From Fluviirhizobium alvei (GTDB lineage: Bacteria; Pseudomonadota; Alphaproteobacteria; Rhizobiales; Rhizobiaceae): 64,000 nucleotides of DNA. Below the pieces are notes generated by a model, which was not told where the DNA came from, searched no databases, and saw only the letters and a program-made list of their open reading frames with translations. Positions 1 to 64,000 of this stretch are shown in pieces. The stretch lies in assembly GCF_030551875.1 (NCBI RefSeq), contig NZ_JAUOZU010000002.1, positions 1 through 64,000 of the forward strand, read 5' to 3'. Each line of letters begins with the position of its first letter. The first letter of the stretch is position 1. The position numbers and the translations under genes were made by a program.

Positions 1-2
1 AG

Positions 3-2693
3 TCAAATGCGCGCGTGACAGCGCTCGACGATGGCGGCTGGCTGGTGACCTGGCAAAGCAAGGGGCAGGATGGTTCGAGCAATGGCATCTATCAGCAACG
101 CTTCAGCAAGAACGGCGACAAGATTTCAGACTTCGCACCCGAGGGTGCCAATGCCACCGTCAGCCTTGACGAAGATACATCCTACAGTTTCGAGAAGGCG
201 GATTTCGGCTTTACCGATGCCGATGGCGACAAGCTGGAATCGATCACCATCACCAGCCTGCCATCGAGCGGCACGCTTGTGCTTGATGGCGTGGCGGTGG
301 AAAAGAATGATGTGATCGCCGCCAGCGACATCCGCAAGCTGGTCTGGACGCCGGACGCCAATGCCAATGGCAAAGGCCTCGACAGCCTGAAATTCACCGT
401 CACCGACAGCTACGGCACCACGTCGAAATCGGCCTATACCATCACCTTCGATGTCGATGCCGTCGATGATCTGACGGTCTATGCAGAAACCCGTGTCAAC
501 AGCGCAACGGCTGGCAACCAGACAGCCGCGCAGGTGACCACGCTTTCGGATGGAAGTTATGTCGTGACCTGGCAGAGCGCCGACCAGGATGGCGATGGCA
601 ACGGCATCTACCAGCAGCATTACAGTGCCAAGGGTGTGAAGATCGGCGGCGAGGTGCAGGTCAATTCCTATACCGTTTCCGAACAGCTCGCACCGTCGAT
701 CACAGCCCTCTCCGGCGGCGGCTGGGTCGTGACCTGGCAGAGCGCCGGTCCGGACGGATCCAGCTATGGCATTGTCCAGCAGCGCTACGACGCCGATGGT
801 AACGCAGATGCCGCCGGCGAGATCCTGGTCAACACCACTGCCACATCCGCCCAGCGCAATCCGGTCGTGACTGCGCTCGACGATGGTGGCTGGGTCGTCG
901 CCTGGGAAAGCCTTCATGGCGGCGACATGAATATCTACCAGCAACGGTTCACCAGTGGCGGTGTCGCGAGCGATGGCGAAACCCTGGTCAATGGCTGGGT
1001 GTCGGGCAACCAGGTGGCGTCGACCATAACCGCGCTTAAGGATGGCGGCTGGGTTGTGGCCTGGGAAGGCTCTGGCGGCAACGGCAGCGAGTATGGCATC
1101 TACCAGCAGCGCTACAACAGTGCCGGCACGGCAGTGGGTTCGGAAACGCTGGTGAACTCCACCACCGCAGGCGATCAGGGCACGCCATCGATCACCGGAC
1201 TTGCCGATGGTGGCTGGGTCGTGACCTGGTATGATCCCAACAAGGATGGCGACGCCTTCGGCATTTTCCAGCAGCGCTACAACAGTTCGGGCGCCACCGT
1301 CGGTTCGGAAACCCAGGTGAACACATTCGTCACCGGCATTCAGTTCGAACCGAGTGTCACGGCACTGAAGAGCGGCGGCTGGGTGGTGACCTGGTCGAGT
1401 TCCGACCACGACGGCGGCCAGTACGGCGTCTATCAGCAGCTCTATAACAAGAATGGCGCTGCTGTCGGCGACGAAACCCGCATCAACACCACCACCGATG
1501 CCGATCAGGATACGCCCTCCGTTTCGGCCTTGAACGATGGCGGCTGGGTCGTGACCTGGAGCAGTTATGGCCAGGATGGTGATGGTGAGGGCGTTTACAT
1601 GCAGCGCTTCAACAGCGCTGGCAAGACCTCTTTCAGCTCCGACCCGACCGGCAAGAACAAGACCGTGACGGCCAAGGAGGATACCGATTTTTCCTTTGCG
1701 AAATCGCTCATCACCTTCAGTGACAATGATGGCGACACGCTATCCTCCATCGTCATCACCAGCCTGCCGACCAAGGGCAAGCTCACCTTCGCCGGTCAGG
1801 CCGTTCAAAAGAATGATGTCATTGCCGCGGCCGATCTCGACGAACTCGTCTGGACCCCGCCCGCCAATGCCAATGGCAAGAATGTCGCCAGTATCGGCTT
1901 CAAGGTCGAGGATTCCTCGGGCAACATGTCGTCGTCGACCTACAAGCTGACCATGGATGTCACGGCGGTCAACGATGCGCCGACCGGGGCCGACAAGACC
2001 CTCACCATTAAGGAAGACAGCGGCTACAAGATGAACAAGTCCGCTTTTGGCTTTGCCGATATCGATGGCGACAGCCTCGGCGCCGTCAAGATCAGCACGC
2101 TCGATGGCGATGGCACGCTGACCTTCAAAGGCAAGGAAGTGGCGCTCGGGGCCAGTATCGCGGCCAAGGATCTCGGCCAGTTGGTCTGGAAGCCGCTCAA
2201 GGATGCCTTCGGCACCGGCGTCGGTGACATCGGCTTCAAGGTCGTGGATGACAATGGGCTTGCTTCCAGCAAGATCAATCACCTGATCTTCAATGTCACC
2301 GATGTTGTCGACACGATCACGGGCAAGAAGGGCGCCGATACGCTCATCGGAACCGCGGGCGCCGACACCATTTCCGGTCTCGCCGGCAATGACAAGCTCG
2401 ATGGCCGGGCGGGCAACGACAGTCTTGCCGGCGGCACCGGCAAGGATACGTTCATCTTCACCGGCAAGCTCAACGACGCCGACAAAATCGTGGATTTCGA
2501 TGTCAACGGCGGTGATGTCATCGATCTCTCGGCGAGCAAGATCAAGAACTTCAGCGACCTGATGACCACTTACGCCCATGACAGCGGCTCCGATGTCGTC
2601 ATCAGCTTCGAGGCAGGAGGCAAGGTGGTGAGTTCGTTGACGATCGAGGGCGTCAGCGTTGCCGAGCTGAAGGTCGATGATTTCCTGATCTGA
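3..2693 (+). CDS. RTX/cadherin-like repeat protein, 5' end outside the window
   Basis: Large secreted adhesin-like or calcium-binding protein, probably exported by a type I secretion system. The frame is open to the left window edge and the repeat pattern is already running there, so the true start lies upstream. About 890 residues are visible. A cadherin-like/VCBS-like module (EDTSYSFEKADFGF and LVWTPDANANGK motifs, about nt 160-460) is followed by about seven repeats of 55-60 residues built on TALDDGGWVVTW...DG...GIYQQRYN. Two more cadherin-like modules follow (about nt 1670-2290), then glycine-aspartate RTX nonapeptides (about nt 2320-2450) and a C-terminal tail of the kind that carries an uncleaved type I signal. 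No secretion genes are visible beside it. The substrate or partner is unknown. Confidence 0.85.
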   Translation, partial: SNARVTALDDGGWLVTWQSKGQDGSSNGIYQQRFSKNGDKISDFAPEGANATVSLDEDTSYSFEKADFGFTDADGDKLESITITSLPSSGTLVLDGVAVEKNDVIAASDIRKLVWTPDANANGKGLDSLKFTVTDSYGTTSKSAYTITFDVDAVDDLTVYAETRVNSATAGNQTAAQVTTLSDGSYVVTWQSADQDGDGNGIYQQHYSAKGVKIGGEVQVNSYTVSEQLAPSITALSGGGWVVTWQSAGPDGSSYGIVQQRYDADGNADAAGEILVNTTATSAQRNPVVTALDDGGWVVAWESLHGGDMNIYQQRFTSGGVASDGETLVNGWVSGNQVASTITALKDGGWVVAWEGSGGNGSEYGIYQQRYNSAGTAVGSETLVNSTTAGDQGTPSITGLADGGWVVTWYDPNKDGDAFGIFQQRYNSSGATVGSETQVNTFVTGIQFEPSVTALKSGGWVVTWSSSDHDGGQYGVYQQLYNKNGAAVGDETRINTTTDADQDTPSVSALNDGGWVVTWSSYGQDGDGEGVYMQRFNSAGKTSFSSDPTGKNKTVTAKEDTDFSFAKSLITFSDNDGDTLSSIVITSLPTKGKLTFAGQAVQKNDVIAAADLDELVWTPPANANGKNVASIGFKVEDSSGNMSSSTYKLTMDVTAVNDAPTGADKTLTIKEDSGYKMNKSAFGFADIDGDSLGAVKISTLDGDGTLTFKGKEVALGASIAAKDLGQLVWKPLKDAFGTGVGDIGFKVVDDNGLASSKINHLIFNVTDVVDTITGKKGADTLIGTAGADTISGLAGNDKLDGRAGNDSLAGGTGKDTFIFTGKLNDADKIVDFDVNGGDVIDLSASKIKNFSDLMTTYAHDSGSDVVISFEAGGKVVSSLTIEGVSVAELKVDDFLI

Positions 2694-2698
2694 TCATC

Positions 2699-2749
<51 letters not shown>

Positions 2750-2773
2750 TCCCGGGATTTCTCCGAACGTGCC

Positions 2774-2809
2774 TTGACTCGCTCAATATATCGGTTATTC
2801 TGGATATAT
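2774..2809 (+). promoter_or_regulatory. arsR promoter and candidate operator (leaderless start)
   Basis: TTGACT (2774-2779) and TATTCT (2796-2801) are separated by 16 bp and make a reasonable -35/-10 pair. The predicted start point, about 7 nt after the -10, coincides with the A of the arsR ATG at 2808, and no Shine-Dalgarno sequence precedes that ATG. An inverted repeat ATATATC (2786-2792) / GGATATAT (2802-2809) covers the -10 and start codon and is a plausible ArsR operator. Operator identity is inferred from position only. Confidence 0.5.
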
Positions 2810-3170
2810 GGATGAGAGCAAAACGATAGCGGCACTGGCCGCCCTTGCGCAGCCGACAAGGCTGCAGACCTTCCGGCTTCTGGTCGAGCGCGAACCCGAA
2901 GGCGTGCCAGCGGGCGAATTGGCCCGGCTGATCGGCGTGCCGCAGAACACCATGTCGACGCATCTTTCGATCATGGCCAATGCTGGCATGGTGATCGGCG
3001 AACGCCAGAGCCGATCGATCATTTACAGGGCCGATCTCGAAGGTTTCCGCTCGGTCATGCTCTATCTCCTGCAGAATTGCTGCGGCGGCAACGCCGCGCT
3101 TTGCGTGCCTCTGATTGCCGATCTTACCCCCTGTTGCCCTCCCAAAGAGGGTGCCACCGACCGAACCTGA
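2808..3170 (+). CDS. arsR: ArsR-family As(III)-responsive repressor
   Basis: Winged-helix repressor of the arsenic operon, 120 aa. The N-terminal part contains the ArsR helix-turn-helix (QPTRLQTFRLLVE; GVPQNTMSTHLSIMANAG at about residues 43-60). The C-terminal region is cysteine rich, with Cys91-Cys92, Cys99 and Cys109-Cys110. A CC plus downstream C arrangement resembles the As(III) site of Acidithiobacillus-type ArsR rather than the ELCVCDL site of the R773 plasmid type. That assignment comes from residue placement, not from an alignment. The gene heads arsC-acr3-arsC-arsH with a 9-nt gap to arsC. The ATG at 2808 has no ribosome binding site, which fits a leaderless transcript. Confidence 0.92.
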   Translation: MDESKTIAALAALAQPTRLQTFRLLVEREPEGVPAGELARLIGVPQNTMSTHLSIMANAGMVIGERQSRSIIYRADLEGFRSVMLYLLQNCCGGNAALCVPLIADLTPCCPPKEGATDRT

Positions 3171-3179
3171 AAGACCGCC

Positions 3180-3704
3180 ATGACCAAGATTTACAACGTG
3201 CTGTTCCTCTGCACGGGCAATTCCGCTCGTTCCATTCTCGCCGAATCCATCCTGTCGAAGGAGGGGGAGGGGCGCTTCCGTGCCTATTCGGCCGGCAGCC
3301 ATCCCAAGGGTGAGGTGCATCCGCTGGCGCTCAAGACGCTCGCAGCACTCGGCTATCCGGATAACGGGTTCCGCTCCAAGAGCTGGGACGAATTCGCTGT
3401 CGAAGGTGCGCCCGCCTTCGATTTCATCTTCACGGTCTGCGACAATGCCGCCGGCGAAACCTGTCCGGTCTGGATCGGCCATCCGATGACGGCCCATTGG
3501 GGTGTCGAAGATCCCGCCGCCGTCGATGGGCCGGAATTCGAGAAGGAGCGCGCCTTCTCGCAGGCCGCCCGTTTTCTCAAGAACCGCATCATGGCCTTCG
3601 TCAGCCTGCCGATCGCCTCGATCGACAAGCTGGCGCTCGAAAGCAAGCTCCGCCAGATCGGCGCCATGGAAGGCGCGACCGGTTCCAGCGGAAAGGGCGC
3701 CTGA
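3180..3704 (+). CDS. arsC: Arsenate reductase, LMW-phosphatase fold (thioredoxin-coupled type)
   Basis: Reduces arsenate to arsenite in the cytoplasm. The 174-aa protein has the low-molecular-weight tyrosine-phosphatase P-loop CTGNSARS near the N terminus (catalytic Cys11). A second redox pair lies in CDNAAGETC (Cys87 and Cys95), the arrangement used by thioredoxin-linked ArsC for its disulfide cascade. It is longer than the roughly 130-140 aa of the S. aureus and B. subtilis enzymes because of a C-terminal extension rich in Gly and Ser. It lies 9 nt after arsR and 1 nt before acr3. A second, unrelated arsenate reductase of the glutaredoxin type follows in the same operon. Confidence 0.92.
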   Translation: MTKIYNVLFLCTGNSARSILAESILSKEGEGRFRAYSAGSHPKGEVHPLALKTLAALGYPDNGFRSKSWDEFAVEGAPAFDFIFTVCDNAAGETCPVWIGHPMTAHWGVEDPAAVDGPEFEKERAFSQAARFLKNRIMAFVSLPIASIDKLALESKLRQIGAMEGATGSSGKGA

Positions 3705-3705
3705 C

Positions 3706-4773
3706 ATGTCGACCTTCGAACGCTATCTCACGATCTGGGTCGGCCTCTGTATCATCGTCGGCATCGCACTCGGCCATTTCCTGCCCGACCTGTTCCAGGC
3801 GGTGGGTGCCATGGAAGTCGCGCGCGTCAATCTGCCGGTCGCGATGCTGATCTGGCTGATGATCATCCCGATGCTGCTCAAGATCGATTTCGCGGCTCTC
3901 GGCCAGGTCGGCCGCCACTGGCGCGGCATCGGTGTAACGCTCATCGTCAACTGGGCGGTCAAGCCCTTCTCGATGGCGCTGCTCGGCTGGCTGTTCATCG
4001 GCTGGCTTTTCCGGCCGCTGCTGCCGGAAGCGCAGATCGACAGCTACATTGCCGGCCTCATCATTCTGGCCGCCGCCCCCTGTACCGCCATGGTGTTCGT
4101 CTGGTCGAACCTGACCAAGGGCGAACCGCATTTCACGCTCTCGCAGGTGGCGCTCAACGATGCGATCATGGTCGTGGCCTTTGCGCCGATCGTCGCCCTG
4201 CTGCTCGGCCTGTCGGCGATCACCGTTCCGTGGGATACGCTGATCCTGTCGGTGGTGCTCTATATCGTCATCCCGGTCATCGTCGCGCAGGTGCTGCGCC
4301 GGTTGCTGATGGCGGATGGAAGCACTTCACGGCTCGATGCGTTGCTGTCGCGCCTGCAGCCGCTGTCGCTCCTGTCGCTCCTTGCCACGCTGGTGCTGCT
4401 GTTCGGTTTCCAGGGAGAGGCCATCATCGCCCAACCCGGCGTGATCGCGCTGCTGGCAGTGCCGATCCTCATCCAGGTCTATTTCAATTCGGGCATCGCC
4501 TATCTGCTCAATCGCTGGTCGGGTGAGGAACATTGCGTGGCCGGACCCTCGGCGCTGATCGGGGCCTCGAACTTCTTCGAGCTGGCGGTCGCCGCCGCCA
4601 TTTCGCTGTTCGGCTTCCATTCCGGTGCGGCTCTTGCCACCGTCGTCGGCGTACTGATCGAAGTGCCGGTCATGCTGTCGGTGGTCTGGATCGTCAACAA
4701 TACCAAGGGCTGGTACGAAAGCGCGCCTGCCGTCCGCCGCAACCTCAACCACAATCCGAGCAGGGAACATTGA
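3706..4773 (+). CDS. acr3: ACR3-family arsenite efflux permease
   Basis: Inner-membrane As(OH)3 exporter, 355 aa with about ten hydrophobic segments. The ATG at 3706, 1 nt after the arsC stop, gives the typical ACR3 N terminus (MSTFERYLTIWVGLCIIVG). The AAPCTAMVFVWS segment contains the conserved Cys of the fourth membrane helix needed for arsenite transport. The frame also stays open upstream through arsC, but that extension is not credible. It may act alone as a proton-coupled exporter or with the ArsA ATPase encoded convergently nearby. The protein belongs to the BASS-related ACR3 family rather than ArsB. Confidence 0.93.
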   Translation: MSTFERYLTIWVGLCIIVGIALGHFLPDLFQAVGAMEVARVNLPVAMLIWLMIIPMLLKIDFAALGQVGRHWRGIGVTLIVNWAVKPFSMALLGWLFIGWLFRPLLPEAQIDSYIAGLIILAAAPCTAMVFVWSNLTKGEPHFTLSQVALNDAIMVVAFAPIVALLLGLSAITVPWDTLILSVVLYIVIPVIVAQVLRRLLMADGSTSRLDALLSRLQPLSLLSLLATLVLLFGFQGEAIIAQPGVIALLAVPILIQVYFNSGIAYLLNRWSGEEHCVAGPSALIGASNFFELAVAAAISLFGFHSGAALATVVGVLIEVPVMLSVVWIVNNTKGWYESAPAVRRNLNHNPSREH

Positions 4774-4775
4774 CC

Positions 4776-5201
4776 ATGGACGTGACGATCTACCACAATC
4801 CCGCCTGCGGCACTTCCCGCAACACGCTGGCGCTCATCCGCCATGCCGGCCTTGAGCCCACGGTGATCGAATATCTCAAGGACCCGCCGTCCCGGGAGCA
4901 GCTGGCCACCATGATCCGCGATGCCGGGCTTACGGTGCGCCAGGCGATCCGCGAAAAGGGTACGCCCTATGAAGCGCTCGGCCTCGGCGATCCTTCGCTC
5001 GGCGACGAGCAACTGCTTGATGCGATGCTGACGGAGCCGATCCTCATCAACCGGCCGTTCGTGATCACGCCGATGGGGACGCGGCTTTGCCGCCCCTCGG
5101 AAGCCGTGCTCGATATCCTCCCGGCCGACGCGTTTTCGGCTCCCTTCGTCAAGGAGGATGGCGAGGCAGTCCTCGGTGAAGGAGGCAAGCGCCTTGTCTG
5201 A
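4776..5201 (+). CDS. arsC: Arsenate reductase, glutaredoxin-coupled type
   Basis: Second arsenate reductase of the operon, 141 aa, thioredoxin-fold ArsC of the R773 type. The catalytic cysteine is Cys11 in [13 protein letters not shown]. The conserved downstream elements are [10 protein letters not shown], a [10 protein letters not shown] segment, the [19 protein letters not shown] segment (with the arginines that bind the oxyanion) and a C-terminal ILP stretch. It needs glutathione and glutaredoxin, unlike the LMW-phosphatase-type enzyme two genes upstream. The start is 2 nt after the acr3 stop, so translation is probably coupled. It overlaps the arsH start by 8 nt. Confidence 0.93.
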
Positions 5202-5901
5202 TCTCCCCGCCGCCGACCTCCGCCATCTCCGGCAGCCCGATCCCGCGGCCCTGCGCCCGGTTGCCTCCACCCATCCGCCGCGCATCCTCATCCTCTACGG
5301 TTCGGTGCGCCCGGTCTCCTACAGCCGGCTGCTCGCCGAAGAGGCAGGCCGCCTGCTGACCCATTTCGGCGCCGAGGTGCGTTTCTTCAATCCGTCCGGC
5401 CTGCCTTTGCCTGATGATGCGCCGGTCAACCATCCAAAGGTCGAGGAGTTGCGGGCACTGTCGGAATGGTCCGAGGGCCAGGTCTGGGTCAGTCCGGAAC
5501 GGCATGGCGCTATCACCGGCATCATGAAGGCGCAGATCGACTGGATTCCGCTGTCGATCGGCGCCATCCGCCCGACCCAGGGCAAGACGCTCGCCGTCAT
5601 GCAGGTTTCGGGCGGCTCGCAGAGCTTCAATGCGGTCAATACGCTGCGGCTTCTCGGCCGCTGGATGCGGATGATCACCATCCCCAACCAGTCCTCGGTC
5701 GCCAAGGCCTGGCAGGAGTTCGACGGCGATGGCCGTATGAAACCATCCTCCTATTACGAGCGCGTTGTCGATGTCTGCGAGGAACTGATCAAGTTCACCC
5801 TTCTGACCCGCGACTGCTCGTCCTATCTCACCGACCGTTATTCCGAACGCAAGGAAGACGCGGAAAAGCTCGAAGCGCGGATGAAACTGAAATCGATCTG
5901 A
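5194..5901 (+). CDS. arsH: ArsH NADPH-dependent FMN reductase / organoarsenical oxidase
   Basis: Flavodoxin-like NADPH:FMN oxidoreductase known to oxidise trivalent methyl- and aryl-arsenicals. Recognisable blocks are [70 protein letters not shown] and the C-terminal DRYSER region. The start chosen is TTG 5194 (235 aa), because GGAGG at 5181-5185 lies 8 nt upstream and the resulting [10 protein letters not shown] terminus is family-like. An ATG at 5158 is in frame but has its AAGGAGG directly abutting the start codon. The gene overlaps arsC by 8 nt and ends 16 nt from the convergent arsA stop. Confidence 0.92.
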
Positions 5902-5917
5902 GGCCGGGGCGGGAGGA

Positions 5918-7693
5918 TCAGTCCTTCCGGTCCGGAGCGCTCGAGAGCGCCTTCAGGGCCGCGATCCCGACCGGTGGCTCGGCCTTGAAGGGCAAGAGAT
6001 AGGTGCGGCGCGCGAGCTTGTCGCGAACACGGTCGATCTGTGCCCTTTCGCCGGCAATGCGCGACAGAAGCAGCGGATCGCCCGTGCCACTGGCCGACAT
6101 GGCGCGGTTGATCACCCAGCCATAGGGCTCGATCTTGGCGCGCCGGAGATCCTCCTGCAGGGCGGCGGCTTCTGAGACCGGCGTCGTCTCCGGCAAGGCC
6201 ACCAGAACCACCTTGGTATAGTCCGGGTTCTGCAGCCGCATCAGCGGCGTGATCATGCGGCCGGCATGGGTCGGCTCCATCTGCGCCGTCATCTGGCGAT
6301 GGTAGGCCCCCGTTGCATCGAGCAGCAGCAGCGTATGCCCGGTCGGCGCCGTGTCGATGATCACGAAGGCATCGCGCGCTTCCGCCACGATGCGGGAGAA
6401 GGCGTGGAAGACTGCGACTTCCTCGGTGCAGGGCGATTCGAGATCTTCCCGCAGCAAAGCCTTGCCATCCTCATCGAGATCGCGGCCACGCGAAGCCATG
6501 ATCTTTTCAATGTAGCGCTTCGTTTCCGCCGCCGGATCGATCCGGTCCACCGTCAGGTTCTGGAGCGATCCGTCGACCACGAAGGTGAGATGGGCCGCGG
6601 GATCGGTGGTGGTGAGATGCACGGCATGGCCGCGTTCGACGAGACCGATCGCGATTGCTGCGGCGACGGTCGTCTTGCCGACGCCGCCCTTGCCCATCAC
6701 CATCACCAGTCCCTTGCCGCCGGCGGCGATATCGTCGACGAGCGCTGCGAAGCCCGGCAGATCCGGCCAGACACTCTCCGGAATGACAGTAACGTCGCTG
6801 GCTGTCGCCGGTGGCGCAAAGAGCGCGCGCAGGGCTGCAAGCCCGACCATGTCGAAGCCGAGCAGCGGGAACTCGTCGCGGCTCAGCCGCGCAATCTCCG
6901 CCGGCATCTCCGCAAGCGCTGCGGCCTGGCTGCGCTCAAGACCTGTAGCGATCACATCTCCCGATCCGACCGGGTGAAAACGACCATTGATCGCGAGCAT
7001 CTGGTTTTCAAGCCCGAGCGCTGTCAGTTCGCGCGATGTGCGCGCGGCCTCGCGCAAGGCTCCGCGATCCGGCCGCGTCACCAGCACGATTTTCGTGCGC
7101 TGTTCATCGCCGAGGCAGGTGAGGGCAGCGCGAAACCGGTCCTCCTGCATCTTGAGCCCTGAATGGGGCCCGAGGCAGGAGGCGCCTCGATCATTGCCTT
7201 CGAGAAACCCCGTCCAGGCCTTGGGCAGGCTCAGAAGCCGCAGCGTATGGCCGGTGGGGGCCGTATCGAAAATGATATGGTCGAATTCCGGCATCGCATC
7301 GGCCAGCAGTCCGACAAAGGCGTCGAAGGCGGCAATCTCGGTGGTGCAGGCGCCGGAGAGCTGTTCCCGCACTGTCTTCTTCTCGTCCTCGGTGGCGGCA
7401 GGACCCATCTGGTCGAGAACGCGGATCCGGTAATCCTCGGCAGCGGCTTCCGGGTCGATGTTCATGGCGAACAGGCCGGGCACATTCGCAACCGCCACGG
7501 GCTCGTCGGAGAGCGGCGTCGCCAGCATCTCGTCGAGATTGGAGGCCGGATCGGTGCTGACGAGCAGCACCCGCTTGCCCTGATCGCAAAGCGCAATCGC
7601 GCTCGCACAACTGAGCGAGGTCTTGCCGACGCCGCCCTTGCCGGTGAAGAACAGGTAGCGGGTCGGTTCGGTCAGCATCTGGGTCTTGATCAT
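5918..7693 (-). CDS. arsA: ArsA arsenite-stimulated ATPase (tandem)
   Basis: Soluble ATPase that energises arsenite export. The 591-aa protein is the full two-domain ArsA form: a first P-loop GKGGVGKTS near residue 18 and a second GKGGVGKTT near residue 335. Signature DTAPTGHTLRLL motifs occur in both halves. The metalloid-binding cysteines are visible in GACTTEIAAF, ASCLG and SPCTEEVAVF, matching Cys113, Cys172 and Cys422 of the plasmid R773 protein. A good AGGAG lies 6 nt before the ATG. It is on the opposite strand to the ars operon, and no arsD chaperone gene accompanies it here, so arsenite loading would occur without ArsD or with one encoded elsewhere. Confidence 0.93.
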   Translation of the reverse strand: MIKTQMLTEPTRYLFFTGKGGVGKTSLSCASAIALCDQGKRVLLVSTDPASNLDEMLATPLSDEPVAVANVPGLFAMNIDPEAAAEDYRIRVLDQMGPAATEDEKKTVREQLSGACTTEIAAFDAFVGLLADAMPEFDHIIFDTAPTGHTLRLLSLPKAWTGFLEGNDRGASCLGPHSGLKMQEDRFRAALTCLGDEQRTKIVLVTRPDRGALREAARTSRELTALGLENQMLAINGRFHPVGSGDVIATGLERSQAAALAEMPAEIARLSRDEFPLLGFDMVGLAALRALFAPPATASDVTVIPESVWPDLPGFAALVDDIAAGGKGLVMVMGKGGVGKTTVAAAIAIGLVERGHAVHLTTTDPAAHLTFVVDGSLQNLTVDRIDPAAETKRYIEKIMASRGRDLDEDGKALLREDLESPCTEEVAVFHAFSRIVAEARDAFVIIDTAPTGHTLLLLDATGAYHRQMTAQMEPTHAGRMITPLMRLQNPDYTKVVLVALPETTPVSEAAALQEDLRRAKIEPYGWVINRAMSASGTGDPLLLSRIAGERAQIDRVRDKLARRTYLLPFKAEPPVGIAALKALSSAPDRKD

Positions 7694-7776
7694 GTCGGTC
7701 TCCTGTCAGACAGACCTTAGGCGGATCGGAACCAGATTCCTTGATCGAACGCAATTCGGATGCTGTTTTCGGACAA

Positions 7777-8523
7777 TCAGAGCGTGGCTTCGTATCCGCC
7801 CTGGATGACGAGCTGGATCGAGATCAGGAACAGGAGCACCATGATCACCCGCCGGTAAATCACATCCGGCAGCACGCGCGAAATGTAGCGGCCGAGAAAG
7901 GTGCCGCCGACCGCAATCGCGCAGAGCACGAGCGCCGTCGTCACATTGAGATCATCCATCAGGCCGAGCGTGTAATAGGCCGGCAGCTTCGACAGATTGA
8001 CGATCGCAAAGGTGATGGTCGTCGTACCGGCAAATACCATCTTCGGCAGTTTCTGCGGCAGCACATAGGCCTGGAAGGGTGGCGCGCCCGAATGGGCGAT
8101 GAAGCTGGTGATGCCGGTCAGAACACCCATGAAAAGGCCGAAGGCAAGGTTGGGCTGTCGCGGTTCGGCGGCCTCATGGCGACCGATCCAGGCCGTGAGG
8201 CAATAGGCGATACCGATGATGCCGGTCGCAATCACGATCACCCAGGAAGGAACATGTTCGGAAAGGAGGCTCGCCACCAGAACGCCGAACAGGGCCGATG
8301 GCGCCAGGATCGCGATGTTGCGGGCCGAAAACTCGCGCCGATAGACCCAGACCCCGACTGCATCCGAAATCAGGAACACCGGCAGAAGGAGCGAGGCCGC
8401 CGTCAGCGGATCATACCAGAAGGTCAGCATCGGCACGGCGAGCGTACCGGCTGTTGCAAGGCCGCCCTTGGCCAGTCCGACAATGAGGGCAGCGAGCGCG
8501 ATGATAAGAAAATGCTCCGGCAC
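7777..8523 (-). CDS. TauE/SafE family sulfite/anion permease
   Basis: Inner-membrane protein of 248 aa with about eight hydrophobic segments. The N terminus (FLIIALAALIVGLAKGGL) and the middle segment (TSFIAHSGAPPFQAYVLPQKL) are typical of the TauE/SafE (DUF81) family, whose members export sulfite, sulfoacetate or related anions. The start is GTG 8523. It lies 83 nt upstream of arsA on the same strand and may be co-transcribed with it. A role in arsenic or thiol metabolism is only suggested by position. Confidence 0.8.
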   Translation of the reverse strand: MPEHFLIIALAALIVGLAKGGLATAGTLAVPMLTFWYDPLTAASLLLPVFLISDAVGVWVYRREFSARNIAILAPSALFGVLVASLLSEHVPSWVIVIATGIIGIAYCLTAWIGRHEAAEPRQPNLAFGLFMGVLTGITSFIAHSGAPPFQAYVLPQKLPKMVFAGTTTITFAIVNLSKLPAYYTLGLMDDLNVTTALVLCAIAVGGTFLGRYISRVLPDVIYRRVIMVLLFLISIQLVIQGGYEATL

Positions 8524-8665
8524 GGGATCGATCTTTCGGCTTGGGGGACCGGCTTCACCGGTGCGGATCGTTGAGGGTCAGGGGCGTTCGGTCAGGTCAG
8601 CAAGATTGATGTGGACCGACCGTTTCATAACATGAGTTTGCCCGTTCGCCAGTATCTCTCGATTG

Positions 8666-9367
8666 TCATGCGTCGACCGGAATGGGCTTGTCCTCGAACG
8701 GTAGCGACGATTGCAGGAGAATCGTCGTCGTACGCCGCAGATGCTCTGCCATGGCAGTGCGCGCCGTGTCGATATCGCGGGCAATGGCTGCAGCCGCAAT
8801 GGCATCATGTTCGGCTGTGACATCTCGGCCGGTTTCGTCGAGAGGGCCTGACAGTCGGCGATACCGTTCCGATTGAGTGAATAACTGGCGGCGCAGCCGC
8901 AGCCACCACATGTTGCCGCAGGATGCCGTCAGTTCGTCATGGAACAGCGTATGGGCCATGTGCCATTGATCGGAAAACAGGCCGCCATCTGCCATCGAGC
9001 GCCCGGCCAGCACTTTAAGACGATGCTGAAGCGCGATGATCCGCCCCTCCCATTCGAGATCGGCGCGCCGGATCGTATCCTCGAGACAGCGACATTCGAT
9101 CTCGATGCGCACTTCCGTCATGTCGAGCAGATCCTGGCGCGAGATCGGCGCCACGACGAAGCCCTTCTGCGGTTCGGCCACCACCAGCCCTTCGGCCGTG
9201 AGGCGCGACAGGGCTTCGCGCACCGCGCCCAGGCTCGCCTCCATCGTCTTGGCGATATGGTCGATCCTGAGCTTTTCGCCTGGCGCATAATGGGCGTGCA
9301 CGATTGCATCGCGCAGAAGGTTATAGGTTCGCTCGGTGCGGCTCTTGTGCATGGTATCCTCGGTCAT
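8666..9367 (-). CDS. GntR-family (FadR/FCD type) regulator of the aromatic cluster
   Basis: Transcriptional regulator of about 233 aa with an N-terminal winged helix (SRTERTYNLLRDAIVHAHYAPGEKL; LGAVREALSRLTAEGLV). Its C-terminal all-helical FCD ligand domain carries AEHDAIAAAAIARDIDTARTAMAEHL. FCD regulators commonly bind carboxylate ligands through a metal. It is the last gene downstream of the liv genes on the minus strand, 102 nt after livM, and probably controls the surrounding catabolic genes. A start at 9388 is also possible (240 aa). AT-rich near-palindromes precede this gene, livG and the MDR reductase gene. The ligand is unknown. Confidence 0.85.
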   Translation of the reverse strand: MTEDTMHKSRTERTYNLLRDAIVHAHYAPGEKLRIDHIAKTMEASLGAVREALSRLTAEGLVVAEPQKGFVVAPISRQDLLDMTEVRIEIECRCLEDTIRRADLEWEGRIIALQHRLKVLAGRSMADGGLFSDQWHMAHTLFHDELTASCGNMWWLRLRRQLFTQSERYRRLSGPLDETGRDVTAEHDAIAAAAIARDIDTARTAMAEHLRRTTTILLQSSLPFEDKPIPVDA

Positions 9368-9393
9368 GGCTTCACTATATCCTTCCATTCCTC

Positions 9394-9410
9394 AGATAAA
9401 TATATTTTTT
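9394..9410. promoter_or_regulatory. AT-rich candidate operator upstream of the GntR gene
   Basis: On the minus strand this reads AAAAAATATATTTATCT. The core AAATATATTT followed by ATCT recurs almost unchanged at 15881-15897, and a related inverted repeat lies at 12791-12827. It sits just ahead of the GntR start codons, so autoregulation is plausible. Assignment rests on similarity between sites only. Confidence 0.35.
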
Positions 9411-9469
9411 CGCTTCTTTGGTCGAATGTTCACGTTTATCGCATCCGGGCCGCAACTCGTATTTGCAAA

Positions 9470-10444
9470 TCAGCTGCGCCTTCGTCTTGTCGGCATCAAC
9501 GACCAGCCGAGCTTCTGCTCCACCAATCCCCACAGTCCCGTGCGGGAAAAGGTCATGACGAGAATCGCGACCAGGCCGAGCACGATGAGATAGATCGTGC
9601 CATAATCCGAAAGAAGCTCGCGCAGGAAGAAATAGACCAGCGTGCCGACGATCGCGCCTTCCAGTCGGCCGATGCCACCGATCACCACGATGAAGACGAT
9701 GATGACGGTCCAGTCGGTCATCGAAAAGGCAGCATCGGGCGAAATCCGCACTTTCTGTAGAAATATGACGGCGCCGATCGCCCCTGTCGCGGCCGAAACC
9801 GCGATATAGGTCCAGAGCCGCGTCCGCCAGATATCGACGCCGACGGAGGCCGCCGCCAACCCGTTGTCGCGCAGCGCCATCAGCGCCAGGCCTGCCTTGG
9901 AGCGGATGAGCGCATAGGTGCCAGCCAGAATGCCGAGCCCGAGGAAGACGAGCAGCAGATAGACGACGATCTCGCGGCCATCGCGGCTTGCGGCAATGCT
10001 GCGGATTGCGCTGGTCGGCAGCGACATGCCAGCGCCTGCGCCCAACGACGGGATGGCGCCGAATACCAGCGACACGGTCTCTGCCGCCACCCAGGTGCCG
10101 ATGGCGAAATAGGCGCCTTCGAGCCGGAAGAGCAGCGGTGCAAACAGCCAGCCCACCAGCCCGCCGGCAATGGCTGCAATGGCGATCGAGGCTATCGGCG
10201 GCAGGCCGAGCCAGATCACGCAGATGAAAAGCGTATAGCCACCGAGACCGACGAAGGCCTGCTGGCCGGTGGAAACCAGTCCGGCATAGCCGGCGAGCAG
10301 GTTCCAAAGCACGGCCAGGGCCAGATAGCTCATGATTTCGCCGATCAGCCGCAGATCGGACCGTCCGGCCCAGAGCGGGGCGGAGGCGAGAATGGCTGCG
10401 ATGACGATCAGGCCAAGGGTAACGCGCAAAGCGGGTTTCGACAT
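9470..10444 (-). CDS. livM: Branched-chain-type ABC importer permease, LivM-like
   Basis: Second membrane subunit of the HAAT-family importer, 324 aa, with about ten hydrophobic segments. It carries the LivM signature ALAVLWNLLAGYAGLVSTGQQAFVGLGGYT and the EAA-like loop SKAGLALMALRDNGLAAASVG. The ATG lies 2 nt after the livH stop. Its neighbours (hydroxylase, dioxygenase, FAA hydrolase) suggest that the cargo is an aromatic acid or phenolic compound rather than leucine. The C terminus ends in a basic RRRRS tail. Confidence 0.9.
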   Translation of the reverse strand: MSKPALRVTLGLIVIAAILASAPLWAGRSDLRLIGEIMSYLALAVLWNLLAGYAGLVSTGQQAFVGLGGYTLFICVIWLGLPPIASIAIAAIAGGLVGWLFAPLLFRLEGAYFAIGTWVAAETVSLVFGAIPSLGAGAGMSLPTSAIRSIAASRDGREIVVYLLLVFLGLGILAGTYALIRSKAGLALMALRDNGLAAASVGVDIWRTRLWTYIAVSAATGAIGAVIFLQKVRISPDAAFSMTDWTVIIVFIVVIGGIGRLEGAIVGTLVYFFLRELLSDYGTIYLIVLGLVAILVMTFSRTGLWGLVEQKLGWSLMPTRRRRS

Positions 10445-10446
10445 GT

Positions 10447-11307
10447 TCAGTCCATCCGGGGAAAGAGGCCGCGGGGGCGGAAAGCCAGCACCGCGAAAAA
10501 GACGAGATGACCAGCGAGGATCTGGAAGGCAGGTGAGATCTGGGCGCCGAATGTCTGCGCCACACCGAGAACGATGCCGCCGGCGAGCGTGCCCCAGAGA
10601 TTGCCAAGCCCGCCGATGATGACGGCCTCGAAGCCGAAGATGAGGCGCGCCGGCCCGGCGAAGGGATCGAAGTTCGAGCGCGCGGCCAAGAGGATGCCGG
10701 CAACTGCGATCACCGCAAAGGAGAGCGCCATCGCTAAAGCCGCGACATGACGGGTGCTGACGCCGATAGAGCGCGCGGTTTCGGGGTCATCCGACGTCGC
10801 CCGGAAAGCGCGGCCGATCGCAGTGCGGAAGAAGACCAGTTCGAGCAGGCCGATCACCACCACCGCCACCGCAAAGGTCAAAAGCGGCAGCAGGCCGACC
10901 GCGAGGCTACCGGCCGAAACGCTCATGGTTTCGATCGCACCGGCACTCAGTCGACGGGCATCGTTGGAGAAAAGCCCGAGCAGGCTGTTCTGGATGATGA
11001 CGGCAAAGCCGAACGTTACGAGAATGGGCGGCAACAGGTCCGGCCCGAGCGTGCGGTTGATGACGAACCTTTGCAGCAGGTAGCCGATGCCGGCCATCAC
11101 CGGTGCGACGATGATAACAGCCGCGAACGGGTGCAGGCCGGTCGCCTGAACCACGACGAGCGCGACATAGGCGGCAAGCACGATGAAATCGCCATGCGCG
11201 ATGTTGACCAGCCGCATGACGCCGAAGATCAGGCTCAAACCAGCCGCGAAGAGGGCGTAGAGACCGCCAAGCAGGATCCCCTGGATCGCCGCATCGATGA
11301 GATTCAT
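10447..11307 (-). CDS. livH: Branched-chain-type ABC importer permease, LivH-like
   Basis: First membrane subunit of the importer, 286 aa from ATG 11307 (MNLIDAAIQGILLGGLYALFA). Motifs include GLSLIFGVMRLVNIAHGDFIVLAAY near the N terminus and the coupling loop TAIGRAFRATSDDPETARSIGVSTRHVAALAMA. The frame remains open upstream through livF, but the chosen ATG is the one matching LivH proteins and lies 4 nt after the livF stop. It forms the heteromeric channel with LivM. Confidence 0.9.
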   Translation of the reverse strand: MNLIDAAIQGILLGGLYALFAAGLSLIFGVMRLVNIAHGDFIVLAAYVALVVVQATGLHPFAAVIIVAPVMAGIGYLLQRFVINRTLGPDLLPPILVTFGFAVIIQNSLLGLFSNDARRLSAGAIETMSVSAGSLAVGLLPLLTFAVAVVVIGLLELVFFRTAIGRAFRATSDDPETARSIGVSTRHVAALAMALSFAVIAVAGILLAARSNFDPFAGPARLIFGFEAVIIGGLGNLWGTLAGGIVLGVAQTFGAQISPAFQILAGHLVFFAVLAFRPRGLFPRMD

Positions 11308-11311
11308 GATT

Positions 11312-12016
11312 TCACTCCCCAAAATAGGCGGCAATGAGCTCGGCCTTGCTGAATGCATCGGCAGGACCTGACAGCACGACCCGTCCCTCGCGCATGCAGA
11401 CGAGCGACCCCGCAAGCTTGCGCACCCGGTCGACATCCTGTTCGACGAGCACGGCGGAGATGCCGCTGTCGACGATGGCCGGAAGAGCCGCATAGACATC
11501 GTTGACCACCACCGGGGCGAGCCCGAGCGAAATCTCGTCGAACAGGATCACGGCAGGATTGGCGACGAGCGCGCGTCCGATCGCCACCATCTGCTGCTGG
11601 CCGCCGGAAAGCTGCGTTGCCGCCTGGTTACGGCGCTCGCCGAGAATCGGAAACAGCTCGAAAACCCGATCGATCGTCCATTCGCCGCGGCGTCCGTGAT
11701 CGGCGGCAATGCGCAGATTTTCCTCCACCGACAGCGAGCGGAACAGGCGCCGGCCTTCCGGCACCATGACGATGCCGATCTTCGGTAGGCGTTCGGGCGT
11801 GAGATCGCCGATCGGCTGGCCCCGGAACATCACCATGTCGCGCTCGCGCGGCAACAATCCGAGAATGGCCTTGAAGAGAGTGGATTTGCCGGCGCCATTG
11901 GCGCCCACGAGGCCGAGAATGGATTTCTCCGGCACCGACAGGTTGACGCCGAAAAGCGCCTGGAAATCACCGTAGCCGGACGACATGTTGTTGATAGCAA
12001 GAAGCGGCTCAGCCAT
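11312..12016 (-). CDS. livF: Branched-chain-type ABC importer ATPase, LivF-like
   Basis: Cytoplasmic ATP-binding subunit, 234 aa from ATG 12016. Walker A is GANGAGKST, the ABC signature is LSGGQQQMVAIGRAL and Walker B is PAVILFDEISLGL. The short QLFP-like loop GIVMVPEGRRLFRSLSVEENL is characteristic of LivF. It overlaps the livG stop by 8 nt, so translation is probably coupled. Confidence 0.92.
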   Translation of the reverse strand: MAEPLLAINNMSSGYGDFQALFGVNLSVPEKSILGLVGANGAGKSTLFKAILGLLPRERDMVMFRGQPIGDLTPERLPKIGIVMVPEGRRLFRSLSVEENLRIAADHGRRGEWTIDRVFELFPILGERRNQAATQLSGGQQQMVAIGRALVANPAVILFDEISLGLAPVVVNDVYAALPAIVDSGISAVLVEQDVDRVRKLAGSLVCMREGRVVLSGPADAFSKAELIAAYFGE

Positions 12017-12758
12017 GGGCTTCCTCCGTCGTATCGAGACCGAGATAGATGGCGGCAACCTGCGGGTTCTTCATGATCATGTCCGGATCGCCCTGGGCGA
12101 TCAGCTGACCGAAATCGAGCACCATCACGCTGTCGACCACCGAGAGCAGGGCATGCAGCACATGCTCGATCCAGATGATGGTGACGCCGGCGGCGCGTAT
12201 CTCGCGGATGAGAGCCACGAGATCGCGGCATTCCGCTTCCGTGAGGCCGCCGGCAATCTCGTCGAGCAGCAGCAGGCGCGGGCCAGTGGCAAGCGCGCGG
12301 GCCAATTCCAGCCTTTTGCGGTCGAGCAGGGTCAGGCCGCCGGCAATCACGTCCGACTTCGGCCCCAGGCCGCAGCGGTCGATCGCTTCGGCTGCGTGCG
12401 GTCTGGCGGCATGTTCGCTGACCTGACGGCCGAAGGCGGCGGCGATCAACACATTTTCATAGGCTGTCAGGCCGGAAAAAGGTTGCGGCACCTGGAAACT
12501 GCGCGCCACCCCCATATGGCAGCGGCTGCGCGCATCGATGCTTGTGATGTCCTTGCCATAGAGGCTGATCGTGCCGCTGTCGGCTTTCAAGGTGCCGGTG
12601 ATCAGGTTGAAGAGTGTGGTCTTGCCTGCGCCGTTCGGGCCGATGATTCCGAGCGCATCGCCGGTGGCCACGCGGAACGAAACGTCCTGCGCCACTTTGA
12701 CGGCTCCGAATGATTTGCATAGCCCGTCGGCCGAAAGTGCATAAGCGCTGTCGGTCAT
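12009..12758 (-). CDS. livG: Branched-chain-type ABC importer ATPase, LivG-like
   Basis: Second ATP-binding subunit, 249 aa from ATG 12758, with GGGAGG 5 nt upstream. Walker A is GPNGAGKTT, the signature is the degenerate LTLLDRKRLELARAL typical of LivG, and Walker B is PRLLLLDEIAGGL. It is the first gene of the minus-strand importer operon livG-livF-livH-livM, divergent from the flavin hydroxylase gene. The solute-binding protein is encoded separately on the plus strand at 14545. Confidence 0.92.
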   Translation of the reverse strand: MTDSAYALSADGLCKSFGAVKVAQDVSFRVATGDALGIIGPNGAGKTTLFNLITGTLKADSGTISLYGKDITSIDARSRCHMGVARSFQVPQPFSGLTAYENVLIAAAFGRQVSEHAARPHAAEAIDRCGLGPKSDVIAGGLTLLDRKRLELARALATGPRLLLLDEIAGGLTEAECRDLVALIREIRAAGVTIIWIEHVLHALLSVVDSVMVLDFGQLIAQGDPDMIMKNPQVAAIYLGLDTTEEAHG

Positions 12759-12790
12759 TGGTTCCTCCCATATTTTCAAAGCCTAACCGA

Positions 12791-12827
12791 GAAAAAATAC
12801 ATACTCAAGGAAATAATACATTTTTTC
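12791..12827. promoter_or_regulatory. Inverted repeat in the livG/hydroxylase divergent promoter region
   Basis: The arms GAAAAAATACAT (12791-12802) and ATACATTTTTTC (12816-12827) are inverted, matching at 10 of 12 positions. They lie centrally between livG (start 12758) and the hydroxylase (start 12890), the natural place for an operator that controls both transcripts. The sequence resembles the AT-rich sites at 9394 and 15879. Confidence 0.4.
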
Positions 12828-12889
12828 TTGTGCGACTGAAAAACATGTGCCACAGTCCCGCTCGGTCAAGAGGTTGGGAGGAGGCTTCG

Positions 12890-14518
12890 ATGCCGCAGAA
12901 TTACGATTACGATATTATTCAGATTGGTTATGGTCCGGTCAGCAAGGTGGCCGCGCTTCTGTTTGCGCGCCAGGGATGGAAGGTCGGCATCTTCGAGCGT
13001 CACCATGAAGTCTATCCGCTGCCGCGTGCCGTCTGCATCGACCATGAGGTCTACCGTATGCTGGCGGCGATCGGTCTCGAGGATTTGACCCGCAAGGTCA
13101 CCGAGCCTTCACCAATTTATCGCTGGTTCAATGCTGAGTGGAAGGAATTGCTGGCGATCGACTGGACCGGCGCTTCGGTCTCCGGCACCGAGGGCGTCAA
13201 GTTCGTCCACCAGCCGAGCTTCGAGCGCGCGCTCTGTGTTGCGGTGAAGCAGACGCCGAACATCGATCTGCATTTGCGGTCGGAAGCAATTGGTCTCGAA
13301 CAGGATGACGACGGCGTCACCGTTGCCATTCGTGACAGCGGAACCGGCGAGACGAAGCGATATCGCAGTCGTTATCTGCTCGGCATCGATGGTGCCAACA
13401 GCTTCGTTCGCGAAAGTCTCGGCATCACCCGCACAGACAAGGGTTTCGAGGCCGATTGGCTGGTGGTGGATTTCGCGCTTAATGACGGATTAACCGCCCG
13501 CGATCTCGGCCTGGTCGAATGTGGCCAGTATTGCAATCCCAAGCGACCGACCACGATCGTACCGGGCGGCCATGACGATGAGGGGCGTGTCTGCCGGCGC
13601 TGGGAATTCATGCGGTTGCCGCATGAAACGCGCGAGGAAATGAACGATCGCGCCAAGGTCGAGGAACTCCTGGGCGACTGGATCAAGCCGGAACAGGGCG
13701 AACTGGTCCGCCATGCCGTCTATACGTTCCGCTCGCTGGTCGCCGACGAATGGCGCCGCGGTCGTGTGCTTCTCGCCGGCGATGCCGCCCATCTCATGCC
13801 GCCCTTCATGGGACAGGGCATGTGCGCCGGCATGCGCGATATCTGGAACCTCGCCTGGAAGCTCGATCCGGTGCTGCGTGGCACCGCCGACGACACGATC
13901 CTCGACACCTACCAGTTGGAACGGCGGCCGCATGTCTCCGATGTGATCGATGCCTCGATCTTCCTGGGATCGATCATCTGCATTCCCGATGAGGCGGCGG
14001 CTGCCCAGCGCGACGAGATGTTCCTGTCCGGCAATGCGCCGCCGCCTGCCGATTTCCCGTCGCTCGTCGGCGGCATGCTCGATAAGGCCGCGGATGGAAG
14101 CCTCAAGGCACCGGCCGGCGAACTGGCACCGCACGGCGTGGTTCGCCATCGCGGTCGCACCGGCAGGCTCGATGCCCTGGTGCCGGATGGTTTCATGCTT
14201 GTCATCGATGACACGATCGATCCGAAAACATTTTCGGCTGCGACCTGGGACGTGCTCGGCGCGCTCGGTGTGAATGTCGTCAATGTGGCGGCCAAGACCG
14301 CAGCCAGCGATGAGCACTATGCCGACGTTCAGGGGCAGCTTCTGCCCTGGATGCGAGCACGCAACGTCGCGGCAATGCTGGTCCGACCGGATTTCTATGT
14401 CTTCGGTGGAGCAGGCGACAAGTCGCGACTGGAGGAGGTCGTGGCCGAACTGGGTCGCCAGGCGAGGGAGTTGGGGTTGCTCCGGGAGGGAGCCCCGAAA
14501 AAAGCCGCGGCCCAATAG
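12890..14518 (+). CDS. Class A flavoprotein aromatic hydroxylase (MhpA/FdeE-like)
   Basis: FAD- and NAD(P)H-dependent monooxygenase that ortho-hydroxylates a phenolic substrate, 542 aa. The N terminus holds an unusual dinucleotide motif (IIQIGYGPVSKVAALLFARQG; GYGPVS instead of GAGPVG). The second FAD motif, GRVLLAGDAAHLMPPFMGQGMCAGMRD, and the DG motif, YLLGIDGANSFVRESLG, are canonical. Length and order match 3-(3-hydroxyphenyl)propionate hydroxylase MhpA and also the flavonoid 8-monooxygenase FdeE group. It has a strong GGGAGGAGG ribosome binding site. The solute-binding protein follows 26 nt later and a type I extradiol dioxygenase lies downstream. The substrate cannot be read from sequence. 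Confidence 0.87.
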   Translation: MPQNYDYDIIQIGYGPVSKVAALLFARQGWKVGIFERHHEVYPLPRAVCIDHEVYRMLAAIGLEDLTRKVTEPSPIYRWFNAEWKELLAIDWTGASVSGTEGVKFVHQPSFERALCVAVKQTPNIDLHLRSEAIGLEQDDDGVTVAIRDSGTGETKRYRSRYLLGIDGANSFVRESLGITRTDKGFEADWLVVDFALNDGLTARDLGLVECGQYCNPKRPTTIVPGGHDDEGRVCRRWEFMRLPHETREEMNDRAKVEELLGDWIKPEQGELVRHAVYTFRSLVADEWRRGRVLLAGDAAHLMPPFMGQGMCAGMRDIWNLAWKLDPVLRGTADDTILDTYQLERRPHVSDVIDASIFLGSIICIPDEAAAAQRDEMFLSGNAPPPADFPSLVGGMLDKAADGSLKAPAGELAPHGVVRHRGRTGRLDALVPDGFMLVIDDTIDPKTFSAATWDVLGALGVNVVNVAAKTAASDEHYADVQGQLLPWMRARNVAAMLVRPDFYVFGGAGDKSRLEEVVAELGRQARELGLLREGAPKKAAAQ

Positions 14519-14544
14519 GTCCCGGCACCAGAGGAGGAGAAAGC

Positions 14545-15825
14545 ATGACACGGATACTGAATTCCACCTGGACCCGGCGACGGGTTCTCGGGACGGGGGC
14601 GGCTGCGCTTGCAGCACCCGTGATCCTGCCGCGCCGGGGCTTTGCCGGAGAAAATGAAATCCGCATCGGCTGGATCAGTCCGACCAGCGGGCCGGTGGCC
14701 GCGTTCGGCTCTGCTGACGACTATATCATGCAGGGTGTCCAGAGCATCATCGACAAGGGTCTCGATATCAACGGCACCCATTATTCGATCAAGATCATCC
14801 GGCGCGATACACAGTCGAACCCCAATCGCGCCGCCGAAGTGGCCTCGCAGCTGATCCTGAAGGACAATGTGCATCTCATGCTGTCCTCCTCGACGGCCGA
14901 CACTGTGCTGCCGGTGGCCGACCAGTGCGAGACCAATGAAGTGCCGAGCATTTCCACCGATACGCCCTGGGATGCCTTCTTCTTCGCCCGTGGTGGCGAT
15001 CCTGCCGTCGGCTTCAACTGGACCTACCATTTCTTTTGGGGCGCGGCGCAGATCGTCGACAGCTATTCGTCGCTCTGGAGCCAGATCGAGACCAACAAGA
15101 AGGTCGGACTGCTGCTTTCCAACGACAGCGACGGCGTCGCCCAGTCCAATCCGGAAACCGGCATGGCCGCCATGCTGCGCAAGGCGGGTTACGAGGTGGT
15201 CGATGGTGGCCTGTTCGAGCCGCTCTCGGATGATTATTCGGCCCAGATCTCGAAGATGAAGGATGCCGGCGTCGATATCCTCACCGGCGTCTTCCTGCCG
15301 CCGGACTGGACCACCTTCTGGCTGCAGGCGGCCCAGCAGGGTTTCAAGCCGAAGGCGGCAACAATCGCCAAGGCGTTGCTGTTCTCCGATGCCGTTGCGG
15401 CCCTGGGCGATCACGGTGTCGGCCTGTCGTCGGAAGTCTGGTGGTCGCCCGATCACCCGTTCCCCTCGACGCTGACCGGCCAGAGTTCGGCCGATATTGC
15501 CGGTGGTTTCGAAAAGGCAACCGGCAAGCAGTGGATCCAGCCGATGGGCTACAAGCACGCGCTTCTCGAAGTGGCGTTCGATGTGCTCAAGCGCTCGGCC
15601 GATCCCACCGATCCCGGCGCGATCATGGATGCGGTCAAGGCAACCAACATCACGACGCTCGTCGGTCCGGTGAACTGGAAGACGGGGCCGGTGCCGAATG
15701 CCTCGCAGACGCCGGTCGTCGGCGGGCAGTGGGTCAAGGGCGAGAAATGGCCGTTCGAGATCAAGGTTGCCGAAAACAAATATGCGCCAGACATCAAGGT
15801 GCAGAAGCCGTTCGCAGCACTTTGA
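14545..15825 (+). CDS. Periplasmic solute-binding protein of the liv-type importer (Tat signal)
   Basis: Binding protein of the HAAT/LivK superfamily, 426 aa. It has a twin-arginine leader (TRRRVLGTGAAALAAPVILP, residues about 10-29) and begins its mature part with EIRIGWISPTSGPVAAFG. The type I periplasmic fold is supported by the NPNRAAEVASQLILKDNV and DYSAQISKMKDAGVDIL segments. Tat export suggests folding in the cytoplasm before secretion. It belongs to the divergently encoded livGFHM genes, and its position behind the hydroxylase gene supports an aromatic ligand. A hairpin terminator follows. Confidence 0.88.
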   Translation: MTRILNSTWTRRRVLGTGAAALAAPVILPRRGFAGENEIRIGWISPTSGPVAAFGSADDYIMQGVQSIIDKGLDINGTHYSIKIIRRDTQSNPNRAAEVASQLILKDNVHLMLSSSTADTVLPVADQCETNEVPSISTDTPWDAFFFARGGDPAVGFNWTYHFFWGAAQIVDSYSSLWSQIETNKKVGLLLSNDSDGVAQSNPETGMAAMLRKAGYEVVDGGLFEPLSDDYSAQISKMKDAGVDILTGVFLPPDWTTFWLQAAQQGFKPKAATIAKALLFSDAVAALGDHGVGLSSEVWWSPDHPFPSTLTGQSSADIAGGFEKATGKQWIQPMGYKHALLEVAFDVLKRSADPTDPGAIMDAVKATNITTLVGPVNWKTGPVPNASQTPVVGGQWVKGEKWPFEIKVAENKYAPDIKVQKPFAAL

Positions 15826-15846
15826 TGCGCTGAGAGCAAGCGAAGG

Positions 15847-15870
15847 AAAGACCGGACGGGTCCGGTCTTT
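15847..15870 (+). terminator. Hairpin terminator after the solute-binding protein gene
   Basis: Perfect 11-bp stem AAAGACCGGAC (15847-15857) / GTCCGGTCTTT (15860-15870) with a 2-nt spacer. The only T tract is the TTT within the 3' arm. It separates the hydroxylase/SBP transcript from the MDR reductase operon. Confidence 0.7.
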
Positions 15871-15878
15871 CTCCGGAA

Positions 15879-15894
15879 ATAAAATATATTTTAT
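15879..15894. promoter_or_regulatory. Perfect AT palindrome upstream of the MDR reductase operon
   Basis: ATAAAATATATTTTAT is a perfect 16-bp palindrome lying about 105-120 bp before the reductase ATG and followed by CTAG. It shares the AAATATATTT(T)ATCT core with the site upstream of the GntR gene and is a candidate binding site for that regulator. Confidence 0.4.
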
Positions 15895-15997
15895 CTAGAC
15901 AAATGGATTTTATGTTCCTAGAAAAGAAGCATCGGAGAAGCCGAAGATCGGCTTTTCCCGGGCATCTGGGATCGAGGGAAGGGGAGGATTCGTTTTT

Positions 15998-17020
15998 ATG
16001 CTGAACCGTCAGATCCAGCTCGTTTCCCGGCCGGTCAAGGGACCGGCAGTCGACAATTTCGCGCTAAGGACGGTCGAACTCCGTGCGCCTGTTGCCGGTG
16101 AAATCCTTTTGCGCACGCTCTATCTTTCGCTTGATCCCTATATGCGAGCCCGCATGTATGATGGTGGTAATTATGCCGCCAGCGCTGCGCTCGGCGAGCC
16201 GATGGTGGGTTCCACCGTCAGCATCGTGGCAATGTCGAACCATCCCGATTTCCGGGTTGGTGATTATGTCGAAAGCGGTCATGGCTGGCAGGAGTTCGCG
16301 CTCTCCGATGGAGCCGGCTTGCGGCGGATCGATCCCGATCTGGCGCCGGTGTCCACCGCGCTCGGTATTCTCGGCATGCCGGGCCAGACCGGCTATACGG
16401 CACTGATGCGCCACGGACAGCCGCGCGCCGGCGAAACGTTGGTCGTTTCCGCGGCGTCGGGGGCCGTCGGTTCCGTGGTCGGTCAGGTGGCGGAGATCCT
16501 GGGTTGCCGGGTGGTCGGTATCGCCGGCGGTCCCGAGAAATGCCGTTTTCTCACCGATGAACTCGGCTTTGATGCGGCGGTGGATCATCGTTCGCCACAG
16601 TTTTCGGACGAACTTGCCAAAGCCTGCCCGTCCGGCATCGATATCTATTACGACAATGTCGGCGGCCGGGTGTTCGAGACCGTGCTGCCGCTCGTCAATG
16701 CCCAGGCCCGCATCCTTGTCTGCGGCACCATCGCAGTGGATCGCAACCAGCCCGGCGCCGACGGTACCGGTTCGATGCAGGCGCTTCTGTCGACGGTGCT
16801 CGTCAAGCGGCTCAGCATCCGCGGTTTCATCTACAGCGATGACGATCTGATGGCGCTGGCGCCGGAATTCCGCACGCGGGTGGGGCAATGGCTGCGCGAG
16901 GGCAGGCTGCGCTATCGCGAGCAGATCGTGCATGGACTTGAGAATGCCCCGGAGGCCTTTCTCGGCCTCTTCCGGGGAGACAATTTCGGCAAGCTTGTCG
17001 TCAAGGTCTCGGAACCCTGA
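15998..17020 (+). CDS. MDR-family NADPH-dependent oxidoreductase (CurA/leukotriene B4 reductase-like)
   Basis: Zinc-free medium-chain reductase of 340 aa that typically reduces an activated C=C bond of an enone or quinone. It has the LSLDPYMRARM signature near residue 43 and the nucleotide-binding stretch VVSAASGAVGSVVGQVAEILGCRVVGIAGG. The YYDNVGG motif and C-terminal VHGLENAPEAFLGLFRGDNFGKLVVKV are also family marks. It is the first gene after the 15847 terminator and precedes the dioxygenase by 41 nt. In this cluster it could reduce an unsaturated side chain or ring-cleavage intermediate. Confidence 0.87.
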   Translation: MLNRQIQLVSRPVKGPAVDNFALRTVELRAPVAGEILLRTLYLSLDPYMRARMYDGGNYAASAALGEPMVGSTVSIVAMSNHPDFRVGDYVESGHGWQEFALSDGAGLRRIDPDLAPVSTALGILGMPGQTGYTALMRHGQPRAGETLVVSAASGAVGSVVGQVAEILGCRVVGIAGGPEKCRFLTDELGFDAAVDHRSPQFSDELAKACPSGIDIYYDNVGGRVFETVLPLVNAQARILVCGTIAVDRNQPGADGTGSMQALLSTVLVKRLSIRGFIYSDDDLMALAPEFRTRVGQWLREGRLRYREQIVHGLENAPEAFLGLFRGDNFGKLVVKVSEP

Positions 17021-17061
17021 CGGAAGCGCTGCGGATCATTTGACTGCAATGGGAGGAACAT

Positions 17062-17961
17062 ATGCAGAAGAAGTTTGAACCGAAAGTCTTTCAGCTCGGC
17101 TATATCGCGCTGGAATCGGCGGACATCGAAAAGACGCGCCACCACTATGCCGAAACCATCGGCATGACCCAGACCGATGTCGGCCATGATGGCGAACGCT
17201 ATCTGTCGATCGGCTTTGACCATCACAATATTGTGCTGCGCAAGGCCGACAAGAAGGCGCTCGCCCATCTCGGTTTTCAGCTGAAGCCCGAATTCGACGT
17301 TACCGATATCCTGAAGGATGCCCAGGCGCGGGGTTTGACCGCAAGCATCAAGACCGACAGCCAGCCCGGCATTCATAAGCTGGTTGAAGTCGAGGCGCCC
17401 GGCCACAGCATCTTCCAGTTCTATAACGAGATCGCCGCACCCGCACCGGGCTTCAAGAAGACCGGCGTTTCGCCCTTGCGCCTCGGCCATATTGCCGTGG
17501 CCTCGTCGGATGGCGAAAAGCTGATGGATTTCTATCGCGATTTCCTCGGCTTTGCCTTTACCGACACGATCGCCGGCATCGCCAACTTCCTGACCTGCAA
17601 TCGCGAGCATCATGTCGTCAATGTCATGAATATTCCCGACAACCGCGTCCACCACATCGCCTTCCAGCTCAAGGGCAATGCCTCGCACGCCATGGCCTGC
17701 GATACGCTGCGCGAACACGGCGTCCCGGTGAAATGGGGCCCGGGCCGCCATACGGCTGGCCACAATCTCGCCGGCTACCACTACGATCCGGATCAGGTTC
17801 TGATCGAACTCTATACCGACATGGACGTCTATATCCCCGAGCTCGACATGTGCGAGCCGCGTCCCTGGCACGAACATTTCCCCATGCGTCCGCGCGAATG
17901 GAAGCTGACCGAGCTGAGCGCCTGGGAAACCGATTACGCCTTCAACCTCGCCATGGGTTGA
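17062..17961 (+). CDS. Type I extradiol (meta-cleavage) dioxygenase, VOC fold
   Basis: Fe(II)-dependent ring-cleavage enzyme of 299 aa with two vicinal-oxygen-chelate repeats (about residues 10-122 and 138-255), the length usual for catechol 2,3-dioxygenase and BphC-like enzymes. The 2-His-1-Glu triad is visible in the C-terminal half: His143 in RLGHIAV, His198 in RVHHIAF and Glu249 in QVLIELYTDMD. The catalytic His in PGRHTAGHNLAGYHYDP is also present. It should open the dihydroxylated ring made by the flavin hydroxylase, and its FAA-hydrolase neighbour would process the product. Confidence 0.88.
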   Translation: MQKKFEPKVFQLGYIALESADIEKTRHHYAETIGMTQTDVGHDGERYLSIGFDHHNIVLRKADKKALAHLGFQLKPEFDVTDILKDAQARGLTASIKTDSQPGIHKLVEVEAPGHSIFQFYNEIAAPAPGFKKTGVSPLRLGHIAVASSDGEKLMDFYRDFLGFAFTDTIAGIANFLTCNREHHVVNVMNIPDNRVHHIAFQLKGNASHAMACDTLREHGVPVKWGPGRHTAGHNLAGYHYDPDQVLIELYTDMDVYIPELDMCEPRPWHEHFPMRPREWKLTELSAWETDYAFNLAMG

Positions 17962-17999
17962 GCCCATCCTATCCAGACATTCCAGAGAAGGACTCCCAA

Positions 18000-18866
18000 A
18001 TGCATGTAGTACGTTTCTCGGTCGGCGGCGCAGCCGGCCAGGTCGGCATCCTTGCCGGCGACAAGGTCATTCCGCTTTCGGCACTGGTGAAGGATGCGCC
18101 GCAGGATATGCGTTCCGTGATCGCCGACTGGGATCGTATCGCGCCTGAACTGGCGGGCGCGACCGCCTCGACGGCATCGATTCCGCTTGCTTCCGTCCAG
18201 CTCCTTGCGCCGGTCGAAAATCCGGAAAAGATCCTGGCGATCGGCCTCAACTATGCCGACCATGTCGAGGAGGCCCGCGGCAGCGGCCTGACGATCCCCA
18301 CCGAACAGGTCTGGTTCTGCAAGCAGCCGAGTTCGGTCAATGCGCCGAACGGCGATATCCAGGTCCCGAAGGCTTCCGACAAGCTCGACTACGAAGTGGA
18401 AATGGTCGCGATCATCGGGAAGGGCGGTCGTCATATTTCCCGCGAAGATGCCGCCAAGCATGTGTTCGGCTATGCGGTCGGCAATGATGTCAGCGTGCGC
18501 GACTGGCAGATGAAGACCGCCCAGTGGATGCTCGGCAAGTCGTTCGACACCCATGCGCCGTTCGGCCCGGCCATCGTCACCGCCGACGAGATCGGCGATC
18601 CGCACCGTCTCGCCATCAAGTGCTACGTCAATGGCGAGCTTCGCCAGAACTCCAACACCAAGCATCTGATCTTCAAGGTCTGGGACCAGATCGCCGAACT
18701 GTCGACGGCCATGACGCTGAAGCCGGGCGATGTCATCTATACCGGCACGCCGGGCGGTGTCGGCCTCGCCTTCAAGCCGCCGCGCTTCCTCAAGGCGGGC
18801 GATGTGGTTCGCTGCGAAATCGAGGAAATCGGCGTCATCGAAAACCGGGTCGTCGCCGAAGCCTGA
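18000..18866 (+). CDS. Fumarylacetoacetate hydrolase-family enzyme
   Basis: C-C bond hydrolase or decarboxylase/hydratase of the FAH fold, 288 aa. The conserved metal-binding region starts with ILAIGLNYADHVEE, and the acidic ligands fall in DKLDYEVEMVAIIGKGG. The signature GYAVGNDVSVRDWQ is followed by GKSFDTHAPFGPAIVTADEI and GDVIYTGTPGGVG. ATG 18000 is 38 nt after the dioxygenase. Enzymes of this family split acylpyruvates or meta-cleavage products, so it probably acts on the ring-fission product. Confidence 0.88.
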   Translation: MHVVRFSVGGAAGQVGILAGDKVIPLSALVKDAPQDMRSVIADWDRIAPELAGATASTASIPLASVQLLAPVENPEKILAIGLNYADHVEEARGSGLTIPTEQVWFCKQPSSVNAPNGDIQVPKASDKLDYEVEMVAIIGKGGRHISREDAAKHVFGYAVGNDVSVRDWQMKTAQWMLGKSFDTHAPFGPAIVTADEIGDPHRLAIKCYVNGELRQNSNTKHLIFKVWDQIAELSTAMTLKPGDVIYTGTPGGVGLAFKPPRFLKAGDVVRCEIEEIGVIENRVVAEA

Positions 18867-18897
18867 TCCTGCCGTTTGGCTGAAGGGAAATCACTCC

Positions 18898-19824
18898 ATG
18901 GCTGATAAAGTCATCATCACCTGTGCCATCACGGGTAGCATTCACACGCCCTCCATGTCGCCGCATCTGCCGGTGACGGCAGACCAGATCACGGCCGCTT
19001 CCATCGAAGCGGCCGAGGCCGGGGCGGCCGTCATCCACCTGCATGCGCGTCATCCCGACACCGGCAGACCGGACCAGTCTCCGGCCCGCTTCATGGAGTT
19101 TCTGCCGCGGATCAAGCAGCAGACCAACGCCATTCTCAACATCACCACCGGCGGCGGCATGGGCATGTCGATCGACGAGCGGCTGGCGCCGGCGCTCCAG
19201 CTCGAGCCCGAAGTGGCCTCGATGAACATGGGCTCCTTCAACTTCAACATTTCCGGTGCGGCCCGCGCTCTCAAGGAGCCCAGCCAGCCCTGGGAGCGGC
19301 AATATCTCGAAGCCTCGAAGGATCTCATTCTCTCCAACACCTTCACCCAGATCGAGAAGGGCATGCGCAGCCTCGGCGACAAGGGCACGCGCTTCGAATT
19401 CGAGTGTTACGATGTCGGTCATCTCTACAACCTGGCCCATTTTGCCGATCTTGGCCTCGTCAAGCCGCCCTTCTTCGTCCAGTGCATTTTCGGCATTCTC
19501 GGCGCTATCGGGCCGGATCCGGAAAACCTGATGTTCATGAAGTCGACCGCCGATCGCCTGTTTGGCAAGGATTACCGCCTGTCGGTGCTGGGCGCCGGGC
19601 GTCATCAGTTTCCGCTCATCACCATGGGCGCTATTCTCGGCGGGAATGTCCGCGTTGGGCTTGAGGACAATCTCTATCTCGGCAAGGGCCAGCTTGCGCC
19701 ATCCAATGCCGATCAGGTATCCAAGATCCGCCGGATCCTGGAAGAGCTCAGCCTCGAGATCGCAACGCCCGACGAGGCCCGCGCGATGCTGGGCACCAAG
19801 GGGCCGGATCTCGTGAAGTTCTGA
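18898..19824 (+). CDS. BKACE-family beta-keto acid cleavage enzyme (DUF849)
   Basis: Zn-dependent enzyme of the 3-keto-5-aminohexanoate cleavage family, 308 aa. Family members condense a beta-keto acid with acetyl-CoA and release acetoacetate plus a new acyl-CoA. Zn ligands are visible as His47 and His49 in AAVIHLHAR and Glu256 in NVRVGLEDNLYL. TTGGGMGMS and GAGRHQFPLITMGAILGG are further family marks. Its presence predicts that ring cleavage and hydrolysis produce a beta-keto acid. It follows the FAA hydrolase by 31 nt. Confidence 0.9.
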   Translation: MADKVIITCAITGSIHTPSMSPHLPVTADQITAASIEAAEAGAAVIHLHARHPDTGRPDQSPARFMEFLPRIKQQTNAILNITTGGGMGMSIDERLAPALQLEPEVASMNMGSFNFNISGAARALKEPSQPWERQYLEASKDLILSNTFTQIEKGMRSLGDKGTRFEFECYDVGHLYNLAHFADLGLVKPPFFVQCIFGILGAIGPDPENLMFMKSTADRLFGKDYRLSVLGAGRHQFPLITMGAILGGNVRVGLEDNLYLGKGQLAPSNADQVSKIRRILEELSLEIATPDEARAMLGTKGPDLVKF

Positions 19825-19839
19825 GCCGGGAGAGCGTTG

Positions 19840-20451
19840 ATGATGGAATTCTACTTTGCCCGCGGCGCCTGCTCGCTCGGCATTCATGTCCTGCTCGAGG
19901 AAGCGGGTGCCGACTATCGCGGCGTGGCGATCGATCTTCGCGCCGCCGAGCAGTTCAGCGAGCGCTTTCGTGCGGTCAATCCCAAGAGCAAGGTGCCGGC
20001 CTTGGTGCGTGAGGAGGGTGGTCTCCTGACCGAGTTCCAGACGATCGCGCTCTGGATCGCCAGGACCTATCCCGAGGCAAACCTTCTGCCCGGCGGTTTC
20101 GAAGGCGAACTTCGCGCCCTCGAACTGCTCGACTACATGGTCGGGACCGTGCATATGCGCGGTTTCACCTTCATTCTGGTGCCCGGAAAATTTGTGAGCG
20201 GCGAAGCGGCCCAGACGGAACTTCGCGCGCATGGCCGCGACGTCGTCGAAAAGGGACTTGCCCAGCTTTCCGAACAGCTCTCCGACCGGGACTGGCTGCT
20301 TGGCGACTATTCGATCGCCGATGCCGGCCTGTTCTATATGACGATGTGGGCCGACAGGATCGGCCTTGAACTCCCGGCCAACATCGCCGCTTTCCGCGAG
20401 CGCATGCTTTCGCGCCCGGCCGTTCGGCGTGCACTTGAACTGGAAGCCTGA
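19840..20451 (+). CDS. Glutathione S-transferase-like protein
   Basis: Cytosolic GST of 203 aa: an N-terminal thioredoxin-like domain (MEFYFARGACSLGIHVLLEEAG, with the conserved NPKSKVPALV cis-proline turn) and a C-terminal helical domain with the folding motif LLGDYSIADAGLFYM. It lies 15 nt after the BKACE gene and ends the catabolic operon. In aromatic pathways such GSTs often act as glutathione-dependent isomerases of ring-cleavage products, but conjugation or stress roles cannot be excluded. An in-frame TTG lies one codon upstream. Confidence 0.85.
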   Translation: MMEFYFARGACSLGIHVLLEEAGADYRGVAIDLRAAEQFSERFRAVNPKSKVPALVREEGGLLTEFQTIALWIARTYPEANLLPGGFEGELRALELLDYMVGTVHMRGFTFILVPGKFVSGEAAQTELRAHGRDVVEKGLAQLSEQLSDRDWLLGDYSIADAGLFYMTMWADRIGLELPANIAAFRERMLSRPAVRRALELEA

Positions 20452-20537
20452 CCGAAGACGGTTGCTGTCGCCATTGATCTTGTCCTTTCCTTAAGCCGTG
20501 ATATCCATTCGGATAGAACGATCGGAAGGACAGGATC

Positions 20538-21053
20538 ATGGTGCGATTGAACGAAATCCGCGAAAATGAAGTTGCCGTCGAGGCGCCGGATCCGGTCGAC
20601 GCGCATCTGACCTATATCGGCCGCATCAAGACGCCCTGGACCTCACGGATGGAAACGCCGCGCCAGGGCCGTCATGACGGACCGGTATGCGAAATCGAGA
20701 TCTTTGAGCCCTGGGTGGCGGCGCTCAAGGGCGTCGAGCGCTTCGAGCGGCTGGAAATTCTCTATTGGCTTGATCAGTCCCGCCGCGATCTCGTGCTGCA
20801 AAGCCCGGCCTCGAACGGCGAGGTGCATGGAACCTTCTCGATCCGCTCGCCGGTCAGGCCCAATCCGATCGGCACCTCGATCGTTCTTCTCGACCGGATC
20901 GAGGGCAATCGCCTCTTCGTGCGTGGATTCGATTGCCTCGACGGTACGCCGCTTCTCGATCTCAAACCCGACAGGTCGCTGTTCAAACCGATCGCGCCGC
21001 CGCAACCCGGCGACTTCGAAACCGCACCGCGCGCCCATTGCGTCAAAGCGTAA
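20538..21053 (+). CDS. trmO: TrmO-type tRNA t6A37 N6-methyltransferase (TsaA domain)
   Basis: Beta-barrel SAM-dependent methyltransferase of the TsaA/YaeB family that makes m6t6A at position 37 of ANN-decoding tRNAs. The 171-aa protein contains IGRIKTPW, the RSPVRPNPIGTSIVLL signature and the LDGTPLLDLKPD motif. It is shorter than E. coli TrmO (about 235 aa), lacking the C-terminal extension, as is common in this family. It has its own AGGA ribosome binding site, and the cobalamin riboswitch begins about 130 nt downstream. No functional link to the neighbours is evident. Confidence 0.85.
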   Translation: MVRLNEIRENEVAVEAPDPVDAHLTYIGRIKTPWTSRMETPRQGRHDGPVCEIEIFEPWVAALKGVERFERLEILYWLDQSRRDLVLQSPASNGEVHGTFSIRSPVRPNPIGTSIVLLDRIEGNRLFVRGFDCLDGTPLLDLKPDRSLFKPIAPPQPGDFETAPRAHCVKA

Positions 21054-21182
21054 GCTGCTGCTTTCAATAGGGATTTTCGAACTTTCGCAGGGAATTTGTC
21101 GCAAAAGTGATTTTTGTTGGGATACGCCATGTCGATGTCGCAAACAGGCTGGCGGTGTCGTATCGCCTGTGTTGATATCGCG

Positions 21183-21356
21183 ATGCTTGAGGTGCCCGGC
21201 AGTTTTCGCCGGGAGAATTGGGAAGCCGGTCGAATTCCGGCGCTGCCCCCGCAACGGTAGGGGAACTCAAGGGCGACGGGAGCCACTGGGCCTAGGCCTG
21301 GGAAGGGGTCGCCTGGTCCGCAAGGACAGTTCCATAGCCCGGAAACCAGCCTCGGG
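21183..21356 (+). promoter_or_regulatory. Cobalamin (AdoCbl-type) riboswitch
   Basis: The 5' half carries GGGAAGCCGGTCGAATTCC followed by CTGCCCCCGCAAC (about 21230-21254). The centre has GCCACTGGGCC (about 21282-21292). The 3' end has the B12 box AGCCCGGAAACCAGCC (21336-21351). These are the invariant core elements of the cobalamin family in the right order and spacing. The downstream gene is the Rieske oxygenase at 21490, about 135 nt away. The expression platform probably includes GTCCT (21463-21467) pairing with AGGAC (21480-21484), which covers the ribosome binding region. Confidence 0.93.
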
Positions 21357-21489
21357 AATTTGAACTCGACTGATCGCGGTGGGCGGTCAAGAGGCAGATG
21401 GCCCGTGACGTCCGGTTCCGCCGGTCCGTGCTGGCGCGTCCCCTCGATGTCCACCATGCCCAGTCCTTGGAAAACGACGAGGACCGACC

Positions 21490-22731
21490 ATGGACATCCG
21501 TTCCGACATGCTTTCGCGGCTCAAGAACCGTAAACCCGGCTTCAGCCTGGACCAGCCCTTCTACATCGATCCGGCCTATTACCAGCTCGATCTCGAACAT
21601 ATATGGTACAAGGACTGGCTGTTCATCGGTCACGATTGCGAACTGCCGAATCCCGGCAGCTACATGACGGTTCAGGTCGGCGCCTATCCGGTCGTCATCG
21701 TTCGCGACAATGATGGCAAGATCAACGCGCTCCACAACTCCTGCCGCCATCGCGGCAGCCGCGTCTGCCTCGAGCACAAGGGCCAGTCGCCCAAGCTCGT
21801 CTGCCCCTATCACCAGTGGACCTACGAGCTCGATGGCAAGCTGCTCTATGCGCGCCAGATGGGTGAGAATTTCGACACATCGGGCTTCGGCATGAAGCCG
21901 GTGGCCTGTGAAACCGCCGGCGGCTACATCTTCATCTGTCTCGCCGACGAGCCGATGGATTTCGCGCCCTTCCGCGCCATGATGGAACCCTATTTCCTGC
22001 CGCACCGCCTGCGGGATGCCAAGGTCGCCTTCGAGAGCACCATCATCGAGAAGGGCAACTGGAAGCTCGTCTGGGAAAACAACCGCGAATGCTACCATTG
22101 CGCCGGCAACCATCCCGAACTCTGCAAGACCTATCCCGAAGCCCCCACGGCGACCGGCGTCAACGGTGCCGAGGATGATCCGGAAATCGCCGAGCACTGG
22201 CAGAAATGTGAGGGCATCGGCCTGCCGAGCAAGTTCGTCATCGATCCGGCCGGCCAGTTCCGCACCGCCCGCATGCCGCTCCTGCGCGATGCCGTCTCCT
22301 ATACGATGTCGGGCCGTAAGGCGGTGCAGATGCGCCTGTCCGACCAGGTCAACATGGACCGCATCGGCACGCTTCTGCTGTTCCATTACCCGACCACCTG
22401 GAACCATGTGCTTTCCGACCATGCCGTGACCTTCCGCGTGCTGCCGATCAGCGCCACCGAAACCGCCGTCACCACCAAGTGGCTCGTCCACAAGGATGCG
22501 GTCGAGGGCATCGACTACCGTCTCGACGAACTCACCCATGTCTGGACCGAGACCAACGACCAGGACCGCCAGATCGTCGAGGAAAATGCCTTCGGCATCC
22601 AGTCGCCGGCCTATGAACCGGGCCCCTATTCGGAAGTGCATGAGGGCGGCGTCGCCCAGTTCGTCGAATGGTACGCCAACTTCATGGAGAAGCGGCTGAC
22701 GGGCAAGCCCGCGCTGCGCTCCGTCGCCTGA
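21490..22731 (+). CDS. gbcA: Rieske oxygenase, glycine-betaine monooxygenase alpha-subunit type
   Basis: Terminal oxygenase that demethylates a quaternary amine, most likely glycine betaine, to dimethylglycine plus formaldehyde. The 413-aa protein has the Rieske ligands Cys85, His87, Cys105 and His108 (CRHRGSRV and CPYHQW). The mononuclear iron region is ENNRECYHCAGNHPEL (Glu200, His203, His208). Overall layout matches GbcA. Stachydrine demethylase and carnitine oxygenase are related alternatives. The reductase gene follows 14 nt later and a dimethylglycine-dehydrogenase-like gene lies about 11 kb downstream. A cobalamin riboswitch precedes it, so high B12 should lower its expression. Confidence 0.87.
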   Translation: MDIRSDMLSRLKNRKPGFSLDQPFYIDPAYYQLDLEHIWYKDWLFIGHDCELPNPGSYMTVQVGAYPVVIVRDNDGKINALHNSCRHRGSRVCLEHKGQSPKLVCPYHQWTYELDGKLLYARQMGENFDTSGFGMKPVACETAGGYIFICLADEPMDFAPFRAMMEPYFLPHRLRDAKVAFESTIIEKGNWKLVWENNRECYHCAGNHPELCKTYPEAPTATGVNGAEDDPEIAEHWQKCEGIGLPSKFVIDPAGQFRTARMPLLRDAVSYTMSGRKAVQMRLSDQVNMDRIGTLLLFHYPTTWNHVLSDHAVTFRVLPISATETAVTTKWLVHKDAVEGIDYRLDELTHVWTETNDQDRQIVEENAFGIQSPAYEPGPYSEVHEGGVAQFVEWYANFMEKRLTGKPALRSVA

Positions 22732-22745
22732 TCGGGGGAAACGCG

Positions 22746-23861
22746 ATGGCCAAGGTGCAACTGATGGGCTCCGTGCCCGCCGCCCTTCATATCGATGAAA
22801 TGAAGCCGTGGAACTCCGCCCGCCAGATGCTGGTCTGCACCGGCGTCGTCGATGAGGCGCCGGACGTCAAGACCTTCACCTTCGCGGTGGAGGGCGGCGG
22901 CTGGTTCCGTTATCTGCCGGGCCAGTTCATCACGGTGGAACTGCGTGCCGAAGGGGGAGATCTGCACCGCACCTACACGATCTCGTCGTCGCCATCGCGT
23001 CCCTATGCCATTGCCATAACCATCAAGGCGCAGCCCAACAGCATCGGCACCCGCTGGATGTTCGATAATATCGTGGCGGGCAGCCGCGTGCGCGCCTATG
23101 GGCCGAGCGGCCATTTCACGCTGTCGCGCAATCTGGCGAAGAAATATCTTTTCGTTTCGGCCGGGTCCGGCATCACGCCCATGATGTCGATGCTGCGCTG
23201 GCTCGCCGATTGCGCACCGGGGACTGATGTCACCTTCATCAATTCCTCGCGCCGTCCGGAAGAGATCATCTTCCGCGAAGAGCTGGAACTGCTGGCGACC
23301 CGCATGCCCAACCTCAAGCTCGGCTTCCTGCCGGAATCGCGCTCGGGCGTCACGCCCTGGGCGGGGCTGATGGGCCGCATCGATCTGCAGAAACTGACGA
23401 TGTTCGCGCCCGATTTCCTCGATCGCGAGATCTTCTGCTGCGGACCCGATCCCTTCATGAAGGCGGTGAGCACCATCGTTAAGGCAGAGGGTTTCGATAT
23501 GGCCCACTACCATCAGGAAAGCTTTGGTGCGACCGCGCTGACCGATGTTGCCCAGAAGCCGGCCAATGACGATGTGCTGGCCGGCGAAGAAGCTGGCAAC
23601 CGCCACAAGGTCGAGTTTCTCGGCACCGGTGAGCAGGCGTTCTGCGCCGGAGACCAGACGGTTCTTGTCGCGGCCCGATCGGTTTCCGTTCGCATTCCCG
23701 CCGCCTGCGAAAGCGGCCTTTGCGGTACCTGCAAGGTCAAGAAACGTTCCGGCGAGGTCGAGATGCACCATAATGGCGGCATTTCCGATGCCGAGATCGC
23801 CGATGGCTATATCCTGGCCTGCTGCTCGCGCCCGCTCGGCACTATCGAGATCGAGGCCTGA
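22746..23861 (+). CDS. gbcB: Flavin/2Fe-2S reductase partner of the Rieske oxygenase
   Basis: Electron-transfer component, 371 aa from ATG 22746. An FAD-binding ferredoxin-reductase domain (RTYTISSSPSRPYAIAITIK) and an NAD-binding domain (YLFVSAGSGITPMMSMLRWLA; IFCCGPDPFMKAV) precede a C-terminal plant-type 2Fe-2S ferredoxin with CESGLCGTCKVKK and a final Cys pair. This is the GbcB/VanB-like fused organisation. It transfers electrons from NAD(P)H to the GbcA Rieske centre. Spacing of 14 nt to gbcA shows one transcription unit under riboswitch control. Confidence 0.9.
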   Translation: MAKVQLMGSVPAALHIDEMKPWNSARQMLVCTGVVDEAPDVKTFTFAVEGGGWFRYLPGQFITVELRAEGGDLHRTYTISSSPSRPYAIAITIKAQPNSIGTRWMFDNIVAGSRVRAYGPSGHFTLSRNLAKKYLFVSAGSGITPMMSMLRWLADCAPGTDVTFINSSRRPEEIIFREELELLATRMPNLKLGFLPESRSGVTPWAGLMGRIDLQKLTMFAPDFLDREIFCCGPDPFMKAVSTIVKAEGFDMAHYHQESFGATALTDVAQKPANDDVLAGEEAGNRHKVEFLGTGEQAFCAGDQTVLVAARSVSVRIPAACESGLCGTCKVKKRSGEVEMHHNGGISDAEIADGYILACCSRPLGTIEIEA

Positions 23862-23862
23862 C

Positions 23863-24099
23863 ATGGTTGCCGGGGAGGGGATGCAGCCAGAACCACGAAG
23901 CCCTGAAGATCTGTTTCTAGCCTGGCTTTGCGATCTCGATGACCGTGCCGATATTGCTGGCGAAGCGGTCAGGGAAATCGCGCGGATCGATGATCTTGGC
24001 GAGCGGTCCGACGCCATTTCGCAATTACGGGCGATGCTCATGATCGCAAGCCGCTGCCTGCCGCAACCGACCGGGCGGCGCAACCGCAGCTATCATTGA
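23863..24099 (+). CDS. Small hypothetical protein after gbcB
   Basis: Open frame of 78 aa starting 1 nt after the gbcB stop, probably translationally coupled. The protein is acidic in its middle (DLDDRADIAGEAVREIARIDDLGERSD is a helical stretch) and basic at the C terminus (PTGRRNRSYH). An internal ATG at 23881 behind GGGGAGGGG could be used instead. No domain was recognised. Its place as third gene of the riboswitch operon suggests an accessory role, but this is inference from context. Confidence 0.55.
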   Translation: MVAGEGMQPEPRSPEDLFLAWLCDLDDRADIAGEAVREIARIDDLGERSDAISQLRAMLMIASRCLPQPTGRRNRSYH

Positions 24100-24121
24100 C
24101 AGGAAGAGAGTGGCAGCCGAT

Positions 24122-24589
24122 CTACGCTCTAGACCGGCTGCAGCCTGCCATCGGTCGATCCGACATCGTCAGAATGTGCGACAGATTGTCGTTGCCCACG
24201 ACCAGATCCGACAGGAAAACCGCATCGAGCGAGGTGTAGAAAGCCTCGACCGCCTTCTGGATCGCCGGCCGCAGCCAGCAGGCGGAAACGAGCGGACAGG
24301 TGTTGTTTCGGCTCATGCATTCGGCAAAGGGAAGATCCTGTTCGAAGGCGCGAAAAACCGTGCCGATGTTGATTTTCTCGGGCTCGTGCGCCAATTGAAG
24401 CCCGCCGGTACGGCCCCGGGACGCATCGATCACGCCCTTGTGGGCAAGCGTACGGATCACCTGCGCGAGATGATTTTCGGACGCGTTGCAGGCTTCGGCG
24501 ATATCGACTTTGCGCACCATCCTGTCCGGATTGACGGCGCAGAACATCAATGTCCGAATGGCCAGATTGGTGCGCGTCGTGATCCGCAT
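24122..24589 (-). CDS. Rrf2-family regulator, NsrR-like
   Basis: Winged-helix regulator of 155 aa with an Rrf2 N terminus (MRITTRTNLAIRTLMFCAV) and HTH ENHLAQVIRTLAHKGVIDASRGRTGGLQLA. Three C-terminal cysteines, Cys91, Cys98 and Cys104 (CMSRNNTCPLVSAC), are positioned to hold an Fe-S cluster, as in NsrR and IscR. The absence of isc/suf genes nearby and the divergent cydDC favour an NO-sensing NsrR-like role. It reads away from cydD, and the shared intergenic region contains a perfect FNR-type box. Confidence 0.82.
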   Translation of the reverse strand: MRITTRTNLAIRTLMFCAVNPDRMVRKVDIAEACNASENHLAQVIRTLAHKGVIDASRGRTGGLQLAHEPEKINIGTVFRAFEQDLPFAECMSRNNTCPLVSACWLRPAIQKAVEAFYTSLDAVFLSDLVVGNDNLSHILTMSDRPMAGCSRSRA

Positions 24590-24615
24590 CGCTATGGATT
24601 CCCCTCCATCATCGT

Positions 24616-24627
24616 CCTATGGATAGG
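24616..24627. promoter_or_regulatory. Small inverted repeat in the nsrR/cydD intergenic region
   Basis: CCTATGGATAGG has 5-bp arms and lies 27 bp upstream of the Rrf2 gene start on its non-coding side. It could be an autoregulatory site for the Rrf2 protein. The evidence is symmetry and position only. Confidence 0.25.
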
Positions 24628-24647
24628 CCCCAAAAAGCCGGTCGATA

Positions 24648-24661
24648 TTGATCTGCATCAA
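24648..24661. promoter_or_regulatory. FNR/FixK-type box upstream of cydDC
   Basis: TTGATCTGCATCAA is an exact match to TTGAT-N4-ATCAA. Its centre lies about 72 nt before the cydD ATG and about 65 nt from the divergent Rrf2 start, suitable for oxygen-controlled activation of cydDC. The same motif stands before cydA. Confidence 0.8.
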
Positions 24662-24726
24662 CATGTCTGGAGAATGATGTTGTTTTGGAGTGGCTTACCG
24701 TGCCGGCTTTGGAAACGGGCCGGGCG

Positions 24727-26424
24727 ATGACCAGAAGAGCAGGGCGCAAGACAGATCCGGCAGCACAAAGGCTGCTCGCGATCGAGAGCGGTGAACGACC
24801 GAGGCTCCGGCTTGCGACGGCTCTGATCCTGGCCGGCGGCCTGTTGGTGCCGGTTCAGTCGGCAATTGCGGCTTACGGGCTGGGACGCGTCGCGCTCGAT
24901 CCCGCGCTCGATGCCCCCATTCTCGGGCTGGTTCTCGCCTTTGCCCTTGCCGGGCTTCTGCGGATGGCGCTCGATCTTTATGGTGGACGTCTGGCCTTCC
25001 TGGCGGCGCAATCGGCCATCGACCGGCTTCGAAACCGGCGCGTCGCCACCGCGCTTCTGACGTCGCCCTTTGCTTCCGGCCAGCTTTCCTCGGCAGCGCA
25101 TGCCGCACTCATCGGCGAGAAACTCGATCTCCTGGCGCCCTATTTTTCCCGCTACTGGCCGGCGCGCCGCAAGGTCATGCTGTTGCCCTTCGTCATCCTT
25201 GCCGTCACGGCCTGGTATTCCTGGGCGGTGGCGCTGATCCTCCTCGTTGCCGGGCCGCTCATCCCGCTCTTCATGGCTTTGATCGGCATTTCGGCGCGCA
25301 ACCTCTCCGAAAAGCAGCTCGCCGAAACGGCCTCCATCAACGCGCTTCTGCTCGAACGTCTCAATGCGCTTGCCGATATCCGCCTGCTCGATGGCCGGGC
25401 CACCATGCTCAGCCAGTTTGCGGCCAGTGCCGAAGCGCTCCGGCTGCGCACCATGGCCGTCCTGCGCATCGCCTTTCTGTCATCGACGGTGCTTGAACTT
25501 TTCTCGGCGCTGGGTGTGGCGCTCGTCGCCGTCTATGTCGGTTTCAGCCTGCTTGGCGTCTTCTCCTTCGGCAGCTGGGGCACGCCGCTTGGCCTGTCGG
25601 AAGGCCTGCTCCTGCTGCTTTTGGCGCCGGAATTCTTCAATCCGCTGCGCGAACTGGCCGCCGGCTGGCATGATCGCGCTTCCGCACTCGCCGTCGCCGG
25701 CGAGATCGATGCCGAGGAGAAACGCGATCCGCTGCGTATTCTGGGTCGGGGTGCGGTCGCCGAATCGCTTGCCGGTCCACTCTCGCTTGAGACACGCGAT
25801 CTCGTGGCCGAACTGCCGGGAACGGCCGCCATCGCCTATCCCGATTTCGTGATCCGGACCGGCGAGACGGTGGCGGTGAGCGGCCCGAGCGGCGTCGGCA
25901 AGAGCCTGCTTCTGAGCCTCCTTGCCGGCCTCATTCCGCCCCGCAGCGGCTCGATCCTCGTTCATGGCGCGCTGCTTGACGACAGCAACGCCGATCGCTG
26001 GCGGGCCGAGATTGCCTGGATCCCGCAGCGGCCGAAATTCCGCAGTGCCAGCATCCGCGCCAATCTCTGCGGTTCAGCCCAGCCGCTCGATCACGAAAGG
26101 CTGGATCGCGCCCTTGCGCTGGCTGGTCTGCAGGAGGTGATTGCGCGCCTGCCACGCGGGCTCGATACAAGGCTCGGCGAAAGCGGTAGCCAGCTTTCGG
26201 GCGGTGAGGCGCGTCGCCTGATGATCGCGCGTGCGCTCTATGCCGACGCCACGCTTATCCTTGCCGACGAACCCACCGCCGATCTCGATGCCGACAATGC
26301 CGCCCGGGTTGCGGATGCCCTGCTTGGCCTTTCGAATGGCGGCCGCACCCTCATCGTCGCCACCCACGATCAGGACCTTGTGGGGCGGATGGACCGCGTC
26401 ATTGCGCTTGGAGGTCAGCCATGA
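24727..26424 (+). CDS. cydD: CydD subunit of the heterodimeric thiol-reductant ABC exporter
   Basis: Half-transporter of 565 aa. CydDC exports glutathione or cysteine to the periplasm and is required for cytochrome bd assembly. A six-helix membrane domain (about residues 25-310) precedes the ATPase with Walker A GPSGVGKS, signature LSGGEARRLMIARAL and Walker B LILADEPTADLD. ATG 24727 was preferred over an in-frame TTG at 24685. Its stop overlaps the cydC start by 4 nt (ATGA). An FNR-type box lies upstream. Confidence 0.92.
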   Translation: MTRRAGRKTDPAAQRLLAIESGERPRLRLATALILAGGLLVPVQSAIAAYGLGRVALDPALDAPILGLVLAFALAGLLRMALDLYGGRLAFLAAQSAIDRLRNRRVATALLTSPFASGQLSSAAHAALIGEKLDLLAPYFSRYWPARRKVMLLPFVILAVTAWYSWAVALILLVAGPLIPLFMALIGISARNLSEKQLAETASINALLLERLNALADIRLLDGRATMLSQFAASAEALRLRTMAVLRIAFLSSTVLELFSALGVALVAVYVGFSLLGVFSFGSWGTPLGLSEGLLLLLLAPEFFNPLRELAAGWHDRASALAVAGEIDAEEKRDPLRILGRGAVAESLAGPLSLETRDLVAELPGTAAIAYPDFVIRTGETVAVSGPSGVGKSLLLSLLAGLIPPRSGSILVHGALLDDSNADRWRAEIAWIPQRPKFRSASIRANLCGSAQPLDHERLDRALALAGLQEVIARLPRGLDTRLGESGSQLSGGEARRLMIARALYADATLILADEPTADLDADNAARVADALLGLSNGGRTLIVATHDQDLVGRMDRVIALGGQP

Positions 26425-28091
26425 AGCGGCTCTTTCGCATTGCCGTTACGGTCTGGAAGCCGCATGCCGGCAAGCTGTTGCTTGGTGCGCTGCTGTCGGT
26501 GCTGGTGCTCGCCATGGGCCTGTCGTTGCTCGGCCTGTCGGGCTGGTTCATCACCGCCTCGGGTCTAGCCGGGCTTGCCGGCCTCGGCATCGCCTTCGAT
26601 GTCTTTCGCCCGAGCGCGATGATCCGTTTCCTGGCGCTCGGTCGTGCCGGCACCCGCTATGGCGAGCGGCTCTATGTCCATGATGCGACCCTGCGCGGGC
26701 TGGCCGAACTCCGGCTGCGGTTGCTCAATTCGATGAGCCATCTTCCTGTCCGCCGCATGAGCGCCCTCAATGGGTCCGAGCGGCTCAACCATCTGACCAC
26801 CGACGTCGATGCGCTTGATGGCATCGCTTCACGGCTCCTCATTCCGCTGATTGCCGCCGCCATTCTCCTGCCCGCGGCCTTTGCCATCGTCTGGCGGATG
26901 GCGGGCATAGCCATGGCGCTTTCCCAGACCGCCAGCCTGCTTGTGGGCGTCATCGCCGCCTTCGCGCTGACCACAAGCCTGGGCCGCAAGCCGTCGCGAC
27001 GCGCCCACCGCGCCATGCAGGCCGTGCGCCTGCGCTTCATCGATACGCTGCGGGCGCAATCGGAAACCATCATGGAAGGGGAGGCGGACCGCGCAGCGCG
27101 ATCGGTTCTTGCGGCCCATGATCGCCTGCAGGCAGCGCAGAAGGACGTCGATCGCTCCGAACGTCTCGGCAGCTTCGTTCTTGCCGCCGCGGCCACCACG
27201 TCTGCATCTCTCAGCCTGCTGCTTGCGATCCTGTTGGCCCGGTCGGGCGCGCTCGAACTGCCGCTCGCCGCCGCCGGCTTCTTCGTTGCGCTGGCGCTGC
27301 CGGAAGTCACGGCACCGCTGGTGCGCGCTGCGGCCGATTATGCGCGCATGGCCGATGCCGCCCGCCGCATCGATCCGCAACTGCATCCGGAGCCGTCACC
27401 CGAACGCGCTGCAAAGACAGGTTCCGCCGTCGCCGCGTCTGCGCCGGTGCTCGCCTTCGACCATATCACTTTCCGGCAGGGTGACCGTATCATCCTCCGC
27501 GATTTCTCGCTTTCGCTGCAGGTGGGCGAAACGGTTGCGCTGGTCGGCGAAAGCGGCGTCGGCAAGAGCACCTTGCTTCTGCTCGCGGCCGGCCAGATGG
27601 AGCCGGAGGCCGGCCATATCCACCTTCATGGCCGGGCGATCGGCGACTGGGCCGAACCCGATCTCCTCCGCGCGGTGACCTATCTTCCCCAGCGCAGCGC
27701 CCTCATGAGCGGCACCATTTTCGAGGCGCTGCAACTGGCAAGGCCGGATCTGACGGTTGACGAGGCCTGGTCGGTACTCTCGGCCGTGGCGCTTGATCGC
27801 GTCATCGATGCGCGCGGCGGCCTGGCCTCCCGGCTCACCGAAGCGGGCGCCGGTCTGTCGGGCGGCGAGCAGCGGCGTCTGACGCTGGCACGCGCGCTTC
27901 TCAGGCGTCCGTCGCTTCTGCTGCTCGACGAGCCGACCGAGGGACTCGACGAGGCGACGGCAGAGACGGTGCTAAAGGGCATTCGTGCCTATCTGGAGCC
28001 GGAAACTGCCATTCTTCTCGCCTCCCACCGTGCGGCAGAACGACGCTGGGCGGATCGCAACCTGCTGGTTTCCAGGCCTTCTGGCGCTTAA
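26421..28091 (+). CDS. cydC: CydC subunit of the heterodimeric thiol-reductant ABC exporter
   Basis: Second half-transporter, 556 aa. The N-terminal membrane domain carries the CydC-typical LLGLSGWFITASGLAGL and RFLALGRAGTRYGERLYVHDATLRGLAELR segments. The ATPase part shows GESGVGKST, LSGGEQRRLTLARAL and LLLLDEPTEGLDE. The start overlaps cydD by 4 nt. cydA begins 107 nt downstream behind its own FNR-type box, so cydDC and cydABX are probably separate but co-regulated units. Confidence 0.92.
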   Translation: MKRLFRIAVTVWKPHAGKLLLGALLSVLVLAMGLSLLGLSGWFITASGLAGLAGLGIAFDVFRPSAMIRFLALGRAGTRYGERLYVHDATLRGLAELRLRLLNSMSHLPVRRMSALNGSERLNHLTTDVDALDGIASRLLIPLIAAAILLPAAFAIVWRMAGIAMALSQTASLLVGVIAAFALTTSLGRKPSRRAHRAMQAVRLRFIDTLRAQSETIMEGEADRAARSVLAAHDRLQAAQKDVDRSERLGSFVLAAAATTSASLSLLLAILLARSGALELPLAAAGFFVALALPEVTAPLVRAAADYARMADAARRIDPQLHPEPSPERAAKTGSAVAASAPVLAFDHITFRQGDRIILRDFSLSLQVGETVALVGESGVGKSTLLLLAAGQMEPEAGHIHLHGRAIGDWAEPDLLRAVTYLPQRSALMSGTIFEALQLARPDLTVDEAWSVLSAVALDRVIDARGGLASRLTEAGAGLSGGEQRRLTLARALLRRPSLLLLDEPTEGLDEATAETVLKGIRAYLEPETAILLASHRAAERRWADRNLLVSRPSGA

Positions 28092-28113
28092 GGCGCATTG
28101 GAAATACACCTTA

Positions 28114-28127
28114 TTGATCTCAATCAA
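28114..28127. promoter_or_regulatory. FNR/FixK-type box upstream of cydABX
   Basis: TTGATCTCAATCAA is an exact match to TTGAT-N4-ATCAA, centred about 79 nt before the cydA ATG. With the identical motif before cydD it predicts induction of both the oxidase and its assembly exporter at low oxygen. Confidence 0.82.
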
Positions 28128-28198
28128 AGTGTACGGCCCCTGTTTTGGCTAGTACATATAGTGCATTTTATATGCATTTTTGACTGGAGTGAGATGAG

Positions 28199-29800
28199 AT
28201 GATGGACATTGATGTCGTAGAGCTGTCACGCCTGCAATTTGCGATGACGGCGCTTTACCATTTCCTCTTCGTTCCCCTCACTTTGGGCCTGTCCATCCTC
28301 GTTGCGATCATGGAGACGGTCTATGTCATGACCGATCGTCCGATCTGGCGGCAGATGACCAAATTCTGGGGAACCCTGTTTGGAATCAATTTCGTTCTCG
28401 GTGTCGCCACCGGGATCACCATGGAATTCCAGTTCGGCATGAACTGGAGCTATTACAGCCATTATGTCGGCGATATTTTTGGTGCCCCGCTTGCCATCGA
28501 GGGCCTGATGGCCTTCTTCCTCGAAGCGACCTTCGTTGGCCTGTTCTTCTTCGGCTGGGACAAACTGTCGAAGGTGGCACATCTGGTCGTCGCCTGGCTG
28601 GTGGCGATCGGCTCGAACTTTTCGGCGCTGTGGATCCTGATCGCCAATGGCTGGATGCAGCATCCGGTCGGCGCCACCTTCAACCCCGTCACCATGCGCA
28701 TGGAAATGACCAGCTTCTTCGAGGTCATGTTCAACGAAGTCGCGCAGGCGAAATTCGTCCATACCGTCTCGGCAGGCTATGTCACCGCCTCGGTCTTCGT
28801 GCTCGGCGTTTCGGCCTGGTATCTGCTGAAGGGCCGTCACATCGATCTCGCCCGCCGGTCGATAGCGGTGGCGGCGAGCTTCGGCCTTGCCTCGGCGCTC
28901 TCCGTCGTCGTTCTCGGCGATGAATCGGGCTATTCGGTCGGCTATTCGCAGAAGATGAAGATGGCGGCCATCGAAGGCATGTGGGAAACCCAGCCGGCAC
29001 CGGCCTCCTTCACCCTTGTCGGCTTTCCCGATCAGAAGGCGCGCGAAACCCATTACGCCATCCATATTCCCTATGTGATGGGCCTGATCGGCACCCGTTC
29101 GCTGACCGAGCAAATTCCCGGCATCGACAAGCTGGTTGCCGAGGGCGAAGCCCGCATCCGTTCGGGAATCCAGGCCTATGATGCGCTGATGGCAATCCGC
29201 GCCAACAAGCATCAGGTCACTCCGGAACTCAAGAGCCGCTTCGAGGAACATGGGGCCGATCTCGGCTTTGCGCTTCTGCTCAAGCGTTATGTCGACGATC
29301 CGCGCCAGGCGACGCCGGAACAGATCACCATGGCGGCGAACGACACGGTTCCCACCGTCTGGCCCCTGTTCTGGGCCTTCCGCATCATGGTCGGCCTCGG
29401 CTTCTCCTTCATCGCGGTCATGGCCTGGTTCTTCTACATGTCGTCGTTTAGGCGCATGCAGTTCCCGCGCTTTGCGCTCTGGCTCGCCGTCATCATCATC
29501 CCGACGCCCTGGATTGCCGCCGAACTCGGCTGGTTCGTCGCCGAATTCGGTCGCCAGCCCTGGGTGGTGGATGGCGTTCTGCCCACGGTACTGGCTGCGT
29601 CCCAGCTCAGCGTGACCGATCTCCTGATCACGCTCGCCGGTTTCGTGCTCTTCTACACGGTGCTGTTCGTGGTCGAGATGGGCCTGATGATCAAATATAT
29701 CCGCAAGGGTCCGCATCAGGATGTCGCTGAAACCGATGTCTGGATGGCCAGCCACAGTGGCCGGCTCGCCGGTGCCCCTGCACCCCTTCCTGCGGAGTAA
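28199..29800 (+). CDS. cydA: Cytochrome bd ubiquinol oxidase subunit I
   Basis: Haem-carrying subunit of the bd quinol oxidase, 533 aa, multi-span membrane protein. Haem ligands are placed at His21, His188 (KFVHTVSAGYV) and Met397 (FRIMVGLG), and the proton-channel glutamates at Glu101 and Glu109 (EGLMAFFLEA). The loop between about residues 250 and 390 is long, as in the E. coli-type enzyme. GWFVAEFGRQPWVV is the C-terminal family signature. Two adjacent ATGs (28199, 28202) follow a GGAGTGAG ribosome binding site. Together with cydB and cydX it forms the complete oxidase. Confidence 0.95.
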   Translation: MMDIDVVELSRLQFAMTALYHFLFVPLTLGLSILVAIMETVYVMTDRPIWRQMTKFWGTLFGINFVLGVATGITMEFQFGMNWSYYSHYVGDIFGAPLAIEGLMAFFLEATFVGLFFFGWDKLSKVAHLVVAWLVAIGSNFSALWILIANGWMQHPVGATFNPVTMRMEMTSFFEVMFNEVAQAKFVHTVSAGYVTASVFVLGVSAWYLLKGRHIDLARRSIAVAASFGLASALSVVVLGDESGYSVGYSQKMKMAAIEGMWETQPAPASFTLVGFPDQKARETHYAIHIPYVMGLIGTRSLTEQIPGIDKLVAEGEARIRSGIQAYDALMAIRANKHQVTPELKSRFEEHGADLGFALLLKRYVDDPRQATPEQITMAANDTVPTVWPLFWAFRIMVGLGFSFIAVMAWFFYMSSFRRMQFPRFALWLAVIIIPTPWIAAELGWFVAEFGRQPWVVDGVLPTVLAASQLSVTDLLITLAGFVLFYTVLFVVEMGLMIKYIRKGPHQDVAETDVWMASHSGRLAGAPAPLPAE

Positions 29801-30957
29801 TGGTGATGGTTCTTTTCGAACTGATTGATTTCGATCTCCTGCGCGTCGTCTGGTGGCTGCTCCTGGGCGTCCTGCTCACCGGCTTTGCGCTCACGGATGG
29901 CTTTGATCTGGGCGTCGGCGCGCTTCTGCCCTTCGTTGCCCGCACCGATATGGAGCGCCGCATCGCGCTCAACACGATCGGCCCGGTCTGGGAAGGCAAC
30001 CAGGTCTGGTTCATCCTCGGCGGCGGCGCCATCTTCGCCGCCTGGCCGCCGCTCTATGCGGTCAGCTTCTCGGGCTTTTATCTGGCGATGTTTGCCGTTC
30101 TGGCGGCCCTCATCCTGCGTCCGGTCGGCTTCAAGTACCGCTCCAAGCGCGACAGCGCCCTCTGGCGGTCGGCCTGGGACTGGGCGCTTTTCGTCGGCGG
30201 CGCGGTGCCGGCACTGATTTTCGGCGTTGCCATGGGCAATGTGCTGCAGGGCGTGCCCTTCCGCTTCAACGAGGATCTGATGATCTTCTATGAAGGCAGC
30301 TTCTTCGGCCTGCTCAATCCCTTCGCGCTGCTGGTCGGGGTCGTGTCGCTCTCCATGCTCGTCATGCATGGCGCCGCCTGGCTCAACCTCAAGACTGAAG
30401 GCACAGTCCAGGCTCGGGCCCGCAAGATCGGTGCTGCCGCTGCCCTCATAACCATCGCGACTTTCGTACTGGCCGGTGTCTGGCTGGCCTATGGCATCAC
30501 CGGCTATGAAATCACCAGCGTCATCGCGCCGGGGTCGCCCTCCAATCCGCTGCTGAAGGACGCTGCGGCGAGCGGAAACTGGCTTGCGGCCTATTCGGTA
30601 CGGCCGTGGATCGCAGTGGCACCGGTGCTCGGAATAATTGGTGCTACCCTGGCTTACCTCGGATTGAGGGCCGGACGCGAAGTCTCGACGCTGCTCTATT
30701 CGAAACTGGCGATCATCGGCATCATCGCAACGGCGGGGCTCACCATGTTCCCCTTCATCCTGCCGTCGTCGCTGGATCCGAAGGCATCGCTGACCGTCTG
30801 GGATGCCTCGTCCTCGCACCAGACCCTGTTCGTGATGCTTGTGGCTGCCGTCATCTTCATGCCGATCATCCTCGCCTACACCGCCTGGGTCTACAAGGTT
30901 CTGTGGGGCAAGGTCACAGCCGCCGAGATCACCGTCAAATCTGAATCCGTCTACTGA
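29800..30957 (+). CDS. cydB: Cytochrome bd ubiquinol oxidase subunit II
   Basis: Structural subunit of the bd oxidase, 385 aa with about eight or nine membrane helices. The N-terminal signature GFALTDGFDLGVGALLPF and GPVWEGNQVWFILGGGAIFAAWP are diagnostic. The first ATG (29800) shares its A with the cydA stop codon. A second ATG two codons further (29806) is also possible. The C-terminal segment LAYTAWVYKVLWGKVT precedes cydX by 14 nt. Confidence 0.95.
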   Translation: MVMVLFELIDFDLLRVVWWLLLGVLLTGFALTDGFDLGVGALLPFVARTDMERRIALNTIGPVWEGNQVWFILGGGAIFAAWPPLYAVSFSGFYLAMFAVLAALILRPVGFKYRSKRDSALWRSAWDWALFVGGAVPALIFGVAMGNVLQGVPFRFNEDLMIFYEGSFFGLLNPFALLVGVVSLSMLVMHGAAWLNLKTEGTVQARARKIGAAAALITIATFVLAGVWLAYGITGYEITSVIAPGSPSNPLLKDAAASGNWLAAYSVRPWIAVAPVLGIIGATLAYLGLRAGREVSTLLYSKLAIIGIIATAGLTMFPFILPSSLDPKASLTVWDASSSHQTLFVMLVAAVIFMPIILAYTAWVYKVLWGKVTAAEITVKSESVY

Positions 30958-30971
30958 GAAAGGATCCTATC

Positions 30972-31103
30972 ATGTGGTATTTCGCCTGGCTTCTCGGCCT
31001 TCCACTCGCCGCCCTCTTTGCCGTCGTCAATGCGATGTGGCTCGAAATGCAGGAGGACCGGAAATTGATGCAGACGGTTCCCGTTCCGACCAAGAAAGCG
31101 TAG
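30972..31103 (+). CDS. cydX: CydX/CbdX small subunit of cytochrome bd
   Basis: 43-aa membrane peptide, easily missed because of its size. It begins MWYFAWLLGLPLAALFA and contains NAMWLE, matching the CydX pattern of W-Y-F-A-W-L-G followed by a short hydrophobic helix and an N-x-x-W-x-E end. CydX binds CydA and stabilises the haems. It lies 14 nt after cydB behind an AGAAAGGA ribosome binding site and is followed by a UUCG-type hairpin. Confidence 0.92.
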   Translation: MWYFAWLLGLPLAALFAVVNAMWLEMQEDRKLMQTVPVPTKKA

Positions 31104-31128
31104 TCTGCTTTTCAATGTTCTTGATCAT

Positions 31129-31149
31129 GAGGCGCCTTCGGGGCGCCTC
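31129..31149 (+). terminator. Hairpin after cydX
   Basis: GAGGCGCC (31129-31136) and GGCGCCTC (31142-31149) form an 8-bp stem around a TTCGG loop, followed by GTACTTTTCC. It probably terminates or attenuates the cydABX transcript before the SLAC1/TehA gene. Confidence 0.7.
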
Positions 31150-31173
31150 GTACTTTTCCATGGATGGGCCACC

Positions 31174-32148
31174 ATGAACGCGCATCAGATACCGCCGGGT
31201 GACCGGTTGGAAAACTTCCCGATCACCTTCTTTGCCATTTCGATGGGGCTGATGGGACTGACGCTTGTCTTCCGGGCGGTCGGCCATGCGATCGATCTCG
31301 GCCAGGGGCCGGGCGATTTCATGCTGGGCATCGCCACCTTCGCATTTCTGGCGATCCTCGGCCTCTACGGGGCCAAGATCGTCCGGCACAGGGAGGCCGT
31401 GGTGGCCGAATGGCACCATCCGGTCCGCATCGCCTTCTTTCCGGCCGCCTCGATCTCGCTGCTGTTGCTCGCCACCGCCGCTTTCGAGAGCTTCCCCTCG
31501 CTTGCCCATGGGCTCTGGATCGCTGGCGTTGCGGCACAATCGGTGCTGACGCTCTCGGTGATTGCCGCCTGGATCGGGCATCGCCCGTTCCAGCCCATGC
31601 ATTTGAGCCCGGCCTGGTTCATTCCTGCCGTCGGCAATGTCATCGTGCCGATTGCCGGCGTTCCGCTCGGTTATGGCGAAATCTCCTGGCTGTTCTTCTC
31701 CGGCGGCCTGGTCTTCTGGCTGATCCTGATGACACTCGTCTTCAACCGCATGATCTTTCACGATCCCATTCCCGGGCGGCTGACGCCGACGCTGGTGATC
31801 CTGCTGGCGCCGCCGGCGATTGCTTTCGTCGCCTATCTGCGCCTGTCGGGCGGGGTTGATGGCTTTGCCCGCATCCTCCTCAATATCGGCTATGTCTTCG
31901 CAGCCGTCGTGCTGACGCAGCTGCCCAAGTTCCGCAACCTGCCGTTTGCTCTCTCCTGGTGGGCGCTCTCCTTCCCGGTCGCAGCCCTTTCGGTTGCGTC
32001 GCTGGCCTATGCGCGCGAAACCGCCTCCTTCGCCCACCAGACGATCGGCCTCATTCTCGCGGCCCTGCTGCTCGGCATCGTGCTGACGCTGGCTGTACTC
32101 ACCTTCGGTGCCATCCGCCGGCGAGAAATCTGCAAGCCGGAAGGCTGA
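31174..32148 (+). CDS. SLAC1/TehA-family anion channel
   Basis: Membrane protein of 324 aa with ten predicted hydrophobic helices, as expected for the SLAC1/TehA/C4-dicarboxylate fold. The start ENFPITFFAISMGLMGLTLVFR and the segment FIPAVGNVIVPIAG are typical. Family members conduct small anions, and TehA is linked to tellurite resistance in some hosts. It follows cydX by 70 nt across a hairpin, so partial co-expression with the bd oxidase is possible. The substrate is not evident. Confidence 0.82.
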   Translation: MNAHQIPPGDRLENFPITFFAISMGLMGLTLVFRAVGHAIDLGQGPGDFMLGIATFAFLAILGLYGAKIVRHREAVVAEWHHPVRIAFFPAASISLLLLATAAFESFPSLAHGLWIAGVAAQSVLTLSVIAAWIGHRPFQPMHLSPAWFIPAVGNVIVPIAGVPLGYGEISWLFFSGGLVFWLILMTLVFNRMIFHDPIPGRLTPTLVILLAPPAIAFVAYLRLSGGVDGFARILLNIGYVFAAVVLTQLPKFRNLPFALSWWALSFPVAALSVASLAYARETASFAHQTIGLILAALLLGIVLTLAVLTFGAIRRREICKPEG

Positions 32149-32192
32149 CTTTCGGGTCCGTTGCTCGGACCCTCGATTGAAAGGAATAGACC

Positions 32193-32807
32193 TTGCTCAC
32201 ACGCAGGAAAACGCTCGCCCTCTCGCTCGCGACCATCGCCACCAGCGCCATGGTCGGACGCGCTCATGCCGCCCAGCCGACGAAAAGCGAGGTCTTCTTC
32301 GACAGGGATGCGCCGGTGCTCGGCAATCCGAAAGGCGATGTCACGGTTGCCGAATATTTCGATTACCAGTGTCCCTATTGCAAGAAGAGCTATGACATGG
32401 TTCGCCGGGTGGTGGCCTCCGACGGCAATGTCCGGCTGCTGATGAAGGACTGGCCGGTCTTCGGCGAAGTCTCGGCCTATGCTGCGCAGGCCGCACTCGG
32501 GGCCGCCGAAATCGGCCGCTACGAAGCTGCGCTCGACGGTCTGATGCGCCACGATGGCAAGCTCGATCATGAAGAGGTGCAGTCGATCCTTGCCGATGCC
32601 GGTATCGGCATGCCGGCGCTCATCGAGGCGGTCAATGCCAAGTCCGGCAAGATCAACGGTCTTCTCGATCGGAACTATGCCCAGGCCATGGCCTTCAATT
32701 TCATCGGCACGCCATCCTTCGTGATCGGCAAGGATCTCTATCCGGGCGTGCTCGATGAGAAGGCGCTGACGGCGGCGATCGCCAAGGCGCGCAAGGAAAA
32801 GGCGTAA
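32193..32807 (+). CDS. DsbA-like periplasmic thiol:disulfide oxidoreductase
   Basis: Exported thioredoxin-fold protein of 204 aa with an N-terminal signal (MLTRRKTLALSLATIATSAM, probable cleavage after AHA at about residue 26). The active site is CPYC (Cys60-Cys63) in AEYFDYQCPYCKKSYD and the cis-proline is in FIGTPSFVIG. The start is TTG 32193 with AAGGAA 6 nt upstream. It resembles the DsbA/Com1-like group that forms or isomerises disulfides. Lying near cydDC, which exports thiols, it fits a periplasmic redox theme. Confidence 0.87.
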   Translation: MLTRRKTLALSLATIATSAMVGRAHAAQPTKSEVFFDRDAPVLGNPKGDVTVAEYFDYQCPYCKKSYDMVRRVVASDGNVRLLMKDWPVFGEVSAYAAQAALGAAEIGRYEAALDGLMRHDGKLDHEEVQSILADAGIGMPALIEAVNAKSGKINGLLDRNYAQAMAFNFIGTPSFVIGKDLYPGVLDEKALTAAIAKARKEKA

Positions 32808-32811
32808 AGCG

Positions 32812-32837
32812 GGCAGGGCGGGTCACCCCGCTCTGCC
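32812..32837. terminator. Bidirectional hairpin between the DsbA-like gene and trxC
   Basis: GGCAGGGCGGG (32812-32822) and CCCGCTCTGCC (32827-32837) pair over 11 bp with one mismatch (a G-U wobble in the plus-strand RNA). It lies between two convergent genes and could terminate both. Confidence 0.65.
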
Positions 32838-32846
32838 GTTTGCCGG

Positions 32847-33275
32847 TTATGCCATCTGTTGCAGCCAGCGGCGCAGGTCGCTGCCGCTCATGGCGCCAGC
32901 CCGGCGGGCGATCTCGCGCCCGCCCTTGAACAGGATGAGTGTCGGGATCGACTGGATATGGTAGCGGCTGGCGATGGCCTGTTCGGCATCGGTATCGACC
33001 TTGCCGAACCGCACCTTCGGCTCGAACTCGGCCGCGGCCGCCTCGAACACCGGTGCCATGGCGCGGCAGGGACCGCACCAGGAGGCCCAGAAATCGACCA
33101 CCACCGGCAGATCGTCGGACTTGATCTGACGGTCGAAGTTGGCCGCACCGAGCGCGATCGGATGGCCGGTGAAGAGCTCCGACTTGCAGGTCGGACAGCG
33201 CGCCTCGCGCGCATCCTTTCCGTCCGGAAGCCGGTTGAGCTGGCCACAATGGGGGCAGGGAACGATTCTCGACAT
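32847..33275 (-). CDS. trxC: Thioredoxin 2 (zinc-binding)
   Basis: Cytoplasmic disulfide reductase of 142 aa. An N-terminal zinc motif CPHC...CPTC (Cys7, Cys10, Cys27, Cys30) precedes the thioredoxin domain with active site WCGPC (Cys67-Cys70) and cis-proline in SIPTLILFKGG. This is the TrxC layout, linked in E. coli to oxidative stress resistance. ATG 33275 with GAGGAAAG just upstream was chosen. The frame continues further up but that part lacks homology. Confidence 0.93.
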   Translation of the reverse strand: MSRIVPCPHCGQLNRLPDGKDAREARCPTCKSELFTGHPIALGAANFDRQIKSDDLPVVVDFWASWCGPCRAMAPVFEAAAAEFEPKVRFGKVDTDAEQAIASRYHIQSIPTLILFKGGREIARRAGAMSGSDLRRWLQQMA

Positions 33276-33605
33276 GACTTTCCTCGATGTGCGCGAGGCA
33301 CTGTTTGAATTGCGGCAGAAAACTTGCGCCGTCGCGATAGCTCCAATTTGGGCCCGCGTCGCAAATGCGGTGCCCGTTTTGGGCTCCGATGGCGGTTTCC
33401 ACCCTCGTTTTTCCCCATAAATGTATGAATTCATGGTGAGAATTCAAGATGTGGCTGTGGAGGTGCCGCTTTTGCCTGCGTTATTTTTCCGACTTGCAAA
33501 CCATGTCGCTGGTCGTACAGATATTTTTATATGTCGTAGACAGGCTGTGATGGCTCTGTGCTTCGCCGTAAAATCCGCGCTCAATATCAATCAGGGTCTC
33601 AGGCA
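33276..33605. other. Intergenic region between trxC and the dimethylglycine-dehydrogenase-like gene
   Basis: About 330 bp without a credible gene. It should contain the divergent promoters. Visible structure: two direct copies of GTCGTA starting at 33512 and 33533, exactly 21 bp apart (GTCGTACAG and GTCGTAGACAG), with a related GTCGCT at 33505. Same-face direct repeats like these suit an AraC- or LysR-type activator. AT-rich TATTTTTATAT lies between them. Confidence 0.5.
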
Positions 33606-36167
33606 ATGGCAGAGTTTCCGACTAAGGCTAAGGTCGTCATCATCGGTTTGGGCGGCATCGTGGGGGCATCCATTGCCCATCACCTCATCGAACGCGGCTG
33701 GGACGACATTGTCGGCATCGACAAGTCGGGCATCCCGACCGATATCGGCTCGACCGCCCATGCCTCCGACTTCTGCTACACCACGAGCCACGATTATCTC
33801 TCGGTCTGGACCACCCAGTACTCGATCGATTTCTACGAGAAGATGGGCCACTATGCCCGCATCGGCGGTCTCGAAGTCGCTCGCACCGGCGATGACAAGT
33901 GGATGGAAGAGATCAAGCGCAAGCTGACCTCGGCCCGCGCCTTCGGCACCCGCGCGCATTACGTGTCGCCTGCCGAAATCAAGAAGCTCTTCCCGCTCAT
34001 CGAGGAAGACAAGGTTCAGGGCGGCATGTTCGATCCCGATGCCGGCCTCGTCATTCCGCGGTCGCAGACGGTTGCCGGCAAGCTCGTCGATGCCGCCGAA
34101 AAGTCCGGCAAGCTTACGATGTTCGGCAATACGCCGGCTCAGTCCCTGATCGTCGAAGGTGGCCGAATCAAGGGCGTCGTCACCCATCGCGGCACCATCA
34201 TGGCCGATCATGTCATCGTCTGCGCCGGCCTCTGGGGCCGCCTGATCGCCGAGATGGTGGGCGAGGACCTGCCGATCATGCCGGTCGACCATCCGCTGAC
34301 CTTCTTCGGCCCGTTCAACGAATTTGCCGGCACCGGCAAGGAAATCGGCTATCCGCTTCTGCGCGACCAGGGCAATTCGGCCTATATGCGCGACACCGGC
34401 GATCCGGCCACCACCGAAGGCGGCCAGATCGAATGGGGCTATTACGAGACCGACAATCCGCGCATGTGCCACCCGCGCGACCTGCTCGAGAAGCATGAAG
34501 CACGCCTCTCGCCCTCGCAGCGCGATCTCGAGATGGAGCAGATCCTCGAGCCGCTCGAACGCGCCATCGAACTCACTCCGATTCTCGGCGAGCTCGGCTA
34601 TAACGAAGGCCATTCCTTCAACGGCCTCCTGCAGGTTTCCGCCGCCGGCGGCCCCTCCTGCGGCGAAAGCCAGAAGGTGCGCGGCCTCTGGTATTGCTGC
34701 GCCATCTGGGTCAAGGACGGCCCGGGCTACGGCAAGCTGATTGCCGACTGGATGACCGACGGTCGCACCGAAATCGACCACAATTCGATCGATTATTCGC
34801 GCTTCTATCCGCACCAGCTGACGGAAAAGTTCATCGAAGGCCGCTGCTACGAAGCCGCCCAGAAGATCTATTTCCCGGCCGTGCATCCGCGCGAGCCCTA
34901 TGCTTCCGGCCGCAACGTCAAGCGTTCGCCCATGTATGAGCGCGAAGTCGAGCTTGGCGGCTATTTCATGGAACTCGGCGGCTGGGAACGTGCCCATGGC
35001 TACAAGGCCAACGAGCATCTGCTCGAAAAGTACGGCGACCGCATTCCGGTGCGCGAAAACGAGTGGGACAACCGCCATTTCTGGCGCGTCTCCAATGCCG
35101 AACATCTGGCGATGAGCGAGGATTGCGGCATCGTCAATCTCAGCCACTTCCATATGGTCGATATCGAAGGCCCCGACCATGTCGAACTGTTGGAATGGCT
35201 CTGCGCCGCCAAGATCGGTGGCGATGCCAACATCGGCAAGGGCGTCTACACCCACTTCCTCGATGACGAAGGCATGGTGCGGGCCGATTTCACCGTCTTC
35301 CGCATGGAAGACCGCTGCCGCCTCGTCAACGGTGCCGATGCCGGCCCGCGCGATTTCCATTACATGAAGCGCGTCGCCGAAGATCGTGGCCTCAACGTCA
35401 CCATCACGGATACGTCGGAAAAATACATCACCATCGGTATCTGGGGCCCCAATGCGCGTGCGACGCTGAAGAAGGCCGTGGCCGATCCCGCCGGGCTCGA
35501 TCCGGAAAACTTCCCCTTCGCCGCCATCAAGCAGATCGAGATTGCCGGCAAAAACGTCACCGCCTTCCGCATCTCCTATGTCGGCGAGCAGGGCTGGGAA
35601 CTGCACATGAAGTACGAGGATGGTCTGGCCGTCTGGGATGCGCTGCGCGCCACCGGCGTCATGGCTTTCGGCGTCGAAACCTATGCCAACTCGCGCCGCA
35701 TGGAAAAGAGCCTGCGCCTGCAGAATGCCGATCTTTTGACCCAGTATAACCTGATCGAAGCCGATCTGGCCCGTCCGAAGGTCAAGGAAGCCGATTTCCG
35801 CGGCAAGGCCAAGCATCTCGAATACAAGGCCCGCGAGCATCAGCCGGCCATGCTCTGCACGCTTGTGATGAACGAGCACACCGATGCCAAGGGCGTGAAG
35901 CGCTATCCGGTCGGCTCGATGCCGGTCGTCGATCCCGACACCGGCAAGGTGCTGGTCGATGAGCTCGGCCGCATCTCCTACACGACTTCGGTCGCCTATG
36001 GCCCGACGATCGGCAAGAACATCGCGCTCGCCTATCTGCCCTGGTCCCATTGCCAGGTCGGCCGCAAGCTGAAGGTGGAATATTTCGCCGAGAGCTACGA
36101 GGTCGAAGTCGCCGGCGTCGGCTACAAGCCGCTCTACGATCCGGAAAACCTCAAGCCGCGCACATAA
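33606..36167 (+). CDS. Dimethylglycine/sarcosine dehydrogenase-like flavoprotein with GcvT domain
   Basis: FAD-dependent N-demethylase of 853 aa that would pass the released C1 unit to tetrahydrofolate. The N terminus contains the DAO-type FAD fold (VVIIGLGGIVGASIAHHLIERG). A middle FAO_M-like region follows, then glycine-cleavage T-protein and T-C-terminal domains from about residue 440 (YEREVELGGYFMELGGWERAHGY; SYVGEQGWELHM; GRISYTTSVAYGPTIGKNIALAYLP). Length matches dimethylglycine dehydrogenase. It fits the glycine betaine to dimethylglycine to sarcosine route begun by gbcAB 11 kb upstream. ATG 33606 is preferred over an in-frame ATG at 33558. A strong terminator follows. Confidence 0.85.
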   Translation: MAEFPTKAKVVIIGLGGIVGASIAHHLIERGWDDIVGIDKSGIPTDIGSTAHASDFCYTTSHDYLSVWTTQYSIDFYEKMGHYARIGGLEVARTGDDKWMEEIKRKLTSARAFGTRAHYVSPAEIKKLFPLIEEDKVQGGMFDPDAGLVIPRSQTVAGKLVDAAEKSGKLTMFGNTPAQSLIVEGGRIKGVVTHRGTIMADHVIVCAGLWGRLIAEMVGEDLPIMPVDHPLTFFGPFNEFAGTGKEIGYPLLRDQGNSAYMRDTGDPATTEGGQIEWGYYETDNPRMCHPRDLLEKHEARLSPSQRDLEMEQILEPLERAIELTPILGELGYNEGHSFNGLLQVSAAGGPSCGESQKVRGLWYCCAIWVKDGPGYGKLIADWMTDGRTEIDHNSIDYSRFYPHQLTEKFIEGRCYEAAQKIYFPAVHPREPYASGRNVKRSPMYEREVELGGYFMELGGWERAHGYKANEHLLEKYGDRIPVRENEWDNRHFWRVSNAEHLAMSEDCGIVNLSHFHMVDIEGPDHVELLEWLCAAKIGGDANIGKGVYTHFLDDEGMVRADFTVFRMEDRCRLVNGADAGPRDFHYMKRVAEDRGLNVTITDTSEKYITIGIWGPNARATLKKAVADPAGLDPENFPFAAIKQIEIAGKNVTAFRISYVGEQGWELHMKYEDGLAVWDALRATGVMAFGVETYANSRRMEKSLRLQNADLLTQYNLIEADLARPKVKEADFRGKAKHLEYKAREHQPAMLCTLVMNEHTDAKGVKRYPVGSMPVVDPDTGKVLVDELGRISYTTSVAYGPTIGKNIALAYLPWSHCQVGRKLKVEYFAESYEVEVAGVGYKPLYDPENLKPRT

Positions 36168-36190
36168 GAGACGGCAGCATCAACGACTTG

Positions 36191-36222
36191 AACCCGCCGG
36201 CGGCAACGCTGGCGGGTTTTTT
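36191..36222 (+). terminator. Rho-independent terminator
   Basis: Stem AACCCGCC (36191-36198) / GGCGGGTT (36211-36218) with a 12-nt loop, ending in six T (36217-36222). Textbook intrinsic terminator for the demethylase gene. Confidence 0.9.
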
Positions 36223-36257
36223 GGTTGCGCGATGTCCAAGCCCGCCTTGAACTCGTC

Positions 36258-36279
36258 ATTAAATGTAGCTACATTTAAT
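36258..36279. promoter_or_regulatory. Perfect 22-bp palindrome, brnTA operator candidate
   Basis: Two 11-nt arms, ATTAAATGTAG and its exact complement, meet without a spacer. The palindrome ends 7 nt before the brnT ATG, as expected for autoregulation by the antitoxin or the toxin-antitoxin complex. It must overlap the promoter. Confidence 0.75.
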
Positions 36280-36286
36280 TATTAAG

Positions 36287-36565
36287 ATGGTTTGGGATGA
36301 GCCCAAGCGGCGCGCTAACCTGGAAAAGCACGGTTTCGATTTCGCTGATGTAAGCGAACTCGATTGGGAAAATGCCATTGTCGAAGATAGCAGGCCGGAT
36401 GCGGATGGTCGGCGGAGATTGAAGGCGATCGGCTACTTCCGTGACGGTACGGCAGCCGTTGTTTTCGCCCTTCTGGGATCGGAAGCCATCTCAATCATCA
36501 GCTTTCGCCCGGCAAGCGACAGGGAAAGAAGGAGGCTTCCATGGCCACCAAAAGCAAGAGATTGA
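36287..36565 (+). CDS. brnT: BrnT-family ribonuclease toxin
   Basis: Type II toxin of 92 aa with a RelE-like fold in characterised relatives, acting as an mRNA-cleaving ribonuclease that arrests growth. The N terminus MVWDEPKRRANLEKHGFDFADV is the BrnT signature. GRRRLKAIGYFRDGTAAVVFALL and the C-terminal ISFRPASDRERRR match the conserved core and basic end. It precedes and overlaps the antitoxin gene by 25 nt, the usual brnT-brnA order. There is no clear ribosome binding site in front of the ATG. Confidence 0.88.
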   Translation: MVWDEPKRRANLEKHGFDFADVSELDWENAIVEDSRPDADGRRRLKAIGYFRDGTAAVVFALLGSEAISIISFRPASDRERRRLPWPPKARD

Positions 36566-36858
36566 AGAGCTTCGAAACCGGACGTGGCTATGGCCGCGAG
36601 GATTGGGATGCCGTCGATTTTCCAGAGTTGAGCGACGAGGAACTGGCCGGGATGCGTCCGGCGCGGGAGGTTCTGCCATCCGATTTTTTCAAGGCGATGG
36701 AGGAAGACCGTCGTTCGCGCGGGCGTCCGGCAGTGGCGCATCCGAAAAAGCAGATCACGCTCAGGCTTGACGAAGATGTCATCGCCAAATTCCGCGAGAC
36801 CGGAAAAGGATGGCAGGGTCGGCTGAACGCGGCGCTGCGCAAGGCGGTCGGGATTTGA
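36541..36858 (+). CDS. brnA: BrnA-family antitoxin
   Basis: Antitoxin of 105 aa partnering BrnT. The C-terminal half QITLRLDEDVIAKFRETGKGWQGRLNAALRKAVG is the conserved BrnA ribbon-helix-helix-like DNA-binding and dimerisation region. The acidic middle (DFPELSDEELAGM) is the likely toxin-binding segment. A good AAGAAGGAGG precedes the ATG inside brnT, in contrast to the poor signal of the toxin, which favours antitoxin excess. The palindrome at 36258 is the likely operator. Confidence 0.88.
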   Translation: MATKSKRLKSFETGRGYGREDWDAVDFPELSDEELAGMRPAREVLPSDFFKAMEEDRRSRGRPAVAHPKKQITLRLDEDVIAKFRETGKGWQGRLNAALRKAVGI

Positions 36859-36999
36859 GGCCACGCTCTGGTCGGAGGCTGAGGGGACTTGTGGCGCTGA
36901 ACACCTTGGCACGTTCGCTTGGGATGTCGCGGCGCTAGCGGAGGAAACTCTCGGCGCTGCCGATCAAGCAGGAATAGGAAGGTAGCTGCCGCGGTCGCT

Positions 37000-37494
37000 C
37001 TATCCGAACGGATCGTCGGTCATGCCGGTGCTGTTATCCTTGACCTTGGGAAAGAAGCCGAAATAGCAATCGGACCCCACAATCCTCTCGTCATCATTGA
37101 CCGTCGATAGCGTGACCTCGCAGAACTTGTCGCCGACCTCCGCACGATAGAAGCGTTTGACATAGTGTCCGGGTTCCGTTTCGAGGAAGTCGCTTGCAGG
37201 TTCGATCAACGACAGGCAGCGTCCGAATATCTGCTCCTGCTCTTTGGGGTCGAAAACATAGATGTTGGCAGGGTTTCTTGAGGGCGTGCACCAACTGGCC
37301 GGTGCGCGAATGCGCCTGAGGATAGACGCCATCTCTTCGATATGCGCATGGGCCGATTGCGGCCACTGAAGTTCAGGCCAAATCAGGGTTCTGTTGTCAG
37401 CGATTACAAGCCCCGCCGCCAATGCAGCAAAGATTGAAATGGCGGCAACTACCGGCATCCTTCTTCTGTTCCGATTTTGTGGTTTGATCTGCAT
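37000..37494 (-). CDS. Hypothetical membrane-anchored or exported protein
   Basis: 164 aa from ATG 37494, behind a GGGGGA ribosome binding site. A basic N terminus (KPQNRNRRR) precedes one hydrophobic segment (VVAAISIFAALAAGLVIA, residues about 14-31) that could be a signal anchor. The rest is soluble and contains four cysteines (APASWCTP, FGRCLSL, DKFCEVT, SDCYFGF), possibly two disulfides. No known domain was recognised. It stands alone between brnTA and the dehydrogenase gene. Confidence 0.6.
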   Translation of the reverse strand: MQIKPQNRNRRRMPVVAAISIFAALAAGLVIADNRTLIWPELQWPQSAHAHIEEMASILRRIRAPASWCTPSRNPANIYVFDPKEQEQIFGRCLSLIEPASDFLETEPGHYVKRFYRAEVGDKFCEVTLSTVNDDERIVGSDCYFGFFPKVKDNSTGMTDDPFG

Positions 37495-37631
37495 CTGTCC
37501 CCCGAATGATCGGACGGCCTCATTGGAATGCCAACCCGGTTGGTGCCCCGCCTTCAAACCAACCAAGATCTGCCCCGCCAGGCAGACCGCAGCCGTATCA
37601 TGGAAATAGCTGGAAACGGGCGAAAGAATGA

Positions 37632-37660
37632 CCCCTTCTGGCCGGCGCGGTCAGAAGGGG
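37632..37660. repeat. Inverted repeat, possible terminator
   Basis: CCCCTTCTG (37632-37640) and CAGAAGGGG (37652-37660) form a 9-bp stem around an 11-nt loop. It could be a second hairpin downstream of the dehydrogenase gene. No T tract is present. Confidence 0.4.
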
Positions 37661-37716
37661 CGGATCACCATCGGAAGATCGGAAAGCGCACGGGCAATGT
37701 CCGCATTCCGGCAGCA

Positions 37717-37738
37717 AAACGGGCCCGAAGGCCCGTTT
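37717..37738 (-). terminator. Terminator of the 3-hydroxyacyl-CoA dehydrogenase gene
   Basis: AAACGGGCC (37717-37725) and GGCCCGTTT (37730-37738) pair perfectly around CGAA, which reads TTCG on the minus strand. The stem is followed there by TTTTGC. It lies 25 nt past the stop codon. Confidence 0.8.
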
Positions 37739-37762
37739 CAATTCCCGCTGGTCGGCTTCGGC

Positions 37763-38617
37763 TTACTTGCCGTATTTGTAAAAGCCTTCACCGGTCGCGA
37801 CGCCGAGCTTGCCCTTGTCGATATAGTTTTCCTTGATCAGTTGCGCGAACTTCTTCTGCTTTTCGCCGCCCATGGAGGAAATGTGGTAGGCGGTCATCAG
37901 GCCGACAATGTCATAGATCTCGAACGGACCCTTGGGCGAGCCGGTGGCGATCCGCCAGGTGTCGTCGATCGATTTCGGTTCGGCAATGCCATCGACCAAA
38001 AGTTCGCCGGCCGCCTGCAGGAAGGGCACGAGCAGCGAGTTCAGCACATAGCCGGCCTTTTCCTTGTGGATCTCGATCGGCACCATGTCGATGGCGCGGG
38101 CGAAATCCACCACCTGAGCATAGATCGCCGGATCGGTGCCGGGATGGCCCATCACCTCGGCGACATTGTGCAGCCAGATCTCGTTGGCGAAATGCAGCGC
38201 CAGAAACTTTTCCGGCCGGCCGGTGGAGGCGGCCATGGCGCTCGGCAGCAGGGTGGAGGAGTTGGAGGCGAAGATCGTATGGGCCGGTGCCACGGTGCCG
38301 AGCTCGCCATAGACCTTCTTCTTGAGGTCGAGACTTTCCGGGATTGCCTCGATCACCAGATCGGCCTCTTTGGCGGCGGTGGCGAGATCGGTGGCATAGG
38401 AAATCCGCGCCATCGCGGCATCGATCTTGGCCTGATCGGCACCCTTGAGCGTGGCGAGATAGCGGGCGGCCAGCCAGGCGAAGGTCTGCTCCGCCTTTTC
38501 GATCGCCGCGTCATCGATGTCGTAAGCGGTCACGGCAAAGCCGTGATAGGCGGTCTGAAAGGCAATCTGGGCGCCGAGCACGCCGGTGCCAAGCACGGTG
38601 ACATTCCTGATGGTCAT
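37763..38617 (-). CDS. 3-hydroxyacyl-CoA dehydrogenase (3-hydroxybutyryl-CoA dehydrogenase type)
   Basis: NAD-dependent oxidoreductase of 284 aa, the length of stand-alone 3-hydroxybutyryl-CoA dehydrogenases. The Rossmann motif is VLGTGVLGAQIAF (GxGxxG), followed by the acidic residue of AYDIDD. The conserved catalytic region shows FASNSSTLLPS and LHFANEIW, where the usual LHFFNP-type His is retained. The C-terminal domain contains EIHKEKAGYVLNSLLVPFLQAAGELL. It acts in fatty acid or butanoate metabolism. It lies downstream of the TetR gene and may belong to the same unit. Confidence 0.88.
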   Translation of the reverse strand: MTIRNVTVLGTGVLGAQIAFQTAYHGFAVTAYDIDDAAIEKAEQTFAWLAARYLATLKGADQAKIDAAMARISYATDLATAAKEADLVIEAIPESLDLKKKVYGELGTVAPAHTIFASNSSTLLPSAMAASTGRPEKFLALHFANEIWLHNVAEVMGHPGTDPAIYAQVVDFARAIDMVPIEIHKEKAGYVLNSLLVPFLQAAGELLVDGIAEPKSIDDTWRIATGSPKGPFEIYDIVGLMTAYHISSMGGEKQKKFAQLIKENYIDKGKLGVATGEGFYKYGK

Positions 38618-38675
38618 TGAAAACTCCTTCCGGGCATCACGCCCATGGTTCTGGCGGGGCAGGTTTGCCCGTCTC

Positions 38676-39290
38676 CTAGTCGGTTGGGTCGGGTTTGGCC
38701 GTTGCCGGCCGGATCAAAGCCTTGAAGAAGGCAAGATGGATTTCGCTGCGGGGAAGCGCATCCTCCGCCGTGCCCTCGATCACCAGTCCGGACCACAGCG
38801 CATGCAGGCCGATGGCGATCTGCAGCGCCGGCAATTTGGCAACAAGGTTGTGGCGTTCGATCAGCGTTTCGAGAAGATGGGCGAAGGCCGCATGGGTGCG
38901 GGCTTTGCTCTCGTTGTAGCGTTGGGCAAAGGCCGCATCGCGCTGGGCATGCAGTTGCAGTTCGATAGCGAGCAGCGACCATTCCGGCTGCATTGCGAGC
39001 GTTGCGAAACGTTCCGACAGTGCCGCAAGCGTTGCGTCATAGGCGGTGGTCTGGTCGATGAGGGCGCCGAGAAAGCCCACTTCCTCGGCAATCTGCGCCT
39101 CCAACAGTTCCATCAGGAGGTCGTCCTTGCTGGCGAAATTGGAATAGAAGGCGCCCTGGCTGAAGCCGGCGCCATCGCAGATGCCGCGGATCGAAGCCGC
39201 ACTCATGCCGCCCGCCGCAATCATGTCCTGAGCCGATTGCAGCAATCGCTCCTTTGTCTGGCGCTGTTTGTCCTTGCGGCTGTGTGGCAT
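38676..39290 (-). CDS. TetR-family regulator
   Basis: Repressor-type regulator of 204 aa. The N-terminal helix-turn-helix is clear (KERLLQSAQDMIAAGGMSAASIRGICDGAGFSQGAFYSNFASKDDLL, residues about 13-60), and the C-terminal part is all-helical. It is divergent from the aldehyde dehydrogenase gene, with a 28-bp near-palindrome beginning 11 bp upstream of its start, the classic TetR arrangement. ATG 39290 (MPHSRKDKQRQ) was chosen. The ligand is unknown but may be an aldehyde or acyl-CoA given the neighbours. Confidence 0.87.
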   Translation of the reverse strand: MPHSRKDKQRQTKERLLQSAQDMIAAGGMSAASIRGICDGAGFSQGAFYSNFASKDDLLMELLEAQIAEEVGFLGALIDQTTAYDATLAALSERFATLAMQPEWSLLAIELQLHAQRDAAFAQRYNESKARTHAAFAHLLETLIERHNLVAKLPALQIAIGLHALWSGLVIEGTAEDALPRSEIHLAFFKALIRPATAKPDPTD

Positions 39291-39300
39291 CTCTCGACCT

Positions 39301-39328
39301 GTTTCAGATATCAAGTGATATGTGAAAC
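39301..39328. promoter_or_regulatory. TetR operator candidate
   Basis: Half sites GTTTCAGATATCAA and GTGATATGTGAAAC are inverted complements at 12 of 14 positions. The site sits between the TetR gene and the divergent aldehyde dehydrogenase gene, so one repressor could control both. Confidence 0.7.
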
Positions 39329-39459
39329 CTCGGTGGCGACAAATCAACCGCCATGCCGCATTATGGCAAAGATTTTGTTGAACCTTGAACATGGAAGCCG
39401 TCGATACAATCTGATACTATGTCATATTATGCGATGGGCGAGAACTGAAGGAGCGTGCG

Positions 39460-40905
39460 ATGGATGCGAAGGTGGAGATGGTCACAGACGAGGGCCCGAT
39501 GTCGCTCAAGATCGGCATCGAGAACATGCTCTGGAAACAGAAGGCCGCCTATCTATCGGATATGAACCCGGCCATCGAAGTCCGCCGCGACCGGCTCGAC
39601 CGGCTCGATCGCATGATCGTTGCCTGGCAGGACCGTTTTGCCGAAGCGATCAGCGACGATTTCGGCAACCGCTCGCCCATCGTCACCACGCTCACCGAAA
39701 TCGTGCCCACGCGCGCCGCCATCCGCCATACGAAAAAGCATCTGGCCGAATGGATGCGGCCGCGCAAGCCTTCGGTTGCCTGGACCTCGCAGCCTGCTGG
39801 CGCGCTCATCATCCGCCAGCCGCTCGGCGTCATCGGCATCATCGCGCCATGGAACTATCCGCTCAACCTGATGCTGAGCCCGCTTGTGGGCGCGCTGGCC
39901 GCCGGCAACCGCGCGATGTTGAAACCGTCCGAACTGACGCCCGCCTTTTCCGAAGCGCTGCGGCAGGCCGTCGCCGAACATTTCAAGGAAGAGGAAGTCA
40001 CGGTTCTCACCGGTGGCGCTGATGTCGCCGCCGCCTTCAGCGCCGCACCCTTCGATCACCTCATCTTCACCGGCTCCACCCAGGTCGGGCGGAGAGTGGC
40101 AGCAGCAGCGGCCATGAACCTGACGCCAGTGACGCTCGAACTCGGCGGCAAGTCGCCCGCCATCATCGATTCCTCGGCGGATCTGGCGCGCGCCGTGCCG
40201 CGCCTTGTCTGGGGCAAGCTCCTCAATTCCGGCCAGACCTGTGTGGCGCCCGACTATGCGCTGGTGCCGCGCGACCGGCTCGCCTCCTTCATCGAGGCGG
40301 TGAAGGCCGAAGCGAAGAAGCAATATCCGAAGCTCGAGGGCAACACGGATTATACGACCATCATCAGCGACCGCCATTTCGGTCGGCTGGCCGGGCTGAT
40401 CGATGAGGCGCGCGCGAAGGGCGCCGAGATCATCGAACTGGTGCCGGGCACCGATGCTGCCCGCCGCATTCTGGCACCGGTGCTGATCACCAAGGTCGAT
40501 CCGGCGATGGCGGTGATGCAGGAGGAGATCTTCGGGCCGATCCTGCCCGTCATCCCCTATGACACGCTTGAGGAGGCGCTCGCCTTCATCAACGATCGCG
40601 ACCGGCCGCTGGCGCTCTACTGGTTCGGCAAGGACAAGGCGGCGGAAAAGAAGGTGCTGAACGGCACCATCGCCGGCGGTGTGACAATCAACGACACGAT
40701 CCTGCATCTGGCGCAGGACAATCTGCCTTTCGGCGGCGTCGGCGCCTCCGGCTATGGCCATTATCACGGCGAGGCCGGCTTCGTGGCGATGACCAAGGAA
40801 AAGCCGGTGTTGCGCCAGGCCGCCCGCACCGGCGTTGCGATGCTCTATCCGCCCTATGGCCGCATCGCGCGGACCATGCTCAAGCTGCTGTCACGGTTCG
40901 GGTGA
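39460..40905 (+). CDS. Aldehyde dehydrogenase (coniferyl-aldehyde dehydrogenase type)
   Basis: NAD(P)-dependent aldehyde oxidation enzyme, 481 aa. Catalytic residues are Cys261 (NSGQTCVAPDY), Glu227 (TLELGGKSP) and Asn132 (APWNYPLN). The coenzyme motif FTGSTQVG is present. The short N terminus and C-terminal hydrophobic tail (VAMLYPPYGRIARTMLKLL) resemble the class 3-like and coniferyl aldehyde dehydrogenase group, which can be membrane associated. GAAGGAG precedes the ATG by 8 nt. It is probably controlled by the divergent TetR protein. Confidence 0.9.
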   Translation: MDAKVEMVTDEGPMSLKIGIENMLWKQKAAYLSDMNPAIEVRRDRLDRLDRMIVAWQDRFAEAISDDFGNRSPIVTTLTEIVPTRAAIRHTKKHLAEWMRPRKPSVAWTSQPAGALIIRQPLGVIGIIAPWNYPLNLMLSPLVGALAAGNRAMLKPSELTPAFSEALRQAVAEHFKEEEVTVLTGGADVAAAFSAAPFDHLIFTGSTQVGRRVAAAAAMNLTPVTLELGGKSPAIIDSSADLARAVPRLVWGKLLNSGQTCVAPDYALVPRDRLASFIEAVKAEAKKQYPKLEGNTDYTTIISDRHFGRLAGLIDEARAKGAEIIELVPGTDAARRILAPVLITKVDPAMAVMQEEIFGPILPVIPYDTLEEALAFINDRDRPLALYWFGKDKAAEKKVLNGTIAGGVTINDTILHLAQDNLPFGGVGASGYGHYHGEAGFVAMTKEKPVLRQAARTGVAMLYPPYGRIARTMLKLLSRFG

Positions 40906-40997
40906 AGGGGCGTTGCTAGGAGCCTTTATCGAATGGTGCAGGGCGCTTGGTGGAGGGCTTGTGATCGGTGTGACCGTTTGCTGCCCGACCGACAATC

Positions 40998-41164
40998 GTG
41001 GACGGCGTCGATTTCGATAGCGACGCGGTTATCGGCCGCATAACATTCTGGTCCGATGGCAATTATACGGTCGAAGCGCTTGAGTGGTGACGGGCGACAG
41101 CGTCATCATGCGCCACGGCGAAATCGCGCAGGGCCAGACTTTTGATGGTGCTTTTGGGATATAA
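40998..41164 (+). pseudogene. Decayed fragment, possibly an immunity-type protein
   Basis: Two short frames read as one broken protein. The first (40998-41090) ends VIGRITFWSDGNYTVEALEW, then TGA. The second, one frame over (from 41087), continues VTGDSVIMRHGEIAQGQTF to TAA at 41164. The R-I-T-x-W-x-D-G-x-x-x-x-E-A-L-E pattern recalls small immunity proteins of polymorphic toxin systems, but this is a weak resemblance from memory. No start signal is convincing, and no toxin gene is nearby. Confidence 0.3.
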
Positions 41165-41204
41165 TACATCGGTTTGAGGTTAAGGGGTGAAGGGTGTTTG
41201 TTTG

Positions 41205-41492
41205 ATGGCGGCGCCAGAAATCCTTGTGAAGATAATCGATACGGCGTGTACAATGCCGACCAGTGCGCGGCTCGGAGATTTGTCAAAGGCTATTGCCCCG
41301 CTTCTTCCGTCGAACGATCAGGAACGGCGCGTACTCATTGGCATTCTTGGTTATTGCGGAATCCTTATCGATCCCCAGAAGCCAGATTTCCGCACGTCGT
41401 TTACGTCAAGCGAACACCGTGAAAACACGCGCCATGCAAAGGATGATTGGCCCTAACCGGTACGGTGGTGGGATCGACAATCATCAGCTTGA
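41205..41492 (+). pseudogene. Interrupted small gene (premature stop and frameshift)
   Basis: An 83-codon frame from ATG 41205 (or ATG 41187) ends with KDDWP and TAA at 41454-41456. Translation past the stop gives PVRWW and then loses sense, whereas shifting frame there gives GGIDNHQLEGM. The reconstructed run DDWP-x-PVRWW-GGID looks continuous, so a tyrosine codon mutated to TAA plus a frameshift is likely. The family was not identified. The first part (LSKAIAPLLPSNDQERRVLIGILGYCGILIDPQ is helical and hydrophobic) appears intact. Confidence 0.4.
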
Positions 41493-41520
41493 AGGCATGG
41501 AAGGAGAAAGGGAAAATTTC

Positions 41521-41778
41521 ATGAGCACCGTACGAACCATTAAAATGCCAACCGACGAAGATTTCTTCTGGCAGCTCACGGAGCGCGAGGCCAAACAGGT
41601 CGCCAAGCTACTGGAAGGCGACGAGTTCAAATCGTTGCCGGTCGCCTTCAGGGCCCTTGTCGCAAACTTTGCCGCCAGTTTCCGAGACTCGAAGAAACGC
41701 CAGCCGAGGAATACGGGCTACGGGGCAATCAAAGTCGCCATCGAGCGAATCCGAATGACAAAGCAAGCACAAGCCTAA
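41521..41778 (+). CDS. Small hypothetical protein
   Basis: 85 aa from ATG 41521, with AAGGAG about 14 nt upstream. The protein begins MSTVRTIKMPTDEDFFWQL and ends with a basic helix (YGAIKVAIERIRMTKQAQA). No domain is recognised. It may be an independent gene or the surviving 3' part of the interrupted gene just upstream, since the same frame is open before this ATG. Confidence 0.45.
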   Translation: MSTVRTIKMPTDEDFFWQLTEREAKQVAKLLEGDEFKSLPVAFRALVANFAASFRDSKKRQPRNTGYGAIKVAIERIRMTKQAQA

Positions 41779-41806
41779 TTGTGAACTGCGCGAATGGCTC
41801 TGCCGA

Positions 41807-42508
41807 TTAGCCCACCTTGATCCTGCCGTCTGCGGTCATCACAAGCGCTTGTTTGGCGATCATATCCCCTATTGCTCTCTTAACATCGGCTTCGGGAATG
41901 TCCGTCAATTCCTTCATGATGTCGTCTTGTGTCGGAAGTTCGGTGCCCATCGCGTCGAGGAAACGTTCCTCCTCGTATGCTTTCCTGTCGACGATCTTTG
42001 CGGCCGAGGAGAGTTTGCAGACAGCAGTAAACACCGCTCTCTCTGTCTCGTCTTCAAGAGAAATGTAGAGCTTGCACAATTTTCTGACCAAATCGTACGA
42101 CGATGCAGCGACACCGAGAGCAAGACCCCAGGTTGGGGGAGGAGCCGCCACGAGCACCGCGATGGTGGCGAAATTCAAGATGCTGTCTTTGATGGCTTCT
42201 GACACCTTGAACACGGCATAGCGACCAATCCGCTTCTCAATCTGCCAGGGATTGCTGCTCTGACCGGTATCTTCGATGGACCGGCGCTCGACGTGGGCGG
42301 CAACAGCGTCATTGAAGCCCGATATTGCACCATTCGGCCACGACAGGTCTTCCCAGTTCATCGGAAGATTGCTCCATGTCGGATCGAGACGTTGGATAGC
42401 CTGTCTCAGAAAGTCGTGAAGATCGGTGTCGAATACCCATTCGCCACTTTCAACCAACTCCTGCGCCTCGGAGGCCGAAACCACACTGCGACCAGGCTCT
42501 CGATGCAT
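41807..42508 (-). CDS. Orphan hypothetical protein with hydrophobic core and winged-helix-like C terminus
   Basis: 233 aa from ATG 42508, supported by AAGGAG 6 nt upstream. The middle (residues about 110-150) has a hydrophobic stretch ILNFATIAVLVAAPPPTWGLALGVAA that could insert into membrane. The C terminus (TQDDIMKELTDIPEADVKRAIGDMIAKQALVMTADGRIKVG) reads like a small winged helix. The N-terminal half is Trp-rich (DPTWSNLPMNWEDLSW). No family is recognised. It is isolated, lies just left of a direct repeat, and its composition differs from the high-GC metabolic genes. Confidence 0.6.
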   Translation of the reverse strand: MHREPGRSVVSASEAQELVESGEWVFDTDLHDFLRQAIQRLDPTWSNLPMNWEDLSWPNGAISGFNDAVAAHVERRSIEDTGQSSNPWQIEKRIGRYAVFKVSEAIKDSILNFATIAVLVAAPPPTWGLALGVAASSYDLVRKLCKLYISLEDETERAVFTAVCKLSSAAKIVDRKAYEEERFLDAMGTELPTQDDIMKELTDIPEADVKRAIGDMIAKQALVMTADGRIKVG

Positions 42509-42683
42509 GCCATTCTCCTTCTGCAAACATCGCCTATGGTCGCTTTCAGCCTCCGGGCGTCCCTCATGATTGCAGCAATCTAAGGCCGTCGGCAAGAATG
42601 AGCCTTCCATTCATACAACGTAATCTACGGAAACACTCAGCAACACGATAATCATTGCCGCCCAGAGAGCCGGAAACAACAAA

Positions 42684-42789
42684 CCTCTCTACACACGCAT
42701 CTGCTTACCAACGCCCCAAGAACCGCTGAACCGGACCGATCTCTTCGCACGCTTCTCTCCTCCTATTTCAACCGCATCGGCCGCCAGAC
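42684..42789. repeat. Direct repeat copy A (duplicate 3' end of the zinc-ribbon gene)
   Basis: About 106 bp nearly matching 48159-48263 in the same orientation (roughly 80% by eye), with sharp ends on both sides. On the minus strand it encodes VWRPMRLK and a TAG stop, the exact C terminus of the small gene at 48237-48494 with a synonymous difference, plus 75-80 bp of its downstream region. The longest identical block is CCTATTTCAACCGCAT (42762-42777). It looks like one end of an element inserted in that gene's 3' end. Confidence 0.8.
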
Positions 42790-42901
42790 ACTCCGCTGTC
42801 CGCATCGATTTCGACATCAGCATTCGGTCCGCTATTGAACAGAAACGTCGCCCGGCGTTAGTGATTGGAGGCAATGCAACCGGAAGAAAGGTGCCGACAT
42901 C

Positions 42902-43360
42902 ATGGGCACGACATTTGTGACGCTGGGGCGAGACAGGTCTGGGGCTCCAACATCGTCTGATCGCGAAGAGGTCGGCTTCTGGGCGAATGATGCCATGCTG
43001 GAGCTATGGCTGCGGCTTCTGGCCCTCAACATCGGAGAGCCATCCGAAGCAGGTGATGACCGACACAAGATAAGAACGCAATGGCTGCTGGCGTCCAGGG
43101 TCAATTTCGCCGGGTGCGTCCCCCACAATCTTGAGGACTTCACGGCAACGAGCGAAGGGTTCGACATCGTCAGGAAAGCTGCAAGGTCACTTTCGAAGAT
43201 GATCGATCGGTTGGACCAACCAATCCAGCACCAGATCCTCAATCTGCTTGGCTTTGAAAATCTCTGGTCGAGGGACGTTGCTGCTCACGATCTTCAGCAA
43301 TTCGCCCGGATGTTTGATGATTTGCTGGAAGGAAGCATGCTCACGCTCGCCAGCGACTGA
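42902..43360 (+). CDS. Orphan hypothetical protein
   Basis: 152 aa, soluble, no signal peptide. Sequence features: WANDAMLELWLRLLALNIGE near the N terminus and a helical C-terminal half (FDIVRKAARSLSKMIDRLDQPIQHQILNLLG). No known domain was recognised. It lies just inside the left direct repeat, between it and the copper operon, and reads on the opposite strand to the operon. GGAAGAAAGG stands upstream of the ATG. Function unknown. Confidence 0.55.
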   Translation: MGTTFVTLGRDRSGAPTSSDREEVGFWANDAMLELWLRLLALNIGEPSEAGDDRHKIRTQWLLASRVNFAGCVPHNLEDFTATSEGFDIVRKAARSLSKMIDRLDQPIQHQILNLLGFENLWSRDVAAHDLQQFARMFDDLLEGSMLTLASD

Positions 43361-43615
43361 CCGCCTGCCTTTCCCGGAAAGCATTCTATCAGGTCATCTG
43401 CTGTGCAACGGCATGGCCCTTTCGTGAACTGGATCTGGGTTGGTCCGCAATCTTTGCCTCGCCTATCCCGTACATTCAGCCGTATCGGTCGGTTTGGCGG
43501 CCACGCCGGTCGTGGAGGCAGAGATCGCGTTTTTGCGAAGGCAGACATCACTTGCACCAGGGTCTGACAGCTCCAAGGTGCCTGGCCTCAGGTCGTTGCC
43601 CGATCTCCAATCCAG
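43361..43615. other. Non-coding spacer inside the copper islet
   Basis: No frame here has a start signal or recognisable product. It separates the orphan gene from the copper operon terminator and shows no clear insertion sequence ends. Confidence 0.5.
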
Positions 43616-43654
43616 AAAAGGTGCGGCACCTGCGCATTCGCCGGTGCCGCCACC
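43616..43654 (-). terminator. Terminator of the copper operon
   Basis: On the minus strand GGTGGCGGCACC (43654-43643) pairs with GGTGCCGCACC (43630-43620) with a single bulge, followed by TTTT. It begins 4 nt after the CusF-like stop codon. Confidence 0.75.
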
Positions 43655-43657
43655 GGT

Positions 43658-43933
43658 TCATTTCACTTCGGTCAGGGTGATCTTGCCGTTGACGCGATCG
43701 GCGGAGAACTCGATATTCGCGCCAACCTTGAGCTTGGCCACGTCCACGCCGTCGCCGATCCGGAACACCATGGTCATGGCCGGCATGTCGAGGCTCTTGA
43801 GTTCCTCGTGGATGATCGTGACCTTTCCGGCCTTCTCGTCCAGCTTCTTGACCTTGCCCTTGGTCATCTCGGCTGCGAAGCCGGCAGTCCCGGAAAGGGC
43901 GATGGCGAGAGTGATGGCGATGAGCTTTTTCAT
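43658..43933 (-). CDS. CusF-like periplasmic copper-binding protein
   Basis: 91 aa from ATG 43933 with a signal peptide (MKKLIAITLAIALSGTAGFA). The mature part has the CusF OB-fold pattern: GKVKKLDEKAGKVTIIHEELKSLDMPAMTMVFRI contains the His, Trp-like position and the paired Met residues (LDMPAMTM) that bind Cu(I). The C-terminal KITLTEV ends the barrel. CusF hands Cu(I) to a CusCBA-type pump, but only an outer-membrane factor is encoded here. It is the last gene of the operon. Confidence 0.88.
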   Translation of the reverse strand: MKKLIAITLAIALSGTAGFAAEMTKGKVKKLDEKAGKVTIIHEELKSLDMPAMTMVFRIGDGVDVAKLKVGANIEFSADRVNGKITLTEVK

Positions 43934-43955
43934 GATCGTGCTCCTTTGTTCAGTG

Positions 43956-44435
43956 TCACTTTTTCGCGACGGTGACGTCGCCATGCATGCCGGCGTCATA
44001 ATGGCCCGGCACCAGGCAGGCGAACTTGAAGGTACCGTCCTTCGAGAACTGCCAGATGATTTCTCCGGATTTGCCCGCTGCCAGACGGATCGCGTTCGGA
44101 TCGTCATGTTCCATCTCCGGGAACTTCTCCATCAGCGCCTTGTGTTCGATGATCTCCTTGTGGCCATCGAGGACAAATTCGTGATCGAGCTCTCCGATAT
44201 TGTGGATCGAAAGGCGCACGGTCTGCCCCTTGCGTACCTTGATGGCAGACGGCTCGAAGACCATTTTGCCGTCGTCGGTCTCTTTCATCGTAATCTTGAT
44301 GGTTTCGGTAACCTTCGCGGCCTTTCCAGGCTTCCCGACAACCATCTCGTCATGATGCCCGCCCTGGTGGGTGCCGGATGCGAGTGCGGCGGAGGCGAAC
44401 AGCGAGAGAGTAAATGCGATGATCTGTGTCTTCAT
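43956..44435 (-). CDS. Exported cupredoxin-domain copper protein
   Basis: 159 aa from ATG 44435 with a signal peptide (MKTQIIAFTLSLFASAALA). After a His-rich segment (THQGGHHDEM) comes a cupredoxin domain: ELDHEF supplies the first His, and CLVPGHYDAGM supplies the Cys, His and Met of a type 1 copper site. Such small blue-copper-like proteins accompany CopA-type oxidases in rhizobial copper operons. It lies 11 nt after the multicopper oxidase and 22 nt before the CusF-like gene. Confidence 0.87.
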   Translation of the reverse strand: MKTQIIAFTLSLFASAALASGTHQGGHHDEMVVGKPGKAAKVTETIKITMKETDDGKMVFEPSAIKVRKGQTVRLSIHNIGELDHEFVLDGHKEIIEHKALMEKFPEMEHDDPNAIRLAAGKSGEIIWQFSKDGTFKFACLVPGHYDAGMHGDVTVAKK

Positions 44436-44446
44436 GGACAGCCCTT

Positions 44447-45820
44447 TCAATGATGGTCTTTGTGGGAAGAATTCGTGGTCACGCCATCCTTTGGCGTCAC
44501 CTTTGTCTTGGCGTCCTCGGCCTTGGCGTGGTCCGGCAGCGATCCGGTCCATTCCCAGGCCTGGGTGCCGGGTGGGTTCTCGTACCAGCCGGGGTCACTG
44601 TAATCGTCGGCGGAAATGCCCTCGCGGACCTTCACCACCGAGAACATGCCGCCCATCTCGATCGGACCGTGCGGCCCCCAACCGGTCATCATCGGCACCG
44701 TATTGTCGGGAAGTTCCATTTCCATCTCGCCCATGTCGGCCATGCCCTTGGTGCCCATCGGCATGTATTCTGGCTGGAGCTTCTTGATCTTTTCAGCGAC
44801 CTTGCTCTTGTCGACACCGATGAAGGTGGGCACGTCGTGGCCCATCGCGTTCATCGTATGGTGCGATTTGTGGCAGTGGATCGCCCAGTCGCCGGGATAT
44901 TTCGCGTCGAACTCGTAGGCCCGCATCGCACCGACCGGGATGTCGATCGAGACTTCCGGCCAGCGCGCCTCAGGCCGCACCCAGCCACCATCCGTGCAAG
45001 TCACCTCGAAGTCGTAGCCATGCATGTGGATCGGATGGTTGGTCATGGTGAGGTTGCCGACCCGGACACGCACGCGGTCGTTCTTGGAGACGACGAGCGG
45101 ATCGATGCCGGGAAACACTCTGGAGTTCCAGGTCCAGATATTGAAGTCCGTCATCGTCATGACCTTCGGCACATAGGTGCCGGGATCGATGTCGTAGCCT
45201 GAAAGCAGGAAGACGAAGTCCCGGTCCACCGGCATGAACTTCGGGTCCTTGGGATGGATGACGAAAAAGCCCATCATGCCCATCGCCATCTGCACCATCT
45301 CGTCGGAATGCGGGTGGTACATGAAGGTGCCCGACTTCACGAGGTCGAACTCATAGACAAAGGTTTTGCCAACCGGAATGTGCGGCTGGCTGAGGCCGCC
45401 GACGCCATCCATGCCTGACGGCAGGATCATGCCGTGCCAGTGAACGGTGGTATGTTCCGGCAGCTTGTTGGTGACGAAGATGCGGACACGATCGCCCTCG
45501 ACCGCCTCGATCGTCGGACCGGGCGACTGGCCGTTGTAACCCCAGAGATTGGCGGTCATGCCCTCCGCCATCTCGCGCTGGACCGGTTCGGCCACAAGGT
45601 GGAATTCCTTGACGCCGTTGTTCATCCGAAATGGCAGAGTCCAGCCGTTGAGCGTGACCACGGGTTGATAGTCGGGCCCGGACGGTGGATGAAGCGGCCC
45701 CTGTGTCGAGGCCTTGTCCATGAGGGCGGCTTCGGGCAATCCCATATTGGTCGTGGTGGCCCAGGCGGAACTGGAGACCAGTGCCGCGCCAGCGCCGAGG
45801 ATTTGTCTTCTTGAGTACAT
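44447..45820 (-). CDS. CopA-like multicopper oxidase (Tat exported)
   Basis: Periplasmic Cu(I) oxidase of 457 aa. A twin-arginine leader SRRQILGAGAALVSSSAWA occupies the first 23 residues. Copper ligands are seen in all four expected motifs: TTVHWHG, MYHPHSDE, HPIHMHG and HCHKSHHTMNAMGH. The C-terminal tail is Met- and His-rich (GMADMGEMEMEL; SSHKDHH), typical of copper tolerance oxidases. ATG 45820 is preferred over the adjacent GTG 45823 because AAGGA lies 8 nt upstream. It follows the outer-membrane factor by 12 nt. Confidence 0.88.
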   Translation of the reverse strand: MYSRRQILGAGAALVSSSAWATTTNMGLPEAALMDKASTQGPLHPPSGPDYQPVVTLNGWTLPFRMNNGVKEFHLVAEPVQREMAEGMTANLWGYNGQSPGPTIEAVEGDRVRIFVTNKLPEHTTVHWHGMILPSGMDGVGGLSQPHIPVGKTFVYEFDLVKSGTFMYHPHSDEMVQMAMGMMGFFVIHPKDPKFMPVDRDFVFLLSGYDIDPGTYVPKVMTMTDFNIWTWNSRVFPGIDPLVVSKNDRVRVRVGNLTMTNHPIHMHGYDFEVTCTDGGWVRPEARWPEVSIDIPVGAMRAYEFDAKYPGDWAIHCHKSHHTMNAMGHDVPTFIGVDKSKVAEKIKKLQPEYMPMGTKGMADMGEMEMELPDNTVPMMTGWGPHGPIEMGGMFSVVKVREGISADDYSDPGWYENPPGTQAWEWTGSLPDHAKAEDAKTKVTPKDGVTTNSSHKDHH

Positions 45821-45832
45821 CACTGATCCTTC

Positions 45833-47287
45833 CTAGTGTCCGCCGGGCGCGCTGGACGGCGCGGCAGATGCGATCTCGGCCGGCGCGGTACCCGCGCCAC
45901 CGCCATAGATCGCCGTTGTCAGGTTTGCCGCTGCGAGCCAGAAGTCGCGCTTGGCGTTGATGGCAAGCTGCTGCGCGTTGATCTTGTCGCGGGTGTCGGC
46001 AAGCAGCTCGAATGTGTTGGTGATCATGCCGTTGTAGGTCAGCAGCGATTGCTGCTCGATCGTCGTCCTCAGTGGCACGAGGCTGTTGCGATACAGCCGG
46101 GCGATGTCATGACTCGACCGGTAGGCCTCATAGGCCGATCGACTTTCCGAGCGGACGTTGACAGCCTTCTCAGCGAGTTGGTTCGCCGCACGCATGTAGG
46201 CAAGTTCGGCCTTGCGCAGCCGTGCCTTGCCGCTGTCGAAGATCGGGATGACGAATTCCAGTTCCTTGGAATGGGTCGTTTCCTTCTTGATCTTGCCATC
46301 TTCCCTCTCGCGTTCGGTCTCGAAGCCCGCGACGATCTCGAGGTCGGTGACGAAGCGGGTTGCTTCCGTCAGACCATAGGTCCTGGCGTTCGCTTCGAGC
46401 TCCAGCTTCGCTATCTGCAGATCGACGCGGTTGGCCAGCGCCAGCGCCTCGATGACGTTGGTCGTGATGAGCTTTTTCGGCAATGAGGGAAGTCGGTTGG
46501 GAAGCTTATAGGCAACATCGTTCCCCCAGAGACCCATCATGCGTGTGAGTTCCTCCTTGGCCAACCGCTCGGCCAATCGGGCCTGTGCCGCCTGACCCGC
46601 AAGTTCGGCGTTGAAGGCATGCTCCCGCGCCTGGGAAGCCTTCGTCATCGATCCTGCCTTGCCGAGCTCCTGCGCCAGTTCGGAGGCCGCGTCCGTAGCG
46701 ACCTGCGCCTGCCCCAGTTGAACGACGGACTCGCGTGCGGCGACTGCATTGATCCATGCCCGCCGCGTGCTTGCGGCCAGTTCGAGGGTCTTCAAGGCGG
46801 CGTTAAGCTGCGCCTGTTCAAAACGAACCTTTGCGGCCTTGATGGTCTTTTCCCGCGTGGCGAGCGCCAGGAGGTTGACGGCGAGTATGCCCTCGATCGC
46901 CCGGTAGGCTTCAAGGCCCGGCGTGCCGATCCCGGTCAGCCCGACAGAAACCGTCGGATTGACGAACATCGTCGACTGCCAGACGTCGGCCCCGGCGTCG
47001 CCGAGATCGGCATACGCCGCCTGCAGGCCCTTGTTGTTGAGGAGAGCGATCTGTACAGCCGTCTCGGCGTCGAGAGTCTTTGACGCGGCAAGAAGCGTCT
47101 TGACGCGCGCTTCGGTCTTTTCGGCCTGGGCGCGGCTTTGCACCCAGACGGTCTCCTTGGAGAGCACCGAAGTCTTGTCTTTGACCTTATCGAAGCCTGC
47201 ATCCTTCACCGAAAACTCGGCACCGGTCGTGCAGCCGGCGAGCATGAGGAGGACGACCATCCCCCCGATCATCTGGAAACGGCTCAT
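45833..47287 (-). CDS. TolC/CusC-like outer-membrane efflux lipoprotein
   Basis: Outer-membrane factor of 484 aa from ATG 47287, with a lipoprotein signal (VVLLMLAGC, Cys18). The rest is helical with the OEP duplication: AAYADLGDAGADVWQSTMFVNPTVSVGL near the front and a second repeat with VIPIFDSGKARLRKAELAYMRAANQLAEKAV. It should form the outer channel of a metal efflux complex or act with the copper oxidase. No RND pump or membrane-fusion protein gene is in the window. Its start overlaps the preceding small lipoprotein stop by 4 nt. Confidence 0.86.
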   Translation of the reverse strand: MSRFQMIGGMVVLLMLAGCTTGAEFSVKDAGFDKVKDKTSVLSKETVWVQSRAQAEKTEARVKTLLAASKTLDAETAVQIALLNNKGLQAAYADLGDAGADVWQSTMFVNPTVSVGLTGIGTPGLEAYRAIEGILAVNLLALATREKTIKAAKVRFEQAQLNAALKTLELAASTRRAWINAVAARESVVQLGQAQVATDAASELAQELGKAGSMTKASQAREHAFNAELAGQAAQARLAERLAKEELTRMMGLWGNDVAYKLPNRLPSLPKKLITTNVIEALALANRVDLQIAKLELEANARTYGLTEATRFVTDLEIVAGFETEREREDGKIKKETTHSKELEFVIPIFDSGKARLRKAELAYMRAANQLAEKAVNVRSESRSAYEAYRSSHDIARLYRNSLVPLRTTIEQQSLLTYNGMITNTFELLADTRDKINAQQLAINAKRDFWLAAANLTTAIYGGGAGTAPAEIASAAPSSAPGGH

Positions 47288-47511
47288 GACGGATCCTCCT
47301 CGCTGGAGGAAAGGTCCTCGTTCAGCTTCTTCCACGGCTCAGGCTCGACCGGCACACGTGCCGTATAGATGACCGGGCTATGGTGATGGCTTGGCCGTAT
47401 CTCGGCCGACGGATCGGCAGGATCGCGGCCGGCCGTGACCTCGGGTGGCTTTGTGGCTGCGCATCCGGCCAGCAGAACTGGCAGGGCGGCCACCATTAAC
47501 AGGTGTTTCAT
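47284..47511 (-). CDS. Small lipoprotein of the copper operon
   Basis: 75 aa with lipobox LLAGC (Cys17) after a short hydrophobic leader (MKHLLMVAALPVL). The mature part is proline-rich with an HHH motif (RPSHHHSPVIYTARVPVEPEPWKKL) and an acidic end (LSSSEEDPS). The His cluster suggests metal contact. It overlaps the outer-membrane factor start by 4 nt (ATGA), indicating translational coupling. Function unknown. Confidence 0.75.
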   Translation of the reverse strand: MKHLLMVAALPVLLAGCAATKPPEVTAGRDPADPSAEIRPSHHHSPVIYTARVPVEPEPWKKLNEDLSSSEEDPS

Positions 47512-47581
47512 GGATGAATTCCGAACATGAACTGAGGTTCGGTCGCGAACGACCGCCTTCAGCCGCGGGAGCGGCCGTCAA

Positions 47582-47974
47582 TCATGTAAGGAAACAGGGG
47601 GGCCGAATAAGTCCAATTGGTTCGGCGAACACCCGCTGGTCGTTCGTGAAGTCAATTGCGATGGACGTTCTCAGCACACTCAACTGGGGCGAGTCGGCGA
47701 CCACGGCCATATTCAGGCACAGGTTCGAGCAGCAATCCTGGTTGGATTGGATATGTTCATGCTCTGCAGCCTGATCGCCGTGATCATGAACCGCTGCGGT
47801 CTCGTCATGCGAATGGGCGGAATCGTTCTTGGCGAAAGCCATCTGCTGGCTGTAGCTTGCAGCAACATCGCCATGCATCGCAAAGCTCACGGTTGGCAGC
47901 ATGTAACCGGCCAGCGCGGCGACAAGCGCGAGCCGGAGATAGAACATAAGCCTGTTTGCCGCGATTGCGATCAC
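47582..47974 (-). CDS. His-rich exported protein heading the copper operon
   Basis: About 130 aa (start GTG 47974 with AAGGAA 9 nt upstream; ATG 47947 or TTG 47992 are alternatives). A signal sequence LALVAALAGYMLPTVSFA is followed by a segment with many His residues (HSHDETAAVHDHGDQAAEHEHI) and then DCCSNLCLNM. These features suggest binding of Cu or Ag in the periplasm. It precedes the lipoprotein gene by 70 nt and is probably the first gene of the operon. No family name was recognised. Confidence 0.65.
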   Translation of the reverse strand: MIAIAANRLMFYLRLALVAALAGYMLPTVSFAMHGDVAASYSQQMAFAKNDSAHSHDETAAVHDHGDQAAEHEHIQSNQDCCSNLCLNMAVVADSPQLSVLRTSIAIDFTNDQRVFAEPIGLIRPPCFLT

Positions 47975-48015
47975 GTCTTCGGGTTCCTTCAATGGCTTTA
48001 TTCAGACTGATTTGA

Positions 48016-48027
48016 TGACGATCGTCA
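48016..48027. promoter_or_regulatory. Palindrome upstream of the copper operon
   Basis: TGACGATCGTCA is a perfect 12-bp palindrome flanked by TTGA and AA, 42 bp upstream of the first gene start. It is a candidate operator for an unseen copper regulator; no CueR- or CsoR-type gene lies in the window. Confidence 0.4.
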
Positions 48028-48158
48028 AGCGAAAGCCCGATCGTGAACGATGCAAAGTCGTCATCCTTCCGACATTGGGAAGATCAGAATGTATCCCGAG
48101 GGGCACGGTTCGAGCCGGCCTTGTCCTATATAAGCCAAATCCAGCCCAGTTCTGCGGC

Positions 48159-48263
48159 CCTCTCTACACACACATCTGCTAACCAACGCCCGAAACCGGT
48201 TGAACTGGACCTGCCTCTTCTGGCGCGGCTCTCCCCCTATTTCAACCGCATTGGCCGCCAGAC
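48159..48263. repeat. Direct repeat copy B (3' end of the zinc-ribbon gene)
   Basis: About 105 bp matching copy A at 42684-42789. It comprises the last nine codons with stop of the gene at 48237-48494 and 75-80 bp of its downstream DNA. Together the two copies bracket the 5.4-kb copper islet in the geometry of an attL/attR pair at a gene 3' end. Confidence 0.8.
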
Positions 48264-48494
48264 GATGATGCCGCGGTCGCGGTCCTTGTCGCGTTCGATG
48301 GTCGTGACTTTCGCGCCGTTGGTGCCGCATTCGCTGCAGCGGAATTTTACCGTCTGCGGCGGCTGGTTGGGGTCGGCAAAGGCCATGATGTCGCTGGCGA
48401 GAAAATTCACCACCCGTTGGCAGGATTGACATTCGACGCGCAGGAGCATGCTGCGCGCCGCCGCCTTCCGCAATGTATCGATCACCGTCACCAT
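48237..48494 (-). CDS. Small zinc-ribbon protein
   Basis: 85 aa from ATG 48494. Two CxxC pairs (VECQSCQRVV and FRCSECGTNG) form a likely zinc ribbon, and the C-terminal half is basic (TTIERDKDRDRGIIVWRPMRLK). Similar small proteins are, from memory, common in Rhizobiales, without an assigned function. Its 3' end is duplicated at 42684, suggesting that it is an insertion target. Transcription runs toward the copper islet. Confidence 0.75.
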   Translation of the reverse strand: MVTVIDTLRKAAARSMLLRVECQSCQRVVNFLASDIMAFADPNQPPQTVKFRCSECGTNGAKVTTIERDKDRDRGIIVWRPMRLK

Positions 48495-48611
48495 GATGCA
48501 TAAAAAGAACAAAAAGGGAACTTGCGCAAGCATCCTTTGGTGGAAAGAAGCGTTGTAACCGGTGGTTAACCCTGTTGGTGCAACATGCCGGCGTTGGAAC
48601 GGGAGCGCATC

Positions 48612-49055
48612 ATGGTCGCAAAAACAAAGCAGGGCATCGATCATTACCAGGTCATGATCGGCGGTGCGCTCGATGATCTGATCGAGGGCATGGATGGCGA
48701 CGATTTCATCTTCGGCCGCGACGGCAACGATATGCTCATCGATGGCGAGGGCAATGATTATGTCCGCGGCGGCAAGGGCGATGACTTCTTTTCCAACAGC
48801 ATCGGCGACGATACGCTGCTCGGCAATGCCGGCAACGATACATTCCAGCTGTTCGACCTGTTCTGGATCGCGCCGCGCCGGGTCGAGATCGATGGCGGCA
48901 AGGGGTATGACGTCGTCAACCTGATCGCCGATCCGCAAGCGCTCGAGATCGAATTTCTCGGCAAGCGCGAGTTCCTGATCCGCTCTGAGGAATTCGATGT
49001 CGAAATCCATATCGAGCATGTCGAAAAGCTCGTTTTCAACGCCGATATCGTCTGA
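48612..49055 (+). CDS. Small RTX-type calcium-binding protein
   Basis: 147 aa from ATG 48612. Residues about 20-75 are four or five glycine-aspartate nonapeptides (GGALDDLIEGMDGDDFIFGRDGND...; GGKGDDFFSN; GDDTLLGNAGNDTF), which bind Ca2+ as a parallel beta roll. The C-terminal half (IEFLGKREFLIRSEEFDVEIHIEHVEKLVFNADIV) lacks repeats and may act as a type I secretion signal. The protein is short for an RTX protein and has no enzymatic domain. It stands alone, with a hairpin after it. Confidence 0.78.
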   Translation: MVAKTKQGIDHYQVMIGGALDDLIEGMDGDDFIFGRDGNDMLIDGEGNDYVRGGKGDDFFSNSIGDDTLLGNAGNDTFQLFDLFWIAPRRVEIDGGKGYDVVNLIADPQALEIEFLGKREFLIRSEEFDVEIHIEHVEKLVFNADIV

Positions 49056-49074
49056 GCGGACCGCATTGGTCCGC
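49056..49074 (+). terminator. Hairpin after the small RTX gene
   Basis: GCGGACC (49056-49062) and GGTCCGC (49068-49074) form a 7-bp stem with a 5-nt loop, directly after the stop codon. There is no T tract, so termination is uncertain. Confidence 0.5.
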
Positions 49075-49205
49075 ACAACGAAAAAGTGTCTCATCAACTG
49101 AAAACGACATGAAGCGGACGGTTTCCGCCTTCCGGTTTCGGCGCCAGTCGCTATCATCCTGCCATTCGTTATGTCATTCTTTCCGAGCGTCAGGATTTTT
49201 CAGCC

Positions 49206-50144
49206 ATGACCGATTACAAGAGCATCATCGATGCCGAGACCTGGGCCTTCATCGATCGCACCAACAGCTACTATCCGCCCGATGCGGTCGATTATTCGAT
49301 CGAGCGCCAGCGCGAGGTCTATAATACGATGTGCCGTGAGTTCCATCACGGCTATCCGGAAGGCATTTCGGCCGAGAACAAGCTCATCCATGCCAAGGGT
49401 CGCGACATTCCGGCCCGCCGCTATCGCGCCTCGCGCTACGATGCCCATGCTGTGGTGCTCTATTTCCATGGCGGCGGCTTCGTCGTCGGCGGTCTGGAAA
49501 GCCATGATGATGTCTGCGCCGATATCTGCGCCCGCACCCATTACGAGGTGATCTCGGTCGATTACCGGCTGGCACCGGAATTCAAGCATCCCGCCGCCTT
49601 CGAAGATGCTTTGGCCGGCTTCGAATGGGTGGCGGGCGGCTATGATCTGCCGATCATCCTGGCGGGCGATTCCGCCGGCGGCAATCTCGCCGCTGCGGTT
49701 GCGCATGCCACGCGCAATCACAAGCAGGCGGCGATCGGCCAGGTGCTGATCTATCCCGGCCTCGGCGGCGGCTTCAAAACCGCCTCCTTCGTCAAGCATG
49801 CCGAAGCGCCGATGCTGACAGCGCGCGATATCGAATTCTACCAGCATATCCGCGGCGAGGTAGCCCCGGGCGATGTCACGGCCGCACCGCTGCAGGATAC
49901 GGATTTTTCGCATCTGCCGCCGACTATCGTCATCACCGCCGAATGCGATCCGCTCTCGTCGGATGGCGAGATCTATGGCAAAAAGATCCGCGCTGCCGGC
50001 GGCAAGGCCTGGTGGCATGAGGAGGCCGGGCTCGTGCATGGCTATCTGCGCGCCCGCCACACCGTTGCCCGCGCCCGCGAAAGCTTCACCCGCATTGTCG
50101 AGGCGATCAAGGCGCTCGGTCACGGCGAATGGCACCATCCCTGA
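49206..50144 (+). CDS. HSL-family alpha/beta hydrolase (esterase), copy 1
   Basis: Carboxylesterase of 312 aa in the hormone-sensitive-lipase family. The oxyanion motif HGGGF (residues 88-92) precedes the nucleophile Ser156 in GDSAGG. The acid is Asp248 (ECDPLSSDG) and the base His278 (GLVHGYL). No signal peptide is present, so it is cytoplasmic. It shares its layout and many blocks (SHDDVCA, PEFxHPAAFEDA, VLIYPGLGG) with the next gene, so the pair arose by tandem duplication. Its substrate is unknown. It may serve the oligopeptide-type importer operon downstream. Confidence 0.9.
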   Translation: MTDYKSIIDAETWAFIDRTNSYYPPDAVDYSIERQREVYNTMCREFHHGYPEGISAENKLIHAKGRDIPARRYRASRYDAHAVVLYFHGGGFVVGGLESHDDVCADICARTHYEVISVDYRLAPEFKHPAAFEDALAGFEWVAGGYDLPIILAGDSAGGNLAAAVAHATRNHKQAAIGQVLIYPGLGGGFKTASFVKHAEAPMLTARDIEFYQHIRGEVAPGDVTAAPLQDTDFSHLPPTIVITAECDPLSSDGEIYGKKIRAAGGKAWWHEEAGLVHGYLRARHTVARARESFTRIVEAIKALGHGEWHHP

Positions 50145-50188
50145 TCCGAAGCGAACCCGGCCCTTAAACCGCAAGGGAGTGAGCGGAG

Positions 50189-51130
50189 ATGAAGCCTGAT
50201 TATGACATTTTGCTGGATGAGGAGATGCGGGCCTATATCCGCAAGTCGCTCGAATTCTATCCCGCCGATACGACCGATGGCTCGATCGCCTTCCAGCGCC
50301 GCGTGACCAATGATCTCGCGCGCGCCTTCCATACCGGCAATCCGCCGGATGTGACCTCGGAGGATAGCGTCCTTGCGCTTGCCGATCGCAATCTTCCCAT
50401 CCGCACCTATCGCCGGCAGAATCCGGATCGTGCGGCGACGATCCTGTTCTTCCACGGCGGCGGTTTCATCGTCGGCGGGCTCGACAGCCATGACGATGTG
50501 TGCGCTGAACTGTGCGGACGCACCGGCTATGATCTCGTCTCGGTCGATTATCGCATGGCGCCGGAATTTGCCCATCCGGCCGCCTTCGAGGATGCGGTGG
50601 CCGCCTATGACTGGCTGGCCGACCATTTTCCGGGCCGCATCGTGCTCGCGGGCGATTCCGCCGGCGGCAATCTCGCCGCCTGCGTCGCCCATGCGCGGCG
50701 CCACCATCCGCATCCGCCGGCAGGCCAGGTGCTGATCTATCCCGGTCTCGGCGGCCCGCGTGATCGCGGCTCCTATCGCCTGCATGCCGAGGCACCGCTT
50801 CTGACCCTTGCTGATGTCGAATTCTGTGTCGGCCTCTATGCCGGTGGCGTCGATCCGGCGGATCCGACCTTCCAGCCGCTGGCCGATCAGGATTTCACCG
50901 GCCTGCCGATGACGGCGGTCTTTCCGGCCGAATGCGATCCGCTCGCTTCTGACGGCGCCGATTACCAGGCCCGCATCAAGGCGGCCGGTGGCCGCGTCCA
51001 CCATCGGCTCGAACAGGGACTGGTGCATGGCCATATCCGCTCCCGTCGGTTGGTGCGGCGGGCAGGCGAAGCTTTCGATCGCATCGTCGAAGCCGTCGAT
51101 GCGTTCGGCAAGGGGCATTGGCCCTATTGA
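50189..51130 (+). CDS. HSL-family alpha/beta hydrolase (esterase), copy 2
   Basis: Second esterase, 313 aa, 44 nt after copy 1. It has HGGGF (residues 89-93), nucleophile Ser157 in GDSAGG, acid in ECDPLASDG and base in GLVHGHI. The N-terminal 60 residues differ most from copy 1, so substrate preference may have diverged. GGGAGTGAG precedes the ATG. The gene converges on the phosphatase-like gene, with a bidirectional hairpin between them. Confidence 0.9.
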   Translation: MKPDYDILLDEEMRAYIRKSLEFYPADTTDGSIAFQRRVTNDLARAFHTGNPPDVTSEDSVLALADRNLPIRTYRRQNPDRAATILFFHGGGFIVGGLDSHDDVCAELCGRTGYDLVSVDYRMAPEFAHPAAFEDAVAAYDWLADHFPGRIVLAGDSAGGNLAACVAHARRHHPHPPAGQVLIYPGLGGPRDRGSYRLHAEAPLLTLADVEFCVGLYAGGVDPADPTFQPLADQDFTGLPMTAVFPAECDPLASDGADYQARIKAAGGRVHHRLEQGLVHGHIRSRRLVRRAGEAFDRIVEAVDAFGKGHWPY

Positions 51131-51135
51131 AATCG

Positions 51136-51159
51136 GGGGCCCACTTGAGACTGGGCCCC
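51136..51159. terminator. Bidirectional hairpin between the esterase and phosphodiesterase-like genes
   Basis: GGGGCCCA (51136-51143) and TGGGCCCC (51152-51159) form an 8-bp stem with an 8-nt loop between convergent stop codons. Confidence 0.65.
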
Positions 51160-51165
51160 TCTTGA

Positions 51166-51999
51166 TCAGTTGAGGAAGCTGCCGGCCTTCATCGTTTCGG
51201 GAATGCTCACGCCGAGACGTTTCAGAATGGTCGGCGCCAGCTGCAGCTGGTCGAGCAGCAGGCCGGGATCGGCCCCTTCCGCCGGTCCGAAATAATAGAG
51301 CGCGAAATCCTGCTGGTCGGATCCGCGCCCGCCATGATGGCCGCGCAGCGACTGGCCATGGTCGGCGGTCACGATCACCTCGTAGCCTGCGGCGCGCCAG
51401 CGCGGCAGGAAGGCGGCCAGCATCGCATCCATGACAAACAGCGCCCGGTCCATCTCCGTCGATTCATGGCCGAAACGGTGGCCCATGGAATCGAGCGTGC
51501 AGGTATGCAGAATGCCGTAATCGATGCCATGGCGCTCGGTCAGCATCGTCAGCGTCGCAAACAGGTCCACATCGCTTGGTGTCATCTGGTTGTCGTGGTT
51601 GTAGCCGGTCATGGTGTGGAAGCGCCCGTGGGTGATCGGGCTTTCCGGCTCGTCATATTCCATGTCGCGCACGAGATCGAACGGGAAGCGGTTGAAGAAT
51701 TCCGACCAGTAGGAATGCGTCACCGCGCCTGTCTTGCCGCCGGCCTTGCTGATCTCGGAGAAGAGATCCGGCTGGTTGACGCGGAAGCGCACATCGTTGG
51801 AGAGAATGCCATGCACCTGCGGCGGCACACCGGTATGGATCGAGGCATAGCAGGAGGCCGAGGTCGATGGCAGCACCGAGCGCATCTTCCACACCCGCGC
51901 CTCGCCGGAGCCGACCCAGCCTTCGAGATTGCCCATATAGCGGCGCCAGTTGTCATAGGGCAGACCATCGAGGATGATCAGAAGCAGTTTGGATTTCAT
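51166..51999 (-). CDS. Alkaline-phosphatase-superfamily hydrolase (phosphodiesterase/nucleotide pyrophosphatase-like)
   Basis: Metal-dependent hydrolase of 277 aa. N-terminal LLLIILDGLPYDNW supplies the first metal Asp, and SVLPSTSASCYASIHTGVPP contains the probable Thr/Ser nucleophile region. DSMGHRFGHES and VTADHGQSLRGHHGG supply the remaining Asp and His ligands. This is the pattern of the type I phosphodiesterase/nucleotide pyrophosphatase group. No signal peptide is visible, so it acts in the cytoplasm. It is the last gene of the importer operon (6 nt after the ATPase), which suggests that the imported solute is a phosphoester or phosphodiester. Confidence 0.83.
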   Translation of the reverse strand: MKSKLLLIILDGLPYDNWRRYMGNLEGWVGSGEARVWKMRSVLPSTSASCYASIHTGVPPQVHGILSNDVRFRVNQPDLFSEISKAGGKTGAVTHSYWSEFFNRFPFDLVRDMEYDEPESPITHGRFHTMTGYNHDNQMTPSDVDLFATLTMLTERHGIDYGILHTCTLDSMGHRFGHESTEMDRALFVMDAMLAAFLPRWRAAGYEVIVTADHGQSLRGHHGGRGSDQQDFALYYFGPAEGADPGLLLDQLQLAPTILKRLGVSIPETMKAGSFLN

Positions 52000-52005
52000 T
52001 GCGTT

Positions 52006-53673
52006 TTAATTCCCTGCACTTGCCATCTTGCGGTTGCCAATCGCCTTTTCCAGCCAGCCGACTTCCATCTCGGGAACCGAGGACAGGAGCAGGCTCGTGT
52101 AATCGTCGAAGGGCGGTGTCAGCACCTCGGTCTTGGGTCCGTAGCGCACCACCTTGCCGCGATACATGACGGCGATCTGGTCGGCGATCGATTTGACGGT
52201 GGCGAGATCGTGGGTGATGAAGAGATAGGCCACATTCTCATGTTTCTGCAGGTCGAGCAGCAGCTTGAGAATGCCGTTGGCAACGAGCGGATCGAGCGCG
52301 CTCGTCACCTCGTCGCAGATGATCATCTTCGGCTTGGCCGCAAGCGCCCGCGCTATGCAGACGCGCTGCTTCTGGCCGCCGGACAGTTCTGCCGGATAGC
52401 GTCCACCATAGCCGTTGCCGAGCTCGATCATGTCGAGCAGTTCGACCACCCGCGCCTTGCGCGCCTTCTCGTCCATGCCGAAATAGAAGGAGAGGGGCCT
52501 GCCGATGATCCGCTCCACCGTGTGGCGTGGATTCATTGCCACGTCGGCCATCTGGTAGATCATCTGCAATTGCCGCAGATCTTCCTTGGACCGGTCGTCG
52601 AGCTTTTTTGAGAGGACCTTGCCGTCGAAGCGGATCTCGCCCGTCTTTGCCGGCAGAAGACCGGTGATCACGCGTGCGAGTGTCGATTTGCCGGAGCCGG
52701 ATTCGCCGACCACGGCCAGTGTCTGGCCGGGATGGACCTCGACCGACACCTGGTCGAGCACCTTGACGATACCGTTGCCATAGGCGGCATCGACGCCCCG
52801 GACTTCGAGGATCGGCCTGTCGGTCGGAACTTTCTCCACATGCGCGATCTCATGCACCGAGACGAGCGCCTGCGTATAGGCCTCTTTCGGCGCATGGATG
52901 ATCTGCTCGGTCGGACCCTTTTCGACCAGCTTGCCATGCCGGAGCACCATGATGTCATCCGACACCTGGGCGACGACGGCGAGATCATGGGTGATATAGA
53001 GGGCTGCGACGCCGGTATCGCGGATCGCTTCCTTGATGGCGGCGAGCACGTCGATCTGCGTCGTCACGTCGAGCGCGGTGGTCGGCTCGTCGAACACGAT
53101 CAGGTCCGGTTCGGGGCAGAGCGCCATCGCGGTCATCACCCGCTGCAGCTGGCCGCCCGAGACCTGGTGTGGATAGCGCTGGCCGATCGTTTCCGGATTG
53201 GGCAGCGACAGTTTGCGGAAGAGAGCCACGGCGCGCTTTTCGGCTTCGGCGCGCGAGACGACGCCATGCTTGATGGCCGATTCCACCACCTGATCCATCA
53301 GCCGCTGGGCGGGGTTGAAGGCGGCGGCGGCCGATTGGGCCACATAGCAGACTTCACGGCCGCGCAACTTGCGCATGCCCGAACGGCCTTCCTTGAGAAT
53401 GTCGCGACCGTTGAGTTTCACGGAGCCGGCGGTAATGCGCACACCGCCACGACCATAGCCCATCGAGGAGAGGCCGATCGTCGATTTGCCGGCGCCGGAT
53501 TCGCCGATCAGGCCGAGAACCTTGCCGCGTTCGAGCGTCAGCGACGCACTTTCGACAATCACCAGATTGCGCGACGCTTCACCGGGCGGATGCACGGTCG
53601 CCTCAAGCCTCAGCCCTTCGATTTCGAGCACCGGCCCCTTCTTGGCGGCGGCATGAACGGGAAAATCAGCCAT
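52006..53673 (-). CDS. Dpp/Opp-type importer ATPase, fused two-domain
   Basis: Single 555-aa polypeptide with two ATP-binding domains, equivalent to DppD plus DppF. Domain 1 has GESGAGKST and [15 protein letters not shown]. Domain 2 has GESGSGKST and [15 protein letters not shown], each with a Walker B ([24 protein letters not shown]). It energises the permease pair encoded upstream. Its start overlaps the permease stop by 8 nt. Fused ATPases of this kind are frequent in rhizobial oligopeptide-family importers for opines, sugars and peptides. Confidence 0.92.
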
Positions 53674-54493
53674 TGCCGCGTCCTCCCTTGAGGTCGGTGG
53701 TGCGATTGAGGATCCAGTCGGCCACCAGGTTGACGGAGATGGCGAGCATGGCGATCGCGGCGGCCGGAATGAGCGCGGCCGGAATGCCGAACACGATGCC
53801 GTCCTTGTTTTCCTTCACCATGCCGCCCCAGTCGGCATCCGGCGGCTGCACGCCGAGCCCGAGGAAGGAGAGCGCCGAAAGCAGAAGCACCGCGAAGATG
53901 AAGCGCAGGCCGAGTTCGGAGATGAGCGGCGACAGCGCATTGGGCAGGATCTCGAAGAAGATGATCCAGCGCCGGCCTTCGCCGCGCAGGCGGGCGGCTT
54001 CGACATAATCCATCACATTGATATCGACCGCCACGGCGCGCGCCAGTCGATAGACGCGGGTGGAATCGAGCAGGCCCATGACGAGGATCAGGATCGTCAG
54101 CGTCGGCGGCAGCACCGACAGCACCACGAGCCCGAAGATCAGCGTCGGCACCGCCATGATGAGATCGACGAGCCGCGACATCGTCATGTCGAGCCAGCCG
54201 CCGAACACCGCAGCGGCAAAGCCTAGAATGGTGCCGAGCCCGAAGGAAAGGGCGGTGGCCGAAAGCGCGATGAAGATGGTGGTGCGGGCGCCGAAAATCA
54301 TGCGCGACAGCAGGTCGCGGCCGAGATTGTCGGTGCCGAGCACAAACTTGTCCGACATCGGCTCCCACACGCCACCGACGATCTCGCCGAGCGGATGGGG
54401 CGCAATCACGGGCGCAAAGATCGCCACCAGCAGGAAGAGGGTGGTGATGAGCAGGCCGACCGCGGCACCGAAGGGAATGGAACGGAGCTTCAT
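53666..54493 (-). CDS. Dpp/Opp-type importer permease (DppC-like)
   Basis: Inner-membrane subunit of 275 aa with about six helices. The N-terminal region has FVLGTDNLGRDLLSRMIFGARTTI. The coupling EAA motif is DYVEAARLRGEGRRWIIFFEILPNAL and the C-terminal ILNRTTDLKGGRG is typical. It pairs with the permease encoded 10 nt upstream. Confidence 0.92.
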   Translation of the reverse strand: MKLRSIPFGAAVGLLITTLFLLVAIFAPVIAPHPLGEIVGGVWEPMSDKFVLGTDNLGRDLLSRMIFGARTTIFIALSATALSFGLGTILGFAAAVFGGWLDMTMSRLVDLIMAVPTLIFGLVVLSVLPPTLTILILVMGLLDSTRVYRLARAVAVDINVMDYVEAARLRGEGRRWIIFFEILPNALSPLISELGLRFIFAVLLLSALSFLGLGVQPPDADWGGMVKENKDGIVFGIPAALIPAAAIAMLAISVNLVADWILNRTTDLKGGRGNG

Positions 54494-54503
54494 CGGGCGC
54501 GCC

Positions 54504-55463
54504 TCACTTCGGATGCCTGAGACGGGGATTGGCGAGGATCGCCGCGATATCCGCCACCATGTTGAGCAGGATATAGACCGAGGCGAAGATCAGCCCCACC
54601 GCCTGCACCACGGGCACGTCGCGCTTGGCGACATGGTCGACCAGATACTGGCCCATGCCCGGATAGACGAAGATGACTTCCACCACCACGACACCCACCA
54701 CCAGGAAGGCGAGGTTGAGCATGACGACATTGATGATCGGCGCCAGCGCATTGGGCAGCGCATGTTTCCAGATGATCTCGAACGGGCTCAGCCCCTTGAG
54801 TTCGGCCGTTTCGATATAGGCCGATTGCATGACATTGAGGATGGCGGCGCGCGTCATCCGCATCATGTGCGCCAGCACCACCAGCGTCAGAACCAGTGCC
54901 GGCAGCGCGATCGCCTTCATCTTGTCGAGGAAGGGCATGCCGTCATAGACGGTCGAAATGGCCGGGAAGATCTGGAACTGCACGGCGAGGAAATAGATCA
55001 AGAGATAGCCGATGAAGAATTCCGGCAGCGAGGTCGAGGCAAGCGCAAAACCGGAGATAAAGCGGTCGACCAGCCCGTTGCGATAGCGCACCGCAATCAA
55101 CCCGAGAAGCACGGCGAGCGGAATGGAGGCGACGGCCGCCCAGAAGGCGAGGAACATCGTGTTCTTGAGGCGGGGCCAGATCGAGGAGGCAATGTCCTGG
55201 CCGCTCGAGAGCGCCGTGCCGAGGTCGCCGGTCAGCGCATGGCCGAGCCATTTGAAATAGCGGACATAGGCGGGATCGTTGAGGCCGAGCGCTTCGCGCA
55301 GGTTGGCAAGCGCCTGCGGCGTCGCCGACTGGCCGAGAATGGATTGGGCCACATCGCCGGGCAGGATCTGCGTGCCGACGAAGATCATGATCGAGACGAA
55401 GAACAGGAGAAGGAGGCTGAGCGCGATACGCTCAGCCACCATTTTCAGGATCGGGGAGGACAT
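54504..55463 (-). CDS. Dpp/Opp-type importer permease (DppB-like)
   Basis: Inner-membrane subunit of 319 aa. LLLLFFVSIMIFVGTQILPGDVAQSILG and the EAA loop SAYIETAELKGLSPFEIIWKHALPNAL are diagnostic of DppB/OppB. It follows the binding-protein gene by 13 nt and forms the channel with the DppC-like subunit. Confidence 0.92.
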   Translation of the reverse strand: MSSPILKMVAERIALSLLLLFFVSIMIFVGTQILPGDVAQSILGQSATPQALANLREALGLNDPAYVRYFKWLGHALTGDLGTALSSGQDIASSIWPRLKNTMFLAFWAAVASIPLAVLLGLIAVRYRNGLVDRFISGFALASTSLPEFFIGYLLIYFLAVQFQIFPAISTVYDGMPFLDKMKAIALPALVLTLVVLAHMMRMTRAAILNVMQSAYIETAELKGLSPFEIIWKHALPNALAPIINVVMLNLAFLVVGVVVVEVIFVYPGMGQYLVDHVAKRDVPVVQAVGLIFASVYILLNMVADIAAILANPRLRHPK

Positions 55464-55476
55464 CTCTCCCGAAGCC

Positions 55477-57063
55477 TCAGGCGCTCACCCAGCAACGCGA
55501 CAGCGCGTAGCCGCCGGACAGTTCGAAGTTGGGATCGTCCACCCAGCCTTCGACATTCGGGCCGGTCGCGTCGAGATAGTCGTTGAACATCGGGCAGATA
55601 AGGCCGCCTTCGTCGCGCACGATCAGCGCCATGTCGCGATAGATCGCCTTGCGCTTGGCCTGGTCGAGTTCCGAACGGGCCTCGATCAGCATCTTGTCGA
55701 ACTTCTCGTTGAAGAAGCGGGTGTCGTTCCAGTCCGACTTCGAATAATAGGCGGTCGAATACATCTGGTCCTGGGTCGGACGGCCGCCCCAATAGGAGGT
55801 CGAGAAGGGCTGCTTGTTCCACACTTCCGACCAGTAGCCGTCACCCGGCTCGCGCTTGATGTCGAGCGTGATGCCGGCCTTGGCGCAGGACTGCTGGTAA
55901 AGCTGGGCCGCATCGACGGCGCCGGGGAAGGCGACATCCGAGGTCCGCAGCAGCACAGAACCGGAATGACCGGACTTCTTGTAATGGAAGGCGGCCTTGT
56001 CGGGATCGAAGGCGCGCTGTTCGATATCGTCGGAGAACAGCGGATAGGCCTTGTTGATCGGAATGTCGTTGCCGACCGAACCGTAGCCCATCAGGATCTT
56101 CTGCACCATTTCCTCGCGGTCCATCGCATATTTCAGCGCCAGACGCAGGTCGTTGTTGTCGAAGGGCGCCGTGTTGCAATGGGCGATGAACACATAGTGA
56201 CCGCGGCCGGAAGCCGAGCGGATCGTCACGCCCGGCAGGCGCTTGACCAGATCAACGATCTTCGGCTCGACGCGGTTGATCATGTTGACCTGGCCGCTCT
56301 GCAGCGCCGCCATGCGGGCCGTTGCGTCATTGATGACGAGGATCTCGATCGTGCCGGCAAAGCCGAAATCCGGGTTCCAGTAGCCGTCATATTTCTCGCC
56401 GACCAGACGCACGCCCGGCTCGTTGGTGACCACCTTGTAGGGGCCGCAACCGATGCCTTCGGTCGGGTTGTCCTTGCCGCCGTTCGGCTGGATCATCAGG
56501 TGATAGTCGGCCATCAGGTAGGGCAGGTCGGCATTGCCTTCCTTGAGCGTGATCACCACGTCGCCGCCATCGGCCTTCACGCTTTCGATCGAACCCATCA
56601 GGCCGAGCGCGCCTGATTTGGAATTGGCATCCGAATGGCGTTCCATCGTCGCCACCACGTCGGCCGGGGTCACGTCCTTGCCATTGTGGAAGGTCACGCC
56701 CTTGCGGATCTTGAAGGTCCAGACCTTGGCATCCTTGGAGGCATTGACCTCTTCGGCGACCTTGGGAACGATATCGCCGGTCGGACCGACGGTGACGAGA
56801 CCTTCGCCCCACTGCCAGCCGAACGTCGCCGGAACCTGGCTCTGCCAGGTGGCGGGATCGAGGCTGTCGGTGGAAGCGCCGCCCTGCATGCCGGCCTTCA
56901 GCGTGCCGCCGCGAACCGGGCCGGCTGCGCGCACGGCGCTTGCGATCAGGCCGTTGGCGAAAGTGGAGGCAACGCCCAGTGCAGCGGCACGGCCGAGGAA
57001 ATCGCGGCGGCTGAGTTTACCGAGTGCGACACGATGGCTGAGGTAGGAGAGTTCATCCGACAT
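55477..57063 (-). CDS. Periplasmic binding protein of the dpp/opp-type importer (Tat signal)
   Basis: Family 5 (SBP_bac_5) binding protein of 528 aa. A twin-arginine leader (LSRRDFLGRAAALGVASTFA, residues about 17-36) precedes the mature domain beginning GGTLKAGMQGG. Conserved blocks are WTFKIRKGVTFHNGKDVTPADVVATMER and DLRLALKYAMDREEMVQKILMG. The first gene of the operon SBP-permease-permease-ATPase-phosphodiesterase. The ligand cannot be named from sequence. The operon ending suggests a phosphorylated compound. Confidence 0.9.
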   Translation of the reverse strand: MSDELSYLSHRVALGKLSRRDFLGRAAALGVASTFANGLIASAVRAAGPVRGGTLKAGMQGGASTDSLDPATWQSQVPATFGWQWGEGLVTVGPTGDIVPKVAEEVNASKDAKVWTFKIRKGVTFHNGKDVTPADVVATMERHSDANSKSGALGLMGSIESVKADGGDVVITLKEGNADLPYLMADYHLMIQPNGGKDNPTEGIGCGPYKVVTNEPGVRLVGEKYDGYWNPDFGFAGTIEILVINDATARMAALQSGQVNMINRVEPKIVDLVKRLPGVTIRSASGRGHYVFIAHCNTAPFDNNDLRLALKYAMDREEMVQKILMGYGSVGNDIPINKAYPLFSDDIEQRAFDPDKAAFHYKKSGHSGSVLLRTSDVAFPGAVDAAQLYQQSCAKAGITLDIKREPGDGYWSEVWNKQPFSTSYWGGRPTQDQMYSTAYYSKSDWNDTRFFNEKFDKMLIEARSELDQAKRKAIYRDMALIVRDEGGLICPMFNDYLDATGPNVEGWVDDPNFELSGGYALSRCWVSA

Positions 57064-57103
57064 TGCTGTTCCCTGTTCTTGAAGAAATTAATTAGCCATG
57101 AAT

Positions 57104-57120
57104 AGCCACATAATGTGGCT
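57104..57120. promoter_or_regulatory. Inverted repeat upstream of the importer operon
   Basis: AGCCACA (57104-57110) and TGTGGCT (57114-57120) are exact inverted arms with a 3-nt spacer, 40-57 bp before the binding-protein start. It is a candidate operator, with no regulator gene adjacent. Confidence 0.4.
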
Positions 57121-57353
57121 GGTATTTTTGTCCGCATGGCTCGCCTGCGTCAAGCGCTGTTCTGAATGCGAAATAGACACATTTTTGCCGCAAAGGCTTC
57201 CGGCCGGTAAAATCGTGCAGCCGCTTGAGAAAATTTGGAAACGAAATCGGCAAAGAATTCCCTGTGTCGATCCCGTTCCATGGGTTGAGCGCGGCCTGTC
57301 CTTGGGGCAAGATCAGGGTTCAAACGCCTGCATGCCAGCCTGAAAGGATCATA
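57121..57353. other. Divergent intergenic region before the Ca2+/H+ antiporter
   Basis: About 230 bp with no credible gene. A long frame runs into the antiporter but lacks a start signal. It should hold the antiporter promoter; no strong motif was identified beyond GAAAGGA as ribosome binding site. Confidence 0.5.
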
Positions 57354-58442
57354 ATGTCGAAGCTCTTGGCGGAACGGGTCCTGCTCATACCCATCGTCGC
57401 CGGTCTTTTGGTGTGGTTGTTCGAGCATGAGGTGCTTGCGGCCGGCCAGAGCCTGTCGCTTCTCGTCGCCTTCCTGCTGGTGGCAGCCATCGTCATGACC
57501 TCGATCCGGGTCGCCCATCATGCCGAAGTGCTCGCCCACCGGGTCGGCGATCCCTACGGCACCATGATCCTCACGCTCTCGGCCGTGCTCGTCGAGGTGA
57601 TCATGCTGGTGATCATGATGAGCAACGAGGCCTCCCCGACGCTCGTGCGCGATACGATCTATTCGGCCGTCATGCTCGATATCAACGGCATTCTCGGGCT
57701 TGCGGCCCTGCTCGGTGGTCTGAGGCACGGCGAGCAGCCCTACAATGACGATTCCGGCAAGACCTACGGCGTGATGATTCTCACAGCCATGGGCATTTCC
57801 ATGGTGGTGCCGGAATTCATTCCGGTTGCCAAATGGCATTACTATTCGATCTTCACCATCGGGGCGATGGCGCTGCTCTACACGCTCTTCCTGCGCATGC
57901 AGGTGGGCAAGCACAGCTATTTCTTCGCCTATAGCTACGAGACGATCGAGGGCAAGCCCAGCAGGGCGCCCGGTCATGGTGAGGAAGACAGCATCGCCTG
58001 GTCGATCGGCGCCATCCTTTTCGGCGTCGTGCTGATCGGCGTTCTGGCCGAATTCATGTCGGTACTGCTCAATGCGGGCCTTGAAGGAACCGGCGCTCCG
58101 CCGGCGCTGATGGCCATCGTGGTCGCCTCGATTTCGGCAGCGCCCGAAATCCTCACTGCGCTCAAGGCCGCACTGCGCAATCGCATGCAGGCGGTCGTCA
58201 ACATCGCCATGGGCGCGTCGCTCTCGACGGTCATTCTCACAGTGCCGCTGGTGGAAGCGCTCGCACTCTATAACGGTCAGCCACTGACGATGGCGATGAC
58301 GCCTGTGCAGACGGTGATGGTGGCGATTACCCTGATTGCCGCAGCGATCAACCTCAATGACGGCGAGACCAATGCAATCGAGGGCATGACGCATTTCGTG
58401 CTTTTTGCCACCTTCGTCATGTTGACCATTATCGGCCTCTGA
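57354..58442 (+). CDS. chaA: Ca2+/H+ antiporter (ChaA/CaCA family)
   Basis: Inner-membrane cation antiporter of 362 aa, about eleven helices. The two alpha repeats are VRVAHHAEVLAHRVGDPYGTMILTLSAVLVEVIMLV and MAIVVASISAAPEILTALKAALRNRMQAVVNIAMGASLSTVILTVP, both with the acidic and small residues that bind Ca2+ in CaCA proteins. A charged loop near residue 200 separates them. GAAAGGA precedes the ATG by 6-7 nt. It probably exports Ca2+, or Na+/K+ as E. coli ChaA does. A bidirectional terminator follows. Confidence 0.88.
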   Translation: MSKLLAERVLLIPIVAGLLVWLFEHEVLAAGQSLSLLVAFLLVAAIVMTSIRVAHHAEVLAHRVGDPYGTMILTLSAVLVEVIMLVIMMSNEASPTLVRDTIYSAVMLDINGILGLAALLGGLRHGEQPYNDDSGKTYGVMILTAMGISMVVPEFIPVAKWHYYSIFTIGAMALLYTLFLRMQVGKHSYFFAYSYETIEGKPSRAPGHGEEDSIAWSIGAILFGVVLIGVLAEFMSVLLNAGLEGTGAPPALMAIVVASISAAPEILTALKAALRNRMQAVVNIAMGASLSTVILTVPLVEALALYNGQPLTMAMTPVQTVMVAITLIAAAINLNDGETNAIEGMTHFVLFATFVMLTIIGL

Positions 58443-58485
58443 CAAAGGAGCAGTTTGCCGGACGAACCGGATCGGCGGCACGAAA

Positions 58486-58514
58486 AAGCCGGCCCGTGAT
58501 CGGGGCCGGCTTTA
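58486..58514. terminator. Bidirectional terminator between chaA and the lipoprotein gene
   Basis: AAAGCCGGCCC (58486-58496) and GGGCCGGCTTT (58504-58514) pair perfectly over 11 bp with a 7-nt loop. A or T runs at both ends serve both convergent genes. Confidence 0.85.
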
Positions 58515-58535
58515 CAATCCGGGAATCTGTAGGGA

Positions 58536-58940
58536 TCAGCCGGCGGCGTCGAGGAATTCCTCGCACCAGGTCGGTCCGCCCTTGACGCCGGCCTTGTCGG
58601 TGATGCGGGTGATCGAGGTGATCGTGTAGTTGCTGTCGACCGTCAATTTGACATGGCAGACAAGGTAGTCGGTGCGGGCACGCGCGACAAGCTTGCGTGC
58701 CTTGCCTTCACCTTCATACTGGGCCGGCGTGCGACGGGTCTTGTAGCCACCCTTCCAGTTGTAGGTGGAGGAGGAGCCGCTTTCCGTATCGGCGATCGGC
58801 GGGCCATAGGCGGCGAAGAATTTTCCGGCTTCCTTGCCGACCCAGCGCTTGGAGAGCGCATCTGTGGACAAGGCACCGGTGGTGGAGCAGCCGGCGAGGA
58901 GGAGGGACAGACCGGCCAGGGTCACTATGCTCAGTTTCAT
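58536..58940 (-). CDS. Small outer-membrane-type lipoprotein
   Basis: 134 aa with lipobox LLLAGC (Cys18). The mature part contains KRWVGKEAGKFFAAYGPP, a Tyr-rich central region and two cysteines (DYLVCHVKL; GPTWCEEFLDAAG) that may form a disulfide. A WVGK...F...YG.P pattern recalls small lipoproteins of the SmpA/OmlA-like or DUF4136-like sort, but no firm family can be given. It stands alone and converges on chaA. Confidence 0.7.
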   Translation of the reverse strand: MKLSIVTLAGLSLLLAGCSTTGALSTDALSKRWVGKEAGKFFAAYGPPIADTESGSSSTYNWKGGYKTRRTPAQYEGEGKARKLVARARTDYLVCHVKLTVDSNYTITSITRITDKAGVKGGPTWCEEFLDAAG

Positions 58941-59234
58941 GCTTGCGGGCTTCCTTCAAGAGAGCCGGAAATTCCGGCGCCGATGCGAATTTTCAAGTCC
59001 GTTTCGCCATAGCGTGCGTTGCGAAAAAGGGGAATCGAAAAATCACGATTCCGACACATTTTTTGGGATGGGAATGTCCGAATTGTTACAGATCCACTGC
59101 GAGTTTATTCACAGATTTTGACCCTTTGGAAAAAATATTACAGGCCCATATTGCATTTGGCGGGTAAATACGGTCCATTCTCTGCAACCTTGCCGTAAAT
59201 GAGCAGGCAAGGAAATTACCAAGGGGAAGGACTC
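58941..59234. other. Promoter region of the dpp operon
   Basis: About 290 bp between the divergent lipoprotein gene and dppA. It contains an inverted repeat GGAATCG (59031-59037) / CGATTCC (59046-59052) and AT-rich stretches, and ends with GGGGAAGGA before the dppA ATG. No gene is seen. Confidence 0.5.
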
Positions 59235-60827
59235 ATGAAAAAGATCGCGACGCTCCTGGCGGCAACCGCCATTACTTCCGTTCTCGCTTTTTCCGCTTCG
59301 GCCAAGACGCTTGTCTATTGCTCCGAAGCCTCGCCGGCGAACTTCGATCCCGCCATCACCACGGGCGGCAACGACTTCGACGCTTCGTCCCGGACGATCT
59401 ACAGCCGCCTTGTCGAATTCAAGCACGGTTCGACCGAAATCGAGCCGGGTCTGGCCGAAAGCTGGACGATTTCCGACGACGGTTTGGTCTATACCTTCAA
59501 GCTCCGCGCGGGCGTGAAGTTCCACACCACCTCCTATTTCACGCCGACGCGTGACCTTAACGCCGATGACGTGATCTGGTCGTTCGAGCGCCAGTGGAAG
59601 GCCGACAACAAGTGGCAGACCTACATGCCCAACATCACCTGGGATTATTTCCAGGGCATGGACATGCCGAAATATCTCAAGTCGATCGAAAAGGTCGATG
59701 ACCTGACGGTCAAGATCACGCTCACCGAGCCGAATGCGCCGATGCTGGCCAACCTCGGCATGGACTTCGCGTCGATCGGCTCGAAGGAATATGGCGACAA
59801 GCTGATGGAAGCCGGCACGCCGGAGAAATATGCCAGCGAGCCAATCGGCACCGGTCCGTTCCAGTTCGTCGACTATCAGCTCGACAGCGTCATCCGCTAC
59901 GCAGCCTTCCCGGATTATTTCAAGGGCAAGGAAAAGATCGACGACCTGATCTTCGCGATCACCCCGGATGCAAGCGCCCGCATGCAGAAGGTTCTCGCTG
60001 GCGAATGCGATGTGATGCCCTATCCGAACCCGGCCGACGTCGAGGCTCTCAAGGCCAATGGCGATGTAACCGTGCTCGAACAGGCTGGCCTCAATATCGG
60101 CTACATGTCCTACAACACCACGCTGCCGCCCTTCGACAAGCCCGAAGTGCGCAAGGCGCTGAACATGGCCATCAACAAGCAGGCGATCATCGATTCCCTG
60201 TTCGGCAAGGGCGGTGCCACCCCGGCAACCAACCTCATTCCGCCGACCATGTGGTCCTACAACAAGGACGTCAAGGACGACGCCTATGATCCGGAAGCTG
60301 CCAAGAAGGTGCTTGCCGACAATGGCGTTACCGAGATCGAACTCTGGGCTTCGGACCGTTTCCGTCCGTACAACCCGAGCTTCCAGCGTGCGGCCGAACT
60401 GATCCAGCAGGATTGGGCAGCGGTGGGCGTGAAAGCGACGATCAAGACGCTTGAATGGACCAAGTATCGCGAAGAAGGCAAGAAGAAGGACCGCCCGGGT
60501 GCGTTCCAGATCGGCTGGACCGGCGACAACGGCGATCCGGACAACTTCTTTGCCACCCTGTTCTCCTGCTCGGCCATCGGCGTTTCGAACTATTCGAGCT
60601 GGTGCAACAAGGAGTTCGAAGACCTGATCCAGAAGGCGAAGATCACCAGCGATCTCGCCGAGCGCACCAAGCTCTATGAGCAGGCGCAGGTCATCTTCAA
60701 GCAGGAAGCTCCGGCCTTCACGCTTGCCCATTCGCAGGTCTATTCGGTCATCCGCAAGAATGTCAGCGGTTACATGATGGACCCGCTCGGCATCCACCGC
60801 TTCGACGGTGTCGACAAGGCCGAGTAA
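59235..60827 (+). CDS. dppA: Dipeptide-type ABC importer periplasmic binding protein
   Basis: Family 5 binding protein of 530 aa from ATG 59235, with a Sec signal (MKKIATLLAATAITSVLAFSASA). The mature start KTLVYCSEASPANFDPAITTGG is typical of DppA, as are GLVYTFKLRAGVKFH and WTGDNGDPDNFFATLFSCSA, and Cys residues at about 29 and 240 may form the conserved disulfide. DppA binds dipeptides and, in some hosts, haem or 5-aminolevulinate. It opens the dppABCDF operon, and a stable hairpin separates it from dppB. Confidence 0.93.
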   Translation: MKKIATLLAATAITSVLAFSASAKTLVYCSEASPANFDPAITTGGNDFDASSRTIYSRLVEFKHGSTEIEPGLAESWTISDDGLVYTFKLRAGVKFHTTSYFTPTRDLNADDVIWSFERQWKADNKWQTYMPNITWDYFQGMDMPKYLKSIEKVDDLTVKITLTEPNAPMLANLGMDFASIGSKEYGDKLMEAGTPEKYASEPIGTGPFQFVDYQLDSVIRYAAFPDYFKGKEKIDDLIFAITPDASARMQKVLAGECDVMPYPNPADVEALKANGDVTVLEQAGLNIGYMSYNTTLPPFDKPEVRKALNMAINKQAIIDSLFGKGGATPATNLIPPTMWSYNKDVKDDAYDPEAAKKVLADNGVTEIELWASDRFRPYNPSFQRAAELIQQDWAAVGVKATIKTLEWTKYREEGKKKDRPGAFQIGWTGDNGDPDNFFATLFSCSAIGVSNYSSWCNKEFEDLIQKAKITSDLAERTKLYEQAQVIFKQEAPAFTLAHSQVYSVIRKNVSGYMMDPLGIHRFDGVDKAE

Positions 60828-60837
60828 TCGTCAATAA

Positions 60838-60865
60838 GGACGGCGGCCGGAGGCGGCCGCCGTCC
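60838..60865 (+). repeat. Stable intercistronic hairpin between dppA and dppB
   Basis: GGACGGCGGCC (60838-60848) and GGCCGCCGTCC (60855-60865) form an 11-bp GC-rich stem with a 6-nt loop, followed by GGTTTTTG. It probably protects dppA mRNA or partly terminates transcription, giving excess binding protein. Confidence 0.75.
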
Positions 60866-60881
60866 CTTCAGGTTTTTGCCC

Positions 60882-61889
60882 ATGCTCCGTTTTCTCGTCA
60901 GCAAACTCCTGCTCTTCATTCCGACACTGATCGGGATCACGATCTGCGCCTTCGCGTTCGTGCGGCTTTTGCCGGGAGACCCCATTCTCGCCATGGCGGG
61001 CGAGCATGGCGTGACACCCGAACGCTACGAAATTCTCAAGGAACAATTCGGCTACAATCTTCCGATCTGGGAACAATATCTGCGCTATGTCGGACAGGTG
61101 CTGACCGGTGATTTCGGCGTGGCCATTTCCACAAAACGACCGGTGATCGACGAGTTTGCGGTCCTGTTTCCCGCCACTGTCGAATTGTCGATCGTCGCTC
61201 TGATCTTCTCGGTCGCCATCGGCATTCCCGCTGGCGTCTATGCCGCTGTCCGTCGCGGATCCTGGCCCGACCAGTTGATCATGGGCACGGCTCTGGTTGG
61301 CTATTCGATGCCGATCTTCTGGTGGGGCCTGCTGCTGATCATCTTCTTCTCCGGCTATCTCGGCTGGACTCCGGTCTCGGGCCGCATCGGGCTGCAATTC
61401 TTCTTCAAGCCGATCACCGGTTTCATGCTTATCGACACGCTGCTGCTCGGCAAGCCGGATGCCTTCCTGTCAGCGCTCAAGCATATCATCCTGCCGATGA
61501 TCGTGCTCGGCACCATTCCGCTGGCCGTGGTGGCGCGACAGACCCGCTCTGCCATGCTGGAAGTGCTGGGCGAGGACTATATCCGCACCGCCCGTGCCAA
61601 GGGCCTGTCGCCATTCCGCGTCATTGCCATCCATACGCTGCGCAATGCCATGATCCCGGTCGTCACCACCATCGGCCTGCAGGTCGGCGTCATGCTGGCC
61701 GGCGCCATCCTGACGGAGACGATCTTCTCCTGGCCCGGTATCGGCAAATGGATGGTCGATTCCATCTTCAAGCGCGACTATGTCGTCGTGCAGAGCGGTC
61801 TGTTGCTGATCGCGCTCATCGTGATGGTGGTCAATCTCATCGTCGATATTCTCTATGCGGTGATCAATCCGCGCATGCGGGCGAGGTAA
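60882..61889 (+). CDS. dppB: Dipeptide-type ABC importer permease DppB
   Basis: Membrane subunit of 335 aa from ATG 60882. LIGITICAFAFVRLLPGDPILAMAGEHG and the EAA loop EDYIRTARAKGLSPFRVIAIHTLRNAM are diagnostic, and the C-terminal DILYAVINPRMRAR is typical. It lies 54 nt after dppA across the hairpin and 3 nt before dppC. Confidence 0.94.
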   Translation: MLRFLVSKLLLFIPTLIGITICAFAFVRLLPGDPILAMAGEHGVTPERYEILKEQFGYNLPIWEQYLRYVGQVLTGDFGVAISTKRPVIDEFAVLFPATVELSIVALIFSVAIGIPAGVYAAVRRGSWPDQLIMGTALVGYSMPIFWWGLLLIIFFSGYLGWTPVSGRIGLQFFFKPITGFMLIDTLLLGKPDAFLSALKHIILPMIVLGTIPLAVVARQTRSAMLEVLGEDYIRTARAKGLSPFRVIAIHTLRNAMIPVVTTIGLQVGVMLAGAILTETIFSWPGIGKWMVDSIFKRDYVVVQSGLLLIALIVMVVNLIVDILYAVINPRMRAR

Positions 61890-61892
61890 GCC

Positions 61893-62801
61893 ATGACCAC
61901 GACCCAGACCAGTTCCGTATCACCGGTGGAGGCCAAGCGGTTTCCGCGCCTCGCCGAATTCTGGTATTATTTCTCGCAGAGCCGTGGTGCCGTCATTGGC
62001 CTCGTGGTTTTCTCTCTCATGGTGCTGGCCGCCCTTCTGGCGCCAGTGCTGGCACCGCATGCACCCGACATGCAGTACCGCGATGCCTTCCTCGCACCGC
62101 CGGTCTGGCAGGAGGGCGGCAGCTGGAAGTTCATCCTCGGAACCGATCCGGTCGGACGTGATATCCTGTCACGGCTGATGTATGGCGCCCGGTTCTCGCT
62201 GCTTATCGGTGCCGTCGTCGTCACGCTTTCGGTCATCGGCGGCATCACGCTCGGCCTGCTGGCCGGCTATTTCCGTGGCTGGGTCGATGTGGTGATCAGC
62301 CGCGTGATGGACCTGATCCTTGCCTTTCCGTCGCTCCTGCTCGCGCTCGTCATGGTCACGATCCTGGGGCCGAGCCTCTTCAATGCCATGCTGGCGATCG
62401 CGCTCGTGCTGCAGCCGCACTTCGCCCGTCTGGTGCGCGCCGCCGTCATGGCGGAGAAGAACCGGGAATATGTGGTCGCTTCGCGTGTTGCCGGTGCCGG
62501 CCACCTGCGGCAGATGTTCGTCACCATCCTGCCGAACTGTCTCGGGCCGCTGATCGTGCAGGCCACGCTCTCCTTCTCGAACGCGATCCTCGAAGCGGCA
62601 GCGCTCGGTTTCCTCGGCCTCGGCGCCCAGCCGCCGACACCCGAATGGGGCACCATGCTCGCCAATGCGCGCGAATTCATCCTGCGTGCGCCCTGGGTCG
62701 TCACCTTTCCGGGCCTGGCCATCCTCATCACCGTGCTCGCCATCAACCTGATGGGTGATGGTCTGCGCGATGCGCTCGACCCCAAGCTCAAGAGGTCGTA
62801 A
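61893..62801 (+). CDS. dppC: Dipeptide-type ABC importer permease DppC
   Basis: Membrane subunit of 302 aa. [24 protein letters not shown] and the EAA loop [27 protein letters not shown] identify it. The C terminus [15 protein letters not shown] is standard for DppC. It ends 1 nt before dppD. Confidence 0.94.
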
Positions 62802-62802
62802 C

Positions 62803-63804
62803 ATGGCTCTTCTTGAAATCCAGAATCTGACGGTGGAATTCCGCACCACCACGGGCCTGTTCCGCGCCGTCGACAATGTGTCGCTGAAATGCGACCAGGG
62901 CGAAATCCTCGCCATCGTCGGTGAATCCGGCTCGGGCAAATCGGTCGCCATGCTGGCCGTGATGGGCCTGTTGCCCTGGACGGCGAAGATCACCGCCGAT
63001 GTCATGACTTTCGCCGGCCGCGATCTTCTGACCATGTCGTCGCATGACCGGCGCAAGATCATCGGCAAGGACATGGCGATGATCTTCCAGGAGCCGATGA
63101 GCTCGCTCAATCCCTGCTTCACGGTCGGTTTCCAGATCGAGGAAGCGATCAAGACCCATCTCGGTCTCGGCAAGGCCGAGCGCCGTGCCCGCGCGATCGA
63201 GCTTCTGAAGAAGGTCGGTATTCCGGCACCCGAAAGCCGGCTCAAGAACTTCCCGCACCAGCTGTCGGGCGGCATGAGCCAGCGCGTCATGATCGCCATG
63301 GCGCTCGCCTGCAATCCGAAACTGCTGATCGCCGACGAACCGACGACAGCGCTCGATGTCACCATTCAGGCGCAGATCCTCGATCTGCTTGTGCGGCTGC
63401 AGGAAGAGGAGGGCATGGCGCTCGTCCTCATCACCCACGATATGGGCGTGGTGGCCGAAACGGCCCAGCGCGTTCAGGTCCAGTATGCCGGCCAGAAGGT
63501 GGAGGAACAGGGCGTGGTGGATCTCTTCACCGATCCGCACCATCCCTATACCGCAGCGCTTCTTGCAGCGCTGCCGGAACGCGCCGTGGCCGGTGGGCGC
63601 CTGCCTTCGATCGCCGGTGTCGTGCCCGGTCATAGCGACCGTCCCGAGGGCTGCCTCTTCTCGCCGCGCTGCGCCTTTGTCACCGATTACTGTCGTGCCG
63701 GTGCCAGCCGCCAGGGCCCGGCCTATGGCAATGCGCTGTGCAATTATCCGCTCGTCAAGGGCAAGCCGCTCAATCATCCGGCGCCGGAAGGAGCGCTCGC
63801 ATGA
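62803..63804 (+). CDS. dppD: Dipeptide-type ABC importer ATPase DppD
   Basis: ATP-binding subunit of 333 aa from ATG 62803. Walker A is GESGSGKSV, the signature [15 protein letters not shown] and Walker [13 protein letters not shown]. The C-terminal oligopeptide-transporter region has a Cys cluster ([15 protein letters not shown] ... ALC) that may hold an Fe-S cluster, as reported for DppD-type proteins. It overlaps dppF by 4 nt. Confidence 0.94.
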
Positions 63805-64000
63805 ACGCCATCGTCGAAGGTCGCAACCTCAAGCGTTTCTATGAAGTCGGCGGCGGCATGTTCTCCAAACCCGCCACCGTCAAGGCGCTCAATGGGCTGA
63901 GTTTTGCGCTCGAAGCCGGCAAGACGCTCGCCGTGGTGGGCGAATCCGGCTGCGGCAAGTCCACGCTCGCCCGCCTTGTGACGATGATCGAGGAGCCGAG
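63801..64000 (+). CDS. dppF: Dipeptide-type ABC importer ATPase DppF, cut by the window end
   Basis: First 66 codons only. Starts [21 protein letters not shown] and reaches Walker [10 protein letters not shown] before the window ends. Start overlaps the dppD stop (ATGA). It completes the dppABCDF operon; the remaining part lies outside. Confidence 0.93.

Follow-up and report, generated by a model that had tools for sequence, protein, structure and literature searches.

Why should an operon for a Rieske oxygenase, an enzyme that makes no use of vitamin B12, lie directly behind a cobalamin riboswitch? The question is raised by one locus within the 64,000-nucleotide stretch of Fluviirhizobium alvei DNA analysed here (the window). 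Class I nrdAB under a cobalamin riboswitch is a known general case, and to our knowledge the riboswitch-controlled B12-independent isozymes recognised so far form two classic pairs, metE/metH and nrdAB/nrdJ. An earlier note, made from the letters of the window, had proposed an isozyme switch of this sort for betaine demethylation. Our analysis makes it likely that the riboswitch controls gbcAB as the B12-independent isozyme of a corrinoid-dependent betaine route; the earlier proposal gains support from the co-occurrence of the riboswitch with that route and from the clustering of gbcAB with nrdAB and metE. The aptamer and the genes around it are as follows.

20538-21053, forward strand: trmO-like gene, upstream of the riboswitch
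21173-21368, forward strand: cobalamin riboswitch aptamer RF00174 (cmscan, 106.3 bits), with the conserved core at 21220-21350
21490-22731, forward strand: gbcA, Rieske oxygenase subunit of a quaternary-amine demethylase, glycine betaine being the probable substrate (PF00355 Rieske, PF00848 Ring_hydroxyl_A)
22746-23861, forward strand: gbcB, reductase subunit with FAD, NAD and 2Fe-2S domains (PF00970, PF00175, PF00111)
29800-30957, forward strand: presumed cydB, the next frame after cydA

The aptamer gave the single Rfam match above gathering threshold in the whole window, scoring far above that threshold (31.5 bits) with an E-value of 1.3e-25 and covering model positions 1-189 of 189. The motifs GCCCCCGCAAC and GCCACTGGG and the B12 box AGCCCGGAAACC are all present. 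Reading of the motifs and the Infernal search that the earlier note had called for both confirm the riboswitch core which it had described upstream of a GbcA-type gene. Its start for the element, 21183, lies about 10 nt late, while its spacing of about 135 nt to gbcA is close to the 139 nt measured from the end of the core to the ATG at 21490. Judged from its sequence, the element is a genuine full-length cobalamin riboswitch preceding a gbcAB-type Rieske operon. It is one of at least five RF00174 sites in the 5.2 Mb genome (150 of 337 candidates scored).

The products of gbcA and gbcB carry Rieske, Ring_hydroxyl_A, FAD, NAD and Fer2 domains only, the make-up of an enzyme that works without B12. 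The GbcA model NF058607 is by far the best NCBIfam match of the first protein, at 518 bits under a cut-off of 670, and the second scores 375 bits on the GbcB model NF058606, under a cut-off of 500. The start of gbcB at 22746 was picked from a GGGGG ahead of the ATG, the longest frame being 22668-23861. The order on the forward strand is trmO-like gene, riboswitch, gbcA, gbcB, a frame of unknown kind, cydD-like, cydC-like and cydA; within the window gbcB is the one gene linked to gbcA, with cydDC and cydA coming after it.

The earlier note had also suggested a survey of the 5' regions of gbcA orthologues, and this found the riboswitch conserved. A scan of public genomes provided the best 80 of at least 594 loci encoding GbcA, at 70-90% identity. 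A simple motif search recovered the elements only in part, and Rfam and a covariance model were used instead. The first 10 loci checked with Rfam had a riboswitch directly upstream in 10 of 10 cases, and the leaders of these loci together with that of the window were used to build a family covariance model, R1, on which the window element, itself among the 11 building sequences, scores 135.2 bits. With this model a riboswitch was found before gbcA in 60 of the 80 loci (the best of at least 594), the distance from aptamer core to start codon ranging from 116 to 235 nt across riboswitch leaders. The remaining 20 comprise 15 Rhizobium-type loci, which form one clade and have no adjacent gbcB, three Agrobacterium loci, Xaviernesmea oryzae (L052) and Sphingomonas paucimobilis (L078).

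A wider survey searched 385 genomes, drawn evenly from the Alphaproteobacteria, for homologues at E < 1e-100. Besides the window's own genome, 22 genomes held a homologue, at 25 loci. A riboswitch was present at seven of these. Every one of the seven belongs to the group of 11 nearest loci (L110-L120, with 47-70% identity and E-values of 1.6e-129 or better), and the 14 remoter loci (L121-L134) have none; the boundary between the closer and the remoter loci was set after the riboswitch result had been seen.

An isozyme switch calls for a B12-dependent counterpart in the same genome. The search for corrinoid methyltransferases and bmt which the earlier note had advised turned up both an MttB family and an MtgE/Bmt-type protein. 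A profile search found five MttB-family genes, one of them on a contig (C42) that carries the following genes.

C42, 16-22 kb: cobO, cobN, cobW and cobP, behind a cobalamin riboswitch
C42, 34.8 kb: MtgE/Bmt-type methyltransferase (547.6 bits to NF005718, cut-off 338)
C42, 46.9 kb: MttB (1047 bits to 4YYC, 410 bits to the glycine betaine methyltransferase 9YCE)
C42, 51.3 kb: MtgC-type corrinoid protein, the genome's only PF02607 match
C42, within 51-60 kb: DUF1638 and MTHFR genes
C42, 55.8 kb: pterin-binding protein of MtgD type
C42, 57.7 kb: RACo/RamA-type protein

Frames on this contig were chosen by their third-position GC after both strands had been considered. MtgC and MtgD candidates near 43-47 kb proved wrong, the matching genes lying at 51-57 kb. 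Paralogues of MttB on three other contigs (C1, C44 and C9) score 422, 357 and 324 bits against 9YCE. NCBIfam cut-offs are passed only by MtgE (NF005718) and by the MtgD-like protein (NF005719); the MtgC, MttB and RACo proteins fall below the cut-offs of their nearest models, and their names therefore rest on Pfam domains and company. Since the MtgC gene is the sole PF02607 match, the search with that profile found no full-length MetH in the genome. Judged by Pfam domains, an MtgBCD set (MttB family, stand-alone corrinoid protein, pterin-binding protein and RACo activase) is present in one genome with gbcAB. MttB and MtgC would provide the B12-dependent enzyme for the same reaction as GbcAB.

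The same modules are known from Ruegeria pomeroyi, where glycine betaine demethylation depends on MtgC and MtgD and the set is described as a B12-dependent betaine demethylase that is also a split methionine synthase; S. meliloti has a version in which the genes are colocated (PMC12478193). The paper uses the term riboswitch a single time, in a reference title on a glycine riboswitch, and no link between gbcAB and B12 control was found there.

Glycine betaine is our best guess for the substrate of the Rieske enzyme, and probably the right one. The orthologue in Paracoccus versutus, 70.4% identical to the window GbcA, sits in what looks like a glycine-betaine catabolism set: a GlxA-family regulator whose best NCBIfam match is GbdR (188 bits under a cut-off of 480), a BCCT transporter scoring 626 bits as betaine type (under a cut-off of 650), a glutathione-independent formaldehyde dehydrogenase fdhA over its cut-off, a GcvT/SoxA-like FAD oxidoreductase (a weak match), ETF, folD and purU. 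Furthermore, the GbcA model gives 633 bits for L118 and 652 bits for L120, two homologues that bear the riboswitch. These observations count against the reading that the isozyme logic is the same and the substrate another one, such as proline betaine, carnitine or gamma-butyrobetaine, with another MttB paralogue as partner. This reading, under which the enzyme is closer to Stc2 than to Pseudomonas GbcA, is rather unlikely, although several findings speak for it. The closest PDB matches, at about 544 bits, are 3VCA, 3N0Q and 4QUP, of which we take 3VCA and 4QUP to be the stachydrine demethylase Stc2; a plasmid protein of S. meliloti 1021 is 58.3% identical to the window GbcA, and its 495 bits on the GbcA model come near the 518 of the window protein; and the five MttB genes offer a choice of partners.

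GbcAB of Pseudomonas, which is under GbdR control, resembles the window system in being a Rieske oxygenase with a reductase and in being the best NCBIfam match. The window proteins differ in scoring under the curated cut-offs, and the system differs in being under RNA control, which either replaces a GbdR-like regulator or adds to it. Near the riboswitch-led gbcAB of L007 and of L044 there is a GlxA-family relative, 60% identical to the Paracoccus protein in L007 and only 28% in L044.

We then compared the distribution of the riboswitch with that of the corrinoid route. From the best 80 of at least 594 loci, 50 genomes were searched, namely all 20 that lack a riboswitch at gbcA and 30 of the 60 that have one. 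MttB was found in 29 of the 30 riboswitch genomes and in none of the 20 others, and stand-alone MtgC gave the same figures in the same 50 genomes (29/30 versus 0/20). A further riboswitch genome, L006, also has MttB. In the class survey all seven genomes with the riboswitch have MttB, as against six of the 15 without it; of these six, G158 and G092 carry closer homologues and G402, G325, G107 and G229 remoter ones. By locus, L116 and L117 have MttB in the genome and no riboswitch at gbcA, and among L121-L134, none of them with a riboswitch, MttB occurs in four of the genomes.

When the 14 remoter loci are left out, the GbcA tree holds 63 rows, of which 38 have both riboswitch and MttB, one has the riboswitch only, two have MttB only and 22 have neither. 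The expected link between the riboswitch and a B12-dependent isozyme is seen in 60 of these 63 rows. MttB accompanies the riboswitch in 38 of 39 rows and is found in two of the 24 rows without it, or in six of 35 when the remoter homologues are included. The sole riboswitch genome without MttB is L061, where the element is visibly decayed: it scores 57.9 bits with Rfam (above gathering) and 60.6 with the family model, the lowest of the 60, its core GCCACTG motif has been lost, and within the first 75 nt an L13 motif is missing. Riboswitch and MttB are both absent from L052, the neighbour of L061 in the GbcA tree.

On the tree each of the two traits changes four times, compared with at least 14 changes in 200 shuffles of the riboswitch label. 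Three supported independent pairs are available, none of them opposite in direction and with an average of 0.5 showing no difference, too few for significance. Fisher's test gives p 1e-13 for the co-occurrence; it ignores kinship and is hence not relied on. As the 15 Rhizobium-type rows are one clade without adjacent gbcB, they may have changed for another reason.

Control searches in the same 50 genomes bear on a different explanation, in which glycine and methyl groups from betaine demethylation supply B12 synthesis and gbcAB is controlled as an accessory B12-synthesis gene. CobN was found in 20 of 20 genomes without the gbcA riboswitch and in 29 of 30 with it, and cobalamin riboswitches were found in all 50 genomes, including all 20 without one at gbcA (the counts are lower bounds). 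Genomes without the switch thus keep CobN and other cobalamin riboswitches, and what they miss instead are MttB and stand-alone MtgC; the switch therefore tracks the corrinoid methyltransferase system and not B12 synthesis. B12 makers that have gbcA but no riboswitch before it run counter to precursor supply, and the CobN and RF00174 searches together disfavour it. In its favour, betaine is known to stimulate industrial B12 production, and such stimulation is reported in PMC8123684. Also in line with it are the genes behind the four further cobalamin riboswitches found in the genome of the window: cobP/W/N/O, DUF1636 together with a periplasmic binding protein, a gene of the nitroreductase family (BluB-like) and CbiM. 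All four sets look like B12 supply genes, which leaves gbcAB as the sole evident target of another kind. We consider precursor supply improbable, and it leaves unexplained the islands of nrdAB, gbcAB and metE that are found in some genomes.

In two of the loci, L036 and L042, gbcAB lies between nrdAB (PF02867, PF00268) and metE (PF01717, PF08267), each operon having its own RF00174 element (92.9-134.7 bits), all within about 10 kb. In L057 a riboswitch with nrdA and nrdB adjoins riboswitch-gbcAB. In L140 a riboswitch-led nrdA faces the gbcA riboswitch, with a weak NrdB match (28%) downstream; the best PDB match of this NrdA is 6DQW, the alpha chain of a ribonucleotide reductase, with B12-dependent ribonucleotide reductases far lower. 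Also near gbcA are nrdA in L041 and L038 and nrdB in L013 (the nrd leader being beyond the stretch examined). Overall, nrd or metE genes occur within the stretch examined (3 to 20 kb) at seven of 67 riboswitch loci compared with none of 22 without a riboswitch. This clustering with riboswitch-led metE and nrdAB is in keeping with the isozyme switch that the earlier note had put forward.

Both neighbours resemble gbcAB in their control. The metE riboswitch is of the same aptamer family and follows the same logic of a B12-independent isozyme, and metE adjoins gbcAB in L036 and L042; however, it controls a methionine synthase, whereas here the target is a catabolic Rieske demethylase with MttB/MtgC as its B12-dependent partner. 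Class I nrdAB, adjoining gbcAB in L036, L042, L057 and L140, is likewise an O2-dependent, B12-independent isozyme, but its reaction and its partner differ from those of gbcAB. Mesorhizobium loti has cobalamin riboswitches before metE and bluB, according to PMC5948670, and a B12-independent MetE is mentioned in PMC2667541.

How the riboswitch might act was considered from the leader between the aptamer and gbcA, in which three elements were located.

21371-21389, forward strand: P13-like hairpin with a conserved CGGNGGG loop, directly 3' of the aptamer (motif GCGGNGGGC in 60 of 61 leaders)
21463-21467, forward strand: anti-Shine-Dalgarno segment GTCCT, read in the sequence
21479-21483, forward strand: Shine-Dalgarno sequence of gbcA, GAGGA, which can pair with 21463-21467

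The 61 leaders are those of the window and the 60 riboswitch loci; the one without the hairpin motif at the expected place is L061, which has only a near match further downstream. This second, covarying hairpin of P13-like form was absent from the earlier note's account. Over its 26 distinct sequences 94.2% of cells are paired, and none of 500 shuffles reaches either this figure or the covariation score; when the partners are slid by 1-3 columns the paired cells drop to 14-53%. Three of the six pairs are changed on both sides, a number that 99 of the 500 shuffles reach; for further pair types 472 of the 500 do as well as the real alignment, and eight of the 26 sequences leave one pair open. 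A P13/L13 kissing loop with L5 is a known feature of cobalamin riboswitches. By likeness to these the hairpin is presumably P13, whose loop would meet L5, and we regard it as a candidate partner of the C-rich L5 loop of the aptamer, which is invariant in 11 aligned leaders.

The earlier note had also claimed that a GTCCT/AGGAC hairpin could hide the ribosome binding region. The complement is indeed there, with GTCCT (21463-21467) matching AGGAC (21480-21484), and the pairing covers the Shine-Dalgarno sequence; the exact pair is present in 40 of 61 leaders. The predicted pairing probability of the Shine-Dalgarno sequence is 0.83 in the window, compared with a mean of 0.63 in 30 shuffles of the upstream sequence, one of which is as high. 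Across leaders the mean is 0.72 observed versus 0.60 shuffled, and 46 of 60 leaders exceed their own shuffled mean. Masking modestly above that of shuffles favours, without proving, translational OFF control. That cobalamin would instead activate gbcAB is very improbable: cobalamin riboswitches generally act as OFF switches, the anti-Shine-Dalgarno hairpin fits an OFF device, and the nrdAB and metE genes of the islands are B12-independent isozymes and classic OFF targets.

It is scarcely credible, finally, that the aptamer is a relic without function or belongs to a lost neighbour: second cobalamin riboswitches precede a TonB receptor near gbcAB in L044 and L019, so that such elements do occur there for other genes, but the element before gbcA keeps its strand and position in 60 of the 80 loci (the best of at least 594), a conservation that equally disfavours a mis-inserted riboswitch, it is followed by the covarying hairpin, and visible decay is confined to L061.

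These data are consistent with a model in which GbcAB would carry out the O2-dependent, B12-independent first demethylation of a betaine, most likely the conversion of glycine betaine to dimethylglycine and formaldehyde. When cobalamin is ample, it would be bound by the aptamer and the L5-L13 contact would form; the Shine-Dalgarno sequence would then be held in the GTCCT/AGGAC hairpin and gbcAB poorly translated. Under these conditions the corrinoid route (MttB/MtgB, MtgC and MtgD, with RamA) would pass the methyl group to folate or methionine, and upon B12 shortage gbcAB would be made.

Our literature search found no paper linking a cobalamin riboswitch to gbcA or to a Rieske demethylase, and an earlier notice in the tables of Rodionov 2003 or Nahvi 2003/2004 is possible; in what is available of PMC9870897 and PMC2881028 there is nothing on such a link.

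Collectively, the comparison of sequences makes it a well-supported reading that gbcAB is a further case of B12-controlled B12-independent isozymes, as known for methionine synthase and ribonucleotide reductase, adding a catabolic pair to metE/metH and nrdAB/nrdJ. An orphan Rieske demethylase with such a leader is likely to be the counterpart of an MttB-family enzyme, which may help annotation. More broadly, and with somewhat less assurance, we propose that gbcAB is a third general B12-independent isozyme, beside metE and nrdAB, in an alphaproteobacterial B12-shortage module that forms a physical island in some genomes. Through the riboswitch, B12 would decide the fate of betaine methyl groups, either corrinoid transfer to folate and methionine or burning with O2 to formaldehyde, and the switch would decay once the corrinoid route is lost. 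The finding would tie B12 supply to the breakdown of betaine, an abundant osmolyte, in aerobic soil and plant-associated bacteria. If true, the B12 level would set whether these cells demethylate betaine with O2 or by the corrinoid-dependent route, and formaldehyde output and methionine supply would differ between the two.

In two related loci, gbcAB lies within an island of three operons, nrdAB, gbcAB and metE, all of which are B12-independent isozymes. In two others a second cobalamin riboswitch is found near gbcAB, and the TonB-dependent receptors encoded behind it probably serve in B12 uptake.

L036:1169-11124, nrdAB, gbcAB and metE island, cobalamin riboswitch ahead of each operon
L042:1073-11440, nrdAB, gbcAB and metE island, cobalamin riboswitch ahead of each operon
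L044:5296-5493, minus strand, additional cobalamin riboswitch upstream of a TonB-dependent receptor gene
L019:8769-8975, plus strand, additional cobalamin riboswitch upstream of a TonB-dependent receptor gene

The gbcA riboswitch at L061:5642-5833 is in decay (57.9 bits) in a genome that lacks MttB. It looks like an intermediate stage toward riboswitch loss; in L052, its neighbour in the GbcA tree, the element is already gone. In three Mesorhizobium loci (L020, L021 and L025) the gbcA anti-SD and SD are set apart by roughly 100 nt of inserted sequence that contains palindromic repeats.

The riboswitch is missing from 20 loci, and in 15 of these, all Rhizobium-type (L047, L050, L053 and 12 others), gbcA has no gbcB beside it; either the reductase is supplied from elsewhere or the role of the gene has changed. 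On an Agrobacterium plasmid, a short annotated MttB-family frame (L139:16671-16958, 288 bases), possibly a remnant, lies near gbcAB, fdhA and betaine transporters. In the window, the 206-codon frame between gbcB and cydD (24110-24727) matched neither Pfam nor NCBIfam.

A PF02607 search of the window's genome gave a single match (C42:51376-51594) and no full-length MetH; hence methionine synthesis in this organism may rely on the split MtgC/D/E enzyme.
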